Shown: one piece after another, positions 1 to 64,000 of the stretch
Layout of the letters: the number at the start of each line of letters is the position of its first letter
How positions within the stretch are numbered: the stretch's first letter is position 1
Source of the DNA: Spirochaetales bacterium
GTDB taxonomy: Bacteria; Spirochaetota; Spirochaetia; Treponematales; UBA12059
Length of the DNA stretch: 64,000 bases
Assembly (NCBI GenBank): GCA_016926955.1
Contig: JAFGNN010000032.1
Coordinates: 1 to 64,000 of the forward strand
Direction of reading: 5' to 3'
Made by a program: the position numbers and the translations under genes
Notes under the pieces: generated by a model
Database searches by the model: none
Told to the model about the DNA's origin: nothing
Seen by the model: only the letters and a program-made list of their open reading frames with translations

Positions 1-2
1 AG

Positions 3-164
3 CGAGGACGAGGCGCAGGAAGCGCCGAGAGGAGCTTCGAGGCGGGCTGGAGGCTCGAGCCAGGATGGCGAGAGCCGGAAGCCGAATACGCGCTCCGCGC
101 GTTCGCCGAGAGGAATGGATTGAAGGCCCGCGGGCGCGGCGTCCCCCATTCTCCGCCTACCTGA
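3..164 (+). CDS. Possible C-terminal end of an unknown gene (partial)
   Basis: An open frame runs in from the left edge and stops at 162-164. The translation includes tryptophans and a helical-looking stretch around AEYALRAFAERNGL, and most codons in the middle end in G or C like the real genes nearby. It would converge on typA with about 57 bases between the stops. No family is recognised, and a chance frame in GC-rich DNA is a real alternative. Confidence 0.27.
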   Translation, partial: RGRGAGSAERSFEAGWRLEPGWREPEAEYALRAFAERNGLKARGRGVPHSPPT

Positions 165-221
165 ACGGCCGCCGATTATCGGTGGCCGTATCATTTTCAG
201 GAATGCGATAATAGTGTTCCG

Positions 222-2072
222 CTAGCGCTCTTCGCGGCGGGCCGCTTTCCGCTCCTGGGCCGAGAGCAGGGCCTTGCGGATGCGGATTGACTTGGGCGTC
301 ACCTCCACGAGCTCGTCGTCGCGGATGAACTGGATGGCGCGCTCGAGGGTCATGGGCTGGATGGGCGTGAGGGTGAGCGCCTCGTCCTTGAGCACGGAGC
401 GCATGTTCGACAGCTTCTTGGGCTTGGCGGGATTCACCTCCAGGTCCGTGTCGAGGTTGTGCTCGCCCACCACCATGCCCTCGTAGACGGGTTCCCCTGG
501 CACGACGAAAAGGCGGCCGCGGGGCTCCAGGTGGAAGAGGGCGTAGGTGACCGCCGTCCCCGCCCGGTCGGAGACCAGGGAACCAGTGAAGCGGTCGATG
601 AAATCGCCGCGCCATTCCTCGTAGCCGGAAAGGTAGGAATTGAGGATGCCGGTACCTTTCGTGTCGGTGAGGAAGAGGTCGCGGTAGCCGATCAGGGCGC
701 GGGTCGGCGCGGAGAACTCCAGCTTGACCCGTCCGCCGCCATGCGCCGAATAGGTGAGCATGCGTCCCCGCCGTCCCGAAAGCCGCTCCGTGACTATGCC
801 GGCGAAGGGCTCGGCGACGTCGATGGTAAGGTGCTCGACGGGCTCGAGCTTCTTCCCGCCCTCGTGGCGGATGATCACCTCGGGCCGGCCGACGCTGAGC
901 TCGAAGCCCTCGCGCCGCATCATTTCTATAAGGATGACGAGCTGGAACTCGCCGCGGCCCTTTACCCGGTACTGCCCGGCGACTCCCGTCTCCTCCACCT
1001 GGAGCGAGACGTTGCGGAGGGTCTCCTTGCGGAGCCGCTCGAGCAGCTTGCTCGTGGTTACCTGCGTTCCCTCGGTTCCCGCCATGGGCGAGGTGTTCAC
1101 GTTGAAGCGCATGGCCACCGTCGGCTCGTCGACTATGATGCGCTTCAGGGCCTTCGGGGCGTCCCGGGTGCAGATCGTGTCGCCGATGTGGACGTCGTCG
1201 ATGCCCGAGAGCACGACGATGTCGCCCGGCTCGGCGCCGGGGCTCTCGACGATGCGCGGCCCCACGTAAGTCTGGAGCTTGGACACGTTGAGCTGCTTCC
1301 GCGCCCCTCCCTCGCCGACGCAGACGAGCTCGTCCTTCGAGCGGACCCGGCCGTTGATCACCTTGCCGATGGCCTGGCGCCCGAAGTAGTCGGAATAGGA
1401 GAGGTCGGAGACGAGCATCTGGAAGGGTTCCGCCGAGGAGTAGGAAGGCGGCTTGACGCGCTCGATGATGGTGTCGAAGAGGAAGCGCAGGTCGCCCTCC
1501 CCGCCCGGGGCTCCGGCCGGCGCCTCGAGCGTGGAGCGCGCGAGGCCCTGGCGTCCGATGGCGTAGACGATGGGGAAGTCGAGCTGCTCCTCGCCCGCCC
1601 CGAGGTCGATGAACAGGTCGATGAGCTCGGAGAGCACGGCGTCGGCTCGCGCGTCGGGACGGTCGATCTTGTTGATGACGACGACGATCGACAGCTTGCC
1701 CTCCAGGGCCTTGTTGAGGACGAAGCGGGTCTGGGGCAGCGGCCCCTCGGAGGCGTCGACGAGCAGTATGGCGCCGTCGACCATCGAGAGGGCGCGTTCC
1801 ACCTCGCCGCCGAAGTCCGCGTGGCCGGGGGTGTCGAGGATGTTGATCTTGACGCCGTTCCAGAGCACCGAGCAGTTCTTGGCTGCTATCGTGATGCCCC
1901 GTTCCCGCTCGAGCTCCATGCTGTCCATGAGCCGTTCCTGGGTTTCCTGCCCTTCGCGGAAGACGCCCGATTGCCTGAACATCGCGTCGACGAGGGTGGT
2001 CTTGCCGTGGTCGACATGGGCGATGATGGCGATGTTCCTGATGGACGGATTGACGGAGTCCTTGGGGCTCAT
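222..2072 (-). CDS. typA: Ribosome-associated translational GTPase TypA/BipA
   Basis: TypA/BipA is an EF-G-like GTPase that binds the ribosome and supports ribosome assembly and stress responses. The 616-residue product has the usual family length. The N-terminal G domain shows AHVDHGKTT (G1), RGITI (G2), DTPGH (G3) and NKID (G4), followed by beta-barrel, EF-G III/V-like and C-terminal TypA-specific regions. The start at 2072 gives MSPKDSVNPSIRNIA and follows an AGGAA ribosome site; a longer frame to 2192 lacks family similarity. Transcribed divergently from the chemotaxis receptor at 2231. A TATAGT -10-like box lies at 2122-2127 on the minus strand. Confidence 0.96.
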   Translation of the reverse strand: MSPKDSVNPSIRNIAIIAHVDHGKTTLVDAMFRQSGVFREGQETQERLMDSMELERERGITIAAKNCSVLWNGVKINILDTPGHADFGGEVERALSMVDGAILLVDASEGPLPQTRFVLNKALEGKLSIVVVINKIDRPDARADAVLSELIDLFIDLGAGEEQLDFPIVYAIGRQGLARSTLEAPAGAPGGEGDLRFLFDTIIERVKPPSYSSAEPFQMLVSDLSYSDYFGRQAIGKVINGRVRSKDELVCVGEGGARKQLNVSKLQTYVGPRIVESPGAEPGDIVVLSGIDDVHIGDTICTRDAPKALKRIIVDEPTVAMRFNVNTSPMAGTEGTQVTTSKLLERLRKETLRNVSLQVEETGVAGQYRVKGRGEFQLVILIEMMRREGFELSVGRPEVIIRHEGGKKLEPVEHLTIDVAEPFAGIVTERLSGRRGRMLTYSAHGGGRVKLEFSAPTRALIGYRDLFLTDTKGTGILNSYLSGYEEWRGDFIDRFTGSLVSDRAGTAVTYALFHLEPRGRLFVVPGEPVYEGMVVGEHNLDTDLEVNPAKPKKLSNMRSVLKDEALTLTPIQPMTLERAIQFIRDDELVEVTPKSIRIRKALLSAQERKAARREER

Positions 2073-2196
2073 TGGGTTCCTGTGGGGGCCGTTAAAGGCG
2101 GGTCCGGGGCGGGGATGAGCCACTATAGCCCGGAAGGGACGGAAGCGAACAGCAGGCGCCTCCTCGACTCCAGGCTCCCGGCACCGGACCACCGCT

Positions 2197-2224
2197 TTGC
2201 GGCATTGGCAGAAATCGCTATAAT
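2197..2224 (+). promoter_or_regulatory. Leaderless promoter of the chemotaxis receptor gene
   Basis: TTGCGG (2197-2202), a 16-base spacer and a perfect TATAAT (2219-2224) lie only six bases before the ATG at 2231. No ribosome binding site precedes the ATG. Transcription would start at or beside the start codon. Confidence 0.6.
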
Positions 2225-2230
2225 TCCTTT

Positions 2231-3844
2231 ATGAAGCTTTCCGAGATCTACCAAGACGCCGACATCGTCGTCCGCCACAAAGTCGAGGGCGTTCAAGCCG
2301 TGCTGCTCGCCTTCCTGATCGCAGTCTGCGCCGCCTTCATCAAGAACCTCGTGATCTTCAACGCGCCACTGCTCATCGCCGAGCTACCCATCATCGCCAT
2401 CCTCGTGGCAGGATGGTTCCTCCTGCGCCGCCGACGCTACCGGACCACGATCGCGATCATCCTCGGCACCGGAAACCTCGCAATACTCGCATTCTCCCTG
2501 CTGTCCGCGAAGCCGCCCGAAGCCGCCGTCTATGAAGTGTTCGTCTATTACCTGCTGATACCCGTCGTCGCCCTCGTCGTGGGGGACAGGCCGGTCTATC
2601 CGGCCGTCTCGGCGATCATCGCCGCGGTCGCGCTCTCCTTGCTCGTCGTCTTCAAGGTGGCGCCGGCCGCGCGCGAGGCGGGAGTCTCCATCGGCGAGGC
2701 CATCGTGATCTCGTCGATCTTCTTTTTCATCAGCAGCGTTTTTTCAATCACCTCATCGCGCATGGAGAGCCGCGCCCTGCATTCCATGGACGACTCGGTC
2801 CGCCTGCTGCAGGGAAACATCGCGAAGGCCGCGACGGTAGCAAGCTCGTCGAGCAGCCAGAAGGTGGCTACAGCTGCGGTTCGCGGGCTCTATGAGGCAA
2901 CCCGGACCGAGAACGCGGAGATCGAGGAACGGGTAAGGACCTCCCGGGAGGCCACCGCGGCCCTCGACGGGGACATGGGGGCCATCCTCGAAACCGTGCG
3001 CGAAAGCGCGGCCCTCGCGCGGGACTTCTCGAACCTGGTCGACGACCAGAACGCCGTGGCGGTGGAGTCGAGCGCGGCGGTCCACCAGATGGCGGCAAGC
3101 CTCGACTCGGTCTCGAAGCTCACGGTGCAGAAGAAGGACGCTTCCGACCGTCTGCTCGGCGTCGCGGAAACCGGGCGCGCTTCGGTCGACGCGCTCGGCA
3201 AAGCCTTCCAGACGACGGTGAAGGACATCGGTGCGCTGCTCAACGTCATCCAGGTGGTGGGGGACATAGCCGACCGAACCAACCTGCTCTCGATGAACGC
3301 GGCCATCGAAGCCGCCCACGCGGGCGATTCCGGCAAGGGCTTCGCCGTTGTCGCCGGAGAGATCCGCACCCTCGCAGAATCATCCGCCGTCAACGCCCAA
3401 TCCATCGAACGGGACCTCAAACGGATCATGGAAGCCGTCCGTTCGACCGACAACCACGTGCGGAGCGTCGACTCATCGATGACCGAAATCGTCTCCGAGA
3501 TCGTGCGCGTTTCCGACGCCTTCCGCGAGATCCTCAACTCGGTCGAGGAACTCGCGGCCGGAGGGCGCGACATCGACCGGGCCATGCGCGAGCTTTCCGA
3601 CACCTCGGTCAAGGTTCGCGACGGCGCCCGCCGCATCGAGGCGGGACAGGAGGGCGCGGAGGTCCGCATCGCCGCCGCGCGCGAAAGCTCCGCCAAGCTC
3701 GCGGTCGACGCCGCCCGCATCCAGGAAGCCAGCGCGACGGTCATGCGCTCCATGGAACGCCTGGAAGGGCTCATCGCCCGCGCGGACCAGGAGGCAGAAT
3801 CGGTCCGACGGGCCGTCGAGGAACTCGCGGAGGCCCGAAGCTAG
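2231..3844 (+). CDS. Methyl-accepting chemotaxis protein with multi-pass membrane sensor
   Basis: Chemoreceptor of 537 residues. The N-terminal ~175 residues contain about six hydrophobic membrane segments with little periplasmic sequence, so the sensor is probably embedded in the membrane. The rest is a long coiled coil with the receptor signalling tip (DIADRTNLLSMNAAIEAAHAG, about residues 345-365), which contacts CheA and CheW. No clear HAMP domain is seen between membrane and coiled coil, and there is no CheR-docking pentapeptide at the C-terminus. The gene is monocistronic; MATE follows 87 bases later. The ligand cannot be inferred. Confidence 0.93.
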   Translation: MKLSEIYQDADIVVRHKVEGVQAVLLAFLIAVCAAFIKNLVIFNAPLLIAELPIIAILVAGWFLLRRRRYRTTIAIILGTGNLAILAFSLLSAKPPEAAVYEVFVYYLLIPVVALVVGDRPVYPAVSAIIAAVALSLLVVFKVAPAAREAGVSIGEAIVISSIFFFISSVFSITSSRMESRALHSMDDSVRLLQGNIAKAATVASSSSSQKVATAAVRGLYEATRTENAEIEERVRTSREATAALDGDMGAILETVRESAALARDFSNLVDDQNAVAVESSAAVHQMAASLDSVSKLTVQKKDASDRLLGVAETGRASVDALGKAFQTTVKDIGALLNVIQVVGDIADRTNLLSMNAAIEAAHAGDSGKGFAVVAGEIRTLAESSAVNAQSIERDLKRIMEAVRSTDNHVRSVDSSMTEIVSEIVRVSDAFREILNSVEELAAGGRDIDRAMRELSDTSVKVRDGARRIEAGQEGAEVRIAAARESSAKLAVDAARIQEASATVMRSMERLEGLIARADQEAESVRRAVEELAEARS

Positions 3845-3931
3845 GTCCAGGCCGCGCCGGGCTCTGGCAGGATCCGGCGCTTTTCGCTACCATGCCCCCC
3901 GGGGCCAGTCCGTCCGCCCCGAGGATCCAGC

Positions 3932-5290
3932 ATGCACCACCAAGCCATTCCCGGCCGCGACGGCTTCCTCGCCGACCTCTTGAGACTGGCGGTCCCCATC
4001 GCGCTTTCCAATCTGGTCGTGTCGGGCGTAAACATGCTCGACACGGTCATGGTCGGCCGCCTCGGCCAGGTCGAGATCGCGGCCGTGGCGCTCGGCAACC
4101 AGGTCTACTTCCTCTTCATGCTGCTGCTGTTCGGCATCTCGTCCGGGGCCGGCATCTTCACGGCCCAATACTGGGGCGCCCGGGACCTGGCCGGCGTCAG
4201 GCGCACCGCAGGCTTCTCGATCATGCTCGGCCTTGGCGCGTCATTCCTCTACATGGCCGCGGCCATGGCGATTCCTCGCGTCATCCTCGGCCTCTACAGC
4301 CCGGATCCCGCGGTGGTCGCCCTCGGCTCGCGCTACCTCCGCATCGCCGCCGCCAGCTATCCGCCCACCGCGCTCTCGTTCGCGCTCGGACTCTCGCTGC
4401 GCGGAACGGAGCGGGTGCGCCTTCCTCTCGTGGCCACCATCGCCGGATTCGGGACCAATCTCTTCCTCAACTGGGTGCTGATCTTCGGAAAGCTCGGCGC
4501 GCCAGAGCTCGGCGTCGAAGGAGCGGCAATCGCCACCGTGGCGGCCCGATGGATCGAGGCGACCATGCTCGCCGCCGGCGCGTGGGGCCTCCGCATGCCG
4601 CCGGCGGGCAAGCCCCGCGAGCTGTTCTCATGGAACCGCGCCTGGGTGTCGCGCTTCCTCATGATCGCCTTCCCGGTCATCCTGAACGAAGTGGCCTGGT
4701 CGCTCGGCATCACCTTCTACAACGGCATCTTCGCGCGCATCGGCACCGGGGCGCTGGCCTCGTTCAACATCGTCAACACGATCAACCAGCTCGGCATGGT
4801 GCTCTTCTTCGGAACCGCGAACGCGTGCGCCGTCATGCTCGGCAAGGCCATCGGCGAAGGCGAGCTCCCGCGCGCCCGCGACTGGGCCAAGCGTTTCGCC
4901 GATATCGGCGTGGCGCTCGGAGCCGTCGCGGGAGCGGGGCTCGCGGCCTCGGGCTTCCTCGTGCCGCTCCTGTTCAAGGTGGACGAGTCCACGGTCGCCG
5001 GCGCGAGGGCCATGTTGGTCGCGCTCGGCGTCGCCTTTCCCTTCAAGGTCTTCAACCTGCACCTGGTGGTCGGCATCTGCCGCTCGGGCGGCGACACGCG
5101 CTTCGGCATGCTCTTCGACCTGCTCGGCGTCTGGGGCATCGGCGTGCCGCTGGCCGCCCTCGGCGCCTTCGTCTGGAAGCTGCCGGCCTGGGCAGTCTTC
5201 GCCCTGCTCAATGCCGAGGAGTTCGCAAAGTTTTTCGCCGGCCGCTGGCGCCTCGGCTCGGGCCGCTGGGCGCGCGACGTGCGCGGCTGA
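3932..5290 (+). CDS. MATE family multidrug/toxic-compound efflux transporter
   Basis: A 452-residue membrane protein with about twelve hydrophobic segments in two related halves, typical of NorM/DinF MATE exporters that use Na+ or H+ gradients. Family-like stretches include DTVMVGRLGQVEIAAVALGNQ near residues 35-55 and GAGIFTAQYWGARD around 70-85. The ATG follows a GAGGA element. A TACCAT box at about 3887-3892 may be the -10. There is no local regulator or partner gene, so the substrate is unknown. Confidence 0.93.
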   Translation: MHHQAIPGRDGFLADLLRLAVPIALSNLVVSGVNMLDTVMVGRLGQVEIAAVALGNQVYFLFMLLLFGISSGAGIFTAQYWGARDLAGVRRTAGFSIMLGLGASFLYMAAAMAIPRVILGLYSPDPAVVALGSRYLRIAAASYPPTALSFALGLSLRGTERVRLPLVATIAGFGTNLFLNWVLIFGKLGAPELGVEGAAIATVAARWIEATMLAAGAWGLRMPPAGKPRELFSWNRAWVSRFLMIAFPVILNEVAWSLGITFYNGIFARIGTGALASFNIVNTINQLGMVLFFGTANACAVMLGKAIGEGELPRARDWAKRFADIGVALGAVAGAGLAASGFLVPLLFKVDESTVAGARAMLVALGVAFPFKVFNLHLVVGICRSGGDTRFGMLFDLLGVWGIGVPLAALGAFVWKLPAWAVFALLNAEEFAKFFAGRWRLGSGRWARDVRG

Positions 5291-5416
5291 GCGTCCGGGG
5301 CGGACGGAAAGCCGCGCCCTGAAGGGCGGAGGGCAAGACCCCGAGTGCATGGTCGATCGAGGTCTTCCCTCCTGCGAAGTCCGGAGGCCGGGACCCGCGC
5401 CGCGGATCCCGGCCGT

Positions 5417-5869
5417 CTACGGTATGATGACCCAATCGTCCAAGGCTACGTCCTGGATCCGGTCGCCGGTGAACGAAACGAGCTTGAGGGGGAAGGGGTC
5501 CTGGTACGTCGTCGCGCCGCCGAAGCACTCCTCCGCGGTCGACAGGTTCGTGGTCCCGGCGTCGACACCCTGGAAGATGCCGAGGTACCAGTCGCCCCGC
5601 GGAATGCCTTCGATCGCGTACGAGACGATGTCCGTCTCGCAGAGGACCTCGACGGAGTGCGCGGGCGCTACAGTGCCGCCGCTAATCGGCACCTGCCCGT
5701 CTTCCCAGAGGCCGACCAGGACGTATTCGCCGGTCGAGGCGACCACCTCCCCGGAGAGCGTGAAAGGACCGGGGTCCGCGCAGCCCGAGAGCGACGCGGC
5801 GAGGGCGCCGAGCAGGAAGATGATGCCGGGGAACGCATACCCTCGGCGCCGAACTTTTCGCTTATCCAT
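5417..5869 (-). CDS. Predicted small lipoprotein, function unknown
   Basis: About 150 residues. An RKVRRR-rich n-region and a hydrophobic segment lead to the lipobox SLSGC, so the mature protein would begin at Cys and be lipid-anchored. The start at 5869 (MDKRK) is chosen because AAGGCGG lies just upstream; an in-frame ATG at 5896 is possible but less well placed. The mature part looks beta-rich with two conserved-looking cysteines (VLCETD, EECFGG). It lies 72 bases downstream of the diguanylate cyclase on the same strand and may be the last gene of that transcript. A run of nine C bases (5905-5913) sits in that gap. No family recognised. Confidence 0.72.
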   Translation of the reverse strand: MDKRKVRRRGYAFPGIIFLLGALAASLSGCADPGPFTLSGEVVASTGEYVLVGLWEDGQVPISGGTVAPAHSVEVLCETDIVSYAIEGIPRGDWYLGIFQGVDAGTTNLSTAEECFGGATTYQDPFPLKLVSFTGDRIQDVALDDWVIIP

Positions 5870-5941
5870 TTTCACCGCCTTTGGGCCGACGGACATCGGG
5901 CCGGCCCCCCCCCGAGAGCATATCCTCAGATCGCGCGCATT

Positions 5942-6916
5942 TCAGGAGCGGCCGCCGCGCTTCGCTTCGTACATCGCCTCGTCGGCGCGCGCCATAAGGT
6001 CCGCCAGCGAGCTCTGTCCCCCGCGCGGCGCCGCCGCCCAGCCCGCCGAGAAGCGCAGCTTCCAAGGCTTGCCGGAAACGAGGTTCCACTCGTCGACAAG
6101 CGTTCCGAAACGGGCGGCGAGCCGCCGCGCCGACTCTTCGTCGCCGCCCCGGGCCAGGATGGCGAACTCGTCGCCCCCGAGCCGCGCGGCGACGTCCCCG
6201 TCGCGCGTGTTGCGGGCGAGCAGGACCGCGGCCGCCTTCAATGCCTCGTCCCCTTCGGCGTGGCCATACCGGTCGTTGATTTCCTTGAAACGGTCCAGGT
6301 CGACGTAGACCAGCACGGCGCCGCCCGAGCGCGCGTCGGCGAGCGCGGCCGCCGCGGCCTCCTCGAAGCCCCGGCGGTTGCGGAGACCCGTGAGCGGGTC
6401 TGTCAGCGAAGCGTCGAGGAGCCGGCGTTCCCGCTCCTTGAGGGGACCGATGTCCTCGGCGATTCCGATGGTCTTGACCACCGCTCCCGACGCGTCGCGC
6501 AGGAAGGGCGCCTCGCGCCCAAGAAACCAGCTCCAGGTGCCGTCGCCGCGCCGCAGGCGGAATTCGAAATGGGTCTCCGCTCCGTCGGGCAGGGCGGCCA
6601 CCGCCTCGAGGTGGGCGGGCCGACGGGCGGCGTCCTCCGGATGCATGTACGCTTCGAGCGCGGCGCCGTCCGGTGCGGACGCGGCCGTTTCATGGCCCAG
6701 GATGGATTCGAGCGCCCGATTGCGGTACTCGTCGGTCCGCGAGCGGATATCGTGCACGTATACGATGTCCGGCGAAAGCTCGAGCACGCGCGCGAGGAAG
6801 CGCTCCTTCTCGGCCAGCTCGGCATTGAGCCGCGATAGCTCCCGGCGCGCGTTCACCAGCTCCGAATTGATGCGCGAAAGCTCCTCGAGCAGCGCTTCTT
6901 CCGCAGACCCCGTCAT
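5942..6916 (-). CDS. PAS-GGDEF diguanylate cyclase
   Basis: Makes cyclic di-GMP from two GTP. The 324-residue protein has an N-terminal coiled coil (about 5-40), a PAS/PAC region (about 41-165) and a GGDEF domain (about 170-320). The catalytic motif GGDEF is intact at residues 247-251, and an RxxD inhibitory site (R238-D241) lies exactly five residues before it, so both activity and product inhibition are expected. No membrane segment is seen. The ATG at 6916 follows GGAGG and overlaps the stop of the cobalamin-binding gene by four bases (ATGA). The coupling suggests this cyclase is an output of the upstream light/cobalamin sensor. Confidence 0.93.
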   Translation of the reverse strand: MTGSAEEALLEELSRINSELVNARRELSRLNAELAEKERFLARVLELSPDIVYVHDIRSRTDEYRNRALESILGHETAASAPDGAALEAYMHPEDAARRPAHLEAVAALPDGAETHFEFRLRRGDGTWSWFLGREAPFLRDASGAVVKTIGIAEDIGPLKERERRLLDASLTDPLTGLRNRRGFEEAAAAALADARSGGAVLVYVDLDRFKEINDRYGHAEGDEALKAAAVLLARNTRDGDVAARLGGDEFAILARGGDEESARRLAARFGTLVDEWNLVSGKPWKLRFSAGWAAAPRGGQSSLADLMARADEAMYEAKRGGRS

Positions 6917-8001
6917 GAGGACCTCCGGACCAGCCCTTCGGCGGCGCGCACGGCCTCTTCGAAGTCCGAGGCGCACCCGTCCGCGCCCACGGTCCTCCAG
7001 AGCTCCGGCGACACCATGAAGGGAATGCCGCCGACCAGCACGGGAAGCTCGCGCGTACGCTCCTCCGAGCGCAAGGCCGCGATGGCCGCCTCGATCCAGG
7101 GCACGTTGGCGCTCAGGGTCGCCGACAGGGCCACCACGGCGGGTATCACGCGCCCCGCCTCCGCCACGAGGTCGCGGACCGGCAGATCGGCTCCCAGGTA
7201 TCGCGTGTCCCAGCCATCGGACTGGAACCAGTCGGCGATCATGCGGAGCCCCATCTCGTGACGCTCGCCCTGGGCGCAGGCGGCCAGCAGGGTCGGACCG
7301 CCGCGCCGGGAAGCGGCGAAGAGCCGCGGGTAGAAGGACGAGATGATGTACTGGGTGGCCGCTGTCGCGTAATGCTCCTGGGCGACGCTGATCTCTCCCA
7401 GATGCCAGAGTCTTCCGAGCTCGCGCTGGGCCGGTCGCCAGAGCCTCGCGTACAGCTCGCGCACAGGCATGCCACCCGCGGCCAACGATTCCGCGACCGT
7501 TATGGCCCGGTCTCGCTTCCCTTCGAGCAGGGCCGAAAGATAGGCGCCGGCCGCCGCGTTTCCTTCGATATGGCCGGCCAGGTAGCGATTGCCCGCCCCG
7601 CCAGCCCGCGGGTAGTCCGCCACGGCGGCTTCCGTCACGCGTTCGAAGGCCGCGCGCGATCCGGCTTCGAGCAGGGGTCCCGATACCGCGGCCACGGCCC
7701 TGAACGAGCCGAGCACTGCCTCGTCACGGAACCCGAGGCGGTCGAAGAGAGCCTTGAGCCAGGCAAGGTAGTCGGCGAGCGCCTCGCCGCCGGGACTCTG
7801 CGCGGCCTGCGAAAGATAGCGGACGTGGTGGGCCAGGTCGGCCAGGCAATGCGCGCGCGAATCCGGATCGCCGGAACAGGCCGAACCCGGCGCGCCCCCG
7901 TCCAGGACGGAGAGCGCCTCGAGCGCCACGGAGTCGGCGCGGAGGGCGAGCTCCGTGAGGGTCAGCCCGTCCCGACGCGTCCCCGGCCCGTCGGGAATCA
8001 T
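6913..8001 (-). CDS. CarH-like cobalamin-binding photosensor without DNA-binding domain
   Basis: A 362-residue protein whose C-terminal two thirds match the light-sensing part of CarH: a helical cap followed by a B12-binding Rossmann domain. The cap has W199-H200 and, ten residues after the Trp, E209-H210, reproducing the Wx9EH signature and the His next to Trp that ligates cobalt after illumination in CarH. The Rossmann domain has the lower-ligand motif ExHxxG (E246-R-H248-E-M-G251) and later GG and SATLS elements. The N-terminal ~130 residues are helical and are not a MerR helix-turn-helix. It is joined by ATGA overlaps to DUF4349 upstream and to a diguanylate cyclase downstream. A corrinoid-protein role in methyl transfer is the alternative, but no methyltransferase is near. 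Confidence 0.85.
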   Translation of the reverse strand: MIPDGPGTRRDGLTLTELALRADSVALEALSVLDGGAPGSACSGDPDSRAHCLADLAHHVRYLSQAAQSPGGEALADYLAWLKALFDRLGFRDEAVLGSFRAVAAVSGPLLEAGSRAAFERVTEAAVADYPRAGGAGNRYLAGHIEGNAAAGAYLSALLEGKRDRAITVAESLAAGGMPVRELYARLWRPAQRELGRLWHLGEISVAQEHYATAATQYIISSFYPRLFAASRRGGPTLLAACAQGERHEMGLRMIADWFQSDGWDTRYLGADLPVRDLVAEAGRVIPAVVALSATLSANVPWIEAAIAALRSEERTRELPVLVGGIPFMVSPELWRTVGADGCASDFEEAVRAAEGLVRRSS

Positions 8002-8981
8002 GAGGCGGAACCGGTCGGCGGCCCTTCGGCCTTGCCCGGTTTCCGCGGGCTCGCCCGCGTCGGCCCGCCCGCGAGGCGCCAGAGTTTCCGGAGCAGCCCC
8101 ACCTTTCCGACCAGCAGCCACCAGAGCAGGGCCACCACGAGGGCGACGGGCACGCCGTACACCACGAGGCCGACCAGGAAGACGACGAGCGATCCGAGAA
8201 AGCCCGAAAAGGCCCGGAACACCCCTGCGATGCGTTCGCCGAGCTCGGGTTCGTACCCGTCGGCCACCGAGGGCGGCGGCACGAGCTCGAGCTCGACCGT
8301 GGCGTAGTCCACCAGGTCCGCGAGGCCCTTGAGCTCCGAACCCATCCAGTCGATCTCGTTCTGGAGTTCCGCTATCCGCGCTTCCACGTCGAGCAATTCC
8401 TTGATGTCGCGGGTGCGCGCAAGATAGCCGCGGAAAGTGGCCAGGAGCTCGCGCTTGGTCTCGAGCCGCCCTTCCAGGTCGTAGAAGCGCAGGGTCACGT
8501 CCTCGGCGTTCTCGTTGCGGGACAGCACCGTGCCGAGCGGCGCGATGGCGCCGAGCAGTGCGTCGAACGAAGCGGCCGGCACCCGGAGCGTAAGCGAGCG
8601 CGAGTACTCGTCGGCGCTGGTCGAAGCGGCGTAGCCGCCGAGCCGGGCGAGCGTCGCGAGAACTTCGGCCTCGGCCTTCTCCGTATCCGCGACGCGGACC
8701 TGGATCCAGGCGCGTCGCACGAGCTTCCGCTCCGAACCGGCCGTCACGGCGCCGCTCTCGCTTCCGTCGTCCGTCGGGACGGGTCGCGCGGGCGAGTCGG
8801 GTGCGGTTCGCGATGCCACGAGGCCCTTGGCCTCGGCCATGGGCGCAGCTTCGAAATTCATTTCGATGGAAGCGAGGTCGCCCGAGGACGGCGCCTCCTG
8901 CTTCGAGCATGAGAGGGTCGCCGTTACGGCGACGAGCAGCAGCGCCGCGATCGCGGCTTTCATGGCCTTGGTTCTTCGCAT
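7998..8981 (-). CDS. DUF4349 membrane-anchored lipoprotein
   Basis: About 327 residues. The N-terminal hydrophobic segment ends in TLSC-S (lipobox), a long coiled-coil DUF4349 region follows (RKLVRRAWIQVRV... to ...DYATVELELVPP), and a C-terminal hydrophobic region (GVFRAFSGFL through VALVVALLWWLL) is probably a membrane segment. The start at 8981 is chosen because a TAGAAT -10 box ends seven bases before it, matching the leaderless pattern here; a second ATG at 8963 follows AAGG and is possible. The function of the family is unknown. It heads an operon with the cobalamin photosensor and the diguanylate cyclase, so an envelope role in that pathway is plausible. Confidence 0.85.
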   Translation of the reverse strand: MRRTKAMKAAIAALLLVAVTATLSCSKQEAPSSGDLASIEMNFEAAPMAEAKGLVASRTAPDSPARPVPTDDGSESGAVTAGSERKLVRRAWIQVRVADTEKAEAEVLATLARLGGYAASTSADEYSRSLTLRVPAASFDALLGAIAPLGTVLSRNENAEDVTLRFYDLEGRLETKRELLATFRGYLARTRDIKELLDVEARIAELQNEIDWMGSELKGLADLVDYATVELELVPPPSVADGYEPELGERIAGVFRAFSGFLGSLVVFLVGLVVYGVPVALVVALLWWLLVGKVGLLRKLWRLAGGPTRASPRKPGKAEGPPTGSAS

Positions 8982-8988
8982 GAAGCAG

Positions 8989-9017
8989 ATTCTAGCGCCC
9001 GCGACCGTCGCCGTCAT
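8989..9017 (-). promoter_or_regulatory. Leaderless promoter of the DUF4349-photosensor-cyclase operon
   Basis: On the minus strand TAGAAT (8994-8989) lies seven bases before the ATG at 8981, with ATGACG (9017-9012) 17 bases further upstream. The promoter overlaps the 3' end of the hybrid kinase gene. Confidence 0.55.
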
Positions 9018-11472
9018 TCCCGAAACGGAGCGAAAGCGCTTCGTCCAGGCTTTCATCGGTCACCGGCTTCGGCAGAAAACCGTCGACGCCCTCAGGCGGC
9101 CCATCGAAACCCGCTTCCTGCGGACGTTCCGCCGAGGAGAGCAGGACCAGCGCCGGGGGGCGGCTTTCGCGCCGCTCGATGCCGCGCAGTTCCCGGGCCA
9201 CCACGGTTCCGTCGCGATCCGGCAGGTACCGGTCCAGAACGACCAGTTCGAAGCTCCGCGAACCGAACGCCTCTAGCGCCTCCGCCCCCGTGCCGCCTTC
9301 GACCACCGCAGCGCCGCGGGCGCGGAGCCAATGGGTCATGACCAGGCGCGAAATGTCGTCATCGTCGGCCACCAGGGCGGATACCCCTTCCAGGCGCTGT
9401 GACACCCGGGCGGCGGCGCCCGCGTTCGCTTCGTCCGTCGTCCGCGGGGTAGCCTTCGCGCCCCGCGAGAGTTTCGCGCCCTTCCCCGCCCGTCTTTCGA
9501 GCTCGAAAGGCAGGGTGAAGGCGAATATGGAGCCTCCGCCTTCCCGCGGCTCGTAATCGACCGAGCCACCCATGGCCTCGACCACGCTCCGCACGATGGA
9601 CAGCCCGAGACCGTGGCTCGACGTTCCGTCTCCGAGGGTTCCCGAGGCCGACGCGAAGGGAATCCATATCTCCTTGGCGCGGGCGGGAGCTATCCCGATA
9701 CCCGAATCGGAGACCCGTCCGTCGACGACGAGGCGTCCGTCTTCCTGGCGCGTCGAAAACCCGACCTCGATGCCGCCGTCCTTCGTGTACTTGATCGCGT
9801 TGCCCACCAGGTTGGCCAGAACCTGCCTGAAACGGGGCGCGTCTCCGAGCACAGTGCGATCGAGCCCGGCATCGCTCGAGATCCCGAAAGCAAGGCCCTT
9901 CCGGCGCGCCTGGATGGAGAAGGGCTCGAGGACGGCCACGGCCTCGCGGGAGGGTACGAAGGGCGCCGAACGCACCTCGGGCGCGCCGGTGGCCGCCGCG
10001 CAGTCGAGAAGGTCGTTCACCAGCTCGAGCAGCCTGTCGATCGAGGCGCGCGCCATCGTCGCGGTCCGCGCGAGCAGCTCGGGCGATTCCGAGGCCGCGT
10101 CGAACGCCGAGCGAAGCGCGGCCAGCGGCGCCTTGAGTTCATGCCCCATGAAGGCCAGGTAGGCTTCGCTTTTCCGCATGAGCCGCTCGGCGGTCGCCTT
10201 CGCCTCCGCCAGCTCGACGCGCCGGTTCTGGTACGCGCCGGCCATCGCCACCAGGCTGTCCCGCAATTCGCGGATTTCGAGCACGCCGCCGGTCGGCCAG
10301 CGAACCGTCACCTCGCCGCCTTCCCCGCCGGAAGCGGTGGCCTGGGCCCGCTCAGCGGCGAGCCGGAGCCGCTCCAGGTCCTTCGCGAAACGCGAGGCGA
10401 GCACGGTGGCGATCATGGCGGAGAAGGTCATCCACACCAGCCCCGCGGCGAACAGGTAGCCGACCCTGCTCAGCAGCGACGCGATCCGCGGCCCGAACGG
10501 CGCGCGCACCTCGAGCGTCCTGTCGGCGTCAAGCGTCAGCTCGGCCAGCACCACCGCGCGCTTCCACTTGACCAGGGGATTGGCGAGGTGTGGATCGCTC
10601 CTGATCGAAGCCCGCTCGCCCCGGTGAAGGATCGCCCCGGACGCGAGGTTGCCGAGCGCGGGCCAGCCCGGGCTCTGCCAGGCGGTACGCGGGTCGCTCG
10701 AGCGGATACCGGCTTCGAACCCGGTTCGCGAAAGGGTCGCCGCGACGGCGAGATCGATGCCCCCGGAACGGTGTTCCTCGAGCAGGATGGACAGGATCGT
10801 CGCCGCGCCCTCTTCCGACTCGCCGACGATGCGTCCGCGCTCCTGTCCCGCATAGACGAGCACGCCTGAAACCAGGGGGATGGCGAGCGAGGCGTGCAGG
10901 AGTATGGTCAGCGCCGAGCGAGCTCCGGCCTGGCGCGGCCTCGAGCGTCCCTCCGCGTAGCGCTCGTAGATCCGGTAGGGAATGACTGCGATGGCGCACG
11001 CGATCGAGGCGTTGAACCCCTGCTTCGTGGCCGACGCGAACACGCTCTCGGCGTCCATGCCGCCGACGTTCTGGTACAGCAGGGCGACCAGGGGCGCGCC
11101 GATCAGGGTCCAGTACGCCGGCCCGGCCAGCAGCACCGACTCCTGCTGGCGCCGCGATGAAAGGAAGGAGATCAGGAGCCCCTCGAGGAAGGCGCTTGGC
11201 AAGGCCCAGGGATGGCTCCAGAGCGCGAGTGTCGGGAGCGCGGCGACGAGGGGCCCCAGCGCGCCCGCGGGCCAAGGCATGATCATCGCCGCGAAAGCGC
11301 CGAAAACCCCTCCCGCCAGGAGCTGAATCCCGAATCCCAGGTCGAAGGCGAAGGTCGCGTTGAGGGCGGCTCCCAGGAACGCGACCAGGATACCCCCGAT
11401 TGCTTCGAACAGAGTCCGGAGCCGCCCTACCCTGCCCCGCGTCAGGGCGGCTCTCGGAACGGATAAGATCAT
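8992..11472 (-). CDS. Hybrid sensor histidine kinase with C-terminal receiver
   Basis: An 826-residue membrane kinase. Residues ~20-170 hold about six hydrophobic segments, two further segments near 187-208 and 333-358 flank an extracytoplasmic region, a HAMP-like linker follows, then the kinase core: H-box with H444 (FMGHELKAPL), N-box LVGNAIKYT, G1 DSGIGI and G2 GLGLSI. The C-terminal receiver (about 696-815) has the acidic cluster ADDDD and phospho-acceptor D747. The start at 11472 (MILSVP) has a TATCAT box six bases upstream and no ribosome site; a longer frame to 11613 is less likely. It ends 11 bases before DUF4349 on the same strand, so the two blocks may be functionally linked. Confidence 0.92.
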   Translation of the reverse strand: MILSVPRAALTRGRVGRLRTLFEAIGGILVAFLGAALNATFAFDLGFGIQLLAGGVFGAFAAMIMPWPAGALGPLVAALPTLALWSHPWALPSAFLEGLLISFLSSRRQQESVLLAGPAYWTLIGAPLVALLYQNVGGMDAESVFASATKQGFNASIACAIAVIPYRIYERYAEGRSRPRQAGARSALTILLHASLAIPLVSGVLVYAGQERGRIVGESEEGAATILSILLEEHRSGGIDLAVAATLSRTGFEAGIRSSDPRTAWQSPGWPALGNLASGAILHRGERASIRSDPHLANPLVKWKRAVVLAELTLDADRTLEVRAPFGPRIASLLSRVGYLFAAGLVWMTFSAMIATVLASRFAKDLERLRLAAERAQATASGGEGGEVTVRWPTGGVLEIRELRDSLVAMAGAYQNRRVELAEAKATAERLMRKSEAYLAFMGHELKAPLAALRSAFDAASESPELLARTATMARASIDRLLELVNDLLDCAAATGAPEVRSAPFVPSREAVAVLEPFSIQARRKGLAFGISSDAGLDRTVLGDAPRFRQVLANLVGNAIKYTKDGGIEVGFSTRQEDGRLVVDGRVSDSGIGIAPARAKEIWIPFASASGTLGDGTSSHGLGLSIVRSVVEAMGGSVDYEPREGGGSIFAFTLPFELERRAGKGAKLSRGAKATPRTTDEANAGAAARVSQRLEGVSALVADDDDISRLVMTHWLRARGAAVVEGGTGAEALEAFGSRSFELVVLDRYLPDRDGTVVARELRGIERRESRPPALVLLSSAERPQEAGFDGPPEGVDGFLPKPVTDESLDEALSLRFGNDGDGRGR

Positions 11473-11478
11473 GTAACC

Positions 11479-11507
11479 ATGATAGAGCCACGCTCGGCAT
11501 CGCGCCA
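11479..11507 (-). promoter_or_regulatory. Leaderless promoter of the hybrid kinase gene
   Basis: On the minus strand TATCAT (11484-11479) ends six bases before the ATG at 11472. A weak -35 (TGGCGC, 11507-11502) lies 17 bases upstream. No ribosome site is present. Confidence 0.45.
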
Positions 11508-11527
11508 GTGCCGGGGCGTCGCGCCTC

Positions 11528-11556
11528 TTTACAAAGTCGACGGACCGCGCTATATT
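11528..11556 (+). promoter_or_regulatory. Strong sigma70-type promoter for the RRM gene
   Basis: TTTACA (11528-11533), an ideal 17-base spacer, then TATATT (11551-11556). It is the best consensus match near the RRM gene, but the gene starts at 11829, so the mRNA would carry a leader of about 265 bases. Confidence 0.68.
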
Positions 11557-11761
11557 GTCAGCGAGTGCGAGAAACGCCAGACCGAGAGTGACGACTTTCC
11601 TGTAGTTGACCATCCTGCGAACTTCCTGAGACGCGACTCCTTCGGGAGCCGCTCACGAACACCGACGTGGTTGCCTTCAGCATCGAGTAAAGACCGTATC
11701 GCTCCGTCTACCAGGTTCTCCGCTCGCCCCGCAAGCCCGGATCGTCCGGGAAACGGGAAAG

Positions 11762-11780
11762 CGCTTATCCTGGATAAGCG
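11762..11780. promoter_or_regulatory. 19-base palindrome in the RRM leader
   Basis: CGCTTATCC-T-GGATAAGCG is a perfect inverted repeat 48 bases upstream of the RRM start codon. As RNA it gives an 8-bp hairpin with a three-base loop. It could be an operator or an RNA element for autoregulation or temperature response. It has no T tract, so it is not a terminator. Confidence 0.55.
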
Positions 11781-11828
11781 GACTTACGAAAGCCCGGGAC
11801 CAAGGGTTCCGGGGCGAAGGAATCTCGA

Positions 11829-12101
11829 ATGGGCAAGAAGCTCTACGTCGGCAACCTCAACTACAACACTTACGAAGGCGCTCTTCGCGACGCCTTCCAG
11901 CAGTTCGGCAACGTCGTCTCCGCGAAGATCATCACCGACCGCGACACCGGCAACTCCAAGGGCTTCGGCTTCGTGGAGATGGGCTCCGAGGACGAGGCCC
12001 GCGCCGCGATCAACGGCATGAACGGCCTCGAGCTCGACGGCCGCCAGCTCCGTGTCAACGAGGCGATGGACAAGCCCCGCCGCGACGACTACCGCTACTG
12101 A
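11829..12101 (+). CDS. Small RRM-type RNA-binding protein
   Basis: A 90-residue single RNA-recognition-motif protein. RNP2 is LYVGNL near residue 4 and RNP1 is KGFGFVEM near residue 41, both with the aromatic residues that stack on RNA bases. It is like the small RRM proteins of cyanobacteria and spirochaetes, which are often cold-regulated and act on mRNA. The basic C-terminal tail is short (DKPRRDDYRY). A GAAGGAA ribosome site precedes the ATG. The gene is monocistronic, with its own promoter, long leader and a strong terminator. Confidence 0.95.
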   Translation: MGKKLYVGNLNYNTYEGALRDAFQQFGNVVSAKIITDRDTGNSKGFGFVEMGSEDEARAAINGMNGLELDGRQLRVNEAMDKPRRDDYRY

Positions 12102-12120
12102 GCCGCGTAGATCGGTAAAG

Positions 12121-12149
12121 AAAACCCGGCCTGACAGGCCGGGTTTTTC
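12121..12149 (+). terminator. Rho-independent terminator of the RRM gene
   Basis: AAAACCCGGCCT (12121-12132) pairs perfectly with AGGCCGGGTTTT (12136-12147) around a GAC loop, continuing into a T run. It lies 20 bases after the stop codon. Confidence 0.9.
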
Positions 12150-12259
12150 CTTTTTTAAATGATTCGTAGAGGCGTCCGGCCCCTTCCCCTTCCGGGTCGC
12201 GTTATCCCGGAATCGGCGCGGGGGCGCCCCTTCCGACCCCCCGCGCGACGTCGGACGCC

Positions 12260-13237
12260 CTAGCCTTTTACCGATCCGGCCAGAAGGCCGCGCACGAAAT
12301 GCTTTTGAAGGCCGAAGAACACGGCGAGCGGCAGGAGCATCGATACGAAGGCGCCCGCCGTGAGCAGGTGCCAGTCCTGACCGCGCGAACCGGCGAGCGC
12401 CAGGAGCCGCTGCGTCAGCACCTCCATGGTCCTTCCGGCTCCCGACAGGAAGACCAGGGCCACCAGCAGGTCGTTCCACACCCAGAGGAACTGGAAAATG
12501 GCGAACGAAGCCAGGGCGGGCATGGCCAGCGGCAGGATGAGCCGCGTGAAGCAGGTGTAGTGGCTCGCGCCGTCGATGAAGGCCGACTCGAGTATGCTCC
12601 GCGGCAGCGTGGAGATGTAGTTGTAGAACAGGTAGGTCGCGAGCGGCAGGCCGAAACCCGTATGGGCCAGCCACACGCCCAGGAAGCTGCCGTTCAGGCC
12701 GGCCTTCTGGTAGTCGCGCAGGATCGGGATGAGCGCGATCTGCAAGGGTACGGCCAGCAGGGCAACGATGCCGACGAAGAGCATCTTCCTTCCCGGGAAC
12801 TTGAGCCAGGCGAAGCCGTAGGCCGCGAAAGCCGCCACCAGTATCGGTATCAGCACCGACGGGATGGTCACCGCTAGGCTGTTTCCGAAGGCGCCCAGCA
12901 TGTTCTCGCCCCGGAGCCTCACCGTTTCGCCCGACGCATCCACGTAGGACCAGTCCTGGCCTGCCAGGACGGTGCGGTAGTTGTCGAGCGAAAGGCCCTT
13001 CGGATCCCTGGCGGCGCTCCACCAGCCGCTCCGCGATACCATGTCCGGATCGCGGAACGAGGTCACCAGGAGCCCTACCGTCGGCAGGGTCCAGGCCGCG
13101 CACACGAGGGCGAGCACCGCGTTGAGCACGAGCCTTCCCGTCACCTTACGCACGCTCACGCGGCGGAGGCGGGACACGGCTGCGGCTTCCTCGAAATCGG
13201 CGCCGGGCAACGGGGAACGTTCATCGACGCGGCTCAT
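12260..13237 (-). CDS. Sugar ABC transporter permease, MalG-type
   Basis: A 325-residue inner-membrane permease of the carbohydrate uptake type 1 family with about six membrane segments. The EAA loop that docks to the ATPase is present (ESAFIDGASHYTCFTRLILPLAMP), and the end FVRGLLAGSVKG is typical of MalG proteins. The start overlaps the stop of the MalF-type gene by four bases. It is the last gene of the LacI-SBP-permease-permease operon. No ATPase gene lies in the operon, so a shared MsmK/UgpC-type ATPase from elsewhere is expected. Confidence 0.94.
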   Translation of the reverse strand: MSRVDERSPLPGADFEEAAAVSRLRRVSVRKVTGRLVLNAVLALVCAAWTLPTVGLLVTSFRDPDMVSRSGWWSAARDPKGLSLDNYRTVLAGQDWSYVDASGETVRLRGENMLGAFGNSLAVTIPSVLIPILVAAFAAYGFAWLKFPGRKMLFVGIVALLAVPLQIALIPILRDYQKAGLNGSFLGVWLAHTGFGLPLATYLFYNYISTLPRSILESAFIDGASHYTCFTRLILPLAMPALASFAIFQFLWVWNDLLVALVFLSGAGRTMEVLTQRLLALAGSRGQDWHLLTAGAFVSMLLPLAVFFGLQKHFVRGLLAGSVKG

Positions 13238-14334
13238 GAGAACGCCTCCCTTTTGTTGAACTGCCTGAGGTTGTACCAGATCATGGGCGTGACGGCGACG
13301 AGGATGATGATGGCGATGGCCGAGCCGCGCCCGTAATGCAGGAATTTGAACATCTGCTTGTATTGCTGGCTCGCGAGCACCTCGGTGCCGTAGAGCCCGT
13401 TCGTCATGGCGTAGACGATGTCGAAGACCTTGAGGGTCAGGAGCAGCGTGGTGGTGGCGACCGTCACGATGCTCGGCAGTATGGACGGGATGAGCACGGA
13501 GCGCACCACCCGGAGCTCCGAGGCGCCGTCGATGCGCGCCGCCTCAAGGAGCTCGCCGGGCACGCCCTTGATGGCCGCGGAGAGCACCACCATGGCGAAG
13601 CCCGTCTGCAGCCACACGAAGATCACGATGAGGAAGAGGGTATTCCAGGGCCGCTCCACGATCCAGTTGACCGGCGCCCCTCCGGCCGCCGTCACGAGCG
13701 CGTTGAGCAGCCCGACCTGGGCATCCCCCTCGGGGCGGTATGCGTAGACGAAGCGCCAGATGACGCCCGCGCCCACGAAGCTGATGGCCATGGGCAGGAA
13801 CACGAGGCTCTTCGCCACGCGCTCGAAGCGGCTCCGGTCGGCCATGATGGCGATGGCGAGTCCCGAGAGCACCGAGAAGCCGGTGCCGAAGACGAGCCAT
13901 GCCAGGTTGTTCAGGAAGGCGATGCGCATGGTGCGGTCGGTGAACACGTAGGCGTAGTTGTCCAGCCCCGCGAAGCCGCGCGACGACGCGTCGAAAAAGC
14001 TCAGGGCGAGCGTCCGGACCGTCGGCGCCGCGAGGTACCAGGCCATGACCAGCAGGGCCGGGCCGACGAACACGAAGGGCAGCGCCTTCGCCCGGACCTT
14101 GGGACCGAGCCGCTCGACCGACCAGTTCGCCACGAAGTAGAGCAACGCGGCGCCGACCACTCCCCAGACCGCGGCGAAGGCCGCGGCGAAGCCGCCCGAT
14201 ATCCAGCCTTCCTTGATCAGGGCGAAGCCCGCCCAGAGGGCGGCCAGCGCGAGGACTGGGGCGAGGAAGGCCGGCACGACGCGCCCTATCCACGCGCCCC
14301 GCCCGCTCGTCCTGCCTTCGGATTTTCCCTTCAC
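13234..14334 (-). CDS. Sugar ABC transporter permease, MalF-type
   Basis: A 366-residue permease with an extra N-terminal pair of membrane segments and about six core ones, as in MalF. The EAA loop reads EAARIDGASELRVVRSVLIPSI. The start is GTG at 14334, preceded by GAGGAG. It forms the translocation channel with the MalG-type partner at 12260-13237. A 15-bp perfect hairpin lies between this gene and the upstream binding-protein gene. Confidence 0.93.
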   Translation of the reverse strand: MKGKSEGRTSGRGAWIGRVVPAFLAPVLALAALWAGFALIKEGWISGGFAAAFAAVWGVVGAALLYFVANWSVERLGPKVRAKALPFVFVGPALLVMAWYLAAPTVRTLALSFFDASSRGFAGLDNYAYVFTDRTMRIAFLNNLAWLVFGTGFSVLSGLAIAIMADRSRFERVAKSLVFLPMAISFVGAGVIWRFVYAYRPEGDAQVGLLNALVTAAGGAPVNWIVERPWNTLFLIVIFVWLQTGFAMVVLSAAIKGVPGELLEAARIDGASELRVVRSVLIPSILPSIVTVATTTLLLTLKVFDIVYAMTNGLYGTEVLASQQYKQMFKFLHYGRGSAIAIIILVAVTPMIWYNLRQFNKREAFS

Positions 14335-14362
14335 GTTTCACTCCTCGCCCGTGGCGAAAAGC

Positions 14363-14395
14363 GGACGGCGCGCGGCCCGGGGCCGCGCGCCGTCC
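14363..14395 (-). promoter_or_regulatory. Perfect 15-bp hairpin between binding-protein and permease genes
   Basis: GGACGGCGCGCGGCC (14363-14377) and GGCCGCGCGCCGTCC (14381-14395) surround a three-base loop. Without a T run it is more likely an mRNA 3'-end stabiliser or partial terminator, allowing more binding protein than permease, as in other sugar ABC operons. Confidence 0.7.
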
Positions 14396-14453
14396 GGGAT
14401 GGAATGGATCGACGGGAACGGTGCCGTCCGTCCCCGACGATCCTGCCGTCCGC

Positions 14454-15743
14454 CTACTTGCCCGCGGGCCAGCTGGCTTCGATCTGCTTGAGCACGTCCT
14501 TGACCGGGACGCCGGACGCGAGGTCGGCCATGCCGGTCCAGAAGCTGCCGGCGCCTACCTCGGCGGGCATCAGGTCGGAACCGTCGAAGCGGAAGACCTT
14601 GGCGCCCACGAGGATGCGGGCCAGCTCGCGCTCGATGGCGTTGCCGTAATCGTCGAGGTTCTGGTCCTGGTGCGGGAAGAGCGCCCCGCCGGCCTTGGCC
14701 CAGAGGGAAGCGGATTCCCAGGTGGTCAGGTATTCGAGGAAGAGCCGCACCTCGGGCCGATCGTTGAACATGACGAACTGGTCGCCGCCGCCGAGCACCG
14801 GGGTGCCCCACTGCGGGTCGATCTGCGGCAGGGCGAAGACGCCGACCTCTTCCTCCAGGTTCGCCTGGATGCCCTCGGGCATGAAGCCCGTGATGAAGTT
14901 GGCCTGCCGGTGCAGCCAGGCCTTGGGCGGATTCTCGAAGAGGGGCTTCACCGCGTCGCCGAAGGGCGTGGTGAGCACGTTCTTCGGACCGCCGAGCGTG
15001 TACTTCGGGTTCATCCAGATCTCGGCCATGTAGCCGGCGGCCGTCTCGACCGCGGGGTGGTCGAAGGGGATCTCGTGCGAGACCCACTGGTCATAGAGCT
15101 CGGGACCGGCGGAGCGGAGCATGATGTCCTCCATCCAGTCGGTGGCCACCCAGCCGGTGGCGCCGCCGGACTCGATGCCGACGCTCCAGGGCACGCCGCC
15201 ATCCGCGACGATGCGGTCGGTCAGCTCCCGCAGCTCGGCCCAGGTCTTCGGGATGGTATAGCCCTTGGCCTCGAAGGCCTTCTTGGGGTACCAGACGAAG
15301 CTCTTGGCGTTGACGCGGTGGAAGAGGCCGTAGACCTGGCCCTTGTAGGAGCCGAGATCCTTCCAGGCCGGCGTGTAGTTGGCCTCGATGCGCGCCACGA
15401 GTTCCGCGGGCATCGGCTTCAGGTAGCCCTTCTCCGCGAAGGTCTTCATGAGCCCCGGCTGGGGCAGCGCGGCCACGTCAGGCGGGCTGCCGGCCTCGGC
15501 CTGCACGAAGATCTGGGTCTCGAATTCGGCGGAGCCCTCATAGACCACGTCGATTCCCGTCCGCTCCTCGAAGGCCTTGAGGACCTCCTCGAAACGCGCC
15601 GCTTCCTCGCCCCGGAACGAGCCGGTCACCCGGACCGTCTTCCCGGCCACCGAATCGGCGGCATCTTTCTTCGCGCATCCCGCGAGGGACGCGGCCGCGA
15701 CGATCGCAATGACGATCGCGATCGCCCTGTTCATTCCCTTCAT
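14454..15743 (-). CDS. Sugar ABC transporter substrate-binding lipoprotein
   Basis: A 429-residue extracytoplasmic binding protein of the maltose-type family. The N-terminal signal ends in the lipobox LAGC (LAGCAKK), giving a lipid-anchored mature protein. The C-terminal domain keeps features of bacterial family 1 binding proteins (for example FVMFNDRPEVRLFLEYLT). The start overlaps the LacI stop by four bases. With the GH65 phosphorylase next door, the ligand is probably an alpha-linked disaccharide or oligosaccharide, but the exact sugar cannot be read from sequence. Confidence 0.93.
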   Translation of the reverse strand: MKGMNRAIAIVIAIVAAASLAGCAKKDAADSVAGKTVRVTGSFRGEEAARFEEVLKAFEERTGIDVVYEGSAEFETQIFVQAEAGSPPDVAALPQPGLMKTFAEKGYLKPMPAELVARIEANYTPAWKDLGSYKGQVYGLFHRVNAKSFVWYPKKAFEAKGYTIPKTWAELRELTDRIVADGGVPWSVGIESGGATGWVATDWMEDIMLRSAGPELYDQWVSHEIPFDHPAVETAAGYMAEIWMNPKYTLGGPKNVLTTPFGDAVKPLFENPPKAWLHRQANFITGFMPEGIQANLEEEVGVFALPQIDPQWGTPVLGGGDQFVMFNDRPEVRLFLEYLTTWESASLWAKAGGALFPHQDQNLDDYGNAIERELARILVGAKVFRFDGSDLMPAEVGAGSFWTGMADLASGVPVKDVLKQIEASWPAGK

Positions 15744-16807
15744 TTCAAGCCTCCTTCGGCTATGGTGCTCCCGTTGTCGTTACGCGCCGGCGGGACGCTC
15801 CCGCGGCGCACGGTCTCAAGTCCTATGATCGAGGTCCTCAGCGGCGCGTCCGGTCGCTCGATGCGTTCCAGCAGCATCGAGGCGGCCAGGCGCCCCGACT
15901 CGTCGAGGGCCTGGGAGATGGTGGAAAGGCCGAGGTACTCGGCCAGGTCGACGTCGTCGAAGCCGAGCAGCGCGAGGTCCCGCGGCACGGACAGGCCCAT
16001 GCCGTTGGCGATCTTGGCGAGCCGCGCGGCGATCAGGTCGCTCGTGGCGAAGATGGCCTCGGGCCGCGGCTCGTCGCCGATTACGGCCGCCAGCTCCGCC
16101 TCGAGGTCGCCGTGCGCGAAACCGGCGCCTTTCGGGTATTCGGCGACGTGGACGAGCCGCTCGTCCACCGAAACGCCCACCTCCTCGAAGACCTCGAGGA
16201 AGCCCTGCAAGCGGGCGTCGGTCGAGTTGACGGCGAAAGGTTGCGAGGAGTGCTCTCCGACGAAGGCCACGCGGCGGTATCCGAGCTCGAGCAGCCAGCG
16301 GGCCGCCATGCGACCGCCCTGCTTGTTGTCCACCACCACCGCGTCGAACCCCCCGACCCCCTGCTCGATGAAGACGCAGGGCAGGCGGCTCTTCCTGAGG
16401 CAGTCAAGGCTGCGCTCCGGGAGCTTGAGGCTGATGAGGATGACCCCGTCGACCCGATCGGGCGCGCACACGAGGTCCACGTATTCCTCGAGGGCCGCCT
16501 GGCTCTTGACCGCGTAGATGACGAGTTCGTGATTCGCCGCGGAGAGGGCGTCGGATACGCCGCGCAGGCGCTGCGAGAACGAGGGCTCGGTGAAGAAGGG
16601 GACGAGCACCGCCACGCGCCGGAAGCGCGTGCGGGCGCGCGCGACGGCGTCGGCGCGGGGCACGAAGCCGAGTTCGCCCATGACCGCCAGGACGGCCACG
16701 CGCGTCGACTCCTGTACCTTCGCCGGATCGTTGAGCACCCGCGACACGGTCGCGATGCTTACGCCGGCTTTCTCCGCGACGTCGTAAATGGTCGCCCTCG
16801 CCCCCAT
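15740..16807 (-). CDS. LacI family transcriptional regulator
   Basis: A 355-residue regulator with an N-terminal helix-turn-helix (TIYDVAEKAGVSIATVSRVLNDP, roughly residues 5-27, including the hinge-side VSRVLN) and a periplasmic-binding-protein-like effector domain. The ATG at 16807 is preferred to the adjacent GTG at 16810 because GAGGAG lies five bases before it. It is the first gene of the sugar transport operon and divergent from GH65. A perfect inverted repeat at 16921-16944 in the shared upstream region is its likely operator, so it probably represses both directions until the sugar or its phosphate is present. Confidence 0.94.
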   Translation of the reverse strand: MGARATIYDVAEKAGVSIATVSRVLNDPAKVQESTRVAVLAVMGELGFVPRADAVARARTRFRRVAVLVPFFTEPSFSQRLRGVSDALSAANHELVIYAVKSQAALEEYVDLVCAPDRVDGVILISLKLPERSLDCLRKSRLPCVFIEQGVGGFDAVVVDNKQGGRMAARWLLELGYRRVAFVGEHSSQPFAVNSTDARLQGFLEVFEEVGVSVDERLVHVAEYPKGAGFAHGDLEAELAAVIGDEPRPEAIFATSDLIAARLAKIANGMGLSVPRDLALLGFDDVDLAEYLGLSTISQALDESGRLAASMLLERIERPDAPLRTSIIGLETVRRGSVPPARNDNGSTIAEGGLK

Positions 16808-16920
16808 CACAGCTCCTCGGGATTACGCGGCAGCGCCCCGTTCGGGTTCCGCTTCCGCGAACGATTCCGTCGTGGACCGGCGCGCCTTCGCGTTCCAGCC
16901 CCCGTCCGGCGTTTTCTCCG

Positions 16921-16944
16921 TGAAAGCATATGTAAGTGCTTTCA
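16921..16944. promoter_or_regulatory. Probable LacI-family operator
   Basis: TGAAAGCA (16921-16928) and TGCTTTCA (16937-16944) form a perfect inverted repeat with an 8-base spacer. The half site resembles LacI/GalR operators. The right half overlaps the -35 region of the GH65 promoter. Confidence 0.62.
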
Positions 16945-16968
16945 TGGAAGTACACCGCATGATACAAT
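16940..16968 (+). promoter_or_regulatory. Promoter of the GH65 phosphorylase gene
   Basis: TTTCAT (16940-16945), a 17-base spacer and TACAAT (16963-16968), about 48 bases before the start codon. The -35 overlaps the inverted-repeat operator, consistent with repression. Confidence 0.55.
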
Positions 16969-17015
16969 GCGTCCGGCGCCTGTCAAGGTTTTTTTTCGAA
17001 AGAAGGGAGCGCACG

Positions 17016-19346
17016 ATGCAGGATGACGCGCGACTGGTCCGCAGGACCTTCGATCCGACCGGGATCGCGAAGGAAGAGACCCTTTTCGCCCTCTCAAATG
17101 GAAGGATAGGGCTCCGCGGCAACCAGGACGAAGGCGGACCCGCCTGGCATCGCGGGACCTACGTCAACGGATTCTTCGACGGCGAGCCCATCGTCTACGG
17201 CGAAAAAGCCTATGGCTATGCCGAACGGCACCAGACCATGCTCAACGTGCCGGACGGAAAGCGCTTTACGCTCGAGCTGGACGGGAAACCCTTCCGGGTC
17301 GACGACCCCTCGGTATTCTCCTATTCGCGCACCCTCGACATGGACGGAGCGAGACTCGACCGGGTCGTCGACGCGCGGCTCCCCTCGGGCGCCGTGCTCC
17401 GGTTAAGCTCCTCGCGCCTGGCCTGCCTCGACCGGCCCTCGACCGCCGCCTTCAGCTACGGCGTCCGCGTCCTTTCGGGCGAAGTGCGAGTCACCGTGCG
17501 CACCGGGCTCGACCCGGAAGTCGGCAACCTTACGAGCCGCGACGACCCCCGCGTCGGAGCCCGCTTCACCGAACGGCCGCTCGTCGTGGCGAGCTCGGGC
17601 GGCTCCGGCCGAACGGTCCACCTCGGCTGCCTGACCCGATCGAGCGCCCTCGCCCTGGGGTGTGCGGCGTCGCAGCGGGCCATCCTCTCGCGCAGGTCGG
17701 CCGCGGCCACGGAGCGCGAACCGGACTCGACGCCGGGGCCTGTCCCCTTCGAACAATCGTGGACCCTCGCCCTGGCCGCCGGAGACGAGCTGACTGTGGA
17801 AAAGGCGGCCGCCTGGGTGCCGGGCCCGGCCTCGAGCCTCGAATCGCTCGTCGAGGCCGCGCGCGCCGACGCCGAAGCGGCCCTTTCGCGCGGCTTCGGC
17901 ACACTGGCCGCGGAACAAGCCATGCGCGCGTCGGCCTTCTGGGCCTCGTCGGATATCCGCGTAGGCGGCGACGAAGCCTCCCAGGAAGCGCTCCGCTTCA
18001 ATCTTTTCCATTTATGGCAGGCCGCGGGGCGCGACGGACGGACCGGGCTCTGCGCCAAGGGCCTGAGCGGCGAAGGGTACGAAGGCCACGCGTTCTGGGA
18101 CACCGAGATATACGCCTGCACGGTCTTCGATTACACGGCGCCGGAGCTCTCGAAGGCCCTGCTATCCTGGCGGCACGCGACCCTGGATCGGGCCCGGGCC
18201 CGGGCCGGAACGCTCTCGCACCGCGGCGCGCTCTTTCCCTGGCGGACCATCGACGGCGAAGAGGCGAGCGCCTACTACCCCGCGGGCACCGCCCAGTACC
18301 ACATCGACGCCGACATAGCCTACGCGTGCGAACGCTACGTCTCGGCAACCGGCGACCTCGCATTCCTCCGCGGAGAGGCCGCGGAGCTGGCTGTCGAGAC
18401 CGCCCGCTTCTGGCTCTCGATAGGAGACTACGGACGGGACGGCCGCTTCCATATCCACTGCGTCACCGGACCCGACGAGTACACGGCCCTGGTCGACGAC
18501 AACCGCTACACGAACCGCATGGCCCGGCGCAACCTGCGCTTCGCCGCAGGCATCGCGGAGCTGCTCGAGTCCGAAGCCGCGTCCGGCTCGGGCGCGGCGC
18601 TGGAGCTCCTCCGTGTCCGCACCGGACTGCGGGACGGCGAGCCGGAAGCCTGGCGTAAGGCCGCGGAGGCCATGGAGCTCTCGATCGACCCCGAGACCGG
18701 CATAACGCCCCAGGACGCCACCTTCCTCTCGAAGCCCGCCTGGGACTTCGCCGGAACGCCCAGGGACAAGTATCCCCTGCTCCTCCACTTCCACCCGCTC
18801 GAGATCTACCGCCACCGCGTGCTCAAGCAACCGGATGTGGTGCTGGCCCAGTTCCTGCTGCCCGCCGAGTTCGACGCGGAGCAGAAGCGCCGCGACTTCA
18901 ACTACTACGAACCCCTCACGACCGGCGATTCCTCGCTCTCGCACTGCGTCCAGTCGGTGATGGCCGCGGAGCTCGGTGAAATCGGCAAGGCCTGGGACTA
19001 CTTCATCCGGACCTCGCGCATGGACCTCGACGACGTGCACGGCAACTCCCGCGACGGCGTGCACATCGCGGCAATGGCCGGCACCTGGATTTCAGCGGTC
19101 TGCGGCTTCGGCGGTTTCCGCGAGCTCGACGGCGAATGGAGCTTCGCGCCGCGCCTGCCCGAAGCCTGGACGAGCCTGGAATTCCGCCTGTCGCTGCGGG
19201 GGCTCGCCCTCGCGGTTCGCGTCGGGCGCGGGACCACCGAGTACGCGCTGGCAGCCGCTGCCGAGCCGGGAAAGTCCGGATCGCTCAGGCTGCGGCACCA
19301 CGGAACGTCATTCGAGATCCGTCAGGGCGAGGCCCGTCGTTTCTGA
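17016..19346 (+). CDS. Glycoside hydrolase family 65 disaccharide phosphorylase
   Basis: A 776-residue cytoplasmic enzyme that probably cleaves an alpha-linked disaccharide with phosphate, giving beta-glucose 1-phosphate (maltose, kojibiose, nigerose or trehalose phosphorylase type). It has the N-terminal beta-sandwich, the (alpha/alpha)6 barrel and a C-terminal sheet. The general acid is E488 in TGPDEY; HAFWDTE (358-364), KQPDV and the TTGDSSLS phosphate-site region are present. The start at 17016 follows AGAAGGGAG; the longer frame from 16788 has no family sequence. No beta-phosphoglucomutase gene lies nearby, although one commonly accompanies GH65. The sugar specificity is not determined. 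Confidence 0.93.
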   Translation: MQDDARLVRRTFDPTGIAKEETLFALSNGRIGLRGNQDEGGPAWHRGTYVNGFFDGEPIVYGEKAYGYAERHQTMLNVPDGKRFTLELDGKPFRVDDPSVFSYSRTLDMDGARLDRVVDARLPSGAVLRLSSSRLACLDRPSTAAFSYGVRVLSGEVRVTVRTGLDPEVGNLTSRDDPRVGARFTERPLVVASSGGSGRTVHLGCLTRSSALALGCAASQRAILSRRSAAATEREPDSTPGPVPFEQSWTLALAAGDELTVEKAAAWVPGPASSLESLVEAARADAEAALSRGFGTLAAEQAMRASAFWASSDIRVGGDEASQEALRFNLFHLWQAAGRDGRTGLCAKGLSGEGYEGHAFWDTEIYACTVFDYTAPELSKALLSWRHATLDRARARAGTLSHRGALFPWRTIDGEEASAYYPAGTAQYHIDADIAYACERYVSATGDLAFLRGEAAELAVETARFWLSIGDYGRDGRFHIHCVTGPDEYTALVDDNRYTNRMARRNLRFAAGIAELLESEAASGSGAALELLRVRTGLRDGEPEAWRKAAEAMELSIDPETGITPQDATFLSKPAWDFAGTPRDKYPLLLHFHPLEIYRHRVLKQPDVVLAQFLLPAEFDAEQKRRDFNYYEPLTTGDSSLSHCVQSVMAAELGEIGKAWDYFIRTSRMDLDDVHGNSRDGVHIAAMAGTWISAVCGFGGFRELDGEWSFAPRLPEAWTSLEFRLSLRGLALAVRVGRGTTEYALAAAAEPGKSGSLRLRHHGTSFEIRQGEARRF

Positions 19347-19392
19347 GGAAAGACATCTTGGGCGCTGAGCCCCGCTCACGGCTTCAAACCAG

Positions 19393-19411
19393 AGGGGCGG
19401 GGCCCGCCCCT
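19393..19411. terminator. GC-rich hairpin between convergent genes
   Basis: A near-perfect palindrome (AGGGGCGGG...CCCGCCCCT) lies in the 74-base gap between the GH65 and cNMP-binding genes, which converge. There is no T run, so its role as a shared terminator is uncertain. Confidence 0.35.
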
Positions 19412-19420
19412 GCGCGGGCT

Positions 19421-19969
19421 TCAGCGCTTGAATATCTCTTCTATTGAGCGGGGGAAGAGGTCCTTGAGCCGCTCGAGGTCCTCGGGCGTGACCATGGACT
19501 CGCGTTCGAGCGCCAGGCCCTTGCTGGTGGCGCCGAGCTTGCGGAGCAGGCTGTAGATGACGAAGGTGAAGATCTTGAGCCCCGCGCGCGGGTTGTCGCT
19601 GCAGTAGCCGAAGAACGGATCGCGGTTAAAGCTGACGAAGCGGATCGGCCCGTTCGCGATGGCGCTGGCGGTGCGGCGGACGTCCATGAAGAGCCCGCCC
19701 TCGCCGAACACGTCTCCCTTCTGGATGGCGCTGACCGTCACCCCGGCCGACTCCGCGCCGCGCACCTTGATGTCGACGGTGCCTTCGAGCAGGACATAGA
19801 GCACCCGGCTGATGGAATCCTGGGTGACCACTTCCTCGCCGGCCTCGTATTCCCAGTGCTCGCAGATGCCCGCGATGCGCTTGAGCTCGTCCACCGTGAG
19901 GTTCTGGAATATGAGGGTGTTGCGGAGCTCCTCGATGAGGAGATCGCTCTTGACGCGAAGCTGGCGCAT
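19421..19969 (-). CDS. Cyclic-nucleotide-binding domain protein without DNA-binding domain
   Basis: A 182-residue protein with one cNMP-binding jelly roll (about residues 15-130). The phosphate-binding cassette reads FGEGGLFMDVRRTASA, with the Glu and Arg used to bind the cyclic nucleotide. After it are helices (LKIFTFVIYSLLRKLG) but no Crp-type helix-turn-helix, so it is a stand-alone sensor rather than a transcription factor. GGAGG precedes the ATG. It converges with GH65 and is divergent from aspS. Its partner is not evident. Confidence 0.88.
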   Translation of the reverse strand: MRQLRVKSDLLIEELRNTLIFQNLTVDELKRIAGICEHWEYEAGEEVVTQDSISRVLYVLLEGTVDIKVRGAESAGVTVSAIQKGDVFGEGGLFMDVRRTASAIANGPIRFVSFNRDPFFGYCSDNPRAGLKIFTFVIYSLLRKLGATSKGLALERESMVTPEDLERLKDLFPRSIEEIFKR

Positions 19970-20179
19970 GCACGGCCTCCGGGCGCGGACTACTTGCCCT
20001 GAATGATGCCCCGCGCCGGCGAGCGCGTCAAGGACGCCGGGATGGGTGAGGGGCCCGTGACGGAAAAGCGCGAAGGCCGCTGTCCTTCGTCGATTTCCGG
20101 GAGCGGAAGCGGTTCCGGCCTATGCGGCGCTACGGCGCCCTCCCCTTCGTTCGCCCCTTGGAGGTTTCCCCGCCCTCGC

Positions 20180-20209
20180 TTGAAAACCGGCGGCCCGCTC
20201 GGGTACTAT
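20180..20209 (+). promoter_or_regulatory. Leaderless promoter of aspS
   Basis: TTGAAA (20180-20185), an 18-base spacer and TACTAT (20204-20209) lie with only seven bases before the ATG at 20217. There is no ribosome binding site. This is one of the clearest leaderless arrangements in the window. Confidence 0.65.
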
Positions 20210-20216
20210 CGCGTCC

Positions 20217-22001
20217 ATGGCGTACCTTAAACGGACCGCGAATTGCGGCCAGCTCCGCGCGAGCGACGCGGGGAAGACGGTCACCCTCAACGGATGGGTG
20301 TACCGCAAACGGGATCACGGCGGCATCTCCTTCATCAACCTGCGCGACCGCCACGGCGTGACGCAGGTCGTCGTCGATTCCGACGCCGGGGCGGCCCTGC
20401 GCGCGGCCGCCGACGAGCTCAAGAGCGAATACTGCATCGCGGCGCGCGGCACGGTCCGCGCGCGCCCCGATTCCATGGTCAACCCGAACATGGACACCGG
20501 CGCGATCGAGCTCAAGGTCGATGAGCTCCAGATCCTCTCGCACTGCGAGACCCTGCCCTTCGTCATCGACGAGAAGGTCGACGCGAAGGAAGACCTGCGT
20601 CTCAAGCACCGCTACCTGGACATGCGCTCCGCCTCCATGCAGCGCAAGCTCAAGCTCCGCCACGAGGCGGCCCTGGCCGTGCGCAACTTCATGGCCTCCA
20701 GGGGCTTCTACGAGATCGAGACCCCCACGCTCATCAAGACCACGCCGGAAGGCGCGCGCGACTTCCTGGTGCCGAGCCGGGTGAACCCCGGCAAGTTCTA
20801 CGCGCTGCCGCAGAGCCCGCAGCTGTTCAAGCAGATACTGATGGTCGGCGGCTTCGACCGCTATTTCCAGCTGGCGCGCTGCTACCGCGACGAGGACGCG
20901 CGCGGCGACCGCCAGCTCGAGTTCACCCAGATCGACCTCGAGATGTCCTTCGTCGAGCGCGACGACGTGCTGTCCCTGGTCGAGGAGATGGTGGCCGACC
21001 TCTTCCGCAAGACCATGGGGATCGAGCTCGAGACCCCGTTCACGCGGATCGCCTACGACGACGCCATCGAGCTCTACGGCACCGACAAGCCGGACCTCCG
21101 CTTCGCCCTGCCCATGCAGGACTTCGCGGCGCTCGCGGGCACGGGTACCTTCCAGGCCTTCCATGACGCGGTGGGCTCCGGCGGCGCGGTCAAGGCGCTC
21201 GTGGTGCCCGGAAGAGCCGACTATTCGCGCAAGCAGATCGAAGAGCTCGAGGCCCAGGCCAAGGTCTACGGCGCAAAAGGCCTGGCCTTCATGAAGGCCG
21301 GTGCCGGCGGAGCGCTGGAAGGCGGCGTCTCGAAGTTCTTCGCGGGGCAGGAGCGGACCATCCTCGACCGTCTCGGAGCGAAGGAAGGCGACCTCATCCT
21401 GCTCGTGGCGGACGCGAAGAAATCCGTCGCCTGCGCTTCGCTCGGCGCTGTCCGTTCGAAGCTCGGCGCGGAGCTCGGACTCTGCGACCCGAAGACCTTC
21501 AAGTTCGCCTGGGTCATCGACTTCCCCATGTTCGAATGGAACGAGGACGAGAGGAAGTGGGATCCGGCGCACCACATGTTCACCATGCCGCAGGAGCGCT
21601 TCCACGCCACCATGGAGAAGGAGCCGGGCCCGGTGAAGGGCGACCTCTACGACCTGGTGATGAACGGCTACGAGATGGCCTCGGGCTCCATCCGCATCCA
21701 CGACCCGGAGCTCCAGAAGCGGGTGTTCAATATCGTCGGATTCAGCGAGGAGGAAGCCATGGGCAAGTTCGGCTTCCTCGTCGAGGCCTTCAAGTACGGA
21801 CCGCCGCCGCACGGCGGCGCCGCGCTCGGCTTCGACCGCCTGATCATGCTGATGTCCGGCGAGAGCACCATCCGCGAGGTCATACCCTTCCCCAAGAACA
21901 CCTTCGGCATAAGCCCTTTAGACGACTGCCCCAGCGAGGCGGAAGCCAAACAGCTCGAGGATCTGCACATCCGCATCGTCGAGAAGTTGGATTCCAAATA
22001 G
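20217..22001 (+). CDS. aspS: Aspartyl-tRNA synthetase
   Basis: Charges tRNA(Asp). The 594-residue length and the insertion domain fit the bacterial-type enzyme. It has an N-terminal anticodon-binding OB fold (about 1-110), class II motif 2 (FQLARCYRDEDARGDRQ, about 218-234), a GAD insertion (about 300-410) and motif 3 near the C-terminus (GFDRLIMLM). The end SPLDDCP...VEKLDSK is normal for the family. A leaderless promoter precedes it. The last ~75 coding bases are repeated, with synonymous changes, twice downstream (22091-22183 and 22381-22440). Confidence 0.97.
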   Translation: MAYLKRTANCGQLRASDAGKTVTLNGWVYRKRDHGGISFINLRDRHGVTQVVVDSDAGAALRAAADELKSEYCIAARGTVRARPDSMVNPNMDTGAIELKVDELQILSHCETLPFVIDEKVDAKEDLRLKHRYLDMRSASMQRKLKLRHEAALAVRNFMASRGFYEIETPTLIKTTPEGARDFLVPSRVNPGKFYALPQSPQLFKQILMVGGFDRYFQLARCYRDEDARGDRQLEFTQIDLEMSFVERDDVLSLVEEMVADLFRKTMGIELETPFTRIAYDDAIELYGTDKPDLRFALPMQDFAALAGTGTFQAFHDAVGSGGAVKALVVPGRADYSRKQIEELEAQAKVYGAKGLAFMKAGAGGALEGGVSKFFAGQERTILDRLGAKEGDLILLVADAKKSVACASLGAVRSKLGAELGLCDPKTFKFAWVIDFPMFEWNEDERKWDPAHHMFTMPQERFHATMEKEPGPVKGDLYDLVMNGYEMASGSIRIHDPELQKRVFNIVGFSEEEAMGKFGFLVEAFKYGPPPHGGAALGFDRLIMLMSGESTIREVIPFPKNTFGISPLDDCPSEAEAKQLEDLHIRIVEKLDSK

Positions 22002-22060
22002 GCCTGGATGAGGTCAGGTAGCGCGGAGCGCTACCGCTACCATCATTTCCTCTCCGAAAA

Positions 22061-22089
22061 CCGGGAGCCCGCGATGAGCGGGCTCCCGG
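22061..22089 (+). terminator. Hairpin after aspS, possible terminator
   Basis: CCGGGAGCCCGC (22061-22072) pairs over 12 bp with GCGGGCTCCCGG (22078-22089) around GATGA. It is the second hairpin of unit R0. There is no T run. A related 13-bp hairpin stands at 22351-22380. Confidence 0.5.
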
Positions 22090-22090
22090 T

Positions 22091-22183
22091 ATGATTGCCC
22101 CAGCGTCGCGGAAGCGAAACAGCTCGAGGATCTGCACATCCGCATCGTCGAAAAGGCGGACTCGAAGTAAGCCTGGATGAGGT
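22091..22183 (+). repeat. Second copy of the aspS 3' end, complete with stop codon
   Basis: Encodes DCPSVAEAKQLEDLHIRIVEKADSK followed by TAA, almost the same as the real aspS end, then the same GCCTGGATGAGGT trailer. Many differences from the true gene are at third codon positions, so this copy evolved under coding constraint before or after duplication. It is not attached to an aspS body. Confidence 0.88.
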
Positions 22184-22380
22184 GGTCGCGCCGCGCGACC
22201 ACTACAATCCCTTCCATGCCGAAAGCGCGCGTAGCGCGCATGAGGTGGTCGCGCCGCGCGACCACTACAATCCCTTCCATGCCGAAAGCGCGCGAAGCGC
22301 GCATGAGGGGGTCGCGCCGCGCGACCACTACAATCCATTCCTCTCCGAAAACGGGAAGCCCGCGCGAGCGGGCTTCCCGT

Positions 22381-22440
22381 ACGACTGCCCCGGCGAGGCG
22401 GAAGCGAAGCAGCTCGAGGATCTGCATATCCGCATCGCGG
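22381..22440 (+). repeat. Third, truncated copy of the aspS 3' end
   Basis: Matches the aspS tail from ACGACTGCCCC to CGCATCG, encoding DCPGEAEAKQLEDLHIRI. It then diverges and loses the stop codon. It ends about 80 bases before the HD-GYP-like gene. Confidence 0.85.
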
Positions 22441-22509
22441 GAGAGGCGGCCCCGCGGCGGCCGGTCGAAAGGCTCGCGGGCCGCACTTGCGCGCCGACCG
22501 GAGCGAGGC

Positions 22510-22515
22510 GATACT
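22510..22515 (+). promoter_or_regulatory. Leaderless -10 box of the HD-GYP-like gene
   Basis: GATACT ends eight bases before the ATG at 22524, with no ribosome site between. It fits the spacing seen at aspS and other leaderless genes, but no good -35 was found. Confidence 0.4.
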
Positions 22516-22523
22516 GGCCGGCG

Positions 22524-23762
22524 ATGTCACCAACGATCCGGCTTTTCGCCTTGCTGACCGCCATGCTCGCCGCGGCTCCGTCCGGTCCGGGACCGCTCCA
22601 CGCGCAGGAGCCCGCGGTCGGAACGCTCGCCGCCCTCCTCGACGAGGCGCGCCTGGCCCTGTCCGCCGAGCTGGACGCCGAAGCCCGCCGAGACCAGACG
22701 CGGGCGGATGAGGCGGCGAATTTCCGCGTAGAGGAGGCGAGGCTGCTCGCCGAGCTCGAGCGGCTGCCCGAAGGCGCGAAGGCGCCGGCGCGGGCGCTGT
22801 TGGCCGAACTCAGGAGCGTCGAGGCGCGTCGTATCGAAGAACGCGAGCGCGGACGGGTTGCTTCAAGGGAACGCACGGCGGAACTGGAAGCGCTGACGGT
22901 CTCGCTCGCGGAGCGGATAGCCCGCGGCGAGGATGTGGCGCCCGCGGCAAGCCCGTCCGGGTCGCCGGGGGTCCTGGCGTGGATCGCGGTCATGCTCGGT
23001 ATCGCGGGACTCGCCGCCGGGCTCGTCGCGCTCAGGAAGCACAACATAGGGACCGAGCGAAGGGCGGACACGGCCGAAGCCTTGTCCCGCCCGGTCGCCG
23101 CGGCCCCGGAAAGCGGCGAAACCTGGGACGGCGCCTCGCCGGCCTGGGACGAGGGCCGGACGGAGCGCGACCTGGCCCTGCTCGACGAGGATCGCCGGAA
23201 AATCCTGTCCTCACTCCTCGACGATTGCGCGAGGCGCGGCGAACAGATCGATGCCGCGACCCGCAGGCCGGGTTCCTCGTATCTCGTGGCGGCCCTCGCG
23301 CACGCCATCGCCGCGGAACTCGGGCTCGATCCGGAGGAACGCCTGCTCCACCGCTGCGCCGGCCTGGTCTACGATTCCGGCTTCCTGGTCACCGATCCGG
23401 AGGTGTTCGAGCTGCCCCGCCTCAGCGACGCGCAGTTCGCGGAAATCCGTCGGCATCCGGAAGCCGGCACCCGCATGCTGGATTTCGTCCCCGAGCCCCT
23501 GCGCCCCCTGCTCGCGCAGGCGGCCCTCTGCCATCACGAGAACCTGGACGGTTCGGGCTACCCGCGTGCCCTGCGGGGCGCTAAGGTTCCCCGCGTCGCG
23601 CGGATCATCCGGGCCGCCGAGAGCTTCACGGCCTTGGTCAGCGCCCGTCCCTGGCGTCGCACCCGCGACCAGGAGACCGCCATCGACGAGCTGGTCCATC
23701 GCCCGGATGTCTACGACCGCGTCATCGTGCGCGCGCTGGAAGCCGCGGTTTCGGGCGCCTGA
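22524..23762 (+). CDS. Membrane-anchored degenerate HD-GYP domain protein
   Basis: A 412-residue protein: signal-like N-terminus (1-27), an extracytoplasmic coiled coil (about 35-135), one membrane segment (about 150-170) and a cytoplasmic HD-GYP domain (about 240-410). HHENLDGSGYP at 337-347 is the GYP signature, but the upstream metal-binding HD dipeptide is replaced by YD (283-284, in AGLVYDSG), so c-di-GMP hydrolysis is probably lost and a binding or scaffold role is likely. The start at 22524 begins the signal sequence; a longer frame to 22095 would only translate the repeat array. A GGDEF cyclase occurs elsewhere in the window. Confidence 0.85.
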   Translation: MSPTIRLFALLTAMLAAAPSGPGPLHAQEPAVGTLAALLDEARLALSAELDAEARRDQTRADEAANFRVEEARLLAELERLPEGAKAPARALLAELRSVEARRIEERERGRVASRERTAELEALTVSLAERIARGEDVAPAASPSGSPGVLAWIAVMLGIAGLAAGLVALRKHNIGTERRADTAEALSRPVAAAPESGETWDGASPAWDEGRTERDLALLDEDRRKILSSLLDDCARRGEQIDAATRRPGSSYLVAALAHAIAAELGLDPEERLLHRCAGLVYDSGFLVTDPEVFELPRLSDAQFAEIRRHPEAGTRMLDFVPEPLRPLLAQAALCHHENLDGSGYPRALRGAKVPRVARIIRAAESFTALVSARPWRRTRDQETAIDELVHRPDVYDRVIVRALEAAVSGA

Positions 23763-23808
23763 GCGGCGGCGTCCGGAAGGCGCTCGCGCCGCGCCGCCGG
23801 CATCGCGA

Positions 23809-24318
23809 TCAGTCGATGATGGCGAAGGCCGGCAGCCAGATCTCGTCGACCGAGCCCAGCGATAGCATCGCGTCGAAGCGCTCGCGCAGCTCGGCCTTGA
23901 CAAGGCCCTCGAACGCGGGCGACAGCTCATCCCTTGATTTCGAGGCAAAATAGGAAGCCGCCGCGTCCCTGAGCCTCGCGCGCTTGTCCTCGAGCTCCTC
24001 GAGGATGGCCGCGTCCGAATCGTCGTAGGCTATGGCGATCGTCGCGAGCACGAGCGTTCCGTCGTCGTCGCGGGTCGTCGCGCGCACGCCGCCCAGATCG
24101 AAAAAGACGCCCCGGGGCCGCTCGTCGAGCCGGGACGCCGCAGCGTCCTCGGTCGCCCGCCGCTCGAGCGTCGCCCGGGGAGTGCCCGAAAAGAGCGCGA
24201 AGACGGTTCCGGCCACCAGCGCGACAACGGCGATCGCCAGCACGACGCGCAGCGTCCGATCCAGCATCATCAAGCGGGATCCCGCCCCGTCTCCCGGTCC
24301 CCGTCCGCCGCGGTTCAT
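23809..24318 (-). CDS. FliL-like single-pass membrane protein
   Basis: A 169-residue protein with one N-terminal membrane segment (LRVVLAIAVVALVAGTVFALF) and a periplasmic domain like the flagellar stator-associated protein FliL: strand-rich FFDLGGVRA and VLATIAIAY, a long helix through RDAAASYFASKSRDEL, then VDEIWLPAFAIID matching the C-terminal FliL strand. FliL family proteins modulate the motor through MotA/MotB. It overlaps the MFS gene stop by four bases and is the second gene there, not in a flagellar operon, so a non-flagellar stomatin-like role is possible. The similarity is structural in character and moderate. Confidence 0.68.
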   Translation of the reverse strand: MNRGGRGPGDGAGSRLMMLDRTLRVVLAIAVVALVAGTVFALFSGTPRATLERRATEDAAASRLDERPRGVFFDLGGVRATTRDDDGTLVLATIAIAYDDSDAAILEELEDKRARLRDAAASYFASKSRDELSPAFEGLVKAELRERFDAMLSLGSVDEIWLPAFAIID

Positions 24319-25541
24319 GCTGTCTCCCGCGCGGTGCCCGAAGCGGACCCCCGTCGCAAGGCCCGTGAAACGATGAAGCCCACGCCGGCGAGCACCGCGC
24401 TCGTCACAAAAAACACCGCGGGCCGCCCGAAGGCGGTGGCCACCGCGGTGCCGACCATGGGACCGATCGCCATGCCCGCGTTCTGCACGGACGTCGAGAG
24501 CCCATAGGTGGCGCCCTGCCTCCCGCGCTCGCAATTGCCCGCGATGAGGGCGTTCACCGAAGGCATGGTGCCGCCGAGGAAGACGCCGGAACCTACGCGA
24601 AGCGCGAGCAAGGTCCACGGGTCGCGGGCGAAACCCTGCGGGAGGTAGAAGGCGAAGGCGCCGAACGCGCAGAGGACGAGGGTGCGGCCGTATCCGAAGC
24701 GGCCCGACACCTTTCCGATCAGCGCGGCGGCGATGGCCCCGGCCGCCGATCCGGCGCCGATCACGAGCCCCGCTACGCCCTCGGCGGACGGTCCCGCGAC
24801 GTAGTCGTCGACGATGAGCGCGAGGATGGGCTGCGCCACCGCTGTCGCGAACTGCACCGCGAACACCGTCGCGAGAAGGCCGCCCAGTATGGGAGTCCGC
24901 GCCAGCAGCGACAGGTCGGGCAGCAGTTCGCGCAATGAAAGCCGCTTCGTGCGGACGGGTGGCACGTAGGAGTCGTGGACGCCGGTCGCCACGAGGAGTC
25001 CCGCGACGAGCAGTATTCCCGAGGTGGCCAGGAAATTGACGCGCGTGCCGAGGGCGGCAGAAACGGCGCCGCCGAGCAGGGGACCGAAGGAATTGCCGAG
25101 AAAGACCGCGGTCTGGAGGAGCCCGAGCCGGTAGCCGGCCTCCGCCTGCGGCACCAGGCCGGCGGTGAGCACCGTGGCGGCCGCGACGGTTCCCGTGATG
25201 GCGCCCTGCATGGTCCGGAGCGCCATGAGCTGCCAGGGCTCCGACACGAGGGACATGGCGCCGATGAGGACGGCGCCGCCGAACATGGCTCGCATGAGCA
25301 TGAGCTTCCGGCCGAAGGCGTCGGCGAGCGCGCCCCATACCGGCGCCATCAGGGCCAGCGCCAGCGCCGTGGTCGAGGCGGTCAGGCCGGTCCAGAAATT
25401 GAGGGATGCGGCGTCGGTCACGCCGAGCGCTTTGAAATGGAAGGGTATGGCGACCATGGTGGTTCCGAACCCCGTGATCGCCACGAGCTCGGCTATCCAG
25501 ATGGCCCCGTAGGAGCGTTTCCACGAAGGCTCGGGCGGCAT
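24315..25541 (-). CDS. Major facilitator superfamily transporter
   Basis: A 408-residue permease with about twelve membrane segments and a short charged loop in the middle (VPPVRTKRLSLREL). The N-terminal half has the MFS motif A region GALADAFGRKLMLM. It resembles tetracycline/multidrug-type MFS exporters, but substrate specificity cannot be given. The start at 25541 follows a leaderless promoter; the longer frame to 25682 is unlikely. It is translationally coupled to the FliL-like gene and divergent from the ion permease at 25640, with 98 bases between the two starts. Confidence 0.9.
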   Translation of the reverse strand: MPPEPSWKRSYGAIWIAELVAITGFGTTMVAIPFHFKALGVTDAASLNFWTGLTASTTALALALMAPVWGALADAFGRKLMLMRAMFGGAVLIGAMSLVSEPWQLMALRTMQGAITGTVAAATVLTAGLVPQAEAGYRLGLLQTAVFLGNSFGPLLGGAVSAALGTRVNFLATSGILLVAGLLVATGVHDSYVPPVRTKRLSLRELLPDLSLLARTPILGGLLATVFAVQFATAVAQPILALIVDDYVAGPSAEGVAGLVIGAGSAAGAIAAALIGKVSGRFGYGRTLVLCAFGAFAFYLPQGFARDPWTLLALRVGSGVFLGGTMPSVNALIAGNCERGRQGATYGLSTSVQNAGMAIGPMVGTAVATAFGRPAVFFVTSAVLAGVGFIVSRALRRGSASGTARETA

Positions 25542-25547
25542 GGCGGC

Positions 25548-25576
25548 ATGGTATCCCGCACCGGCCGCCTCGGCAA
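25548..25576 (-). promoter_or_regulatory. Leaderless promoter of the MFS gene
   Basis: On the minus strand TTGCCG (25576-25571), a 17-base spacer, TACCAT (25553-25548) and six bases before the ATG at 25541. It lies close to the divergent promoter at 25605-25633. Confidence 0.58.
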
Positions 25577-25604
25577 GACGCCCGCGCGCGCACCCCGGAC
25601 CCGC

Positions 25605-25633
25605 TTGACCGCCTCTCGCGGGAACCTCATAGT
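25605..25633 (+). promoter_or_regulatory. Leaderless promoter of the ion permease gene
   Basis: TTGACC (25605-25610), a 17-base spacer, CATAGT (25628-25633) and six bases to the ATG at 25640. No ribosome site is visible. Confidence 0.58.
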
Positions 25634-25639
25634 TGCCGC

Positions 25640-26923
25640 ATGAACCCGATAATCGTGACGGCGCTCGTACTCGTGCTCGCATACGCCCTCATCGCCGCGT
25701 TCTCGAAATACAAGGCCTGGATCAGCCTCGGAGCGGCGCTCCTCCTGATGCTGCTCGGCATGGCGCCCCCGCTCGAGGCGCTGCGAGACTGGGTCAACTG
25801 GAACGTGCTGGCCATCTACGTCGGCTCGCTGATCCTGGCCGAGCTCTTCATCTACTCGAAGGTGCCGGCGGTCATCGCCGAGTGGATAGCCAATGCCGCC
25901 CCGAACGCGGCGGTCGCGATCGCCCTCATCGCCCTCTTCACGGGCCTCGTGTCGGCCTTCGTGGAAAACGTGGCCACGGTCCTGGTTGTCGCCCCGATCG
26001 CCATCGAGATCGCCAGGAAGGTAAAGGTGCCCGTCGGGCTCGTACTGGTCATCCTCGCGGTCAACGCCAACCTGCAAGGCACCGCGACCCTGGTGGGCGA
26101 CCCGCCCTCCATGCTCTTCGCGGGAGCCGCCGGCTTCTCGTTCAACGATTTCTTCTTCTATCAGGGCAAGCTTTCGATCTTCTTCTTCGTCGAATTCGGC
26201 GCCATCATCGCCGCGCTGATCAGCTGGTTCCTTGTGCGCAAGCACGACCACAAGGAACGCGTAGAGCGGACCAGCAAGATCGTCTCGTGGGTACCGCTCC
26301 TCCTCCTCGTGGCGATGGTGGCGGGACTCGCCGTCAACAGTCTCCACGAGACCGGAGTCGGGGCCGGGGCGGGCCTGATCTGCCTCGGCGCGGCCTTGCT
26401 GGGCCAGATCTGGTTCGTGCTCTTCCGCAGGGAAAAACTTTCCGAGGCGCTCCGCATCGTCAGGGGACTCGACTGGGAGACGCTCTTCTTCCTGGTCGGC
26501 ATCTTCATCATGCTCGGCGCGCTCAACCGCTCGGGCGCCATCGAGGTGCTCGCGGCCGGCGTCGAATCGCTGTTCGGGACGAACGTCCTGGCCATCTACG
26601 TCTTCCTGGTGGCCATTTCAGTGCTCATCTCCGGCTTCGTCGATAACGTGCCCTATATCGCCCTCATGCTGCCGCTCGTTTCGAAGGTGTCGTTCAACCT
26701 TGGGATCGCCCCGACCGTGCTCTACTTCGGACTCCTTGTCGGCGCGTGCCTCGGCGGCAACGTGACGCCCTTCGGCGCTTCGGCGAACATCGTGGCGGTA
26801 GGGCTCGCGAAGAAGCGGGGCGATGAGGTCGGCTTCGGCCGCTTCGTGAGGATCGGCCTGCCCTTCACGGCCATAACCACGGTCGCCACCGCCACCGCCG
26901 TCTGGTTCTACTGGAAACCCTGA
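25640..26923 (+). CDS. ArsB/NhaD/SLC13-type ion transporter
   Basis: A 427-residue membrane protein with about eleven hydrophobic segments of the ion transporter superfamily. Paired half-repeats are visible: VENVATVLVV and VGDPPSM in the first half, VDNVPYIALMLP and GGNVTPFGASANIV in the second. This pattern occurs in ArsB arsenite pumps, NhaD sodium/proton antiporters and SLC13-like dicarboxylate carriers. There are no ars genes nearby, so a cation or anion role cannot be chosen. Its own leaderless promoter lies upstream. Confidence 0.88.
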   Translation: MNPIIVTALVLVLAYALIAAFSKYKAWISLGAALLLMLLGMAPPLEALRDWVNWNVLAIYVGSLILAELFIYSKVPAVIAEWIANAAPNAAVAIALIALFTGLVSAFVENVATVLVVAPIAIEIARKVKVPVGLVLVILAVNANLQGTATLVGDPPSMLFAGAAGFSFNDFFFYQGKLSIFFFVEFGAIIAALISWFLVRKHDHKERVERTSKIVSWVPLLLLVAMVAGLAVNSLHETGVGAGAGLICLGAALLGQIWFVLFRREKLSEALRIVRGLDWETLFFLVGIFIMLGALNRSGAIEVLAAGVESLFGTNVLAIYVFLVAISVLISGFVDNVPYIALMLPLVSKVSFNLGIAPTVLYFGLLVGACLGGNVTPFGASANIVAVGLAKKRGDEVGFGRFVRIGLPFTAITTVATATAVWFYWKP

Positions 26924-26978
26924 GTCCGGCGCCCGGGCGTCGGACAACCTGACAGAACTTTCGAGCAAGGGGCTCACG

Positions 26979-27986
26979 ATGCAATCTAAATCCGGGAAAC
27001 CGTCGGCACGCCAGCAAGTCGTCCCGCACAAGGGCTCGCCGGCCTGGGGAAGCCCGACCCCGCTCAAGGTCGCGCTGCTCGTGATCGTCTCGATCGGCCT
27101 CGGCGGCTTCGCGGCCTGGGTGCTGCTCGATTCGACACAGAGCTCCTTCAGCTTGGCCGAGCGGGGAGAAATCGCCGTCCTCGTCGAGAAGACCGCGAGC
27201 GACGGCTTCAACGCCCGACGCGGGCTCGACCTGCTCGACGAGGCCGCGCGGTGGATCGAGTCGGCGACCGGATGGCGTCCGCTCTCCGACGGCAGGCGCT
27301 TCACCGCCATCATGACGGCGGGCAGCTTCGCGAGCCTCGCCCCGCCCGACCCCTTGGTCACCGAACGCTTCTCCGGCGCCGACAGCCCCGCGCGACTGCC
27401 GCTCAAACGCTTCGCGCGGAACATGCGCGGCGGCGAGATCGCCTTCCCGGTCTTTCCAAGCCCGGATGGCAACTACGCGGTGCTCGATCTCGAATCCGGG
27501 CCGGCCTTGCCCTCGATGGTACATGCGCTCGTCCACGCCGAAGCCTCGTTCCGCAAGCCCCAGGCGGTAAAAGCGCTTACCGACCCATTCTCGGATCGTT
27601 TCGATCCAGCGGAGACGGCGCGCTGGCGCTTCGTCGAGGAGACCGTCGCTGTCCTGCTCTCCGAGCTGGCCGCGCTCGGCGGAAGCCCCGCGGAGGCGGC
27701 AGGATCCTTCGACCGGGCTGCCGCGCGTTACGCCGCGGACGGCCCGGTGCGGGACGAGGAGCGCCTCAGGCTCGCATTGACCGGCACCGTCGAGGAAAAG
27801 GACGGCGACTACTATCTCTCCGCATACGAATTCGCCGCCCGCCTTCTGGCCGTGGCCGGCGCGCGGGAGACCCTCGCCTTCTGCGCGCGCGTCGTTTCAG
27901 GCGACTACGACAGTCTTGAAGGCGCTTTCGCCCGCATGCGGGGCGGCTTCGGCCCCGTGGACGTCGATTCGGCCCTGGGCTACTGA
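26979..27986 (+). CDS. Membrane-anchored protein of unknown function, possible degenerate metallopeptidase
   Basis: A 335-residue protein with one N-terminal membrane segment (about 29-50) and a large outside domain. A central HALVH at 182-186 followed about 30-40 residues later by FVEETVAVLL recalls the HExxH...E pattern of gluzincin (peptidase MA-like) domains, but the catalytic Glu is Ala, so if related it is inactive. AAGGGG precedes the ATG. The permease ends 55 bases upstream on the same strand and they may be co-transcribed. No firm family assignment. Confidence 0.8.
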   Translation: MQSKSGKPSARQQVVPHKGSPAWGSPTPLKVALLVIVSIGLGGFAAWVLLDSTQSSFSLAERGEIAVLVEKTASDGFNARRGLDLLDEAARWIESATGWRPLSDGRRFTAIMTAGSFASLAPPDPLVTERFSGADSPARLPLKRFARNMRGGEIAFPVFPSPDGNYAVLDLESGPALPSMVHALVHAEASFRKPQAVKALTDPFSDRFDPAETARWRFVEETVAVLLSELAALGGSPAEAAGSFDRAAARYAADGPVRDEERLRLALTGTVEEKDGDYYLSAYEFAARLLAVAGARETLAFCARVVSGDYDSLEGAFARMRGGFGPVDVDSALGY

Positions 27987-28002
27987 AAACCGCGCGGCAC
28001 GC

Positions 28003-28030
28003 TTGCATTGCGCCTGAGCCGCGCTATCTT
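28003..28030 (+). promoter_or_regulatory. Promoter of the small lipoprotein gene
   Basis: TTGCAT (28003-28008), a 16-base spacer and TATCTT (28025-28030), giving a leader of about 70 bases. Confidence 0.55.
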
Positions 28031-28105
28031 TCAGAAGAGCCGAACTACGCGGCGCGAGTCATCAGGCATCATGGTTCAGGCTCCCGTCGCGCCGGGGAGC
28101 TAGAA

Positions 28106-28471
28106 ATGAAGAAAGTCGCCATCTCCCTCCTTTTTGCCTCGTTCCTCCTGCTGGCCTCCTGCGAAATGATCCTCTTCTCGTCCATGGACGACCTGGCCCC
28201 GGCGACGCCCGCCAATGTCAGGCTTGTCGACGACCCATTGATGTCGGGCCCGCCCAAGCTCGCGTGGGACGCGAGCGAAGGCGCCGCCTGGTATGTCGTG
28301 TATGCCAAGTACGATCTGACGGACGCCCATGTACCATGGAGTCCGGAGGGCCAGACGACCCGGCTCGAATGGAACATGGCCGGCGGAGGATACTACGCCG
28401 TGGTCGCGGTAAACGGCTTCGGTTCATCCGCGCTTTCCGCGCCGACTTCGGACCCCTTCACCGGCTGGTAA
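28106..28471 (+). CDS. Small lipoprotein with fibronectin type III-like domain
   Basis: 121 residues. The signal MKKVAISLLFASFLLLASC ends in the lipobox LASC, so the protein is lipid-anchored. The mature part looks like a single FN3-type beta-sandwich: TPANVRLVDD, PKLAWDASEGAAWYVVYAKY and YYAVVAVNGFGSSALSAP correspond to typical B, C and F-G strands. FN3-like lipoproteins often mediate surface binding, but no ligand is indicated. A GGGGAGC element precedes the ATG. A strong terminator lies downstream. Confidence 0.85.
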   Translation: MKKVAISLLFASFLLLASCEMILFSSMDDLAPATPANVRLVDDPLMSGPPKLAWDASEGAAWYVVYAKYDLTDAHVPWSPEGQTTRLEWNMAGGGYYAVVAVNGFGSSALSAPTSDPFTGW

Positions 28472-28521
28472 TAGCACCCTTTTTACGCGGCCGTCCGCTT
28501 CGGCCGACTTCCCCTTCCGCT

Positions 28522-28559
28522 CCGCCGCGGCGTCCTCCTTCGCCGCGGCGGTTTTTCTT
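28522..28559 (+). terminator. Rho-independent terminator
   Basis: CCGCCGCGGCG (28522-28532) pairs over 11 bp with CGCCGCGGCGG (28541-28551), followed by TTTTTCTT. It ends the lipoprotein transcript and separates it from the tryptophanase promoter. Confidence 0.88.
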
Positions 28560-28633
28560 CCGCGACTGACGGCGGCATCCCGGGTCATGTTTCTGTAAAT
28601 AATTACGGCACAACCAAATAAGCGAATATTCAC

Positions 28634-28662
28634 ATTGACGCGTTCCCGAAGCGGACATAGAA
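28634..28662 (+). promoter_or_regulatory. Strong promoter of the tryptophanase gene
   Basis: TTGACG (28634-28639), an ideal 17-base spacer and TAGAAT (28657-28662). The 50 bases upstream (about 28585-28633) are unusually AT-rich for this genome and could be an UP element. An ATG at 28671 stands eight bases after the -10 and opens a 54-codon frame that overlaps the real gene in another frame. Confidence 0.7.
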
Positions 28663-28744
28663 TCGAGGCCCATGGGCGTGTCGTGCCGGTATCCAGCCCG
28701 GCCGCTGTCCGGCCGTTCGGTCGTACGCGCCCAAGGAGGATTCC

Positions 28745-30139
28745 ATGGACCTGCCCTGGGCCGAACCCTGGCGTGCCAAGACGATCGAGCCGATCCGCCG
28801 CTCCACGCGGGGGGAACGCGAATCATGGATCGCTGACGCGCGTTACAACCTGTTCAACCTGCGTTCCGACCGGGTCTACATCGACCTCCTGACCGATTCG
28901 GGAACCGGAGCCATGAGCGCCGCCCAATGGGCCGAGATGATGCTCGGCGACGAGAGCTACGCCGGCGCGTCCTCCTACCACAAGCTCAAGGCGACCATCG
29001 AGGAACTCCTCGGCATGCCGTACTTCCTGCCGACCCACCAGGGCCGCGCGGCGGAGAACGTGCTCATGTCGACCCTGATCGGGGTCGGGTCGGAAGGCGC
29101 GGGCAAGCTGGTACCCGGCAACTCGCACTTCGATACAACCAAGGGCCACATCGAGTTCCGCAAGGCCCACGCGGTCGACCTGACCGTCGCGGAAGCCTTC
29201 GACACCCAGAGCCTCCATCCCTTCAAGGGCGACGTCGACCTCCGGCGCCTCAAGGACTTCCTCGAGGCGAATCCCCGCGAACGCGTGCCCCTCTGCATCA
29301 TCACGGTCACCTGCAACAGCTCCGGCGGCCAGCCGGTCTCCATGGCCAACCTGCGGGCCAGCTCGGAGCTCTGCCGAAAATTCGGGGTACCCCTCTTCCT
29401 CGACGCAGCCCGCTTCGCCGAGAACGCCTGGTTCATCAAGCGCCGCGAGAAGGGCTACGCCGAAAAGAGCGTACGCGAAATCGTGCGCGAGATGTTCTCG
29501 TACGCCGACGGCGCGACCATGTCCAGCAAGAAGGACGGCATCGTCAACATCGGCGGCTTCATCGCCTTCCGCAGCCGCGAGCTGTGGGAAAAAGCCAGCA
29601 CCTTCAACATCATGTTCGAAGGCTTCAATACATACGGCGGCATGGCCGGGCGCGACATGGGCGCGCTCTCCGCGGGACTCCGCGAGGCGTGCGAGGAGGA
29701 CTACCTGGAGGCCCGCGTGGGACAGGTGGCCTATCTCGGCGAGAAGCTCGAAAGCCATGGCATCACGTGCCAGAAGCCTTTCGGCGGGCACGCCATCTTC
29801 ATCGACGCCCTCAGGTTCCTCCCCGCCGTGCCGCGCGCGGAGTACGTGGCGCAGACCCTCGGCATCGAGGCGTATATCGAAGGCGGAGTTCGCTGCGTCG
29901 AGATCGGCACCCTGCTCGCGGACCGCGACCCCGATACGCGGCAGGACCGCTACCCCGCGCTCGAGCTGCTCCGCCTGGCCATCCCGCGCCGGGTGTATTC
30001 TAACGACCATATGGACTACGTCGCGGCTACCTTCGCCAACGTGTTCGCGCGCCGCGATTCGATCCGCCGGGGCTTGCGCGTCGTCCGCGAGGCGCCCATC
30101 CTCCGGCACTTCACCGTGGAGCTCGAGCGGGCCTTGTAG
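28745..30139 (+). CDS. tnaA: Tryptophanase (tryptophan indole-lyase)
   Basis: A PLP enzyme of 464 residues that splits tryptophan into indole, pyruvate and ammonia. The PLP lysine is probably K263 in MSSKKDG. The related tyrosine phenol-lyase has MERG at the substrate site, whereas this protein has VEIG (in GVRCVEIGTLL), as tryptophanases do, so tryptophan is favoured; the NIGGF after the lysine is more tyrosine-lyase-like, so some doubt remains. AAGGAGG gives a strong ribosome site. No TnaC-like Trp-containing leader peptide and no tnaB permease are present. Confidence 0.88.
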   Translation: MDLPWAEPWRAKTIEPIRRSTRGERESWIADARYNLFNLRSDRVYIDLLTDSGTGAMSAAQWAEMMLGDESYAGASSYHKLKATIEELLGMPYFLPTHQGRAAENVLMSTLIGVGSEGAGKLVPGNSHFDTTKGHIEFRKAHAVDLTVAEAFDTQSLHPFKGDVDLRRLKDFLEANPRERVPLCIITVTCNSSGGQPVSMANLRASSELCRKFGVPLFLDAARFAENAWFIKRREKGYAEKSVREIVREMFSYADGATMSSKKDGIVNIGGFIAFRSRELWEKASTFNIMFEGFNTYGGMAGRDMGALSAGLREACEEDYLEARVGQVAYLGEKLESHGITCQKPFGGHAIFIDALRFLPAVPRAEYVAQTLGIEAYIEGGVRCVEIGTLLADRDPDTRQDRYPALELLRLAIPRRVYSNDHMDYVAATFANVFARRDSIRRGLRVVREAPILRHFTVELERAL

Positions 30140-30152
30140 ACATAAGTCCGCG

Positions 30153-30182
30153 TTGCCGTTTCGCCGATACTCCCCCTATAGT
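30153..30182 (+). promoter_or_regulatory. Promoter of the OsmC gene
   Basis: TTGCCG (30153-30158), an 18-base spacer and TATAGT (30177-30182), 16 bases before the ATG. A GGAGG ribosome site lies between. Confidence 0.58.
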
Positions 30183-30198
30183 TGATGCGGAGGTATCG

Positions 30199-30615
30199 AT
30201 GACTCACGAAATAGTCTGCGAATGGAAGGGTGACATGGCCTTCGAGGCCGAGGTGACCGGCCACCGGATTACTCTCGACGCCGAGGAGCAGTTCGGCGGG
30301 CGCAACGCGGGACCGCGGCCCAAGCAATTGCTCCTGGCCTCGCTCGCAGGGTGCTCCGGCATGGACGTCATTTCCATACTCCGCAAGATGCGCGAGCCGG
30401 TCAGCTGGTACGACATCAAGGTCTCGGGCGAGCTCACCGAAGAGCATCCCAAGTACTACTCGCGCATCAAGCTGGTCTACCGCTTCAAGCAGGCCGACGG
30501 CCTCAAGGCGGAGAACGTCGAAAAGGCGGTGCGGCTCTCGCAGGAGAAGTACTGCGGCGTGTCCGCGCTGCTCCGCATGGCCATACCCGTCGACTGGGAG
30601 ATCGAATACGTCTAG
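30199..30615 (+). CDS. OsmC/Ohr family protein
   Basis: A 138-residue protein of the OsmC fold, whose known members reduce organic hydroperoxides using two cysteines. The pair is present: Cys in LAGCSGMDV (about residue 52) and Cys in KYCGVSALL (about 120). The early PKQLLLASLAGC helix and the KYCGVS segment are characteristic. GGAGG precedes the ATG. It is followed by the sensor kinase with little gap, so the two may be co-transcribed. The physiological substrate is not known. Confidence 0.9.
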   Translation: MTHEIVCEWKGDMAFEAEVTGHRITLDAEEQFGGRNAGPRPKQLLLASLAGCSGMDVISILRKMREPVSWYDIKVSGELTEEHPKYYSRIKLVYRFKQADGLKAENVEKAVRLSQEKYCGVSALLRMAIPVDWEIEYV

Positions 30616-30709
30616 GCTCGCGCGCTTCCTGAGGGCCTCGCTCTACACCCACGCCTTCCCGCTCTTCCTGGCGACCACGCTGATCGGCGGGCTCCTCGGG
30701 GTCGCGGCC

Positions 30710-33274
30710 ATGTTCTCGCCGGCCCTCGGGCCGCTCGAGGTCGAACCGCCCGCGCCCGTGCCGGTCGACAGGCCGACCGTGCTGGCGCTCCACTCGTACG
30801 CGCTCGACTTCGCCTGGACCCGCTCGGTCGACGACGGGATCGAGGCGGCACTCGACGGGAAGGCCACGCTGGTCCGCGAATTCCTCGACGCGAAGCGCTC
30901 CACCGCCCCGGAGGACCTCGACCGGGCCGAACGGGCCATCGCGGCGCGGCACGATCGCGACGCCTTCGACCTCGTCATCCTCTCGGACAATGTCGCCTTC
31001 GACTTCTTCGCCGAACGCGGAGCCCGCATCTTTCCCGACACTCCGGTGGTCTTCTGCGGCATAAACGACTGGGGCCCCGAGCTCGCCGAGCGCCTGCCCG
31101 GTTCGTGCGGGGTGGTCGAAAACGTCGACTACGCGGGAACGGCCGCGCTCGCGCGCGAACTCTTCCCCTCGCTGCGCCGCCTGGTCCTTTTCGCCGACGC
31201 CACCTCCGGAGGCCGGGGCACCCTGGCCGACGCCCGCAGGCAGATCGCGGCCGCCCAGCCGGACCTCGAGCTCGTTTCGGGAAGCGGCGCCGGCCTGTTC
31301 GAGGCCGCCGGCGCCGCCAGACCACCGGAAGGGGCGGAGGGAGAGTCGGCGATCCTGCTGCTTTCGTACGTCACCGACGGGGAGGGCGTCGTCTGGCCGG
31401 CCGGCGATATCGCGAACATACTCGACAGGGAATCGGGCTTGCCCGTCTTCACGTCCCACGACGCGTTCTTCGCCCCTCCGGCGCTCGGCGGAGCCATGGT
31501 AAGCGGATTCGACCAGGGCAGGCGCGCCGGCGAGATGGCTGCCGCCTTGCTCGAAGGCTCGGGATCGTGGCGGGTGGAAACCGAGGGCACTCCGCCGGTA
31601 CGGCTGGTCGACTGGTACGTCTACCAGTCCCGCAGGCTGGGCACTCGTCCGCCCGAAGGCTACGCGTTCCACGGCGAACCGGTATCCTTCGCGAGGCGCG
31701 AACCCGGAGCGACCTGGTTCGCGGTCTGCGCGCTGATCGTGGCGGTGTCGGCCATCCTCCTCCTGTACAGGCTCTGGAACCGGGCGCTCGACGCGCGGTT
31801 CCAGGCTGTAGAATCCGCGGCCAGTTTCCGCGCCATGTTCGACAACCTGCCCATGGGCGCGGCCATGCACAGACTCGTCCGCGATGCCGGGGGCAAGCCC
31901 ACGGACTACCGCATCGTCCAGGTGAATCCCGCCTTCGGCCCCGTGCTCGGCAAGCTCGGATCGAGCGCCGAGGGCCGCCTCGCGAGCGAGGTGTACGGCG
32001 GAGCGGTGCTGCTCGACCGCTACGCGCGCATCGCGGCGTCGAGGACGCACGAGAGCTTCGAGCTCGAATTCGGCCGGCAGACCCTGCGTGTCTCGAGCTA
32101 CGGCACGGGCGACGACGGCTTCGTCACCATGTTCGAGGACATAAGCGAGCGAAAGGAAGCCGAACGGCGCCTCGCGGCCGCCGAGGAGCGATACCGCCTG
32201 GCGGTGGAAGCCACCGAGGATGTCATCTGGGATTGGCATCTTCCGTCGGGCCGCTTCTCGTTCTCGCCACGCTGGTACGAGATCACGGGCTACTCCGAGA
32301 GCGAGTTGCCGCCCAGCTACGACTCCTGGGTGGCGATCGTGCATCCGGACGACGCGGCCAAGGCCATCGGCTACGCGAGGCGGAAAGCTCCGGACGGTCG
32401 GCGTTACGTCCACGAGTACCGCATCCTGACCCGCGACCGTCGCGAGCTTTGGATCGAGGAGCGCGGCCGCGTCGTCGAATCGGATCCCTCGGGCAGGCCG
32501 AAACGGGTGATCGGTTCCTTCACGGACGTCAGCGCCCGCCACCGCATGCTCGAGGAGATGAACCGCAGCGCCGGAGACCTGGCCCGCAAGAACGAAGAGC
32601 TCGAGCGCTTCGCGTACACCATCTCCCACGACCTCAAGAGTCCGCTGATCACCATCAAGGGCTTCCTCGCCTTCCTCGAGAAGGACTACGCGGAGGGCAA
32701 CGCAGAACGATTCGCCAAGGATCTCGGCAGGATCGGCGGCGCCGCGGACCGCATGCAGGAGCTTCTCACGGATATCCTCGAGTTCTCCCGAGCCGGCCGC
32801 GACGCCAATCCTCCTAAGCGATTCCAGGCGCGACCGGCCATCGAGGAGGCGCTCGAAAACCTCGCGGAGGGCATACGCCGGCGCGAAGCGAAGGTCGAGC
32901 TCGATGTCGCCCAGCTCGAATTGGAAGGCGATCGGCCCCGCTTCGTGGAACTTTTCCAGAACCTGGTCGAGAATGCCCTCAAGTACGGCGGCGAGCGGAG
33001 GGATCTGGCCATAGCCGTGCGCGGTTTCCCGTTCAACGCGCGGGCGCGTTTCCGTGTCGAGGACAACGGAATCGGCATGGAGCCGGAGTACCTCGAGAAC
33101 GTGTTCGGGCTCTTCAACAAGCTCGATCCGAAGAGCGAAGGAACCGGCCTCGGCCTGGCGCTCGCGCGGCGCATCGTCGAGCATCAGGGCGGCTCGATTC
33201 GAGCCGAGTCGGAGGGCTTGGGAAAGGGCAGCGCCTTCGTGGTCGAGCTGCCGCTCGCGCCTTCCGCGCCCTGA
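30710..33274 (+). CDS. Sensor histidine kinase with ABC-type periplasmic sensor domain and PAS domains
   Basis: A 854-residue kinase. Residues about 20-300 resemble the ABC_sub_bind extracytoplasmic sensor; one membrane segment follows (WFAVCALIVAVSAILLLY), then two PAS regions and the kinase core with ISHDLKSP (H-box), NLVENALKYGG (N-box), VEDNGIGM (G1) and GTGLGLALARR (G2). The ATG at 30710 is the first ATG/GTG/TTG in frame, but the frame is open upstream to beyond OsmC and encodes LFLATTLIGGLLGVAAMF, the expected first membrane anchor. A CTG at 30629 preceded by a basic stretch could be the real start. The kinase lacks a receiver. Confidence 0.88.
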   Translation: MFSPALGPLEVEPPAPVPVDRPTVLALHSYALDFAWTRSVDDGIEAALDGKATLVREFLDAKRSTAPEDLDRAERAIAARHDRDAFDLVILSDNVAFDFFAERGARIFPDTPVVFCGINDWGPELAERLPGSCGVVENVDYAGTAALARELFPSLRRLVLFADATSGGRGTLADARRQIAAAQPDLELVSGSGAGLFEAAGAARPPEGAEGESAILLLSYVTDGEGVVWPAGDIANILDRESGLPVFTSHDAFFAPPALGGAMVSGFDQGRRAGEMAAALLEGSGSWRVETEGTPPVRLVDWYVYQSRRLGTRPPEGYAFHGEPVSFARREPGATWFAVCALIVAVSAILLLYRLWNRALDARFQAVESAASFRAMFDNLPMGAAMHRLVRDAGGKPTDYRIVQVNPAFGPVLGKLGSSAEGRLASEVYGGAVLLDRYARIAASRTHESFELEFGRQTLRVSSYGTGDDGFVTMFEDISERKEAERRLAAAEERYRLAVEATEDVIWDWHLPSGRFSFSPRWYEITGYSESELPPSYDSWVAIVHPDDAAKAIGYARRKAPDGRRYVHEYRILTRDRRELWIEERGRVVESDPSGRPKRVIGSFTDVSARHRMLEEMNRSAGDLARKNEELERFAYTISHDLKSPLITIKGFLAFLEKDYAEGNAERFAKDLGRIGGAADRMQELLTDILEFSRAGRDANPPKRFQARPAIEEALENLAEGIRRREAKVELDVAQLELEGDRPRFVELFQNLVENALKYGGERRDLAIAVRGFPFNARARFRVEDNGIGMEPEYLENVFGLFNKLDPKSEGTGLGLALARRIVEHQGGSIRAESEGLGKGSAFVVELPLAPSAP

Positions 33275-33298
33275 GCGGGCGCGGCGCGGCCCCCGCGC

Positions 33299-33328
33299 TT
33301 GCGCCGTTCCGGCCCGTGAACCTATACT
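33299..33328 (+). promoter_or_regulatory. Promoter of the GAF reductase gene
   Basis: TTGCGC (33299-33304), an 18-base spacer and TATACT (33323-33328), about 47 bases before the start codon. Confidence 0.5.
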
Positions 33329-33375
33329 CGAAACGCGTCCCCCGCTCCACGCGGGACGCGTCCCAAGGAGCGACC

Positions 33376-33846
33376 ATGGATTTCGACGCCCTTTACGACG
33401 ACTGCGCGCGTATCCTCGCCGGCCCCGGAGAGCCCCGCGGGCGGCTCCAGGCCCTCTGCGACCTGGTCGCGGGAAAGGTGCCCCACTACGACTGGTTCGG
33501 CTTCTACATAGCCGCCAAGACGGAGAAAGTGCTGGTGCTCGGCCCCTTCGCGGGGGAAGCGACCGATCACGTCCGCATTGCCTTCGGCTCGGGCATCTGT
33601 GGCCAGGCCGCGGCCAACGGCGAGACCTTTGTCGTCGACGACGTCTCCGCCGAGGCCAATTACCTCGCCTGCTCGCTCAAGGTCAAAAGCGAGATCGTCG
33701 TCCCCGTGCCCGCCCCCGACGACACCGTGGCCGGCGAGATCGACATCGACAGCCACTCCAAGGCCGCGTTCGGAATCGAGGACGTCTCCTTCCTCGAGCG
33801 CCTCTCCATCCTCGTCGCCAAGGACGTCCAGGCCTTGCGAGCCTAG
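33376..33846 (+). CDS. GAF-domain free methionine-R-sulfoxide reductase-type protein
   Basis: A 156-residue single GAF domain of the fRMsr type, which reduces free methionine-R-sulfoxide. The family signature is clear: GSGICGQAA with C75, VVDDV, YLACSLKVKSEIVVPV with C99, and GEIDIDSHSKAAF. The additional N-terminal-side Cys that many enzymes use as a resolving residue is absent (the position reads ATDHV). Activity would therefore rely on C75 and C99. The start at 33376 follows AAGGAG; the frame from 33316 lacks similarity. Confidence 0.88.
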   Translation: MDFDALYDDCARILAGPGEPRGRLQALCDLVAGKVPHYDWFGFYIAAKTEKVLVLGPFAGEATDHVRIAFGSGICGQAAANGETFVVDDVSAEANYLACSLKVKSEIVVPVPAPDDTVAGEIDIDSHSKAAFGIEDVSFLERLSILVAKDVQALRA

Positions 33847-33879
33847 AGCCGCCCCCGGCCCGCACCCCCGGCGGGCGGC

Positions 33880-33909
33880 TTGATCAAATCCCTCGATTTT
33901 CCCTATAAT
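33880..33909 (+). promoter_or_regulatory. Promoter of fusA, with 230-base leader
   Basis: TTGATC (33880-33885), an 18-base spacer and a perfect TATAAT (33904-33909). The leader to the ATG at 34143 is about 230 bases with GC-rich inverted segments (for example around 33987-34006) but no known riboswitch was recognised. Confidence 0.72.
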
Positions 33910-34142
33910 CGGCCGAGCAGGGGTTTCCACGTTCAGCGAGCTGTTCCCCGAAGTCTCGGGCCGGCCGCCTTGATCCGTAATCGCCCGGGCCGCATGCGGC
34001 CGCGGGAAGCGCGCGCGGGACAAGCGACGGACGGCGCATCATAAGAGTCCCCAGCCAGACCGAACCATTCGCACCGGGTCCCGACCACAAGCCGGGGTGG
34101 GTGCGGGATCGCCACGCAAACCGAACGAAGAGGTAGAGACGA

Positions 34143-36233
<2,091 letters not shown>

Positions 36234-36248
36234 CGCTTGCTGGATCCG

Positions 36249-36273
36249 GACGGCCGCCTTTCGGGCGGCCGTC
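36249..36273 (+). terminator. Hairpin downstream of fusA
   Basis: GACGGCCGCC (36249-36258) pairs over 10 bp with GGCGGCCGTC (36264-36273) around TTTCG. It is 16 bases after the stop, followed by only a short T-rich stretch (GCTTT), so termination may be partial. Confidence 0.6.
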
Positions 36274-36300
36274 GCTTTACCGGGGGCTTCCGATTCGCGC

Positions 36301-36328
36301 TTGCCCGCGTTACCGGAAGCTGTATAAT
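36301..36328 (+). promoter_or_regulatory. Promoter of the RecA-fold ATPase gene
   Basis: TTGCCC (36301-36306), a 16-base spacer and an extended -10 TG-TATAAT (TATAAT at 36323-36328). The leader would be about 105 bases. Confidence 0.62.
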
Positions 36329-36439
36329 CGAAGGCGGCACCCTTTACGGAACCGCCGGCCCATGACCGAACCGTCGGTCGCGATGAACGGCGAGCCTTCC
36401 CGCCCCGCGGGCGGCGCACGTCACGATGAAGGAGTCACC

Positions 36440-37144
36440 ATGCTGAAAGAGGACCTCATCAAGAAGAGCCCGGTCCGCATCCTCGAGCGCGGCATCGAGG
36501 GCGGACTCAAGGCCGGCAACATCGGCGTCATAGCGAGCCGCAAGGGCATAGGCAAGACGAGCGTGCTCGTCCAGCTGGCTCTCGACAAGCTGCTGCAGGG
36601 CAAGAAGGTCGTGCACGTCAGCTTCACCACCCACACCAGCTACGTCATCTCCTGGTACGAGAACATCTTCACCGAGCTCGCGAAGCGCCGCGCCCTCGAG
36701 CACACCGACGACGTGCACGACGACCTCGTGAAGAACCGCGTCATCATGAACTTCAACCAGGAAGGCGTGAACACCGACCAGATACTCCGCTCGCTCAGGG
36801 CCATGATCGTGGACGGCGGCTTCGCGGCCGAAAGCGTCATCATCGACGGCTTCGACTTCACCCGCAGCTCGCCCGAGCACCTCGCCCAGCTCTCCGCCTT
36901 CGCGAAGGAGATGAACCTCGAGATCTGGTACTCGTGCACCATGATCGGCGAGGAGCCCTTCGTCGACAAGCGCAACGTCCCGGTCATCCTCCGCGAGTTC
37001 CTCGACTCCATCGCCGTGCTGATCGTCCTCGACCCGAAGCCCGAGTTCATACATTTCCTCGTGGTCAAGGACCACGGCCGCATGAACCCCGAGGACCTGC
37101 AGATCAAGCTCGACTCCAAGACGCTCCTTATTGCCGAGACCTGA
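36440..37144 (+). CDS. KaiC/DnaB-like RecA-fold ATPase
   Basis: A 234-residue single-domain ATPase of the RecA/KaiC/DnaB class. The P-loop region is ASRKGIGKTS at residues 32-41 (the first Gly is replaced by Ala), and the Walker B-like strand is SVIIDGFDF about residue 130. It has no second domain and no DNA-binding module. The start at 36440 is preferred over the upstream ATG at 36362 because GAAGGAG lies directly before it. The partner and substrate are unknown; it follows fusA but has its own promoter. Confidence 0.82.
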   Translation: MLKEDLIKKSPVRILERGIEGGLKAGNIGVIASRKGIGKTSVLVQLALDKLLQGKKVVHVSFTTHTSYVISWYENIFTELAKRRALEHTDDVHDDLVKNRVIMNFNQEGVNTDQILRSLRAMIVDGGFAAESVIIDGFDFTRSSPEHLAQLSAFAKEMNLEIWYSCTMIGEEPFVDKRNVPVILREFLDSIAVLIVLDPKPEFIHFLVVKDHGRMNPEDLQIKLDSKTLLIAET

Positions 37145-37157
37145 TCCCGGAGATTTT

Positions 37158-37300
37158 TGCCACAGAGACACAGAGACGAGAAAGGCTCGGGAACACTCCC
37201 GGGCCTTTTCTTTTTCCCGGACTTATCATCCCTCCTTCCTGACTCCCTCTTCCGTTTTCTCTCCATGTCTCAGTGTCCGCGTCGCTTTCGGTGCGGAAAG
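37158..37300. repeat. Diverged CACAGAGACACAGAGA-type palindromic repeat region
   Basis: The left side (GCCACAGAGACACAGAGACG at 37159-37178) and the right side (TTTTCTCTCC then TGTCTCAGTGTCC around 37254-37278) are imperfect reverse complements around a terminator hairpin. Repeats with this CACAGAGACACAGAG signature are common intergenic elements in environmental bacteria. The element is degraded and fills part of the gap between the ATPase and ZIP genes. Confidence 0.5.
37181..37215 (+). terminator. Rho-independent terminator of the ATPase gene
   Basis: AAAGGCTCGGGA (37181-37192) pairs over 12 bp (one G-U) with TCCCGGGCCTTT (37197-37208) around ACAC, followed by TCTTTTT. Confidence 0.85.
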
Positions 37301-37365
37301 GTTTATTGCCCGCTCTTCGCGCAGGCGACCTCATCCGCGGTTCATTTCTTCTGTCGGCGGGGCGC

Positions 37366-37395
37366 TTGCCGGCGCTTCGGGCGGCGAGCTATCTT
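37366..37395 (+). promoter_or_regulatory. Leaderless-type promoter of the ZIP gene
   Basis: TTGCCG (37366-37371), an 18-base spacer and TATCTT (37390-37395), six bases before the ATG at 37402. The six bases are GGAGCC, so a short ribosome site could also be transcribed if initiation is slightly upstream. Confidence 0.5.
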
Positions 37396-37401
37396 GGAGC
37401 C

Positions 37402-38208
37402 ATGAACCCCGTAGTTTTCGCCTTCCTATTGACGCTTTTCGCCGGCCTTTCAACCGGCGTCGGATCAGCGCTCGCGTTCTTCGCGAAGAAGACCAATACG
37501 CGCTTCCTCTCGACCGCGCTCGGGTTCTCCGCCGGCGTCATGATCTACGTCTCGCTCGTGGAGATACTCCAGAAAGGCCGGGTCGCGCTCGGCGAGGTGC
37601 TCGGGGCCAAAGCAGGATACACGGCGGCCGTGGCCGCCTTCTTCGGCGGCATGGCGCTGATCGCGCTCATCGACAAGTTCGTGCCCGGCTTCGAGAACCC
37701 CCACGAGGCGCGCGGCATCGAAGACCTGGGCGACGCGAAGGCGCGCGAGCGGCAGACCCACCTCTACCGCATGGGCATCATGTCGGCGCTGGCCATCGGC
37801 ATCCACAATTTCCCGGAAGGGCTCGCCACTTTCGTCGGCGCGCTCGCCGACCCCGCCCTCGGCGTGTCGATCGCGGCGGCCATCGCGATCCACAACATTC
37901 CCGAGGGCATAGCGGTCTCGGTGCCGATCTACTACGCCACGGGCTCGAGGAAAAAAGCTTTCGGACTTTCCTTCCTCTCGGGACTGTCCGAACCCGTAGG
38001 CGCCCTGATCGGCTGGCTGGTGCTCATGCCATTCATGAACGGCGCGGTCTACGGCGTGGTCTTCTCCGTCGTGGCCGGCATCATGGTCTACATCAGCCTG
38101 GACGAGCTCCTGCCGTCCGCCGAGAAGTACGGCGAGCACCACCTTGCCATCTACGGCGTCGTGGCCGGCATGGCCGTCATGGCTGCCAGCCTGATCCTCT
38201 TCTCATAA
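37402..38208 (+). CDS. zupT: ZIP family divalent metal transporter (ZupT-like)
   Basis: A 268-residue importer of zinc or other divalent metals with about eight membrane segments. The two metal-binding helices carry HNFPEG (about 134-139) and HNIPEG (about 163-168), the hallmarks of ZIP transporters of the ZupT group. A His-poor intracellular loop follows TM3. The start at 37402 begins the first membrane segment; the longer frame to 37273 has no family sequence. It converges on the second sugar ABC operon, with 8 bases between the stops. Confidence 0.93.
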
Positions 38209-38216
38209 GCTGACGC

Positions 38217-39083
38217 TCAGCCTTTGACGGCGCCGGCGGCGACGCCACGGGTGATCTGCTTGCGGAACGCGACGTAGAAAAGCAGCATCGGCGCCATGCC
38301 GATGACGAGGGCCGCGAACTGCTTTCCGTAGTCCGTCGAGAGCGAGCTGGAGAACTTGAAGATGCCGAGGGGCAGGCTTTTGAGCTCGGTCTTCGAGACC
38401 AGGATGTTGATCAAGGCGAACTCGTTCCAGGTGCTGCATATCTGCAGGATGGCGAGGGTTGTGGCTACCGGGGTGGCCATGGGCAGGATGATGCGCCTGA
38501 AGATGGTGAGGTAGCCCGCTCCGTCGATGCGCGCGCTCTCCACGAGCGCCGTGGGAATGCCGCGGATATACTCGGTGGACAGGTAGATGCCGATGGGCAG
38601 GCCCGCGCCGACGTACACGAGCAGCACCGCGAGCCGGGTGTTGTAGATCCCGAGGATCGTCACTTCGATGAAAAGCGGGATCATCAGCGTGTTTATGGTC
38701 AGCAGTATCCCAACGACGAAGCTGCCGTAGATCCACTTGGTCACGCGCCGGGGAATCTTGGCGAAGGCGAAGCCGGCCAGCACCGAGAGGGCGATGACGC
38801 CAGCCGTGGCGCCGATGGTGTAGATGAAGGAATTCGGAAAGAGCTTCCCGAACTCGCCGAATTTCCATGCCATCTTGAAATTCTCGAGGGTCGGGTCCAT
38901 GGGCAGCCCGAGCATGTTCACCTGGAACTCGCGCGTGGTCTTGAACGAGTTCATGGTCAGCCAGAAGAGCGGATAGAGGGTCATCACCGTAAAGGTGCCC
39001 ATGACCAGGTAGGCCGCGGCCTTCGCGAGCGCCGAGCCGAGAAGGCCGCGCGCCCGGATGCGACCGTTCGCTTCGGTTTTCAT
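38217..39083 (-). CDS. Sugar ABC transporter permease, MalG-type (second locus)
   Basis: A 288-residue permease with six membrane segments. The EAA loop reads ESARIDGAGYLTIFRRIILPMATP, and the C-terminus GVAAGAVKG is typical of MalG-type proteins. The ATG at 39083 follows GGGAGGGAAGGAAG and overlaps the MalF-type stop by four bases. It is the last gene of the ROK-SBP-permease-permease operon. As at the first sugar locus, no ATPase gene is in the operon. Confidence 0.94.
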   Translation of the reverse strand: MKTEANGRIRARGLLGSALAKAAAYLVMGTFTVMTLYPLFWLTMNSFKTTREFQVNMLGLPMDPTLENFKMAWKFGEFGKLFPNSFIYTIGATAGVIALSVLAGFAFAKIPRRVTKWIYGSFVVGILLTINTLMIPLFIEVTILGIYNTRLAVLLVYVGAGLPIGIYLSTEYIRGIPTALVESARIDGAGYLTIFRRIILPMATPVATTLAILQICSTWNEFALINILVSKTELKSLPLGIFKFSSSLSTDYGKQFAALVIGMAPMLLFYVAFRKQITRGVAAGAVKG

Positions 39084-40210
39084 TCTTCCTTCCCTCCCCA
39101 ACGCTTCTCGATCGCCTTCGTGAGGACGATGAGCAGTATGCTTATGACTACCATGATGAGCGCTATGGCGTTCGCGAGCGGATAGTCGCGGCTGCCGGAC
39201 ATGGCGCTCTTGTACATGTATATGGAGAGGATCTCGGTGATGCGCCCGGGACCGCCGCCCGTGAGGGCGAAGATCAGGGCGAAACTCGAAAGCGAGCCCG
39301 AGATGGCGAGTATGGCCGAGTTGACGATGGTGCCGGTGAGCGCCGGGATGATGATGTGACGCATCACCTGCATTTCGTTGGCGCCGTCGATGCGGGCGCT
39401 CTCGATTATCTGGACGTCGATCTTCTGCATGTTCGCGAGGAAGAGGATCAGGTACATGCCCGTGTACATCCAGAGGATGACGAAGAGGATGGGCAGCATC
39501 GCCACTTCCTGGACGTTGAGGAACTCCGGCGTCCATCGGTTGACGAGGAGGTTCGTGAGGTCGTTCACCACCATCGCGCCTTCCTCCGCCCCGTAGGACG
39601 AAAGCAGGTCGCGGAGCTCGGGTATCGGATCGGTAAACATGTCGCGGGCGGCCTGCCCCCCGAGGTCGAGGATGCGCGAAAGCGCGCCGTCGGAAAGGTC
39701 GAGGTGGCCGACGCCGTCCATGATGGCCGCCAGCTTTCCCTGGAATTCGCCGCGCGCGAGGTCGTTGACCACCTGCGCTATGGGCCCGTTCGGCGAGAAG
39801 ATCGATTGCCACAGGAGGCCGACCACGATGATCGAGATGATGTTCGGTACGTAGAGTACGCCCTGCCAAAACCCGGGCGCCTTCACGAGCCTCCGGTAGA
39901 TGATGTAGGCGAACACGAAGCCGAGCGGCAGCTGGCCGAAGACCGACACGCCGACGATGTACAGGTTGTTCTTGAGGGCGTTCCAGAACCAGGGATCCTT
40001 GACCACGCGCAGGTATTGCGCGAAGCCGACGAGGTTCCACTTCTCGGCGTTCTCGCCGAACATCTTGCCGCCGGAGTAGTTCGAGATGGACAGGATGAAG
40101 GACAGCACGATGGGAAAGGCCATTACGGCCAGGTAGATGAGGAAGGCGGGCAGGATCATCATCCAGTAGGCCCTGCCCGCCTCGCGGTCGATCCGTTTCG
40201 CGTGGGTCAC
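39080..40210 (-). CDS. Sugar ABC transporter permease, MalF-type (second locus)
   Basis: A permease of about 376 residues with the EAA loop ESARIDGANEMQVMRHIIIPAL and an unusually long extracytoplasmic insertion (about residues 120-215, from FSPNGPIAQVV to LLVNRWTPEFL) between membrane segments. The start is placed at GTG 40210 because GGAGGAAAC precedes it; the frame is open upstream to 40288 but without a better start. Together with the partner gene it forms the channel for the sugar bound by the protein encoded upstream. Confidence 0.9.
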   Translation of the reverse strand: MTHAKRIDREAGRAYWMMILPAFLIYLAVMAFPIVLSFILSISNYSGGKMFGENAEKWNLVGFAQYLRVVKDPWFWNALKNNLYIVGVSVFGQLPLGFVFAYIIYRRLVKAPGFWQGVLYVPNIISIIVVGLLWQSIFSPNGPIAQVVNDLARGEFQGKLAAIMDGVGHLDLSDGALSRILDLGGQAARDMFTDPIPELRDLLSSYGAEEGAMVVNDLTNLLVNRWTPEFLNVQEVAMLPILFVILWMYTGMYLILFLANMQKIDVQIIESARIDGANEMQVMRHIIIPALTGTIVNSAILAISGSLSSFALIFALTGGGPGRITEILSIYMYKSAMSGSRDYPLANAIALIMVVISILLIVLTKAIEKRWGGKEE

Positions 40211-40491
40211 TGTTTCCTCCGTACGCGGGAGCTCTCGTCGGACCACGTTCGGCCACCCGTCGCGCTGCGAAGGGTTCCGCGGGTTCACGACCCGGACGGT
40301 ACCAGAGCAGGTTGCCGAGACGCGCCGGGCGTCCCGACAACCCGCTCCGCTTGTCGCGCTCCCGGAACCGGGCTTCCATCGACCCCAGGCGCGCCGGTAC
40401 CGGAGCCCGTCTCCGCGACGGCGGATCGGGGCTCGCGCGGGAAGGAGGAGCGGCGTGCGGCCCCGCTACCCCTTCCCGCCTCGACTTTCGC
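40211..40491. other. 281-base gap between binding-protein and permease genes
   Basis: No gene is supported here. A short inverted repeat (CGACAA...TTGTCG, about 40335-40356) is the only structure noticed, and it is weak. The gap may hold a processing site that sets the ratio of binding protein to permeases, as the hairpin does at the first sugar locus. Confidence 0.4.
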
Positions 40492-41787
40492 TTACTTCTT
40501 CGTGGCCTTCCAGGCTTCAAAGGCGGCCTGGACTTCCTTGGCCACGACGGTGGCGGACTTGGTGCCGTTTCCGATGGCCACCAGGCCGTCGTTGATCACG
40601 TTGTACACGGCCGGATCGAGCACGCCGTCGATGACGTAGCTGGTCTTCGGGTTGGCGGCATAGAAACCGGGCAGCATGGCCGGAAGCGGCTCGAGCTCGG
40701 CCTTGACGCCGATGCGAGTCGGAACGTAGGCGCCGGTCGAGTAGCGGATGGCCTGGACTTCCTCTGAGTAGAGGTACTTGATCAGGCGGGCGGCGGCTTC
40801 TTCCTTCGCGGAGCCCGCGGGGATGGAGCCGGAAACGGCCCAGCCGGTGCCGGCGACCGCGGAGTTGACCCCGGGGTATTTCTCGCCGGGCAGCGCCACG
40901 ATGGGAAGCAGGGCGAAGTCGCTGGCCTGGGCCTTCGGGTCGATCAGGGCCTTGCCGGACGCCTTGTCGGTGATGTACGCGCCGGTGCGCCAGTCGCCGT
41001 CGAGGAAGATGGCGGCCTTGCCCGAAGCGAAGAGGCCGGGGCCCTCGCCGTAGCCGATCGAGTTGTCGGAACGCTGGATGATGCCGTCCTTGTAGAGGCT
41101 CTCGACCACCTTGAGCGCGTTGACGAATTCGCGGTCGGTGAACTTGGCCTTGCCGGCGAGCACGTCGTCAAAGAACTTGTCGCCCGCGATGCGGCCGGCG
41201 ACCGTGGAGAACAGGCAGGACTGTCCCGGCCAGCCGTCCTTGTTGGGCAGCATCATGACCGCGATGCCCTTGGCCTTGAGCTTGGGCACCATCTTCTTGA
41301 GGTCGGCGTAGGTCTTCGGGATCGCGAAGCCGTTGTCCTTCAGCAGCTTCACGTTGACGTACATGACCGAGGTGTAGGTGAAGGACTGGGGGAGCTGCAC
41401 GAGGTAGCCGCCGAGCTGGTTCCTGGGGTTGGTCGCGGCGCCGGTGAAGTCCTTGAGGTAGTCGGGCCCGAGCAGCTTGCCCAAATCCTTGGCCAGCTTC
41501 TTCTCGTGGATGACGGCGGAGCGGGCGCCGGGCCAGACGTAGAACACGTCGGGCAGCGTGCCGGCGGCGGCGTAGGCCTGGAGCTTCTCGTGGTAGGGGT
41601 CGTTGAACAGGACCTCCATTTCGAGCGTGATGTCCGGATTCAGCGCCTGGAAGCGCTCCCAGATTGCGACGTCCTCCTCGTACCCGGCCTGATCGGCCTG
41701 CTGGTAATTGAGGACCTTGAGCGTCACCTGCGCCTGAGCGGACACGGCGACGGCGATCATCAAAGCGGCGATGATCAGCTTCTTCAT
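40492..41787 (-). CDS. Sugar ABC transporter substrate-binding protein (second locus)
   Basis: A 431-residue periplasmic protein of the family 1 sugar-binding type. The signal peptide MKKLIIAALMIAVAVSAQA is a type I signal, with no lipobox cysteine, unlike the binding protein of the first locus. Typical elements are PDVFYVWPGA (about 80-89) and GKAAIFLDGDWRTGAY. GGGAGG precedes the ATG, which overlaps the ROK stop by four bases. The adjacent beta-mannosidase and GH1 beta-glycosidase suggest a beta-linked manno- or gluco-oligosaccharide ligand. Confidence 0.93.
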   Translation of the reverse strand: MKKLIIAALMIAVAVSAQAQVTLKVLNYQQADQAGYEEDVAIWERFQALNPDITLEMEVLFNDPYHEKLQAYAAAGTLPDVFYVWPGARSAVIHEKKLAKDLGKLLGPDYLKDFTGAATNPRNQLGGYLVQLPQSFTYTSVMYVNVKLLKDNGFAIPKTYADLKKMVPKLKAKGIAVMMLPNKDGWPGQSCLFSTVAGRIAGDKFFDDVLAGKAKFTDREFVNALKVVESLYKDGIIQRSDNSIGYGEGPGLFASGKAAIFLDGDWRTGAYITDKASGKALIDPKAQASDFALLPIVALPGEKYPGVNSAVAGTGWAVSGSIPAGSAKEEAAARLIKYLYSEEVQAIRYSTGAYVPTRIGVKAELEPLPAMLPGFYAANPKTSYVIDGVLDPAVYNVINDGLVAIGNGTKSATVVAKEVQAAFEAWKATKK

Positions 41788-42986
41788 CGAATGCCTCCCG
41801 GGACCCGCGAGTCCCTAACCGCGAAACTATTGCCACCCCCTGCGGGGTACGAGCCAGGTTGAGCGGAGCCGTCCTCTTCGAGGAGGAGACGGCTCGAAAC
41901 GAGATTGTCGAGCACCATGCCGGCGGCCCCGAACGCCACAGCGCGATTGCCGAGGCTCGAGTAGTCGATGCGCGCCGATACGGGGAAGGGGTACATCCAG
42001 TTGTCCGCGAGTCGCCGGCCGAGAAGGGCCGGAAAATCGATGGGCAGGCTCTCGATGTCCCCGCCCACGAAGACGCGGTCGAAATCCATGGTATTCACGA
42101 GCATCGCGACGTTGCGCGCGACCTCGTCGGCGACGGTGAACAGGGCGTCCGCGTCTTCGCCGGCCCGACGGACCAGGTCCTTGGGGGCGGAGACCTGGAG
42201 CTCGCCGGAGCCGTCGCAGAGCACGGAGCGGAACTCGCCGGCGTTGCCGTGGGCTCCGGACCAGAGCTTCCCTCCCACGACGATGCCGAGGCCGACGCCC
42301 ATGCCGCCGTAGCCGTCGCGGCTGACATAGTCCTTGCGGAACTCCACGAGCGCGAAAAGGAAATTGCGCAGGTCCTCGCCCTTGTTGAAGGCGAGCTCGC
42401 CCCAGGCGCAGCAGTTGGCGTCGTTCTCGATGAGGCAGGGCACGTCGAGGCGCGCGGCCACCTCCCGGTGGAAGTCGATAGGCTTCGATATCCCGAGCGG
42501 CACTGAATAGCGGATGACGCTCTTCCTGAGGTCGATGAGCCCGCCCGTACCGATGCCGACGCCGAGCAGCCTCGCGCCTTCCGGCACGAGCGCCGCGCGC
42601 GCTTCTTCCACGATGGCGAGCGAAGCCTCGGCGAAGTTGCCCTCGCGGACAGGTCGTTCGCCCCGGACCTCGCCGAGCACGTCTCCCGCGAGGTCTACAA
42701 GCACGGCGACCCAGGACTCGACCTGGATCTCGATGCCGAGCACGCGGCCGTAATCGCGGTTGACGGAAAGCCGGATGGGCTTGCGTCCGCCGCGGGCGCT
42801 CGCGTCGCCCTCTTCGAGCTCGACAACTACGCCGGCTTCTATGAGGCGCGCGACCTGGTTGGTGACGGTGGACTTGTCCACGGACAGGCGTTCGGCAAGG
42901 CCCGAGCGGGACACGCCGGGGCGCCGCCAGATTTCCCTGACGATGCGCGATGCGGTGTCACCCGTCTCCCTGCCCGACCACGGCAT
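41784..42986 (-). CDS. ROK family transcriptional regulator
   Basis: A 400-residue regulator with an N-terminal winged helix (SRSGLAERLSVDKSTVTNQVARLIEAG, about residues 25-52) and a C-terminal ROK sugar-sensing domain (VGIGTGGLID; IENDANCCAWGE; GMGVGLGIVVGG). The Cys-rich zinc site of most ROK proteins (CxCGxxGCxE) is absent; only SVLCDGSGELQ stands at that position, so it is probably metal-free. The start at 42986 follows GGGAGG. First gene of the transport operon, divergent from beta-mannosidase; the inverted repeat at 43127-43149 is the likely operator. Confidence 0.9.
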   Translation of the reverse strand: MPWSGRETGDTASRIVREIWRRPGVSRSGLAERLSVDKSTVTNQVARLIEAGVVVELEEGDASARGGRKPIRLSVNRDYGRVLGIEIQVESWVAVLVDLAGDVLGEVRGERPVREGNFAEASLAIVEEARAALVPEGARLLGVGIGTGGLIDLRKSVIRYSVPLGISKPIDFHREVAARLDVPCLIENDANCCAWGELAFNKGEDLRNFLFALVEFRKDYVSRDGYGGMGVGLGIVVGGKLWSGAHGNAGEFRSVLCDGSGELQVSAPKDLVRRAGEDADALFTVADEVARNVAMLVNTMDFDRVFVGGDIESLPIDFPALLGRRLADNWMYPFPVSARIDYSSLGNRAVAFGAAGMVLDNLVSSRLLLEEDGSAQPGSYPAGGGNSFAVRDSRVPGGIR

Positions 42987-43126
42987 GCCGTGCCTCCCTC
43001 TTGATTCCGCGTCGGCCGCGCGGCGGACTCTCATCCGGCGACGCCCGATCCGGTAAACGCCAGTTCCGTGACGAGGGCACCGCGTGGCCGATCGCTCCCG
43101 AAACTCCGGAATCCAAGACAAGTTTT

Positions 43127-43149
43127 GTTGGTTGATTTATCCAACCAAC
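43127..43149. promoter_or_regulatory. Probable ROK operator
   Basis: GTTGGTTG (43127-43134) and CAACCAAC (43142-43149) form a perfect inverted repeat with a 7-base spacer, set in unusually AT-rich sequence. The left half overlaps the -35 (TTGATT) of the beta-mannosidase promoter. Confidence 0.65.
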
Positions 43150-43160
43150 TATGCTATACC
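43132..43160 (+). promoter_or_regulatory. Promoter for beta-mannosidase, overlapped by operator
   Basis: TTGATT (43132-43137), a 17-base spacer and TATACC (43155-43160). A second -10-like TATACT lies at 43218-43223, nearer the gene. Confidence 0.5.
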
Positions 43161-43245
43161 ATGAGCGTTCACAGCCGTCAACGGGAAATTTTCGAAAACG
43201 GCGATTCTGTCGGTGCTTATACTGAACCGCGAAGGGAGCTGGAGT

Positions 43246-45810
43246 ATGGAGCGTATCGAGCTCGCGGGGGAATGGACGCTGGCGCGCCTCGCCGATGGAA
43301 GCAGGCGGCCGATGGCCGTGCCGGGCGATCTGCTGAGCGCCCTCGTTGCCTCGGGGGAACTCCCCGACCCGTATTTCGACCGCAACGAGCTCGGGGTCCA
43401 GTGGGCGGGACGCGAGGACTGGCGACTCGAGCGCGAATTCGACGCTACCCCGTCGCTGCTCGGGCGGAAGCGCGCGCTGCTCGTCGCCGAGCAGGTCGAC
43501 ACCGTCGCGGAATTTATACTGAACGGCGTAACGCTCGGCTCGAGCGCAAACATGTTCACGCGCGTGGTCCTCGACGCCACGCGCGCCCTCGTGCCCGGGC
43601 GCAACCGGCTCGAAATCATCATCAGGTCACCCGAGAACGCGGCGCTCGAAGCCGCCGCGAAGCTGGCCTATCCCGTCCCGTGCTCGGTCTACCCCGTATC
43701 GAGCCCGCACCGCAACCTGATCCGCAAGGCCCAGTGCATGTCGGGCTGGGACTGGGGTCCCTGCCTGATGACCGGCGGCGTGTACGACGGGATCGCGCTC
43801 CTGGGGCTCGACGGACCCTACGTCGAGTGGACCCGCGCCAGGACCCTGCGCGACGGGGACGGCTGGACGGTCGAGGCCAGCGCGGGCCTCGATTCGGGCG
43901 AGTCCTGCGAGGCGGAAATCGACTTCGAGGTCGCGGGCCGAAGGACGACGCTGGTCGCGGCGGTCCCGGCAGGCCGCTCGACCTGGACGGGCCGGCTGCG
44001 GGTCTCAGACGTCGAGCCCTGGTGGCCCGTCGCTTACGGGGAACAGACCCTCTACGATTTCAGCGTGGCGGCGCGCCCGTCCGGAGTCCCCCGGGAGTCC
44101 GGCCACGAGATCCGGAAGCGGATCGGTTTCCGCGAGATCTCCGTGCGCGCCGAAGCGGACTCGATCGGCCGCTCCTTCGCGATCAACTGCAACGGGCGCG
44201 ACGTCTGGGCCAAGGGCGCCAACTGGATTCCCGCCGACGCCCTGCCCTCGCGCTGGAAGGCGGAACGGATCCGGGCCCTGGTCGACGCGGCGCTCGACGC
44301 CAACATGAACTGCCTCCGCGTCTGGGGCGGCGGCCGCTACGAATCCGATGCCTTCTACGACTATTGCGACGAGAAAGGCGTGCTGGTCTGGCAGGACTTC
44401 ATGTTCTCTTGCGCCCTCTACCCCTCGAACCGCGATTTTCTCGCCGGGGTCGACGCGGAAGCCCGCTTCCAGGTTCGCCGCCTCGCCGACCACCCGTGCC
44501 TGGCGCTCTGGTGCGGCAACAACGAGGCCCTGGGCGCCATCGGCTGGTATCCCGAGTCGAAAGGGAACCCCGCGCGCTATGTCGTCGACTACGACCGCCT
44601 CAACGAAGGCGTGCTGGGCCGTGCCGTGCGCGAACTCGACCCGGACCGGACCTGGTGGCCGAGCTCGCCCTCGGCCGGCCCCGACGACTACTCGGACAAC
44701 TGGCATGCCGACACCCGCGGAGACATGCACTACTGGTCGGTCTGGCACGAGGGGAAACCCTTCTCCGCCTACCTTGAGGTGGAACCTCGCTTCGTTTCCG
44801 AGTTCGGCTTCCAGGCCCTGCCCGGTCTCCGGACCGCGCGATCCTTCGCGCCCGAGGGACAGCTCAACCCGACGAGCCCCGCCTTCGAACACCACCAGCG
44901 CCACGAGCGCGGCAACGCGCTGATACTCGCCACCATGGCGCGCTACTTCCGCATGCCTTCCGGATTCGAAGCGACGCTCTACCTCTCCCAGGTGCAGCAG
45001 GCCCTGGCCATCCGCACCGCGGTGGAATGGTGGCGGAGCCTGCGGCCTCGCTGCATGGGCGCTCTCTACTGGCAGCTCAACGACGTATGGCCCGTCGCTT
45101 CCTGGTCCGGACTCGAGTACGACCTCTCGCCGCGGCTGCTCCACCAGGAGGCTCGGCGCTTTTTCGACCCGACCCTCCTTGCCGTGACCATCCGCGACGG
45201 CTTCGCTCGCGTGGTCCTGGTCGAGGACGGGTCGGAAGAGCGCGAATGGACGCTTCGAGTCGAGTTGAGGCGCCTCGCCGACGGGGCGAGCCTGGCCACC
45301 TGGACCTCGGAGCTGCGCATGCCGGGCGAGTCGGCGCGTGTCCTCAAGGAGCTGCCGCTCGACGCGCTCCACGCCCATGACGGGACGGCCCTCGCGCCGG
45401 AGACGGTCTACCTGGCGGCATCGATCGAGGAGGCTCCGCGCAACGGGAACGCGTCGAACGGACGCGGCGGCGGCGCCAAACCGGCCCGTCGGAGCGTGAT
45501 GCGCCTCCTCGTCGAGCCGAAGCGCTGCGAGCTGCCGGACCCGGGGCTTTCGTTCCGCGTGGCCGAGGGCGGGGCGGGACCGGAGCTCGTCGTGCGGGCC
45601 GAGGCGCCGGCGTTCTGGGTCGAAGCCTCCGCGGACACGCTCGCCGGGCACTTCGACGACGCGGGCTTCGACTTGGGGCCCGGTGAGGAACGGACCCTGC
45701 GCTGGATCGACGGTCCGGGCGAAAAAGCGAACGCCGCCGGGCTCCGTGAGGCCGTCGCGCTCCGGGAGCTGCGCTGGAGCCACACGGAACGGGTCCCGGG
45801 CATAGTATAA
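43246..45810 (+). CDS. Glycoside hydrolase family 2 beta-mannosidase
   Basis: An 854-residue enzyme that removes beta-mannosyl residues from oligosaccharide non-reducing ends. The family signature is present: RVWGGGRYESDAFYDYCDE at about 358-376 and VWQDFMFSCALYP; catalytic acid E427 (WCGNNEA) and nucleophile E519 (FVSEFGF). No signal peptide, so it acts on imported oligosaccharides. The start at 43246 follows GAAGGGAG. The C-terminal sandwich domain contains a short low-complexity NGNASNGRGGG linker. Likely co-transcribed with the GH1 gene 41 bases downstream. Confidence 0.94.
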   Translation: MERIELAGEWTLARLADGSRRPMAVPGDLLSALVASGELPDPYFDRNELGVQWAGREDWRLEREFDATPSLLGRKRALLVAEQVDTVAEFILNGVTLGSSANMFTRVVLDATRALVPGRNRLEIIIRSPENAALEAAAKLAYPVPCSVYPVSSPHRNLIRKAQCMSGWDWGPCLMTGGVYDGIALLGLDGPYVEWTRARTLRDGDGWTVEASAGLDSGESCEAEIDFEVAGRRTTLVAAVPAGRSTWTGRLRVSDVEPWWPVAYGEQTLYDFSVAARPSGVPRESGHEIRKRIGFREISVRAEADSIGRSFAINCNGRDVWAKGANWIPADALPSRWKAERIRALVDAALDANMNCLRVWGGGRYESDAFYDYCDEKGVLVWQDFMFSCALYPSNRDFLAGVDAEARFQVRRLADHPCLALWCGNNEALGAIGWYPESKGNPARYVVDYDRLNEGVLGRAVRELDPDRTWWPSSPSAGPDDYSDNWHADTRGDMHYWSVWHEGKPFSAYLEVEPRFVSEFGFQALPGLRTARSFAPEGQLNPTSPAFEHHQRHERGNALILATMARYFRMPSGFEATLYLSQVQQALAIRTAVEWWRSLRPRCMGALYWQLNDVWPVASWSGLEYDLSPRLLHQEARRFFDPTLLAVTIRDGFARVVLVEDGSEEREWTLRVELRRLADGASLATWTSELRMPGESARVLKELPLDALHAHDGTALAPETVYLAASIEEAPRNGNASNGRGGGAKPARRSVMRLLVEPKRCELPDPGLSFRVAEGGAGPELVVRAEAPAFWVEASADTLAGHFDDAGFDLGPGEERTLRWIDGPGEKANAAGLREAVALRELRWSHTERVPGIV

Positions 45811-45851
45811 GGAAAGGACGCGCCTCGAGGCGCGGGAAAGGACAGGTCAAC

Positions 45852-47189
45852 ATGGAAGAGCTTTCGTTCCCGAAGGATTTCCTCTGGGGAGTCGCAGCCG
45901 CGAGCTACCAGATCGAGGGCGCGGCCCGCGAGGACGGCCGCGGCGAGTGCATATGGGACGTCTTCGCGCGCACCCCCGGCAAGGTGCACGCCGGCGAGTC
46001 GGGCGAAGTGGCCTGCGACCACTACCACCGCTACGCGGAGGACGTGTCGCTCATGCGTTCGCTGGGCGTCGGATCGTACCGCTTTTCCATAGCGTGGCCC
46101 CGCGTCTTCCCCGAAGGAAAGGGCCGGCGCAACCCGAAGGGCTTCAACTTCTACGATCGGCTCGTGGACGCCCTGCTCGAGGCGGGCATCGAACCGGCGG
46201 CCACGCTCTACCACTGGGACCTGCCCCAGGCCCTCGAGGACTCAGGCGGCTGGCCCGCGCGCGACACCGCATACGCCCTCGCCGACTATGCCGCCGCCTG
46301 CTACGATGCGCTCGGCGACCGCGTGAAGACCTGGATCACCCTCAACGAGCCCTGGTGCTCGAGCTACCTGTCCTACGCGTACGGCGAGCACGCGCCGGGC
46401 AAGCGCGACGAAACCCTCGCCCTCCGCGCCGTGCACCACCTCAACCTGGCGCACGCCCTGGCGCTCGAAGCCTTCCGCGGCTCGGGCCGGAGCGGCAAGA
46501 TCGGCATCACGCTCAACCTCTCGACTCCCCGTCCGGCCACTTCGCGGCCGGAGGACTTCGAGGCGGCGGAGTTGGCCACCGACCGCGACAGCCGCGTCTT
46601 TACGGGACCGCTCGCCGGCAACGGCTACCCTAAGCGCTGGCTGGAGAAGCGCGGCGTCGCGGGGCTGATCCCAGTCCAGCCGGGAGACCTCGAAAAGATC
46701 GCGAAGCCGATCGACTTCCTCGGCCTCAACTACTACACCGAGCACGCGGTCACCGCGGACCCGGGGGCGCCCGACGGCGGCCGCGTCGTCCCCCAGGGCC
46801 ATGACGAAACCCACATGGGCTGGCCCGTCGTCCCGGACGGCTTCCTTCGCCAGCTCCACTGGGTGGCGCGCGAGTTCCCCGGGCTCCCGCTCTACGTGAC
46901 CGAGAACGGGGCGGCCTATCCCGACCCGGAAAAGGCGGAATCAGGCCGCGTCCACGACCCCGAGCGCATCGCCTACCTCCGCGGCCACCTGGGAGCCTGC
47001 TCGCGCGCCATCGCCGAAGGGGTCCCGCTCAAGGGCTACTATCTCTGGACCCTGCTCGACAACTTCGAGTGGGCCTGGGGCTACAGCCGCCGCTTCGGCA
47101 TCGTCCATACGGACTACCGCACTCTCGCGCGCACGCCCAAGGATTCCTACTACTGGTACCGCGACCTGATCGCGGGACGGGCGGAATAG
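45852..47189 (+). CDS. Glycoside hydrolase family 1 beta-glucosidase
   Basis: A 445-residue (beta/alpha)8 enzyme. Acid/base E166 in TLNEPW and nucleophile E351 in VTENG are intact, and the N-terminal FLWGVAAASYQIEGA is the GH1 signature. Members cleave beta-glucosides and related beta-glycosides (cellobiose, beta-mannosides or galactosides). It lacks a signal peptide. Position after beta-mannosidase and opposite the sugar ABC operon supports a shared pathway for mixed beta-linked gluco/manno-oligosaccharides. AAAGGACAGG precedes the ATG. Confidence 0.95.
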   Translation: MEELSFPKDFLWGVAAASYQIEGAAREDGRGECIWDVFARTPGKVHAGESGEVACDHYHRYAEDVSLMRSLGVGSYRFSIAWPRVFPEGKGRRNPKGFNFYDRLVDALLEAGIEPAATLYHWDLPQALEDSGGWPARDTAYALADYAAACYDALGDRVKTWITLNEPWCSSYLSYAYGEHAPGKRDETLALRAVHHLNLAHALALEAFRGSGRSGKIGITLNLSTPRPATSRPEDFEAAELATDRDSRVFTGPLAGNGYPKRWLEKRGVAGLIPVQPGDLEKIAKPIDFLGLNYYTEHAVTADPGAPDGGRVVPQGHDETHMGWPVVPDGFLRQLHWVAREFPGLPLYVTENGAAYPDPEKAESGRVHDPERIAYLRGHLGACSRAIAEGVPLKGYYLWTLLDNFEWAWGYSRRFGIVHTDYRTLARTPKDSYYWYRDLIAGRAE

Positions 47190-47198
47190 GAAAGGCGC

Positions 47199-47225
47199 CC
47201 CGGCGCCGCTTCCCGCGGCGCCGGG
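47199..47225 (+). terminator. Hairpin after the GH1 gene
   Basis: CCCGGCGCCGC (47199-47209) pairs over 11 bp with GCGGCGCCGGG (47215-47225) around TTCCC. It follows GH1 directly and precedes the PII promoter. The T run is weak. Confidence 0.6.
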
Positions 47226-47233
47226 ATTCGGGT

Positions 47234-47262
47234 TTGACACGGAGCCCTCCCCGGGAAATAAT
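47234..47262 (+). promoter_or_regulatory. Promoter of the PII-EIIA-Mrp operon
   Basis: TTGACA (47234-47239, perfect), an ideal 17-base spacer and AATAAT (47257-47262). The leader to the GTG start is about 12-15 bases and contains AGAGGTG. Confidence 0.65.
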
Positions 47263-47279
47263 CGGGCAGAGGTGAGACG

Positions 47280-47627
47280 GTGAAGCTCCTGGTCTTCGTC
47301 CTGAACAAGGAAGAGATGCTCGAGGAAGTGCTGGAAGCCTACGTCGAAGCGGGCGTCGGCGGCGCCACCATACTTGACTCCGAGGGCATGGGACGCTTCC
47401 TGGCCTACGAAGTCCCCCTCTTCGCCGGGTTCAAGGCATTCATGAAGGGCAACAAGCCCTACAACAAAACCATCATCTCCGTCATCCGCCGCGACGAGGT
47501 CGTCGACCGGCTCAAGGCCCTGGTCGACGAGGTGGTAGGCGGACTCGACAATCCGGGGACGGGCATCATGTTCACGATACCGGTGGACTGGTCGACGGGA
47601 CTGGTCCGCGAGGAAGAGGAGGTCTAG
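47280..47627 (+). CDS. PII-like signalling protein
   Basis: A 115-residue protein with the PII/CutA-like fold pattern: KLLVFVLNKEEMLEEVLEAYVEAGVGGATIL as the first beta-alpha-beta unit and a later GTGIMFTIPVD that corresponds to the last conserved strand of PII proteins. The T-loop is shorter than in GlnB and lacks its uridylylated Tyr context. PII-type proteins sense ATP/ADP, 2-oxoglutarate or other nucleotides and regulate transporters and enzymes. GTG start with AGAGGTGAGAC. First gene of an operon ending in the Mrp antiporter, so a role in controlling cation transport is plausible. Confidence 0.78.
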   Translation: MKLLVFVLNKEEMLEEVLEAYVEAGVGGATILDSEGMGRFLAYEVPLFAGFKAFMKGNKPYNKTIISVIRRDEVVDRLKALVDEVVGGLDNPGTGIMFTIPVDWSTGLVREEEEV

Positions 47628-47628
47628 G

Positions 47629-48087
47629 GTGGCGAACCTGCGCGGGCACCTTGCCGAAACGGGCGCGGCCGTCGGTATACCGGCGGCAGGCAAGGAGGAC
47701 GCGATCAGGCGCCTCGTGGGCCTGCTCGGGAACGACGCCGCGATAGCGGACGCGGACGCCCTGGTCGAGGCCGTGCTCGAACGCGAGTTCCTGTCGCCGA
47801 CCGGGGTCGGCGAAGGCTGCGCGCTTCCGCACGCTCACTCGAACGCCGTCGCCGAGCTGCGCATCGCCGTGGCGACGCTGGCCACGGGCGTCGATTTCGG
47901 CGGACCGGATGGGAAGCCGGCCCGCCTCGTCGTCCTCATGGTCGGGCCGGAGAGCTCCGCTGGCTTGCACCTGAAGCTGCTGGCCAAGCTGGCCAGGTTG
48001 CTCCACGATCCATCCTTCCGCGCGAAGGCATTGGCCGCTCCGGACGGGAAAGCGCTCGCGAACCTCTTCCTGTCGCGGGACACCTGA
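47629..48087 (+). CDS. PTS EIIA-type (Ntr/fructose family) protein
   Basis: A 152-residue single EIIA domain of the fructose/Ntr class. The phospho-accepting His is H68 in EGCALPHAHS, in the usual PHxH context. No EIIB or EIIC is adjacent, so a regulatory role like that of PtsN, which controls potassium channels in proteobacteria, is more likely than sugar uptake. GTG start at 47629 with GAGGAGG upstream. Its end overlaps the mrpE start by one base (TGATG), tying it to the antiporter operon. Confidence 0.88.
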   Translation: MANLRGHLAETGAAVGIPAAGKEDAIRRLVGLLGNDAAIADADALVEAVLEREFLSPTGVGEGCALPHAHSNAVAELRIAVATLATGVDFGGPDGKPARLVVLMVGPESSAGLHLKLLAKLARLLHDPSFRAKALAAPDGKALANLFLSRDT

Positions 48088-48599
48088 TGGACAAGCGCCG
48101 CGCCTGGGCGCTGGCCCGCATAGGGATCGGTTTCGTCCCCCTGTTCATGCTCTGGGTGGCCTTTTCCGCCAGCCTCGACGCCTTTTCCTTGGTCGCGGGC
48201 GCCTGCGGATCCCTTCTCGTCGCCGTGCTGACGCGTAGGGTCTTCATCGCGGACCACGAGGCCTCGCTTCGCAGCTTCCTGCCGCACCCTCTCGGTCTGG
48301 CGCTCTACCTCGCACGCCTGGTCGCCGCCATGTACGCGTCGAGCGCCCGCCTCCTGCCGGTCGCGTTCAGCGGACGGTGCGCTCCGCGGGTAGTCCACTT
48401 CAGGACACGGCTCAAGTCGGATCTCGGCCGGGCCTTGCTGGCCAATGCGGTGACATTCACGCCGGGCACCATCACGCTGGACCTCAATGACGACCACCTG
48501 ATCGTTCACTGGCTGACCGCCACCACCCGCCATTCGCGCGCGGCGGGCGAGACGATCAAAGGCGGCCTGGAACAGGCGCTTTCGAAGGCGCTCTCATGA
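48087..48599 (+). CDS. mrpE: Na+/H+ antiporter subunit E (MrpE/MnhE-like)
   Basis: A 170-residue subunit with two N-terminal membrane segments and the conserved family features RLVAAMYASSARLLPVAF and the C-terminal block RALLANAVTFTPGTITLDLNDDHLIVHWL. MrpE is required for assembly of the multisubunit cation/proton antiporter. Start is coupled to the EIIA stop, and its stop overlaps mrpF by four bases. Confidence 0.92.
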   Translation: MDKRRAWALARIGIGFVPLFMLWVAFSASLDAFSLVAGACGSLLVAVLTRRVFIADHEASLRSFLPHPLGLALYLARLVAAMYASSARLLPVAFSGRCAPRVVHFRTRLKSDLGRALLANAVTFTPGTITLDLNDDHLIVHWLTATTRHSRAAGETIKGGLEQALSKALS

Positions 48600-48880
48600 A
48601 GGGCCTCGTCCTCGACGCCATGCTCTGGCTCGTCATCGCGCTCTCGGCGGGAACCGTGCCGCGCATCATTTCGGGGCCGCGAGCCGCCGACCGGCTGGCC
48701 GGACTCAACGTCCTGGCGGGACTCGTCCTGGCCTTCCTGGTCCTGCTGGCCTCGAAGATCGGCCGGACCATCTACCTCGACGTGGCCCTGGTCTACGACA
48801 TCTTCGGCTTTCTCGGGCTGCTCGCCATCGCGCGAGTCCTGAAGGACAAGCCGGTTGAAGGCGGTGACGGCCGTGCTTGA
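48596..48880 (+). CDS. mrpF: Na+/H+ antiporter subunit F (MrpF/MnhF-like)
   Basis: A 94-residue subunit with three membrane segments, in the typical size range of MrpF. The centre GPRAADRLAGLNVLAG and LDVALVYDIFGFLG match the family. ATG at 48596 overlaps the mrpE stop (ATGA). Confidence 0.92.
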   Translation: MKGLVLDAMLWLVIALSAGTVPRIISGPRAADRLAGLNVLAGLVLAFLVLLASKIGRTIYLDVALVYDIFGFLGLLAIARVLKDKPVEGGDGRA

Positions 48881-49310
48881 AATGGTCCGCTCGGGCATCG
48901 CCCTGGCCGCCTTCGCGAGCGCCGTCGTTTTCGGCCTCGGGGGCATAGTCGGCCTGCACCGCTTCCCTGACCCCTACGCCCGGCTCCAGGCCTCCTCGCT
49001 CTGCGGCACGACCGCGGTCTTCTCGATCATGATCGGCTGCCTCGCATGGGCCGATTCCTGGGCCATGGCTTCGCGGCTCGCCGTCATAATCCTGTTCTTC
49101 CTGATCTCGAACCCGACAGGCAGCCACCTGGCGGCCCGCTTCGCTTGGAACTCGGGGATAGATCCCTGGCGCCCCGAGCCGCCGTCGCACGGGACCCGAC
49201 GGCGACCCCGCAGCCCGTCGCCGTCCACGGGCACCCCCGCCACGGGCGCGGGAACGGGCACGGATGAAGCGGCGCCTTCGGACACAGCGCGCGGGGAGGC
49301 GCATCCATGA
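48873..49310 (+). CDS. mrpG: Na+/H+ antiporter subunit G (MrpG/MnhG-like)
   Basis: A 145-residue subunit with three membrane segments. GIVGLHRFPDPYARLQASSLCGT is the family signature. The start is most likely GTG 48873, giving the short N-terminus seen in MrpG and an AAGGCGG at good distance; TTG 48855 and GTG 48864 in the same frame are alternatives. The C-terminal tail (HGTRRRPRSPSP... to AHP) is a Pro/Thr/Arg-rich extension not usual for MrpG. Confidence 0.9.
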   Translation: MLEMVRSGIALAAFASAVVFGLGGIVGLHRFPDPYARLQASSLCGTTAVFSIMIGCLAWADSWAMASRLAVIILFFLISNPTGSHLAARFAWNSGIDPWRPEPPSHGTRRRPRSPSPSTGTPATGAGTGTDEAAPSDTARGEAHP

Positions 49311-49540
49311 TCGAGCTCCTCCTCGCTGCCATTCTCGTCCTCGCGGTCTACGCGATGCTCACGCGCGACCTGCTCCACGGCACCATCGCGCTCTCGGCGC
49401 TGAGCCTGCTCTCGGCGCTGGCCTTCGCCGTCCTCAAGGCCCCCGACGTCGCCATCACCGAGGCCGCGGTCGGCGCGGGAGTCTCCACCGTGGTCTTCGT
49501 CTGGGCCATCCGGGCGACCGAAAGGATGGAGAAGCAGTGA
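49307..49540 (+). CDS. DUF4040/MbhD-like antiporter subunit
   Basis: A 77-residue protein with two to three membrane segments of the DUF4040 type: YAMLTRDLLHGTIALSALSLLSALAF and LKAPDVAITEAAVGAGVSTVVF. This is equivalent to the MbhD part that in classical Mrp is fused to the end of the large MrpA subunit. Here it is a separate gene, as in the Mbh/Mbs-type complexes. Start ATG at 49307 overlaps the mrpG stop. Confidence 0.88.
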   Translation: MIELLLAAILVLAVYAMLTRDLLHGTIALSALSLLSALAFAVLKAPDVAITEAAVGAGVSTVVFVWAIRATERMEKQ

Positions 49541-50283
49541 GCTCCCGTGGAATGCCGACCCGCCTCGCGGCCCTGGCCAGCGTCCTGGCGGCCGCCTTCG
49601 CCCTCTGGCCCCTTTTCGCCCTCGATGTCGCCTGGCCGGGTACGGTCCGCGACTACCTGGAAGCAAAGGGCACGGTGGAATCGGGAGCCATGAACCTGGT
49701 GAGCGCCATCTACCTGGGCTATCGCGCCTACGACACCTTGGGCGAGACCGTCGTCCTCCTCGTCGCGGTGACGGGCGCCATCGGCATGATGGCCGCGGGT
49801 TCCGCCCTCGCGCCGCGGGAGGCGGGAGGCGCTCCGGTCGAACCCGCGCGCTCGCCGCGGCGCGAGGCGCGAAGCCGCCAGCGGACCGAACTCATCGCCG
49901 CCCTGTCCGGAAAGCTCGGCGCGGTCATCCTGATCTTCGGCCTTTACGTGATGCTGTACGGACACGTCTCGCCGGGCGGCGGCTTCCAGGGTGGAGTCGT
50001 CGTCGCGTCCGGCATCGTCTTCCTGGCACTGGGCAGCCATGGCGCCGCGCCTTCCCCGCTGGTCGGCGCCCGCAACCTGGCGCGCATCGAGTCCGCGGGC
50101 TTCGCCATCCTGCTTGTCGCCGCGTGTCTGGGCGTCGCGAGCGGCAAGGGCTTCCTCGCGCCGCCGCTGCCGGGAGGCGACCCCGTTTCCTTCATCATAG
50201 TCCTGAACGCGGTCATCGGGATAAAGGTCGGAGCGGGCATCGGGCTGCTCTGCGTCGCCATGCTCACGGAGGAAGCCGCATGA
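49537..50283 (+). CDS. mrpB: MbhE-MnhB fusion subunit of the Mrp-type antiporter
   Basis: A 248-residue fusion. The first ~95 residues (LEAKGTVESGAMNLVSAIYLGYRAYDTLGE, then VLLVAVTGAIGMM) match MbhE, the other part of MrpA's C-terminus; the rest (AVILIFGLYVMLYGHVSPGGGFQGG and following) is the MrpB/MnhB domain. A charged linker (PREAGGAP... to SRQRTE) joins them. The start GTG overlaps the DUF4040 stop (GTGA). This shows the large MrpA subunit is split and partly re-fused in this operon. Confidence 0.88.
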   Translation: MSSRGMPTRLAALASVLAAAFALWPLFALDVAWPGTVRDYLEAKGTVESGAMNLVSAIYLGYRAYDTLGETVVLLVAVTGAIGMMAAGSALAPREAGGAPVEPARSPRREARSRQRTELIAALSGKLGAVILIFGLYVMLYGHVSPGGGFQGGVVVASGIVFLALGSHGAAPSPLVGARNLARIESAGFAILLVAACLGVASGKGFLAPPLPGGDPVSFIIVLNAVIGIKVGAGIGLLCVAMLTEEAA

Positions 50284-50624
50284 TCGCGCGGATCCTCGTC
50301 GGCCTCCTCCTGCTCACGGGACTGGCAACCCTCGTCGCCCGGCGCAACCTGGTCAAGAAGGTGTTCGGCCTCGCCATCCTGAATTCGGCCGCGGTCTTCC
50401 TCTTCGTCATGGAAGGCGCGCATTCGGGCCAGGGCGCCCCGATCGTCGACGGGAGCGCGCTCCAGATCGTCGACCCGTTGCCGCAGGCCCTGATGCTGAC
50501 CGCCATCGTCATCGGCGTCTGCGTGACGGCGCTGGCCCTGGCGATCGCCGCGCGCCTGCACCGCGCGACCGGCAGCCTGGACATCGACGTGATCAAGGAA
50601 CGGCTGGGCAATGGGCATGACTGA
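50280..50624 (+). CDS. mrpC: Na+/H+ antiporter subunit C (MrpC/MnhC-like)
   Basis: A 114-residue NuoK-like subunit with three membrane segments. The family features RNLVKKVFGLAILNSAAVFLF and PLPQALMLTAIVIGVCVTALALAI are clear. ATG overlaps the previous stop (ATGA). Confidence 0.92.
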   Translation: MIARILVGLLLLTGLATLVARRNLVKKVFGLAILNSAAVFLFVMEGAHSGQGAPIVDGSALQIVDPLPQALMLTAIVIGVCVTALALAIAARLHRATGSLDIDVIKERLGNGHD

Positions 50625-52401
50625 CCTGGCGCTGGCGCCCGCGATCCTTCCGCTCGTCGGCGCCGCGCTCGCGCTCGCGGGCAAGACGGCCCGACCCGCG
50701 TCAGCCCGGACGCTGGAGCGCCTCGGCGCCTTCGTAGGGCTGGCCCTGCCCTGGCTCCCCCTCGTCCTTCTGGCGCCCTCGATCCTCCAGGGAGGAGCCG
50801 TGGAAGGATTCGTGGGGGGATGGGCGCCCAGCGTCGGCGTGGCCTTCCGTTTCGACGGCATGGCTTGGCTCGTTAACCTGCTCGGCTTCGCCGTGGCCGG
50901 TCCCGCCTGGGTGCACGCGCGCGGCTCCGGGCCGCGCGGCTCCGCCTTCACCGCACTCTACCTGGTCCAGGCTTCGGCGCTGGCGGCCACGTCCATGGCA
51001 GCCGACCTCTTCAACCTCTTCGTCTGCCTCGAGGTCCTGGGCATGGCCTCCTACGTCCTGGTGACCGAATCCGGAAAGCCCGGCGCCTATCTGGCATCGT
51101 TTTCCTACCTCATGGTGAGCGCCGCCGCGATGGTGTTCTTCCTGCTCGGCGTCTACGGACTCTACCGACTGACGGGAGCCCTGGAGTACGGGGCGGTCGC
51201 CCGCGGCCTCTCGGCCCTGCCCGACTCGGGCGGCCACGCGGCCCTGGCCTCGGTCGCGGCCATCGCCGCGGCGATCGCCCTGCGCACCGCGGTCATGCCG
51301 CTCTACGGCTGGCTTCCCGAAGCCCACGCCCTGGCGCCCCACGCGGTTTCGGCGGTGCTGTCGGGAGTCCTCATCAAGACGCCGCTGTTCGCTCTGACGC
51401 GGATACTCGTCCTGCTGCCGGGCGGGGGAGAGACCGGAGCCATACTCGGAGCGGCGGGCGCCATCGCCGCCCCGATCGGCGTCGTCATCGCCCTTTCGCA
51501 GACGGACGCCAAGCGGCTCCTCGCCTACCACTCGATCAGCCAGATCGGCTACGTGGTGGCCGCCTGGGGCGCCGGCGTCGCCCTCATCGCCGCCGATCCG
51601 GACGGAGCGGGCGCGAGCGCCGGCGCCGTCCTCGTCGCCGCGGCCTACCTGCACGCCCTGGCCCACGCGCTTTTCAAGGGCCTGCTCTTCCTTTCCGTCG
51701 GTACCGTCACGGACGTGGCCGCCGAACGGGACGTCTATCGGCTGCGGGGCGCCGGCCGCGCGCTCCGCCGGGCGGGCGAGCGACTTCCCGTCACGACGCT
51801 CGCCTTCGCGGTCGGGGCGCTCTCCATCATGGCGATCCCGCCGTTCAACGGCTACGCGAGCAAGGCGGCCCTCTCGGCGGCGCTCAAGGGACGCTGGCAG
51901 TACTGGACCCTGCTCGCGGCGAGCGTCGGAACGGTCGCCTCGTTCATCAAGCTTTCGCTTGTATTCCGCCGGCCCAAGCCCGCCGCCTCTACGGAAACCT
52001 TTTCGGAGGAGGCACCGCCCGCCGTAGCCGATACGGCGACGGAAGCTCCCGAGAGCGGAGCGGAAAAGGTTCCGATCTCGGCGAAGCTGGCGACGGCGAC
52101 CCTTGCGGCGGCTTGCCTGGCCGGCGGCCTCGCGGCTCCCCGGCTCTACCGCGTGGTCGCGACCGCGCTCGGGGCGGCGCCCGGCGCGACGGACGCCTGG
52201 AGCGCGGCTCTCTACGCTCCCGCCGAGCTGCTCAAGACCGCCGGTCTCGCGGCGGGGGGACTCGCGCTCTTCGCGCTCGCCCGCACCGCTCCGGGCAAGG
52301 CGCTGGCCTCGGCGATCCGGAACAGGCCCCGCGGCTTCCACGGCCTCTTCCTGGCGCTCTGCCTGGGCATGGCCGCCCTCACGGCCTGGCTGATCCGCTG
52401 A
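50611..52401 (+). CDS. mrpD: Na+/H+ antiporter subunit D (MrpD/MnhD, NuoM-like)
   Basis: A 596-residue proton-channel subunit of the NuoL/M/N family with about fourteen membrane segments. The conserved core is present: LFNLFVCLEVLGMASYVLV, LYGWLPEAHALAPHAVSAVLSGVLIK (with Glu and Lys of the proton path) and AKRLLAYHSISQIGYVV. It is the only NuoL/M-type subunit in the operon, so the large MrpA core is missing here and may lie elsewhere. A charged insert follows LVFRRPKP. Last gene of the operon. ATG 50611 or 50617. Confidence 0.93.
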   Translation: MGMTDLALAPAILPLVGAALALAGKTARPASARTLERLGAFVGLALPWLPLVLLAPSILQGGAVEGFVGGWAPSVGVAFRFDGMAWLVNLLGFAVAGPAWVHARGSGPRGSAFTALYLVQASALAATSMAADLFNLFVCLEVLGMASYVLVTESGKPGAYLASFSYLMVSAAAMVFFLLGVYGLYRLTGALEYGAVARGLSALPDSGGHAALASVAAIAAAIALRTAVMPLYGWLPEAHALAPHAVSAVLSGVLIKTPLFALTRILVLLPGGGETGAILGAAGAIAAPIGVVIALSQTDAKRLLAYHSISQIGYVVAAWGAGVALIAADPDGAGASAGAVLVAAAYLHALAHALFKGLLFLSVGTVTDVAAERDVYRLRGAGRALRRAGERLPVTTLAFAVGALSIMAIPPFNGYASKAALSAALKGRWQYWTLLAASVGTVASFIKLSLVFRRPKPAASTETFSEEAPPAVADTATEAPESGAEKVPISAKLATATLAAACLAGGLAAPRLYRVVATALGAAPGATDAWSAALYAPAELLKTAGLAAGGLALFALARTAPGKALASAIRNRPRGFHGLFLALCLGMAALTAWLIR

Positions 52402-52513
52402 GGACGGAATCCGGGAATAGGCGCTGACCCGCGCGGGATCCCCGATCGAGACGGTTTCCGTCAGGAAGCCCGCCGTCCGCGCGAGTCAGGCCCGATGCTT
52501 CGGAACCCGAGGC

Positions 52514-53368
52514 TCAAGGAGCTCGCTTCGCGCCTTTCTTCCGGTTGAGCAGCAGCGAGATGGCCACCGGAAGGACCGGCGCCAGCAGGACGTAGGCAGG
52601 GTTGGCGCCGCCGAGGGCGAAGCGCTGGTACGCCCAGATCGAGGCGGCTGACAGGACGTAGAGCGCGGCATGGGTCGGGACGAGTCCGGCGCGGCCCGAG
52701 GCGAGCGCGGCGGCAAAGCTGAGCGCGAGCGGCGCGACGAACTGGCCGAGCACGCGCAGATCCGTGCCGCCCTCGGCGACGTTCGCGCCGGCCGCCAGCG
52801 CGAAACCGATCGAGACGACGGTGTAGCCGGCGAAGGCCACGCAGGCGACGCTGAGGGCCTTGAGGAGCTCGCCGGCCTTGCCCGCGCCGCCGAGCCGCCT
52901 GCCCGTGAGCCCCGCGTGCACCAGAACGCTGAAGGAAAGGGTCTGGAGACCGATTTCCGGAAGGCCGATGGCGTGGAACCAGAGGGGCAGCTTCGAGTAG
53001 ACGACGCCCTCGACCGAGGAGGGCGCGGCGCTCGGGGTGCCCAGGATGCCGAGGCCGACGAAAAGGCCCCAGAGCCAGAGCCAGCCCAGCTTCGACTCCG
53101 CGAGGGTCTTCCGGAAGGGCAGGAGCACCAGCGCGAAGACGAGGCCGCGCAGCACCTGCACCGCCGGCCCGAGCAGGTTCGCCACGGAACCGAAGGGCCG
53201 GTAGTAGTCGCGGATGACCGGCAGCTCGAAGAGCTCGCGGTAGCCGAAGACGTTCGAGGCGATGAAGCCGAACACGAAGTAGGTCAGGACGTGCCAGACC
53301 GTGACCGAAACGACGAAGCGTCCGACGCCCGAGACCGGCGCGCCCGGCTTCTCGCTGGAAGCATGCAT
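52514..53368 (-). CDS. Integral membrane protein of unknown function
   Basis: A 284-residue protein with about eight hydrophobic segments and no recognised domain. Charged loops include PFRKTLAESK and TGRRLGGAGKAGELLK. The start at 53368 follows GGAGGATCTCC and begins with a soluble 15-residue N-terminus. It is monocistronic and converges with mrpD. The shape is compatible with a small transporter or enzyme of the membrane, but no catalytic motif is visible. Confidence 0.82.
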   Translation of the reverse strand: MHASSEKPGAPVSGVGRFVVSVTVWHVLTYFVFGFIASNVFGYRELFELPVIRDYYRPFGSVANLLGPAVQVLRGLVFALVLLPFRKTLAESKLGWLWLWGLFVGLGILGTPSAAPSSVEGVVYSKLPLWFHAIGLPEIGLQTLSFSVLVHAGLTGRRLGGAGKAGELLKALSVACVAFAGYTVVSIGFALAAGANVAEGGTDLRVLGQFVAPLALSFAAALASGRAGLVPTHAALYVLSAASIWAYQRFALGGANPAYVLLAPVLPVAISLLLNRKKGAKRAP

Positions 53369-53505
53369 GGAGATCCTCCGTTGCGTCACCGGATTCGCAT
53401 GACGCGAGCAGAGGGTAGCGCGCATTGCTTCCATCCGCAAGGTTCACGGGAAAAAACCGTGCCAAACCCGGCCGCTTCCGCTCGATATCCGCAAGCGGCC
53501 CTCGT

Positions 53506-55710
53506 TCAGCGCAGGTAGCGCAGCTCGTCGCCCTCCGCGACGACGATGGTCACCGAACCGTCGAAGCCGGCGCTGAGCGCGCAGCCGTGCGACTCGACGG
53601 TCCCGCCGCTTCCCGCCCGGGTGGCGCGTCCCGAAAGGAGGACCCGGGATTCGTCCACGAGGACGAGCTTGGTCAACGCGTACCTGACGCCTTCGCGCTC
53701 GAAGGCTACCGGCTCGGCGAGCGTGGCCTCGCCGAAATCCCAGACGCCCCCGGCCGAGACGCGGACCCCGTCGAGGGACAGACCTTCGAGGCCGGGCGCG
53801 ACCTGCGCGGGCCGGACGCCTTCCAGCCGCACCCGGAGCGAGGCTCCCGAGAGCTCGAGGGCGCCGCGCGAGACCCGCAGGGAGCCACCCGCGACACGCT
53901 CCACAACGAGCTCCGATTCGAACGAGGACTCGACCGACGGCGTCGAGCCGTCGAGGGGGATGTGGAGCGCAGCCGGATCGCGCCGCCAAAGGCCGTACGG
54001 CAGCGCCGACGGATAGTGGACGCCGCCGGAAATCTCGAGGGCGCCGTCGCGCACCGCGGCTTCGCCGGTGAAAACGAAACCGTCGAGCTTGAAGGGGTCG
54101 AGGCCGTGGAACTCCAGCCCTCCCCCGTTCGGGAAGATCCCGCCCTGGAAGCGGATGCTCCCCTCGGCCGCCGGCCAGGCCGGATCAAAGACCATCGAGC
54201 CGAAACCGAAGCCCTCGTCCGAAAGCCAGCCGTTTTCGAGCCGAAAGCTTCCGGCTGATACGTCGAAAGCGTAGGCCCGGATGGTATCCGGCATGTCGAA
54301 GGAACCGTCCGGACGGAGGATCAGGCGGTCGAGGAAAATCGAGTAGCCGCCGAATTCCGGGGGCAGCTCGAGGACGCCGCGGGCGAGTATGCCGTCCTCT
54401 AAGAAGAAGGCTTCAAGGGATCGGAAGCGGCCGCCGTAGAGCGGCAGGCCGAGCTCTCCGCTCGCCGCCGCCGTCTCCACGAGCCAGCCTTCGCTCGAGA
54501 AGGCGAGGTTCTCGAAGGGTATCGTGGCGCCGCGCCACTCGACCTTCGCCTCGGGGGCGATCAGGGCCCAGACGTGCTTCATGTCGCCGACGCGGCCTAT
54601 CGAAGCGTCCGCGCTCGTCAGCTCCCAGCCGCCGTACGATACCCGGACCGGCTCGTCGAAGGCGGAGACCTCGAAGTAGTTCTCGCCCTCCCAGTACGAT
54701 CCGGCCCAGGCCCGGACGGCGCCGGGGGCGCTCCGGAACTCTCCGCCGCCGAGCGAGTCGGGCAGGCGCACGAGACCCGAACCCGTCATGGGCACGCCCG
54801 CGGTTTCTGCCTCGAACTCGAGCTGGAAGGCGCCCTCCCACCCGAACGCCGCGACGCCGCCCTTCGGCGTCGACGAGACGAGCAACCCGTCACCCCCGTA
54901 GAGTGCCCGCGACCAGGGCGCCTCGTCCAGGCCCCAGTCGTCCTCGGCCGGCTGTCGGGACTCGAGCTCGACGACGAGCCTCCCGCCTTCGCGCTTCAGG
55001 GTCATCGACTCCACGGCGACGTCGCCGAGGCCGCTCAGCGAAGCGTACAGGTCGGAACGGAGCGTATCCGCGCCGGCCACCGGATTCCACGACGTGTCGA
55101 AGCGGAGCGTCTCGACGCGGCCGAACAGGCTCGCCGCTCCTCTGGGAGCTGCGGCGTCCGGATTCTCCGGACCGTAACCCGATACCAGCCAGCCGTTGCG
55201 GGCGAGGAGCCCGTCCGCTCCGATCGAGAGCTCGTAGGCGAGGAGCAGCCAGCCGTCCCAGGCCAGGTTCGCGCCGCCTTCCTCAAAGACGCCGCCGAAG
55301 GGGTCGGGCGTCCTGACGTAGTGGCAGTCGGCGGCGAAGGGACCGCGGGTATCCGCACGCAGTTCGATCGAGCGGAAGGCCGGCGCGGGATCGAAACCCG
55401 GAAGGGGTTGCCGGGGCGCGACGAAGAGCGCGCCGTCCGGGGGCGAGAGTTCGAAGGTTTCGACGAGCACCGCGTCGCCGGACACGGACACGCCGCTGGC
55501 AGTACCCGCGAAGCCGAAAAGGATCGCGGGCACAGCCGCGGCCGAATCGATACGGGAACCGCCCGGGAATACGATGGGCGAATCCGGCGCCGAGACCCAG
55601 GCGGGCAGGGCCACGGTCTCGGCGAAGCCCGCGAAGCCGGCGGCGGAGGCGAGCGCGGCGACGAGGACGAAAGCCGCCGCGTGCGAAACGGTACGGGACG
55701 GGCCCTTCAT
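53506..55710 (-). CDS. Large exported beta-rich protein, unknown function
   Basis: A 734-residue protein with a signal peptide (hydrophobic AAAFVLVAALASAAGFAG, cleavage after AETVA or nearby). The mature part is rich in Gly, aromatic and acidic residues in repeating beta-strand patterns (for example GGVHYPSALPYGLWR, GGSLRVSRGALELSG, GGVWDFGEATLAEPV), giving the appearance of a beta-helix or AsmA/large-repeat secreted protein. No catalytic motif is seen. It overlaps the upstream propeller gene by four bases (ATGA), so the two are probably made together. Confidence 0.83.
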   Translation of the reverse strand: MKGPSRTVSHAAAFVLVAALASAAGFAGFAETVALPAWVSAPDSPIVFPGGSRIDSAAAVPAILFGFAGTASGVSVSGDAVLVETFELSPPDGALFVAPRQPLPGFDPAPAFRSIELRADTRGPFAADCHYVRTPDPFGGVFEEGGANLAWDGWLLLAYELSIGADGLLARNGWLVSGYGPENPDAAAPRGAASLFGRVETLRFDTSWNPVAGADTLRSDLYASLSGLGDVAVESMTLKREGGRLVVELESRQPAEDDWGLDEAPWSRALYGGDGLLVSSTPKGGVAAFGWEGAFQLEFEAETAGVPMTGSGLVRLPDSLGGGEFRSAPGAVRAWAGSYWEGENYFEVSAFDEPVRVSYGGWELTSADASIGRVGDMKHVWALIAPEAKVEWRGATIPFENLAFSSEGWLVETAAASGELGLPLYGGRFRSLEAFFLEDGILARGVLELPPEFGGYSIFLDRLILRPDGSFDMPDTIRAYAFDVSAGSFRLENGWLSDEGFGFGSMVFDPAWPAAEGSIRFQGGIFPNGGGLEFHGLDPFKLDGFVFTGEAAVRDGALEISGGVHYPSALPYGLWRRDPAALHIPLDGSTPSVESSFESELVVERVAGGSLRVSRGALELSGASLRVRLEGVRPAQVAPGLEGLSLDGVRVSAGGVWDFGEATLAEPVAFEREGVRYALTKLVLVDESRVLLSGRATRAGSGGTVESHGCALSAGFDGSVTIVVAEGDELRYLR

Positions 55711-57407
55711 TCTTCACCTCCGATGGGAATCCAGCGCCCCGCGCCGGTCGCCGCGTCGAACAGGACGAGGAAGCGGGCCAGGCCGCCCGCGACGGCGACG
55801 AGACCGACCGTGCCGTCGCCCGAGACGATCGGCACGAGGCCGTCATCGAGGTTCGAGGAGGATTCGGAGAGGCTGCCGCCCTCCAGCGAGACGAGCGCCT
55901 TTCCGTCTGCCCACAGGGTCCACGAGCCCGCGGCCTTCGTCGCGTAGAGCGCGCCGCCGCCGGGCGTGCCCGCGTAGATCCGCGAGAGCCCTTCGTAGGG
56001 TCCGAAGCTACCCGACTCGCCGCGTACCAGCATGCCGTCGCCGGAGGGCTCGGAACGCAGACCCGTGCCGAAGATGGTCGACTCCGGCACCAAGGCAGCG
56101 TCGAAGGGCGCGAGCTCGCCCTCGCGCGTCCGGAAGCTCGCGGCGCTCGAACGGTCGTAGCGCGAACCGTTCCACACGACGGCGAGCGAACCGTCGGCGA
56201 CGAGTTCCCAGGAGCCGAGATTGCGGTAAGGGCCCAGCTTGAAGCCCGAGCCGTAGATCCATTCGTCCCAGGCCGCGCCTCGGACCTGCGCCGCGAAGGT
56301 CGAGCCGTCGGCGGAGTACGCGAGGCGCCGGACGTCGCCGAAGGGTCCGAGGCGGCCCGTGCTTTCCTCGATGTAGTATTTCTCGCCTTCGCGGACGATG
56401 AACGCCGCCCGCTTCAGGTCCGGCGAGGGCACGGGTCGCGCCGCCAGGTTCCCGGGTTCGGCCCAGGGTCCGCCCGCGACCGTGTCGCCGTCGTACACCG
56501 TCCACGCGTACGTGCCGCCGCGTTCCTCGCGCACGAAGAAGCGCGGCGTACGGCCGTCCGGCGCGAAGCCCGGCTCGAGCAAGGGCAGATCGGAGAGGTC
56601 CATGACGATGCCGCGACCGCCCGGCTCCTCAGCGCCGTTCGGCGGGAAGGTCGGGAAGGTCGGGAAGGGACCGTACGAGCGGTCGGCGGTGCAGATCCAG
56701 AGACGCCCCTCCGCGTCCGTGACGCGGTACATGATGTCGGAGCCGTCGGGCGCGACGCGGACGTTCGCTATATAGTCCCAAGGCCCTGAGACGCCCGAGT
56801 CGGTGACGACCGACCAGCCGTCCTCGTAGCTCCGGAAGAACCAGCGGGAGCCTGAGAAGAAGCCGGGTTCCCTCCCGCGGCCGCGGCTCTCGAAATCGAC
56901 GACCACCTCGGTCGCGCCGGTCCCGCGGACGTAGCCGACAAAGAGGAAGCGGGAAGAATCGGGCGAGAAGGCCGTCCGGGTCACGTCGGACCACGGGCCG
57001 GAGCGCCGGCCGCCTTCGAGCACCCAGTGCTCCTCGTACGCAGTCTGGGCCGAGCAGGCCGCGCGCCGGCCGTCGGCGGAGAAGACCGGGTTATCGACAT
57101 GCTCGAAGGGACCCTCGAGCCCGTAGCCGAGGTCGACCCAGAGGCTGCGCGAGCCGCCCCCGTTCCGGCGGTAGAGTGCCACGCGGGCGCCCGCGGGATG
57201 CCACGCGGCGTATACGAGCCCGTAGCCCTCGGGCACGTCGAAAGCCAGCTCGTATGAACCGTCGGGCAAGGCGGTCGCGACGGGCGTCTTCGGGACGAAG
57301 GGAGCGCTTTCCGCGCCTTGGGCGATGGCGGGACCGGCTGCCGCGAGCGCAAGAACCGCGAGCGCCGTGACCGGGAACGACGACGCCGCTGATCCCTGTT
57401 TCCTCAT
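55707..57407 (-). CDS. Exported beta-propeller-like protein, unknown function
   Basis: A 566-residue protein with a signal peptide (SFPVTALAVLALAAAGPAIAQ). Repeats of the type NPVFSADGRRAAC, RTAFSPDSSRFLFVG, NVRVAPDGSDIMYRV, RPVPSPDLKRAAFIV and LAYSADGSTFAAQV resemble WD40-like PD40 blades, suggesting a periplasmic or surface propeller. A nine-base GGTCGGGAA unit is repeated three times near 56649-56675 on the plus strand and gives a tandem Pro-Thr-Phe peptide in the protein. AAGGAGAAACC precedes the ATG. Its job is not known; it is paired with the downstream beta-rich protein. Confidence 0.85.
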   Translation of the reverse strand: MRKQGSAASSFPVTALAVLALAAAGPAIAQGAESAPFVPKTPVATALPDGSYELAFDVPEGYGLVYAAWHPAGARVALYRRNGGGSRSLWVDLGYGLEGPFEHVDNPVFSADGRRAACSAQTAYEEHWVLEGGRRSGPWSDVTRTAFSPDSSRFLFVGYVRGTGATEVVVDFESRGRGREPGFFSGSRWFFRSYEDGWSVVTDSGVSGPWDYIANVRVAPDGSDIMYRVTDAEGRLWICTADRSYGPFPTFPTFPPNGAEEPGGRGIVMDLSDLPLLEPGFAPDGRTPRFFVREERGGTYAWTVYDGDTVAGGPWAEPGNLAARPVPSPDLKRAAFIVREGEKYYIEESTGRLGPFGDVRRLAYSADGSTFAAQVRGAAWDEWIYGSGFKLGPYRNLGSWELVADGSLAVVWNGSRYDRSSAASFRTREGELAPFDAALVPESTIFGTGLRSEPSGDGMLVRGESGSFGPYEGLSRIYAGTPGGGALYATKAAGSWTLWADGKALVSLEGGSLSESSSNLDDGLVPIVSGDGTVGLVAVAGGLARFLVLFDAATGAGRWIPIGGEE

Positions 57408-57560
57408 GGTTTCTCCTTGTCGATCGGCGGGGCTGCGACGCCGTCCGGGCGTCGCCGGAGCCGATTGTAGCACGCACCCTCCCCCGCGACACGTCCGGCG
57501 GGAATCCGCTATCCTGTACCCCCGAGGCCCTCCCGGCGCGGAGGTCCCCGGGAGGAACCG

Positions 57561-59102
57561 ATGGCCGCCACAGCGTTCGACAACGACCTGTACATCCGCG
57601 AGCAGGCGGGCTTCATCCGCGAACGGATGCATCGCTTCGAGGGCCGGCTCTACCTCGAGTTCGGCGGCAAGCTGCTGGCCGACTTCCACGCGGCGCGCGT
57701 CCTGCCCGGCTACGACCCCAACGTCAAGGTGCGCCTGCTCAAGGAGCTCGAGCGCGACGCCGAGATCGTGCTCTGCATCCACGCGGGCGCCATCGAGCAC
57801 CGCAAGATCCGCGCCGACTACGGCATCACCTACGACGCCGACGCCCTCAAGCTCATCGACGACCTGGGCGAATGGGGCCTCGGCGTCTCGGCCGTCGTCA
57901 TCACCCGCTGGGAAGGCCAGGCCCAGGCCAAGGCCTTCCGGACCAAGCTCGAGAACCGCGGCGTGCGCGTCTACGTCCACGAGCCCACCCGCGGCTATCC
58001 CACCGACCTCGACCTGATCGTCTCGGAGGAGGGCTACGGCGCCAACCCGCGCGTCGAGACCACCAAGCCGCTCGTGGTCGTCACCGGGCCCGGGCCGGGC
58101 TCCGGGAAGATGGCTACCTGCCTCTCGCAGGTCTGGCACGACCACAACGCGGGCACGCGCGCCATGTACGCCAAGTTCGAGACCTTCCCCATCTGGAACC
58201 TGCCGCTCAAGCATCCGGTCAACCTCGCGTACGAGGCCGCGACGCTCGACCTCAAGGACTCGAACCTGATCGACCCCTTCCACCTCGAGGCCACGGGCGA
58301 GACGGCGGTCAACTACAACCGCGACGTCGAGTCCTTCCCCATCCTCAAGGCCATCCTGGAGCGCATAACGGGCGAAGGCGCGGCCTACCGCTCGCCCACC
58401 GAGATGGGCGTCAACCGCGTCGGCTTCGCCATCGCGGACGACGAGGCCGCGCGCGAGGCGGCGCGGCAGGAAGTCGTGCGGCGCTACCTCCGCTGCTCCT
58501 GCGAGTACATGATGGGCATGGCCGACCGCGAGGCGCTCAACAAGGCTGACCGCCTGCTCAAGGAGCTCGGCATCGGCCCCGAGATCCGGCGCGTCGTGCC
58601 GGCGGCCCGCGAAGCCGCGTTGGCGGCGGAAGCCGCGGCGAAGGCCGCGCCGGACCGCGAGGACGAGGCGCCCTCCGACACGGCCACCTGCGGCGCCGCC
58701 CTCGAGCTCGCGGACGGCCGCATCGTCACGGGCCACAACTCGAAGCTCCTCCACGCGGCCACGGCCGCCGTCATCAACGCGCTCAAGGCGCTCGCAAAGC
58801 TTCCCGACGGCATCCACCTGCTCTCGCCCGTGGTCATCGAGTCGATCGGGCGCCTGAAGCGCGGGGCGCTCCACGGCCGCTCGGCCAGCCTGGACGTCGA
58901 CGAGGCGCTGATCGCGCTGGCCATCTCGGGCGCGCTCAACCCCTCGGTGCAGGCCTGCCTCGACCGCGCGGGCGAGCTTCGCGGCTGCCAGATGCATCTG
59001 ACGCACATCCCAAGCCCGGGCGACGAGGCGGGGTTGCGGCGCCTCGGCGTCAACCTGACGAGCGACCCCGCCTACGCGACACGCAGGCTCTGGGTGGAAT
59101 AG
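57561..59102 (+). CDS. DUF1846 (UPF0371) family protein
   Basis: A 513-residue cytoplasmic protein of the UPF0371/DUF1846 family, found in Firmicutes, Actinobacteria and spirochaetes; its activity is not established. Family stretches include NDLYIREQAGFIRERMHRFEG, LYLEFGGKLLADFHAARVLPG and VTGPGPGSGKMATCLSQ. The last is a P-loop-like GPGPGSGKMAT. The ATG at 57561 follows GGGAGGAACC. A TATCCT box lies at 57510-57515. Genes on both sides are on the opposite strand. Confidence 0.92.
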   Translation: MAATAFDNDLYIREQAGFIRERMHRFEGRLYLEFGGKLLADFHAARVLPGYDPNVKVRLLKELERDAEIVLCIHAGAIEHRKIRADYGITYDADALKLIDDLGEWGLGVSAVVITRWEGQAQAKAFRTKLENRGVRVYVHEPTRGYPTDLDLIVSEEGYGANPRVETTKPLVVVTGPGPGSGKMATCLSQVWHDHNAGTRAMYAKFETFPIWNLPLKHPVNLAYEAATLDLKDSNLIDPFHLEATGETAVNYNRDVESFPILKAILERITGEGAAYRSPTEMGVNRVGFAIADDEAAREAARQEVVRRYLRCSCEYMMGMADREALNKADRLLKELGIGPEIRRVVPAAREAALAAEAAAKAAPDREDEAPSDTATCGAALELADGRIVTGHNSKLLHAATAAVINALKALAKLPDGIHLLSPVVIESIGRLKRGALHGRSASLDVDEALIALAISGALNPSVQACLDRAGELRGCQMHLTHIPSPGDEAGLRRLGVNLTSDPAYATRRLWVE

Positions 59103-59104
59103 GC

Positions 59105-59148
59105 GTGAGCGCGTGAAACGCGCTCACGGCGCCGAGCCAACGCTCGGC
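59105..59148. terminator. Two hairpins between convergent genes
   Basis: GTGAGCGCG (59105-59113) pairs with CGCGCTCAC (59119-59127), and GCCGAGC (59131-59137) pairs with GCTCGGC (59142-59148). They lie between the stops of DUF1846 and the PP2C phosphatase. No T runs follow. Confidence 0.5.
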
Positions 59149-59271
59149 GACTGCATGAAGCCCGTTCGCGGCGCCGAGCACGCGATCGAAGGCCCCGCGC
59201 AAGGACCGACCGGGCATGGCGGATGCCAGGCACCCCGATCAGGGAGCTTCCGACCGCGCGGAAATCCGGCC

Positions 59272-60456
59272 CTATTCCACGAAGAGGGCCAGGAAGCTCA
59301 GGTCGTCCTGCTGGGGAACGCGGCCACGGAAGGAATCGAAGGCTTCCCGCAGCCCCTCCGCCAGCGGGCGCCCGGCGGCCAGAAGCTTCGTGACGACGGC
59401 GCCGAGCCGCGCCTCGGTAAACTCGTTCCCGCCTTGGTCCTCCTGTTCGACGAAGCCGTCCGAGTAGACGAAGACGACGTCGCCGGGCGCGAGCTTCCAT
59501 TCGGACAAGGCCGGCGCCAGGTCGGGCGCCAGGCCGAGCGGCAGGTTTGCGCCGGAATTCCTTACTCGTCGCGGCTCGCCGCCCCGGAACACCAGGACGT
59601 GGGAATGCCCCATGTCGGCGACACGCAGGCGGAGGCTCCGCCGGTCGAAGTCCATGAAAAAGCCGGTCAGGTATTTTTCGAGATGGAAGGCGTCCACGAC
59701 GGCGCGGTTGAGCTCGCCGAGGAACCTGGCGAGGGAATCTTCTCGGCGGCGCATGCGTTGCATGCCCCAGAGCATCGACACGAGCACCGAGGCTTCGACG
59801 CCCTTTCCGGAGACGTCGCAGAGGCTGCAGAAGCACTCGTCATCCGAATCGCGACGGGCGAAATGGAGATCCCCGCCGATTCCCTTGGCCATGCGAGACC
59901 AGGCCTCCACCCGCCAGTGCGCGCCGCGCACGTCGCCTCGGCCGTCCATCAGGCGTCCCTGCAGGGCGCCGGCCCGTTCCACGTCGCTTCTGGTCATGCC
60001 CGAAAGGTGCGCCGCGAGGTCCTGCGCTGAAAAGGCGCCGGCGAAGCGGCCTTCCGCGTCTTCGAGAAGCATCCATTCCGAGCGGACTTCGCCGAGGGCT
60101 TCGGCGGCCACGGTGAAGAGCTCGGCGCCGGCGCTCCAGCGCCGCGCGTCCTCCATCCATTCGGACACGCGGGCCCTCGACAAAACGTCGTACCCGAAGG
60201 GCTTTCCGAGAATCGTGAACAGGCGCTGGGCGACGACAAGCCCGAGGGCGTGGCCGCGCTCGTCCACGACCGCCACCACGGGCAGCCCGGGCATGCGCCT
60301 GAACTCGTCGGCCAGGTCGCGCAGCAGCGCCGATTCGCGCACCGTGGCAAAATGCCGCGCCACCGCGAGGATGCCCGTCGGATAGACCTTGCCCGGCTCG
60401 ATCATCCGCACCGTACCGTCACCCGACCTCACGGCCATTCCAATCGTCGTCGACAT
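59272..60456 (-). CDS. PP2C/SpoIIE-type phosphatase with CBS-like sensor (RsbU-like)
   Basis: A 394-residue protein. The N-terminal ~150 residues resemble tandem CBS or CBS-like motifs (LRDLADEFRRMPGLPVVAVVDERGHALGLV), and the C-terminal part is the SpoIIE/RsbU phosphatase: GGDLHFARR (about 195), FCSLCDVSGKGVEASVLVSMLWGM, MGHSHVLVF and QQDDLSFLAL, with the aspartates for Mn2+. It would dephosphorylate a STAS-domain protein in a partner-switching system. The STAS and HATPase genes stand divergently at 60612 and 60932. Ribosome site GAGGA. Confidence 0.9.
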   Translation of the reverse strand: MSTTIGMAVRSGDGTVRMIEPGKVYPTGILAVARHFATVRESALLRDLADEFRRMPGLPVVAVVDERGHALGLVVAQRLFTILGKPFGYDVLSRARVSEWMEDARRWSAGAELFTVAAEALGEVRSEWMLLEDAEGRFAGAFSAQDLAAHLSGMTRSDVERAGALQGRLMDGRGDVRGAHWRVEAWSRMAKGIGGDLHFARRDSDDECFCSLCDVSGKGVEASVLVSMLWGMQRMRRREDSLARFLGELNRAVVDAFHLEKYLTGFFMDFDRRSLRLRVADMGHSHVLVFRGGEPRRVRNSGANLPLGLAPDLAPALSEWKLAPGDVVFVYSDGFVEQEDQGGNEFTEARLGAVVTKLLAAGRPLAEGLREAFDSFRGRVPQQDDLSFLALFVE

Positions 60457-60611
60457 GGTCGCGATCCTCGCCCGCGCGAGTCAGGATCCGGTCGGACTTG
60501 CGTGAGTTTTCCGTTAGCGCGCGAACGGCACGCTTGACCCTAACCGAATGCTCGCGCCGGCCTCACGCATTCCTGACGCGGCGCGGTCACCTTGGCCCCA
60601 AGGAGGACGGA

Positions 60612-60935
60612 ATGAACGTTCTGCTCTCGAAGAACGCCGACGACGGCTACCGGACCGTGCTGCTGGATGGCGACTGCGATCTCTACTCGGCGCCGTCAAT
60701 GCGCGACGCCATCCTCGCCCTCATCGCCCGCGGGACCCGTCGCCTGCGCCTGGATTTCGGCAAGGTAGGCTACCTCGACTCGACGGGGGTCGGCTCGATC
60801 ATCCGCATCCTGCACGCCATGAAAGCGATCGGCGGAACGGTGGTGTTCAGGGGGCTCGCGGGATCGCCCCGGAAGGTGCTCGAATACTGCAACGTCATCT
60901 CGGTCATGCGGCTCGAGGAAGGGGACGCGGCGTGA
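60612..60935 (+). CDS. STAS-domain anti-sigma-factor antagonist
   Basis: A 107-residue STAS domain. The phosphorylatable Ser/Thr lies in LDSTGVGSII (about residues 57-66), the conserved position of SpoIIAA/RsbV. The N-terminus is a short strand (MNVLLSKN). AAGGAGGACGG gives a strong ribosome site. It is immediately followed by an HATPase kinase (GTGA overlap), which would phosphorylate it, and divergent from a PP2C phosphatase that would remove the phosphate. Confidence 0.92.
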   Translation: MNVLLSKNADDGYRTVLLDGDCDLYSAPSMRDAILALIARGTRRLRLDFGKVGYLDSTGVGSIIRILHAMKAIGGTVVFRGLAGSPRKVLEYCNVISVMRLEEGDAA

Positions 60936-61474
60936 CGGGAACCTTGATCTACCGGAAGCTCATCGTGGACGACCGGAACGAGCTGTTCGACGAGCAGGGC
61001 ATGCGTTGCCTGGAGTTCCCGAGCGACTACGCGAAGGTCCGCGACTTCACCAAGGAAATCATCGCCTCCGCGCCCGAGCGCTTCCGCGAGGGCTCGCTCC
61101 TCGAACAGCAGGTTTCGGAGATCGTGAAGAACGCGATCAAGCACGGGAACCGGGGCGATCCTTCGAAAAACGTGAAGGTCCGCTTCGACTTCCGGCGTCG
61201 GGCGCGGCTCATCGTCGAGGACGAGGGCCGGGGCTTCGAGGAGCTCGACGAGTGGAACGCCTTCCTCGCCCGGCGCCAGGAGGCCCTGTTCCGCGAGGAT
61301 TTCGACGCGTTCCTCCACCTGGCCGCGTGGCGCGGCAGAAACAGCGGTCCCGACGACGGGGGGAACAGCCTGATCGCGGCGCTTGAGTACTGGAACGGCG
61401 GCATGGTCTTCAACGCGGCGCGGAACAAGGTCGGCGTCGTCCGCTGGTTCACGGGCGGGTCGGCGATCGGCTGA
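60932..61474 (+). CDS. RsbW/SpoIIAB-like ATP-binding protein (anti-sigma kinase-like)
   Basis: A 180-residue GHKL ATPase. The N-box is SEIVKNAIKHGNRGD (about 65-79) and the G1 box VEDEGRGFEELD. A long insertion (WNAFLARRQEALFREDFDAFLHLAAWRGRNSGPDDGGN) lies before the final GGNSLIAALEYW, so the kinase is somewhat larger than RsbW. It is translationally coupled to the STAS gene by GTGA. The client sigma factor or other target is not in the window. Confidence 0.88.
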   Translation: MTGTLIYRKLIVDDRNELFDEQGMRCLEFPSDYAKVRDFTKEIIASAPERFREGSLLEQQVSEIVKNAIKHGNRGDPSKNVKVRFDFRRRARLIVEDEGRGFEELDEWNAFLARRQEALFREDFDAFLHLAAWRGRNSGPDDGGNSLIAALEYWNGGMVFNAARNKVGVVRWFTGGSAIG

Positions 61475-61499
61475 GAAGCATCGAAGCCGGCCGCTCCGC

Positions 61500-62666
61500 T
61501 CAACCCGTCGGCGCCGCCGGTCCCTTCCCCGCCCCCTTCACGCTCCGGGACGCCCCGCGCGGCTTCAGGCGCCGCACCGTGATGGCGTCGGCGGGACAGA
61601 CCTCGTGGCAACAATAGCAGCGTATGCAAGCGCCGTGGTCGACGCGCACCGAGCGTCCCGTGGCGCCCCGCGCGTCGTCCACAAGGACGAGGGCGGCAGC
61701 GGGGCAGATGTGGAGGCAGGCGCCGCAGGCGATGCAGCGCGCGCGGTCGAACCAGGGCCGCGGAGTCGCCAGGTTCTTGAGGAAGGACGGCAAGCTCGAA
61801 ACCGGGCTCCTCGGGGCGGGCTTCCAGTCGCGGACAACCAGCGACTCGAGGCTCGCGCCCCGCACCTCGATCTCGGCGTCCGAGGAGATCCAGGCGCGAC
61901 GCTCGAGACCGTCCTTCAGGTTCGGGACGGAGTCCGGGTCTATGCCGACGATGCGGCAAGCGGTCCGGTCGGCGGCCAGCGGGTCCCGCGAGGCGATCAG
62001 CGCGCCCACCTTCCTCGGATAACCCGAGCCCGGTCCCGGTCCCTCCATGCCGACGATGCCGTCGATGAGGGCGAAGTCCGGCTCGAGCGCCTGGGCCAGG
62101 TCGTTCAGCATGAGGGCGAACGCGGCCGGATCGGGGAAGCGCAGGTGGAACGCAGGCTTCTGCAGGCCAGGCACGCAGCCGAACAGGTTTTTGAGCGCGC
62201 CCGTGTACCCCATCAGCGTGTGGTTCTTGAGCTTCGCGAGCGATACGAGCACGTCCGCCTCGAGCGCGGCGCGCGCTACGTTGAACGACTTGAGCGCCTT
62301 GCCGCGAGGCGCCTCGAGCCTCGCCGCGTCCATGAAGTCCACCCACTCGGCGCCTTCGGCCTCGGCGACCTGGAGCAGCCCGGTGGCGCGGAACGCCTGG
62401 TCGCCCACCTGGAAGCCGGGCGAGTCGCCGACCAGGACGTGCTTCGCGCCGCGGGCGCGGACCTGGCGGATCGCCGCGCGCAACACCTCCGGGTGGGTGG
62501 TCGCGGCGGCTTCGGGGGCGATGCCGAGCAGGATATTCGGCTTGAGCAGGACCGTCCTGCCGCGGACGTCCGGAAAGCCGGCCAGCTCGAAGGCTTCGGC
62601 GCAGGCGGCCGCGACGGCTTCGGGCTCGTAATCGTCCTGCCGGACGAGGGACACGATGGCGCTCAT
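61500..62666 (-). CDS. DUF362 protein with two [4Fe-4S] ferredoxin motifs
   Basis: A 388-residue protein. The DUF362 domain (about 1-250) has LLKPNILLG, HPEVLRAAIRQVRARGAK and LVSLAKLKNHTLMGYTGALKNLFGCVPG. The C-terminal part carries two [4Fe-4S] motifs, CIACGACLHICP and CIRCYCCHEVCP, so it binds two clusters and probably handles electrons. The function of the family is not established. The start at 62666 fits the leaderless TAGGAT box seven bases upstream; an ATG at 62675 overlaps that box. It converges with the HATPase gene. Confidence 0.9.
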   Translation of the reverse strand: MSAIVSLVRQDDYEPEAVAAACAEAFELAGFPDVRGRTVLLKPNILLGIAPEAAATTHPEVLRAAIRQVRARGAKHVLVGDSPGFQVGDQAFRATGLLQVAEAEGAEWVDFMDAARLEAPRGKALKSFNVARAALEADVLVSLAKLKNHTLMGYTGALKNLFGCVPGLQKPAFHLRFPDPAAFALMLNDLAQALEPDFALIDGIVGMEGPGPGSGYPRKVGALIASRDPLAADRTACRIVGIDPDSVPNLKDGLERRAWISSDAEIEVRGASLESLVVRDWKPAPRSPVSSLPSFLKNLATPRPWFDRARCIACGACLHICPAAALVLVDDARGATGRSVRVDHGACIRCYCCHEVCPADAITVRRLKPRGASRSVKGAGKGPAAPTG

Positions 62667-62673
62667 GCGCGGC

Positions 62674-62679
62674 ATCCTA
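62674..62679 (-). promoter_or_regulatory. Leaderless -10 box of the DUF362 gene
   Basis: TAGGAT on the minus strand ends seven bases before the ATG at 62666; no ribosome site is present. The -35 region is weak. Confidence 0.42.
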
Positions 62680-62871
62680 CACGAAACGCCGGCTTCCGGG
62701 GAATCGGATTTTCATGTCAGGCGCCCCGGCGCCGCATCCTGCGGCCCGCACATTCGCCAGGCTGACGAGGCCAGGGAAGGCCGAGCGCGGCCACCGGACG
62801 AAGCGCGTGCGCTTCATCGATGTCACGAGCGAGGGCACGATGCCCGAGCCGTGACTGGGGGCCTCCGCTCC

Positions 62872-62932
62872 AATGGGTTCGGGAAGTCAGATTAAAAAAA
62901 TACCGAACTCCCGCGAAGGTCCCGAACCCATT
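62872..62932 (-). repeat. 13-bp inverted repeat with A-rich centre
   Basis: AATGGGTTCGGGA (62872-62884) and TCCCGAACCCATT (62920-62932) are perfectly complementary with 35 bases between. The minus-strand centre contains a T7 run. It may be a terminator-like or regulatory element after the TAXI gene. Confidence 0.55.
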
Positions 62933-62965
62933 TCCGCTTCGATCCCTGGCGCTTTCAAAGTTCGG

Positions 62966-63029
62966 GTCCGCGCGCGTCCTGCGCGCGGACTTCCCTCCCG
63001 CCGGAGCTTGGCGGCCCTGAGCGGCCGCC
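62966..63029 (-). terminator. Tandem hairpins downstream of the TAXI gene
   Basis: On the minus strand a 7-bp stem (63029-63010, loop 6) directly follows the TAXI stop, and GTCCGCGCGC/GCGCGCGGAC (62966-62975 with 62981-62990) forms a perfect 10-bp hairpin with a five-base loop. The T tract after it is short. Confidence 0.55.
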
Positions 63030-63035
63030 TCCCGC

Positions 63036-63998
63036 TCAGGGCTCGACGCCGAACCAGCGCGCGGCCGCGGGGTGGAGCGGTATGGTCATGCCGAGCAGCG
63101 CGTCCGCTTTCTGTATGTCGGCGCCCCGCGGATGCGCGGCGGCCAGGGCGTCGCCCGATTCGAACAGGGCGGCCAGGAGGCTCCTCACAAGGGCGTCGGG
63201 GGCGTCCGCGCGGACGGCCAGCATGGCGCGGATGGCCACCGTCGGCACGTCCTTGTCGATGCCCGGATAGGTGCCCGCGGGAATCACGGCCGGCACGAAG
63301 GCCGGGTAGGAGTCGCGGAGCGAAGCCACCGTCGCCGCGTCCACGGGCACGAGGACGAGATCGAACCTGGCCACGAGGTCCGCGACCGCCGCCGAGGGAT
63401 GCCCCACGGTGGTGAAGACGGCGTCCAGCTCTCCGGAACCGAGCGACTCGGCCACTTCGTAAAAATTGAGATACCATGGTTCGATCCGGTCGAAGCCGAC
63501 TCCCGCCGCGGCCATGATGGCGCGCGCCTCAGCCTCGACGCCGGAGCCCGCGGCGCCCACGGCGACCCGCCTGCCGAGAAGGTCCGCCAGCGAGGCGATG
63601 CCCGAATCGGCGCGCGCCAGGATGTGGCAGGTCTCGTCGTAGAGCGTCGCGACGCCGCGCAACTCGACGAAAGCGGCGGCCGGCGGCTCTCTCCTGAACA
63701 TCTCGGAGCCTTCGAAGGCGAAGGCCGCGAGGTCGTTCTGCGCGAACGCGACGTCGGCATACCGCTCGCGGAGCAGGTTCAGGTTGGCGGTCGCTCCCCC
63801 GGTCGTGCGGACTTCGACCGTGAAGCCCCCGCCCGGAGCGCCCACGAGCCCGGCGATCGCGCGGCCGAGCGGGTAGTAGGTTCCCGCGCTGCTCCCTGTC
63901 ACCAGAGCCACGGGCGTCGGGACGGCGGCAGGTGCCGTCGCGCACGAGACGGCAAGGACGGCCGTCAAGGCGACAAGAATCGGGAAGCTTCGTTTCAT
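63036..63998 (-). CDS. TAXI family TRAP transporter solute-binding lipoprotein
   Basis: A 320-residue extracytoplasmic solute receptor of the TAXI type, which feeds tripartite ATP-independent periplasmic transporters. The signal ends in the lipobox VSC (LAVSCATAP), so it is lipid-anchored. Characteristic are VTGSSAGTYYPLGRAIAGLV near residues 33-52, TTGGATANLNLL, and VAVGAAGSGVEAEARAIM. Substrates of TAXI receptors are often organic acids or amino acids. No TRAP membrane subunit is in the window, and its upstream region falls past the right edge. The start at 63998 lies at the window end. Confidence 0.92.
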   Translation of the reverse strand: MKRSFPILVALTAVLAVSCATAPAAVPTPVALVTGSSAGTYYPLGRAIAGLVGAPGGGFTVEVRTTGGATANLNLLRERYADVAFAQNDLAAFAFEGSEMFRREPPAAAFVELRGVATLYDETCHILARADSGIASLADLLGRRVAVGAAGSGVEAEARAIMAAAGVGFDRIEPWYLNFYEVAESLGSGELDAVFTTVGHPSAAVADLVARFDLVLVPVDAATVASLRDSYPAFVPAVIPAGTYPGIDKDVPTVAIRAMLAVRADAPDALVRSLLAALFESGDALAAAHPRGADIQKADALLGMTIPLHPAAARWFGVEP

Positions 63999-64000
63999 GC

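Follow-up and report, generated by a model that had tools for sequence, protein, structure and literature searches.

A putative split photocobilin-cyclase system with a partner-specific coil in a spirochaete

Light control of a second messenger through vitamin B12 is already established in kind, because Zhang et al. 2024 showed that a photocobilin-cyclase fusion is activated more than 10-fold by light and that a cyclase responds in trans to isolated photocobilins (PMC10979010). The same paper mentions both photocobilin domain orders, reports that binding of adenosylcobalamin (AdoCbl) alone reduced the cyclase activity of AbDPcob in the dark, and leaves open the targets of stand-alone photocobilins, in-trans control of the cyclase having been shown only with isolated domains. 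B12 photoreceptor domains share a published light signature (GxxW, EH, GxxH and GxxxP), and the W, the E-H pair and the lower-ligand H set light-responsive domains apart from other B12 domains (PMC11796333). An earlier note on the locus described here contrasted its c-di-GMP output with known CarH proteins that act on DNA; this contrast is outdated, since photocobilins control cyclases (PMC10979010).

The gene cluster

We analyzed a window of 64,000 nucleotides from a spirochaete (Spirochaetales bacterium, GCA_016926955.1, contig JAFGNN010000032.1; host genome G000, 3.4 Mb, 98% complete). Four genes run along its minus strand from 11613 to 5942: a membrane hybrid histidine kinase with a receiver domain (8992..11613; Pfam HisKA-HATPase-RR), a DUF4349 lipoprotein (7998..8981; 4.2e-52), the B12 sensor (6913-8001), and a PAS-GGDEF diguanylate cyclase, P0002 (5942..6916; PAS_3 and GGDEF, 3.6e-40), the output partner. 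Ten bases separate the kinase stop from the DUF4349 start, and ATGA overlaps join the lipoprotein gene to the sensor gene (7998-8001) and the sensor gene to the cyclase gene (6913-6916). P0002 has a GGDEF active site at residues 247-251 and an RDGD I-site at 238-241, with five residues in between, the GG(D/E)EF and RxxD combination predictive of an active diguanylate cyclase. The ATGA coupling, the intact active and inhibitory sites, and the hybrid kinase just upstream all agree with the earlier note. No cobalamin or c-di-GMP riboswitch over the cluster was matched by Rfam within the window.

The four-gene order, whose conservation the note had proposed to check, is shared by all three species of the genus that are available (the window, L007 and L008), but elsewhere only the sensor and output pair is conserved. 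The hybrid kinase and DUF4349 genes are genus-specific neighbors, and the evolutionary unit is the sensor plus its output gene. Within the genus, the DUF4349 lipoprotein (window 7998-8981) is translationally coupled to the photocobilin.

Domains and residues of the sensor

The C-terminal part of the sensor (6913..7587) is an AdoCbl photoreceptor module, with a four-helix cap (B12-binding_2, residues 154-220, 1.4e-11) followed by a Rossmann B12-binding domain (residues 237-353, 5.5e-19); Pfam finds no MerR domain in the protein, as the note had claimed. All signature residues are present (G196xxW199, H200, E209-H210, G245xxH248, G270xxxP274), including every CarH light-sensing residue named previously, with a W199-to-E209 spacing of 10, and the sensor carries all four published light-signature elements. 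Its lower ligand, E246xH248, fits the photocobilin E/DxH pattern. Among 32 relatives, read from 13 spirochaete genomes (the window being one of them) and 19 genomes outside the spirochaetes, with incomplete MAG contigs among them, the W, E, H, lower-ligand H and GxxxP residues do not vary. These relatives span at least eight phyla, and the invariance of the W, E, H and lower-ligand H indicates that the signature of the sensor is not due to chance. Most of the spirochaete clade retains H200.

Residues ~1-140 match a photoglobin (phycobiliprotein-like) domain by profile comparison with the PDB (~1-138 as mapped to 7588..8001). The profile of this region alone matched the globin domains of SasPcob (8j2x, 5.2e-12) and AbPcob (8j2y, 1.7e-9) and phycocyanin alpha (2vjr, 3.2e-9), and the full-length sensor profile returned the same globin-domain matches. 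The domain forms five helices in the full-length model, with pLDDT mostly ≥90; folded alone from a single sequence it gave a poor model (pLDDT 54.5), which was left out of use. Because this separate fold was poor, and because the fold search with the full-length model ranks the B12 part only, we base the photoglobin assignment on the profile matches. For the B12 half, structural alignment (VIA-align) gave the closest superpositions on the photocobilins 8j2y (Z 26.5, 210 aligned, 2.1 Å) and 8j2w (Z 26.0). The superposition on CarH that the note had suggested does work (TtCarH, Z ~20), but photocobilins are closer (Z ~26), and in both sequence and structure the nearest solved relatives are 8j2w, 8j2x and 8j2y.

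The N-terminal photoglobin matches, together with the superposition of the B12 half, lead us to assign the sensor to the photocobilins with photoglobin first; judged from its sequence, it is a stand-alone photocobilin whose domain order is the less studied of the two. A CarH lacking its DNA-binding domain is ruled out by the presence of the N-terminal photoglobin domain, and the NCBIfam CarH model scores 69 bits against a cut-off of 400. The earlier label of a CarH-type sensor was therefore right in recognizing a B12 domain of the AdoCbl-photoreceptor type that is coupled to a cyclase and has no DNA-binding domain beside it, but wrong as to CarH identity, the photoglobin domain having been missed.

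Profile alignment places C52, D55 and W81 at the positions of the bilin pocket. D55 aligns with Asp270 of SasPcob, the main biliverdin contact (PMC10979010), and W81 with Trp296, a mapping read off printed alignments with a numbering offset of 6 fixed from Trp61 and His108; C52 aligns with the cysteine to which phycocyanin alpha attaches its bilin (KCARD versus HCLAD). D55 and W81 would thus supply the Asp and Trp of a photocobilin bilin pocket.

The sensor-output pair and its coil

Directly after the sensor gene and on its strand, 15 of the 32 relatives have a GGDEF cyclase gene and 13 a histidine kinase gene. With the fusion of sensor to kinase in L024 and the partner cut by the contig end in L020 (where the coil described below is present), a cyclase, kinase, contig-cut or fused partner is found in 30 of 32, archaea among them; L017 and L025 have neither a partner gene nor a fusion. 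In several of these pairs the two genes overlap by 4 bases. The nine nearest spirochaete sensors group together in a single clade (100/99), all with cyclases, and on the whole tree, which has long branches, the output type switches at least five times while the coil persists. A natural split photocobilin-output pair appears to be new, as judged without the photoglobin survey of Schneider et al. 2022.

Several neighborhoods have features of their own. An Anaerolineae locus (L011, 4539-6933) has two tandem photocobilin genes followed by one GGDEF gene, and in a Clostridia MAG (L015, 5782-8126) the kinase partner is apparently split by an in-frame stop, with a repetitive KDNPD-rich stretch before it. 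Many cross-phylum partners (those in L010, L014, L016, L020 and L022) share a similar PAS-like domain of ~100 residues upstream of the coil, with no Pfam match. L109 (3209-4500) encodes a different corrinoid protein that lacks the EH motif and is transcribed divergently from the photocobilin-cyclase pair, followed by a URO-D-type gene, a kind found with corrinoid methyltransferases; L062 and L063, from the same genus, encode a second B12 protein at the corresponding position.

The cyclase in the window starts with a 34-residue coil, LEELSRINSELVNARRELSRLNAELAEKERFLAR (6788..6889, minus strand). Its consensus, LxELSRLNNELVNxQRELxxxNxEL, occurs in nearly all partners and precedes PAS-GGDEF, GGDEF, PAS-kinase or kinase alike; it is weak in the L071 partner and was not detected in that of L009, and in the L024 fusion it is flanked by the B12 domain and the kinase. 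Some partners consist of little else: coil and GGDEF only in L061-L063 (193 aa in L061), and coil and kinase only in L068 (281 aa). From these minimal partners it follows that the coil is the only obvious input.

Coil models built from spirochaetes only find the non-spirochaete partners, and vice versa, among 1619 neighborhood ORFs, with no match outside the genes that follow a sensor; a coil scan of the cluster's own hybrid histidine kinase was likewise negative. In the host genome there is a single coil match (1.2e-14), beside the photocobilin, versus ~26 GGDEF loci. Several spirochaete sequences had trained the first coil model, and for this reason the leave-out test matters: a model trained without spirochaetes also recovers the coil in the window (4e-6), and when it was run on 247 Spirochaetota, its top four genomes were the four that bear a photocobilin (family match at E < 1e-100), two of them unseen before and showing an adjacent coil-kinase (L106) and coil-cyclase (L107). 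Genome-wide, the coil occurs once per genome in 15 of 19 cross-phylum genomes, beside the photocobilin in all 15, and among 39 spirochaete relatives it is clear in 11, always next to a photocobilin, with one more marginal match (E 0.005). The exceptions are three weaker matches (G238, G260 and G277), in proteins of ~1080 aa that are not beside such a photocobilin. A generic kinase coil, which would be expected for an NNEL-QREL coil, is contradicted by the genome-wide searches, bar these three weak Spirochaetota matches. The coil is therefore specific to the photocobilin partner and found once per genome, a feature that appears to be new. We infer that the sensor docks on it; the coil could also serve as an obligate partner in structure only, with no control by light.

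Chromophores and alternative readings

Our search for a bilin supply covered heme oxygenase (PF01126) and ferrochelatase. Of 33 genomes with the photocobilin family, 32 lack the former, the host among them, and the latter is missing from all 12 spirochaetes tested, including the host, and from most other genomes. Because the host has neither, it may lack half of the photocobilin chemistry. The persistence of bilin-pocket residues in genomes that lack heme oxygenase and, in spirochaetes, ferrochelatase appears to be new, and it poses a puzzle: a conserved pocket in organisms with no detected route for making bilin. In the spirochaete lineage the photoglobin domain probably functions with no biliverdin made by the cell itself, so that AdoCbl would be the remaining chromophore. 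A PduO-type adenosyltransferase in the host genome makes an AdoCbl supply plausible, and c-di-GMP signaling is well developed there, with 4 PilZ in addition to the GGDEF loci.

The strongest alternative is that the pair senses AdoCbl availability, or oxygen or redox state via the corrinoid, with AdoCbl-bound and free sensor affecting the cyclase differently and photolysis being incidental. Many photocobilin relatives come from mostly anaerobic groups, which weighs against light sensing, and MAGs named as Anaerolineae, methanogens, Clostridia and Halanaerobium often carry the family. The missing bilin supply and the dark effect of AdoCbl on AbDPcob (PMC10979010) point the same way. We nevertheless regard this alternative as unlikely, given that the W, E-H and lower-ligand H that mark light-responsive domains (PMC11796333) do not vary among the 32 proteins, and that most of the spirochaete clade has preserved H200, the residue of the bis-His light state of CarH. 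Less probable still is a dual-chromophore photocobilin, in which a scavenged or otherwise made bilin would sit in the photoglobin domain alongside AdoCbl: the retained Asp270 and Trp296 equivalents and the position of C52 speak for it, but the near-complete absence of PF01126 from the family genomes and of ferrochelatase from the spirochaetes makes it improbable. The refuting case named in the earlier note, a corrinoid carrier of methyl groups that serves a methyltransferase, has in its favor the fold that the sensor shares with MtmC/MtbC carriers, and one related genus does have a separate corrinoid protein, divergently oriented, by the pair (with the URO-D-type gene in L109), but we consider such a role very improbable, as the cluster has no methyltransferase gene, the gene that follows the sensor encodes a cyclase or kinase in nearly every relative, the NCBIfam MtmC/MtbC/MtgC models score 30-48 bits against cut-offs of 310-370, and the light signature is complete.

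Proposed mechanism and known systems

We think it likely that the sensor is an AdoCbl photosensor that acts in trans, through the coil, on the cyclase encoded by the next gene. In the dark, W199, E209-H210 and the lower ligand H248 would hold AdoCbl between them, in a sensor that, by analogy with CarH and SasPcob, would be a head-to-tail dimer. Green light would break the Co-C bond and reposition the loop of the adenosyl pocket, and, as happens in CarH, H200 might take over from the adenosyl group as the second axial ligand. So rearranged, the sensor would then alter its grip on the 34-residue coil of the PAS-GGDEF partner, changing GGDEF dimerization and with it the c-di-GMP output. By analogy with AbDPcob, activation by light is the more likely sign of the response; the PAS domain of the cyclase could bring an independent signal.

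A broader proposal, which we put forward only tentatively, is that these genes represent a split photosensory system of bacteria and archaea not described before, in which a stand-alone photoglobin-B12 sensor would use AdoCbl alone, with photoglobin as a bilin-free relay, to drive interchangeable cyclase or kinase outputs through a once-per-genome coil in hosts unable to make heme or biliverdin. Natural matched pairs with a likely docking coil bear on the question left open for stand-alone photocobilins, and the minimal version of coil plus GGDEF, at ~190 aa, makes the mechanism directly testable and could serve as a portable green-light switch.

It is instructive to set the spirochaete pair beside the systems that resemble it. 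SasPcob (Saccharothrix syringae, PDB 8J2W/8J2X; PMC10979010) likewise joins a B12 photoreceptor module to a photoglobin domain and has W-x9-EH, an ExH lower ligand, and the biliverdin-contacting Asp and Trp; however, its domain order is reversed relative to the photoglobin-first spirochaete sensor, identity in the B12 module is 33-34%, Gln stands where the sensor has H200, and no cyclase partner gene has been reported for it. The AbDPcob photocobilin-diguanylate cyclase fusion (sensor PDB 8J2Y) shares the combination of AdoCbl photoreceptor and GGDEF domain, but as one polypeptide rather than two genes and a conserved coil, and with His instead of Asp at the bilin site. CarH from Thermus thermophilus (5C8A, 5C8D-F) has the same AdoCbl-binding residues, including the lower-ligand His and the W-H pair (H200 is the equivalent of CarH H132), whereas the spirochaete sensor lacks MerR, has an additional photoglobin domain and does not suggest a DNA target. 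The phycobiliproteins and BBAG bilin-binding globins belong to the same fold family as the N-terminal domain and agree with it in the bilin-pocket positions; in the spirochaete sensor this domain is joined to a B12 domain, in a host with no detected bilin synthesis genes. AerR (7TE2), finally, is a stand-alone B12 domain that works by protein-protein contact, although it acts on the repressor CrtJ, has no photoglobin and matches the sensor only weakly in sequence.

Follow-up and report, generated by a model that had tools for sequence, protein, structure and literature searches.

The aspS Locus and Its Array

The window, the whole stretch of 64,000 nucleotides that was analysed, contains an intact aspS gene ending with its stop codon at position 22001 and followed at once by an array of hairpin-forming units and displaced copies of the gene end (Table 1). 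The order after the aspS body is T1-u1-T2-u2-u3-u4-T3, with T1 being the live gene end, T2 and T3 the displaced tails and u1 to u4 the units. The repeats form a 107-nt family with 69-79% identity and contain exact repeats of up to 55 nt, which exceeds chance by far. The four units have a common layout, GATGAGG-hairpin1-CTACAAT/CTACCAT-linker-TTCC-CCGAAA-hairpin2. Both the two extra aspS ends and the four units with a shared hairpin-linker-hairpin layout had been described in the original prediction, and both are present. The alternation of tails with units that it also proposed holds for T1-u1-T2 and does not extend to u2-u4, which form a 63-bp tandem before T3. The differences between T2 and aspS, said to fall mostly at third codon positions, are indeed mostly, although not solely, synonymous, with GAG>GTC and TTG/GCG changing residues.

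Table 1. Features of the aspS array and further unit copies in the window
Feature	Position	Strand	Description
aspS	20217..22001	+	594 aa, intact; live tail T1 is the last ~80 bases, from GACGACTGCCCC at 21921
Unit 1	22002..22090	+	GCCTGGATGAGG; hairpin 1 GGTAGCGC/GCGCTACC (22017-22035); linker CTACCATCATTTCC; CCGAAA; hairpin 2 (22060-22090); model R1 match 22007-22091, 51.5 bits
Displaced aspS tail T2	22091..22170	+	TAA stop codon intact; differences mostly synonymous
Unit 2 (63-bp tandem unit)	22171..22240	+	Model R1 match 22176-22240, 63.6 bits
Unit 3 (63-bp tandem unit)	22239..22303	+	Model R1 match, E 3.8e-12
Unit 4	22302..22380	+	Second hairpin unit-1-like, ACGGGAAGCCCGC/GCGGGCTTCCCGT (22351-22380)
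Tail T3	22381..~22454	+	Decayed aspS end without stop; native downstream DNA adjoins directly
Native intergenic flank	22455..22520	+	22456-22520 matches sequence downstream of G001 aspS (G001:C16:53333-53397)
Dispersed copy of unit	37278..37335	-	Model R1 match, 41.9 bits
Weak dispersed copy of unit	87..150	-	Model R1 match, 20.7 bits, E 0.003

The array is absent from the remaining two genomes of the genus, G001 and G002, whose aspS genes pass into native downstream sequence within ~20 bases. The G001 stretch matching 22456-22520 starts 16 bp from where the aspS match ends. Since T3 adjoins the native flank that follows aspS in the congeners, this most distal tail is the original aspS end, and the added DNA is everything between 22002 and 22380, placed upstream of it.

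The Dispersed Double-hairpin Unit

The unit structure was set by hand on units of near-equal length (alignment A5), as MAFFT and RNAalifold applied to units of mixed length gave a poor structure that was dropped. A search with the covariance model, termed R1 and calibrated briefly, finds 62 copies in the host genome. The congeners have 48 and 46 and genus g9 has 9 and 12, with a few elsewhere in the family and none in the sampled genomes of families f3, f4 and f5. The unit core reads GATGAGG-hairpin1-[CTACA]ATC..TTCC..CCGAAA-hairpin2. Over 97 distinct copies 91.3% of cells are paired compared with 76.2% in shuffles, and the covariation score is 0.316 compared with 0.082 in shuffles, 0 of 500 of which reach the observed score. 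The alignment is fitted to the model and the slid-column controls are therefore fairer than the shuffles; when the partner columns are slid, the score collapses at every slide to at most 0.046. The compensatory stem changes and further unit copies anticipated from the window are both borne out, and the array is far from identical in all relatives.

On the reverse strand GTAG or GTCG often stands before the unit hairpin (30 and 14 of the 99 aligned copies, respectively). Because GTAG occurs in only 30 of these 99, the unit is best described as REP-like instead of as a proven REP family. No Rfam family is matched in a search of the window, and the weak Rfam matches in related loci are tRNA or chance. 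Units lie within intergenic DNA, as do tRNAs, so that their proximity alone is unconvincing and a duplication test was used instead. Many units (L116, L119, L135, L136, L139 and others) sit within a larger inverted repeat, ACCACGGAGGCACGG...CCGTGCCTCCGTGGT, which is another dispersed element of the host genome.

Recurrence at aspS in Other Genera

The arrangement of tail, hairpins and tail is present at aspS in the host, in G010 and G015 (genus g9) and in G006 (g5), G008 (g7), G004 (g3) and G005 (g4), with remnants of an array in G016, G017 and G020. This places aspS arrays in about six genera of the family, a count that ignores kinship and draws on one spirochaete genome per species, mostly MAGs, with the number of independent events being a judgement by genus. 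The hairpins differ and the left breakpoint is common, the arrays always restarting at GAYGAYTGCCC or a decayed form of it. Plain aspS ends are found in G001, G002, G007, G013, G018, G019 and G021 and in other families, and 64 aspS ends of other taxa show no comparable array. The second unit of G006 is placed cleanly inside the displaced aspS tail, between GTCGAT and CAGAAG. In G004, G005, G006, G008 and G020 the live aspS stop is followed by GGGCARTC, the reverse complement of the restart sequence. Such an inverted copy, termed T', is not found in the host aspS array or at aspS of G010 and G015.

The base composition of the gene end also varies. Third-position G+C in the last ~25 aspS codons shifts by a mean of -0.24 in array carriers compared with -0.07 in the others, the larger drop in carriers (L038, L039, L048, L049, L052, L058 and L059) having a Mann-Whitney P of 3e-4 uncorrected for kinship.

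The Same Anatomy at groEL, a dtxR-like Gene and tRNA Genes

The tail-hairpin arrangement, which the original prediction had proposed seeking at other genes, is found at groEL, at a dtxR-like gene and at tRNA 3' ends. The groEL end of G015 (ATGGGCGGGATGGATTACT) recurs after the units, and the breakpoint is repeated there in inverted orientation over 16 nt. A G001 gene on contig C4 (L163, G001:C4:66298), which appears dtxR-like by eye from its translation, has a duplication of 34 bp lying within the gene and short of the stop codon, and the live protein ends in EARRR-stop, formerly SVRRPKE-stop. At the host tRNA on C57 the duplication is perfect (60/60 bp), runs from the T-loop through the terminator and is accompanied by a 23-nt inverted copy, several hairpins and one unit. 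The G015 C14 locus has a duplication of 49 bp with (near-)identical copies. Duplication sizes are ~80 bp at host aspS and 18-84 bp elsewhere. Those of the tRNAs begin in the T-loop, and the inverted breakpoint copy T' precedes the hairpins.

At 9 of 22 host tRNA loci tested, the tRNA's own 3' end is repeated downstream in both direct and inverted orientation, compared with 0 of 462 mismatched tRNA/downstream pairs. The convincing triples in a T-T'-T scan of 1.24 Mb of the host genome, T being the direct copy, are tRNA-end loci; the scan also returned one overlap artefact within the aspS array, and simulated sequence for half of the data yielded none. Four of the nine tRNA loci (L205, L210, L211 and L221) have other hairpin cargo in place of an R1 unit between the copies. 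The anatomy thus extends beyond the unit, and the unit itself may be a passenger.

A second hairpin cargo lies between the inverted and direct tRNA-end copies in the 3' regions of host tRNAs at L205, L211, L221, L140 and L114. It is composed of hairpins with AAGGATGG/CAGGAAG-type loops followed by GAGGCGGGCTGGAGG-like sequence, a further hairpin and CCGGAAGC, and at C11 and G015 C14 a REP-like unit appears to lie inside one of the loops of this cargo. A weak Rfam match had suggested tmRNA as a target at G001:C16:1; the sequence is identical to the 3' end of the tRNA at host C47:83364, and the tmRNA reading is rejected.

Interpretation of the Arrays

The recurrence of this layout at aspS in related genera, at groEL and many tRNA genes and at an E. 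coli tRNA locus points to a recurring route by which small hairpin elements enter gene ends while the gene stays intact. The best reading of the array is that short elements able to form hairpins inserted one after another at the aspS 3' end. The loci display insertion, duplication and usually an inverted breakpoint copy. As for how these arise, we hold with a little more belief than doubt that small hairpin elements inserted at the 3' ends of genes and that each insertion duplicated a long stretch of target, by which the gene end was regenerated. The hairpin element would then be flanked by two target copies, the upstream one completing the gene and the downstream one redundant. The element would act as single-stranded DNA, the 3' end of which an HUH-type nuclease would link to the nicked target; a small hairpin or a favoured motif, such as the tRNA T-loop or, in aspS, the junction between ATGG and ATG, would mark the place. 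The gene end would be copied anew by repair synthesis that starts at the upstream 3' end. The T' sequence, which precedes the hairpins in most other cases, could be a fold-back product of this repair or a guide to the site, and the 63-bp tandem u2-u4 would be a later product of ordinary unequal recombination. In vitro, TnpA_REP can cut hairpin DNA in single-stranded form and join it, and IS200/IS605 relatives pick sites by short guides (PMC8266576), which makes a strand-transfer model natural. The nearest candidate enzymes in the host species are the REP-associated transposases (RAYT), to which the link is weak. The evidence for RAYT transposases as the mobiliser is only suggestive, and as most RAYT-type genes examined are not beside units and only about a third of the units have GTAG, the enzyme assignment is only a candidate. 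The lack of T' at aspS of the host, G010 and G015 and the four tRNA loci with other cargo also count against the insertion reading.

The original prediction offered either an integrating element that uses the aspS 3' end or a cassette-like exchange of gene ends. The empty site in two congeners and the same breakpoint in other genera favour the former, as do the like arrangement at other genes, the dispersal of units through the genome and the strong covariation. The latter is not supported, since in recent cases (G006, G008 and host C57) the two tails are (nearly) identical copies of the end of the gene that they follow, and the dtxR-like duplication, ending short of the stop codon, has changed the C terminus; this looks like a target duplication and not like an imported end. 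A separate explanation is site-specific recombination, in which tiny cassettes carrying their own gene end are moved by a tyrosine recombinase or integron-like enzyme and T'-hairpins-T acts as a folded attC-like site. A start in the T-loop and a regenerated gene end are typical of integrases and are what the tRNA duplications display; the T'-hairpin-T order mirrors the R''..R' of integrons, and the aspS tails of carriers are poorer in third-position G+C than the gene body. We nevertheless regard this explanation as improbable, given that T is different at every target gene, that recent duplications match the end of the gene beside which they lie, that the dtxR-like duplication ends inside the gene and has changed its C terminus and that no integrase was noticed beside the arrays. 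An old, simple tandem duplication of tail and hairpin, maintained for its structure in the 3'UTR or as a terminator, is highly improbable. The 63-bp units u2-u4 are clearly an event of that kind, but a duplicated tail plus unit would end in a unit, whereas the terminal tail is bare against the native flank, and it is this together with the empty sites in the congeners that disfavours the idea. The hairpin sequences moreover differ between genera at the same breakpoint.

The main rival is a two-step process, somewhat unlikely in our view, in which duplication proceeds without a transposase. Template switching at hairpins or terminators would copy gene ends, leaving T' as its footprint, and REP-like hairpins would later go into the spare copy, which has no function, at a preferred site. 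Inverted copies of resident sequence, of which T' is one, are typical of template switching, and a G002 tRNA has T-terminator-T' without a unit or second T. A brief repeat of the sequence on the upstream side of the breakpoint stands immediately ahead of the hairpins in G006, G016, G020 and E. coli, as it would if the unit had gone into an additional copy of the target. Published tandem REP clusters also repeat flanking DNA (PMC3116915, PMC3733652). Against this, the same breakpoint in several genera and, always in the T-loop, in tRNAs of another phylum is hard to obtain by random template switching, and no clean duplicated tail without any hairpin is found among the loci examined.

Comparison with Known Systems

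REP-like palindromes are abundant in bacteria, and their manner of spread is unsettled. Insertions that leave long, readable gene-end duplications reveal insertion points, the order of events and empty sites. The units resemble REP, REPIN and BIME elements in being short palindromes that are scattered through intergenic DNA in tens of copies (62 in the host) and occur in tandem clusters. They differ in that GTAG at the hairpin foot, present in >90% of members of most REP families (PMC3733652), occurs in about a third of the spirochaete copies, and in that long gene-end duplications with an inverted target copy are not found in the REP literature searched. RAYT-type proteins are present, one of which, encoded on C14, passes the NCBIfam RAYT cut-off (81.1 vs 80) with two others below it. 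A unit lies near two of the three host Y1 genes and one G001 gene, and most RAYT loci examined are without one.

RAYT-type genes are also placed directly downstream of tRNA-Gly and its terminator at L173 (G015:C8:150092-150710) and L176 (G010:C1), and at L173 part of the tRNA end, inverted, also precedes the gene. An autonomous relative is a possible reading of these loci. A second tRNA end is not found at either of them and so an autonomous version flanked by gene-end copies is not claimed. Separately, at L170 (G029:C6:110522) a Y1 transposase gene is flanked by a strong direct repeat (GGTAGCAGCAACCGCTTTTTTGTAGTG...). Integron arrays have the order core-insert-inverted core-hairpin-core, which the order T-tail-T'-hairpin-T resembles as a likeness only; the loci have no core sequence in common, the T sequence being different at each gene.

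The closest parallel is the E. coli tyrT/tyrV repeat, the comparison covering the tRNA-Tyr locus only. In K-12 the last 19 bp of tRNA-Tyr (AATCCTTCCCCCACCACCA) recur at 178-bp spacing, each repeat containing hairpins and the inverted copy GGGGAAGGAT and matching Rfam RtT (RF00391). In strain SK1144 the two tRNA genes are separated by only 33 bp, which contain no RtT, and relative to this strain K-12 has an insertion flanked by a 19-bp duplication of AATCCTTCCCCCACCACCA. RtT is present in 4,680 of 5,426 E. coli genomes, at 1-9 places per genome. The K-12 repeats were reportedly described long ago by Egan and Landy in 1978. An explanation of them, or of gene-end duplications beside REPs, is not found in the literature searched, and as far as that search shows their link to the spirochaete gene-end arrays is new.

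As in the spirochaete loci, each RtT repeat begins anew with the upstream gene's 3' end, and hairpins and an inverted copy lie between. This layout of direct and inverted copies with hairpins is seen at aspS of G004, G005, G006, G008 and G020, the host aspS being without the inverted copy. The RtT restart point, between GTTCG and AATCC in the T-loop, is close to the T-loop position of the spirochaete tRNAs. The hairpin sequences are unlike those of the spirochaete units; model R1 finds no match in E. coli, and the RtT covariance model matches E. coli L204 only and none of the spirochaete loci searched. The parallel makes the mechanism genetically testable in E. coli, a model organism of which thousands of strains have been sequenced and in which the array is present, absent or variable in copy number. 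We tentatively suggest, with more doubt than confidence, that tiny hairpin insertions without coding sequence make up a general class, represented in at least two phyla. Its members would target gene 3' ends (tRNA T-loop, aspS, groEL), restore the end of the gene during insertion and carry a guide T' of 8-23 nt, complementary to the target, that spans or abuts the insertion point, and the E. coli tyrT repeats would be the first of them to have been described.
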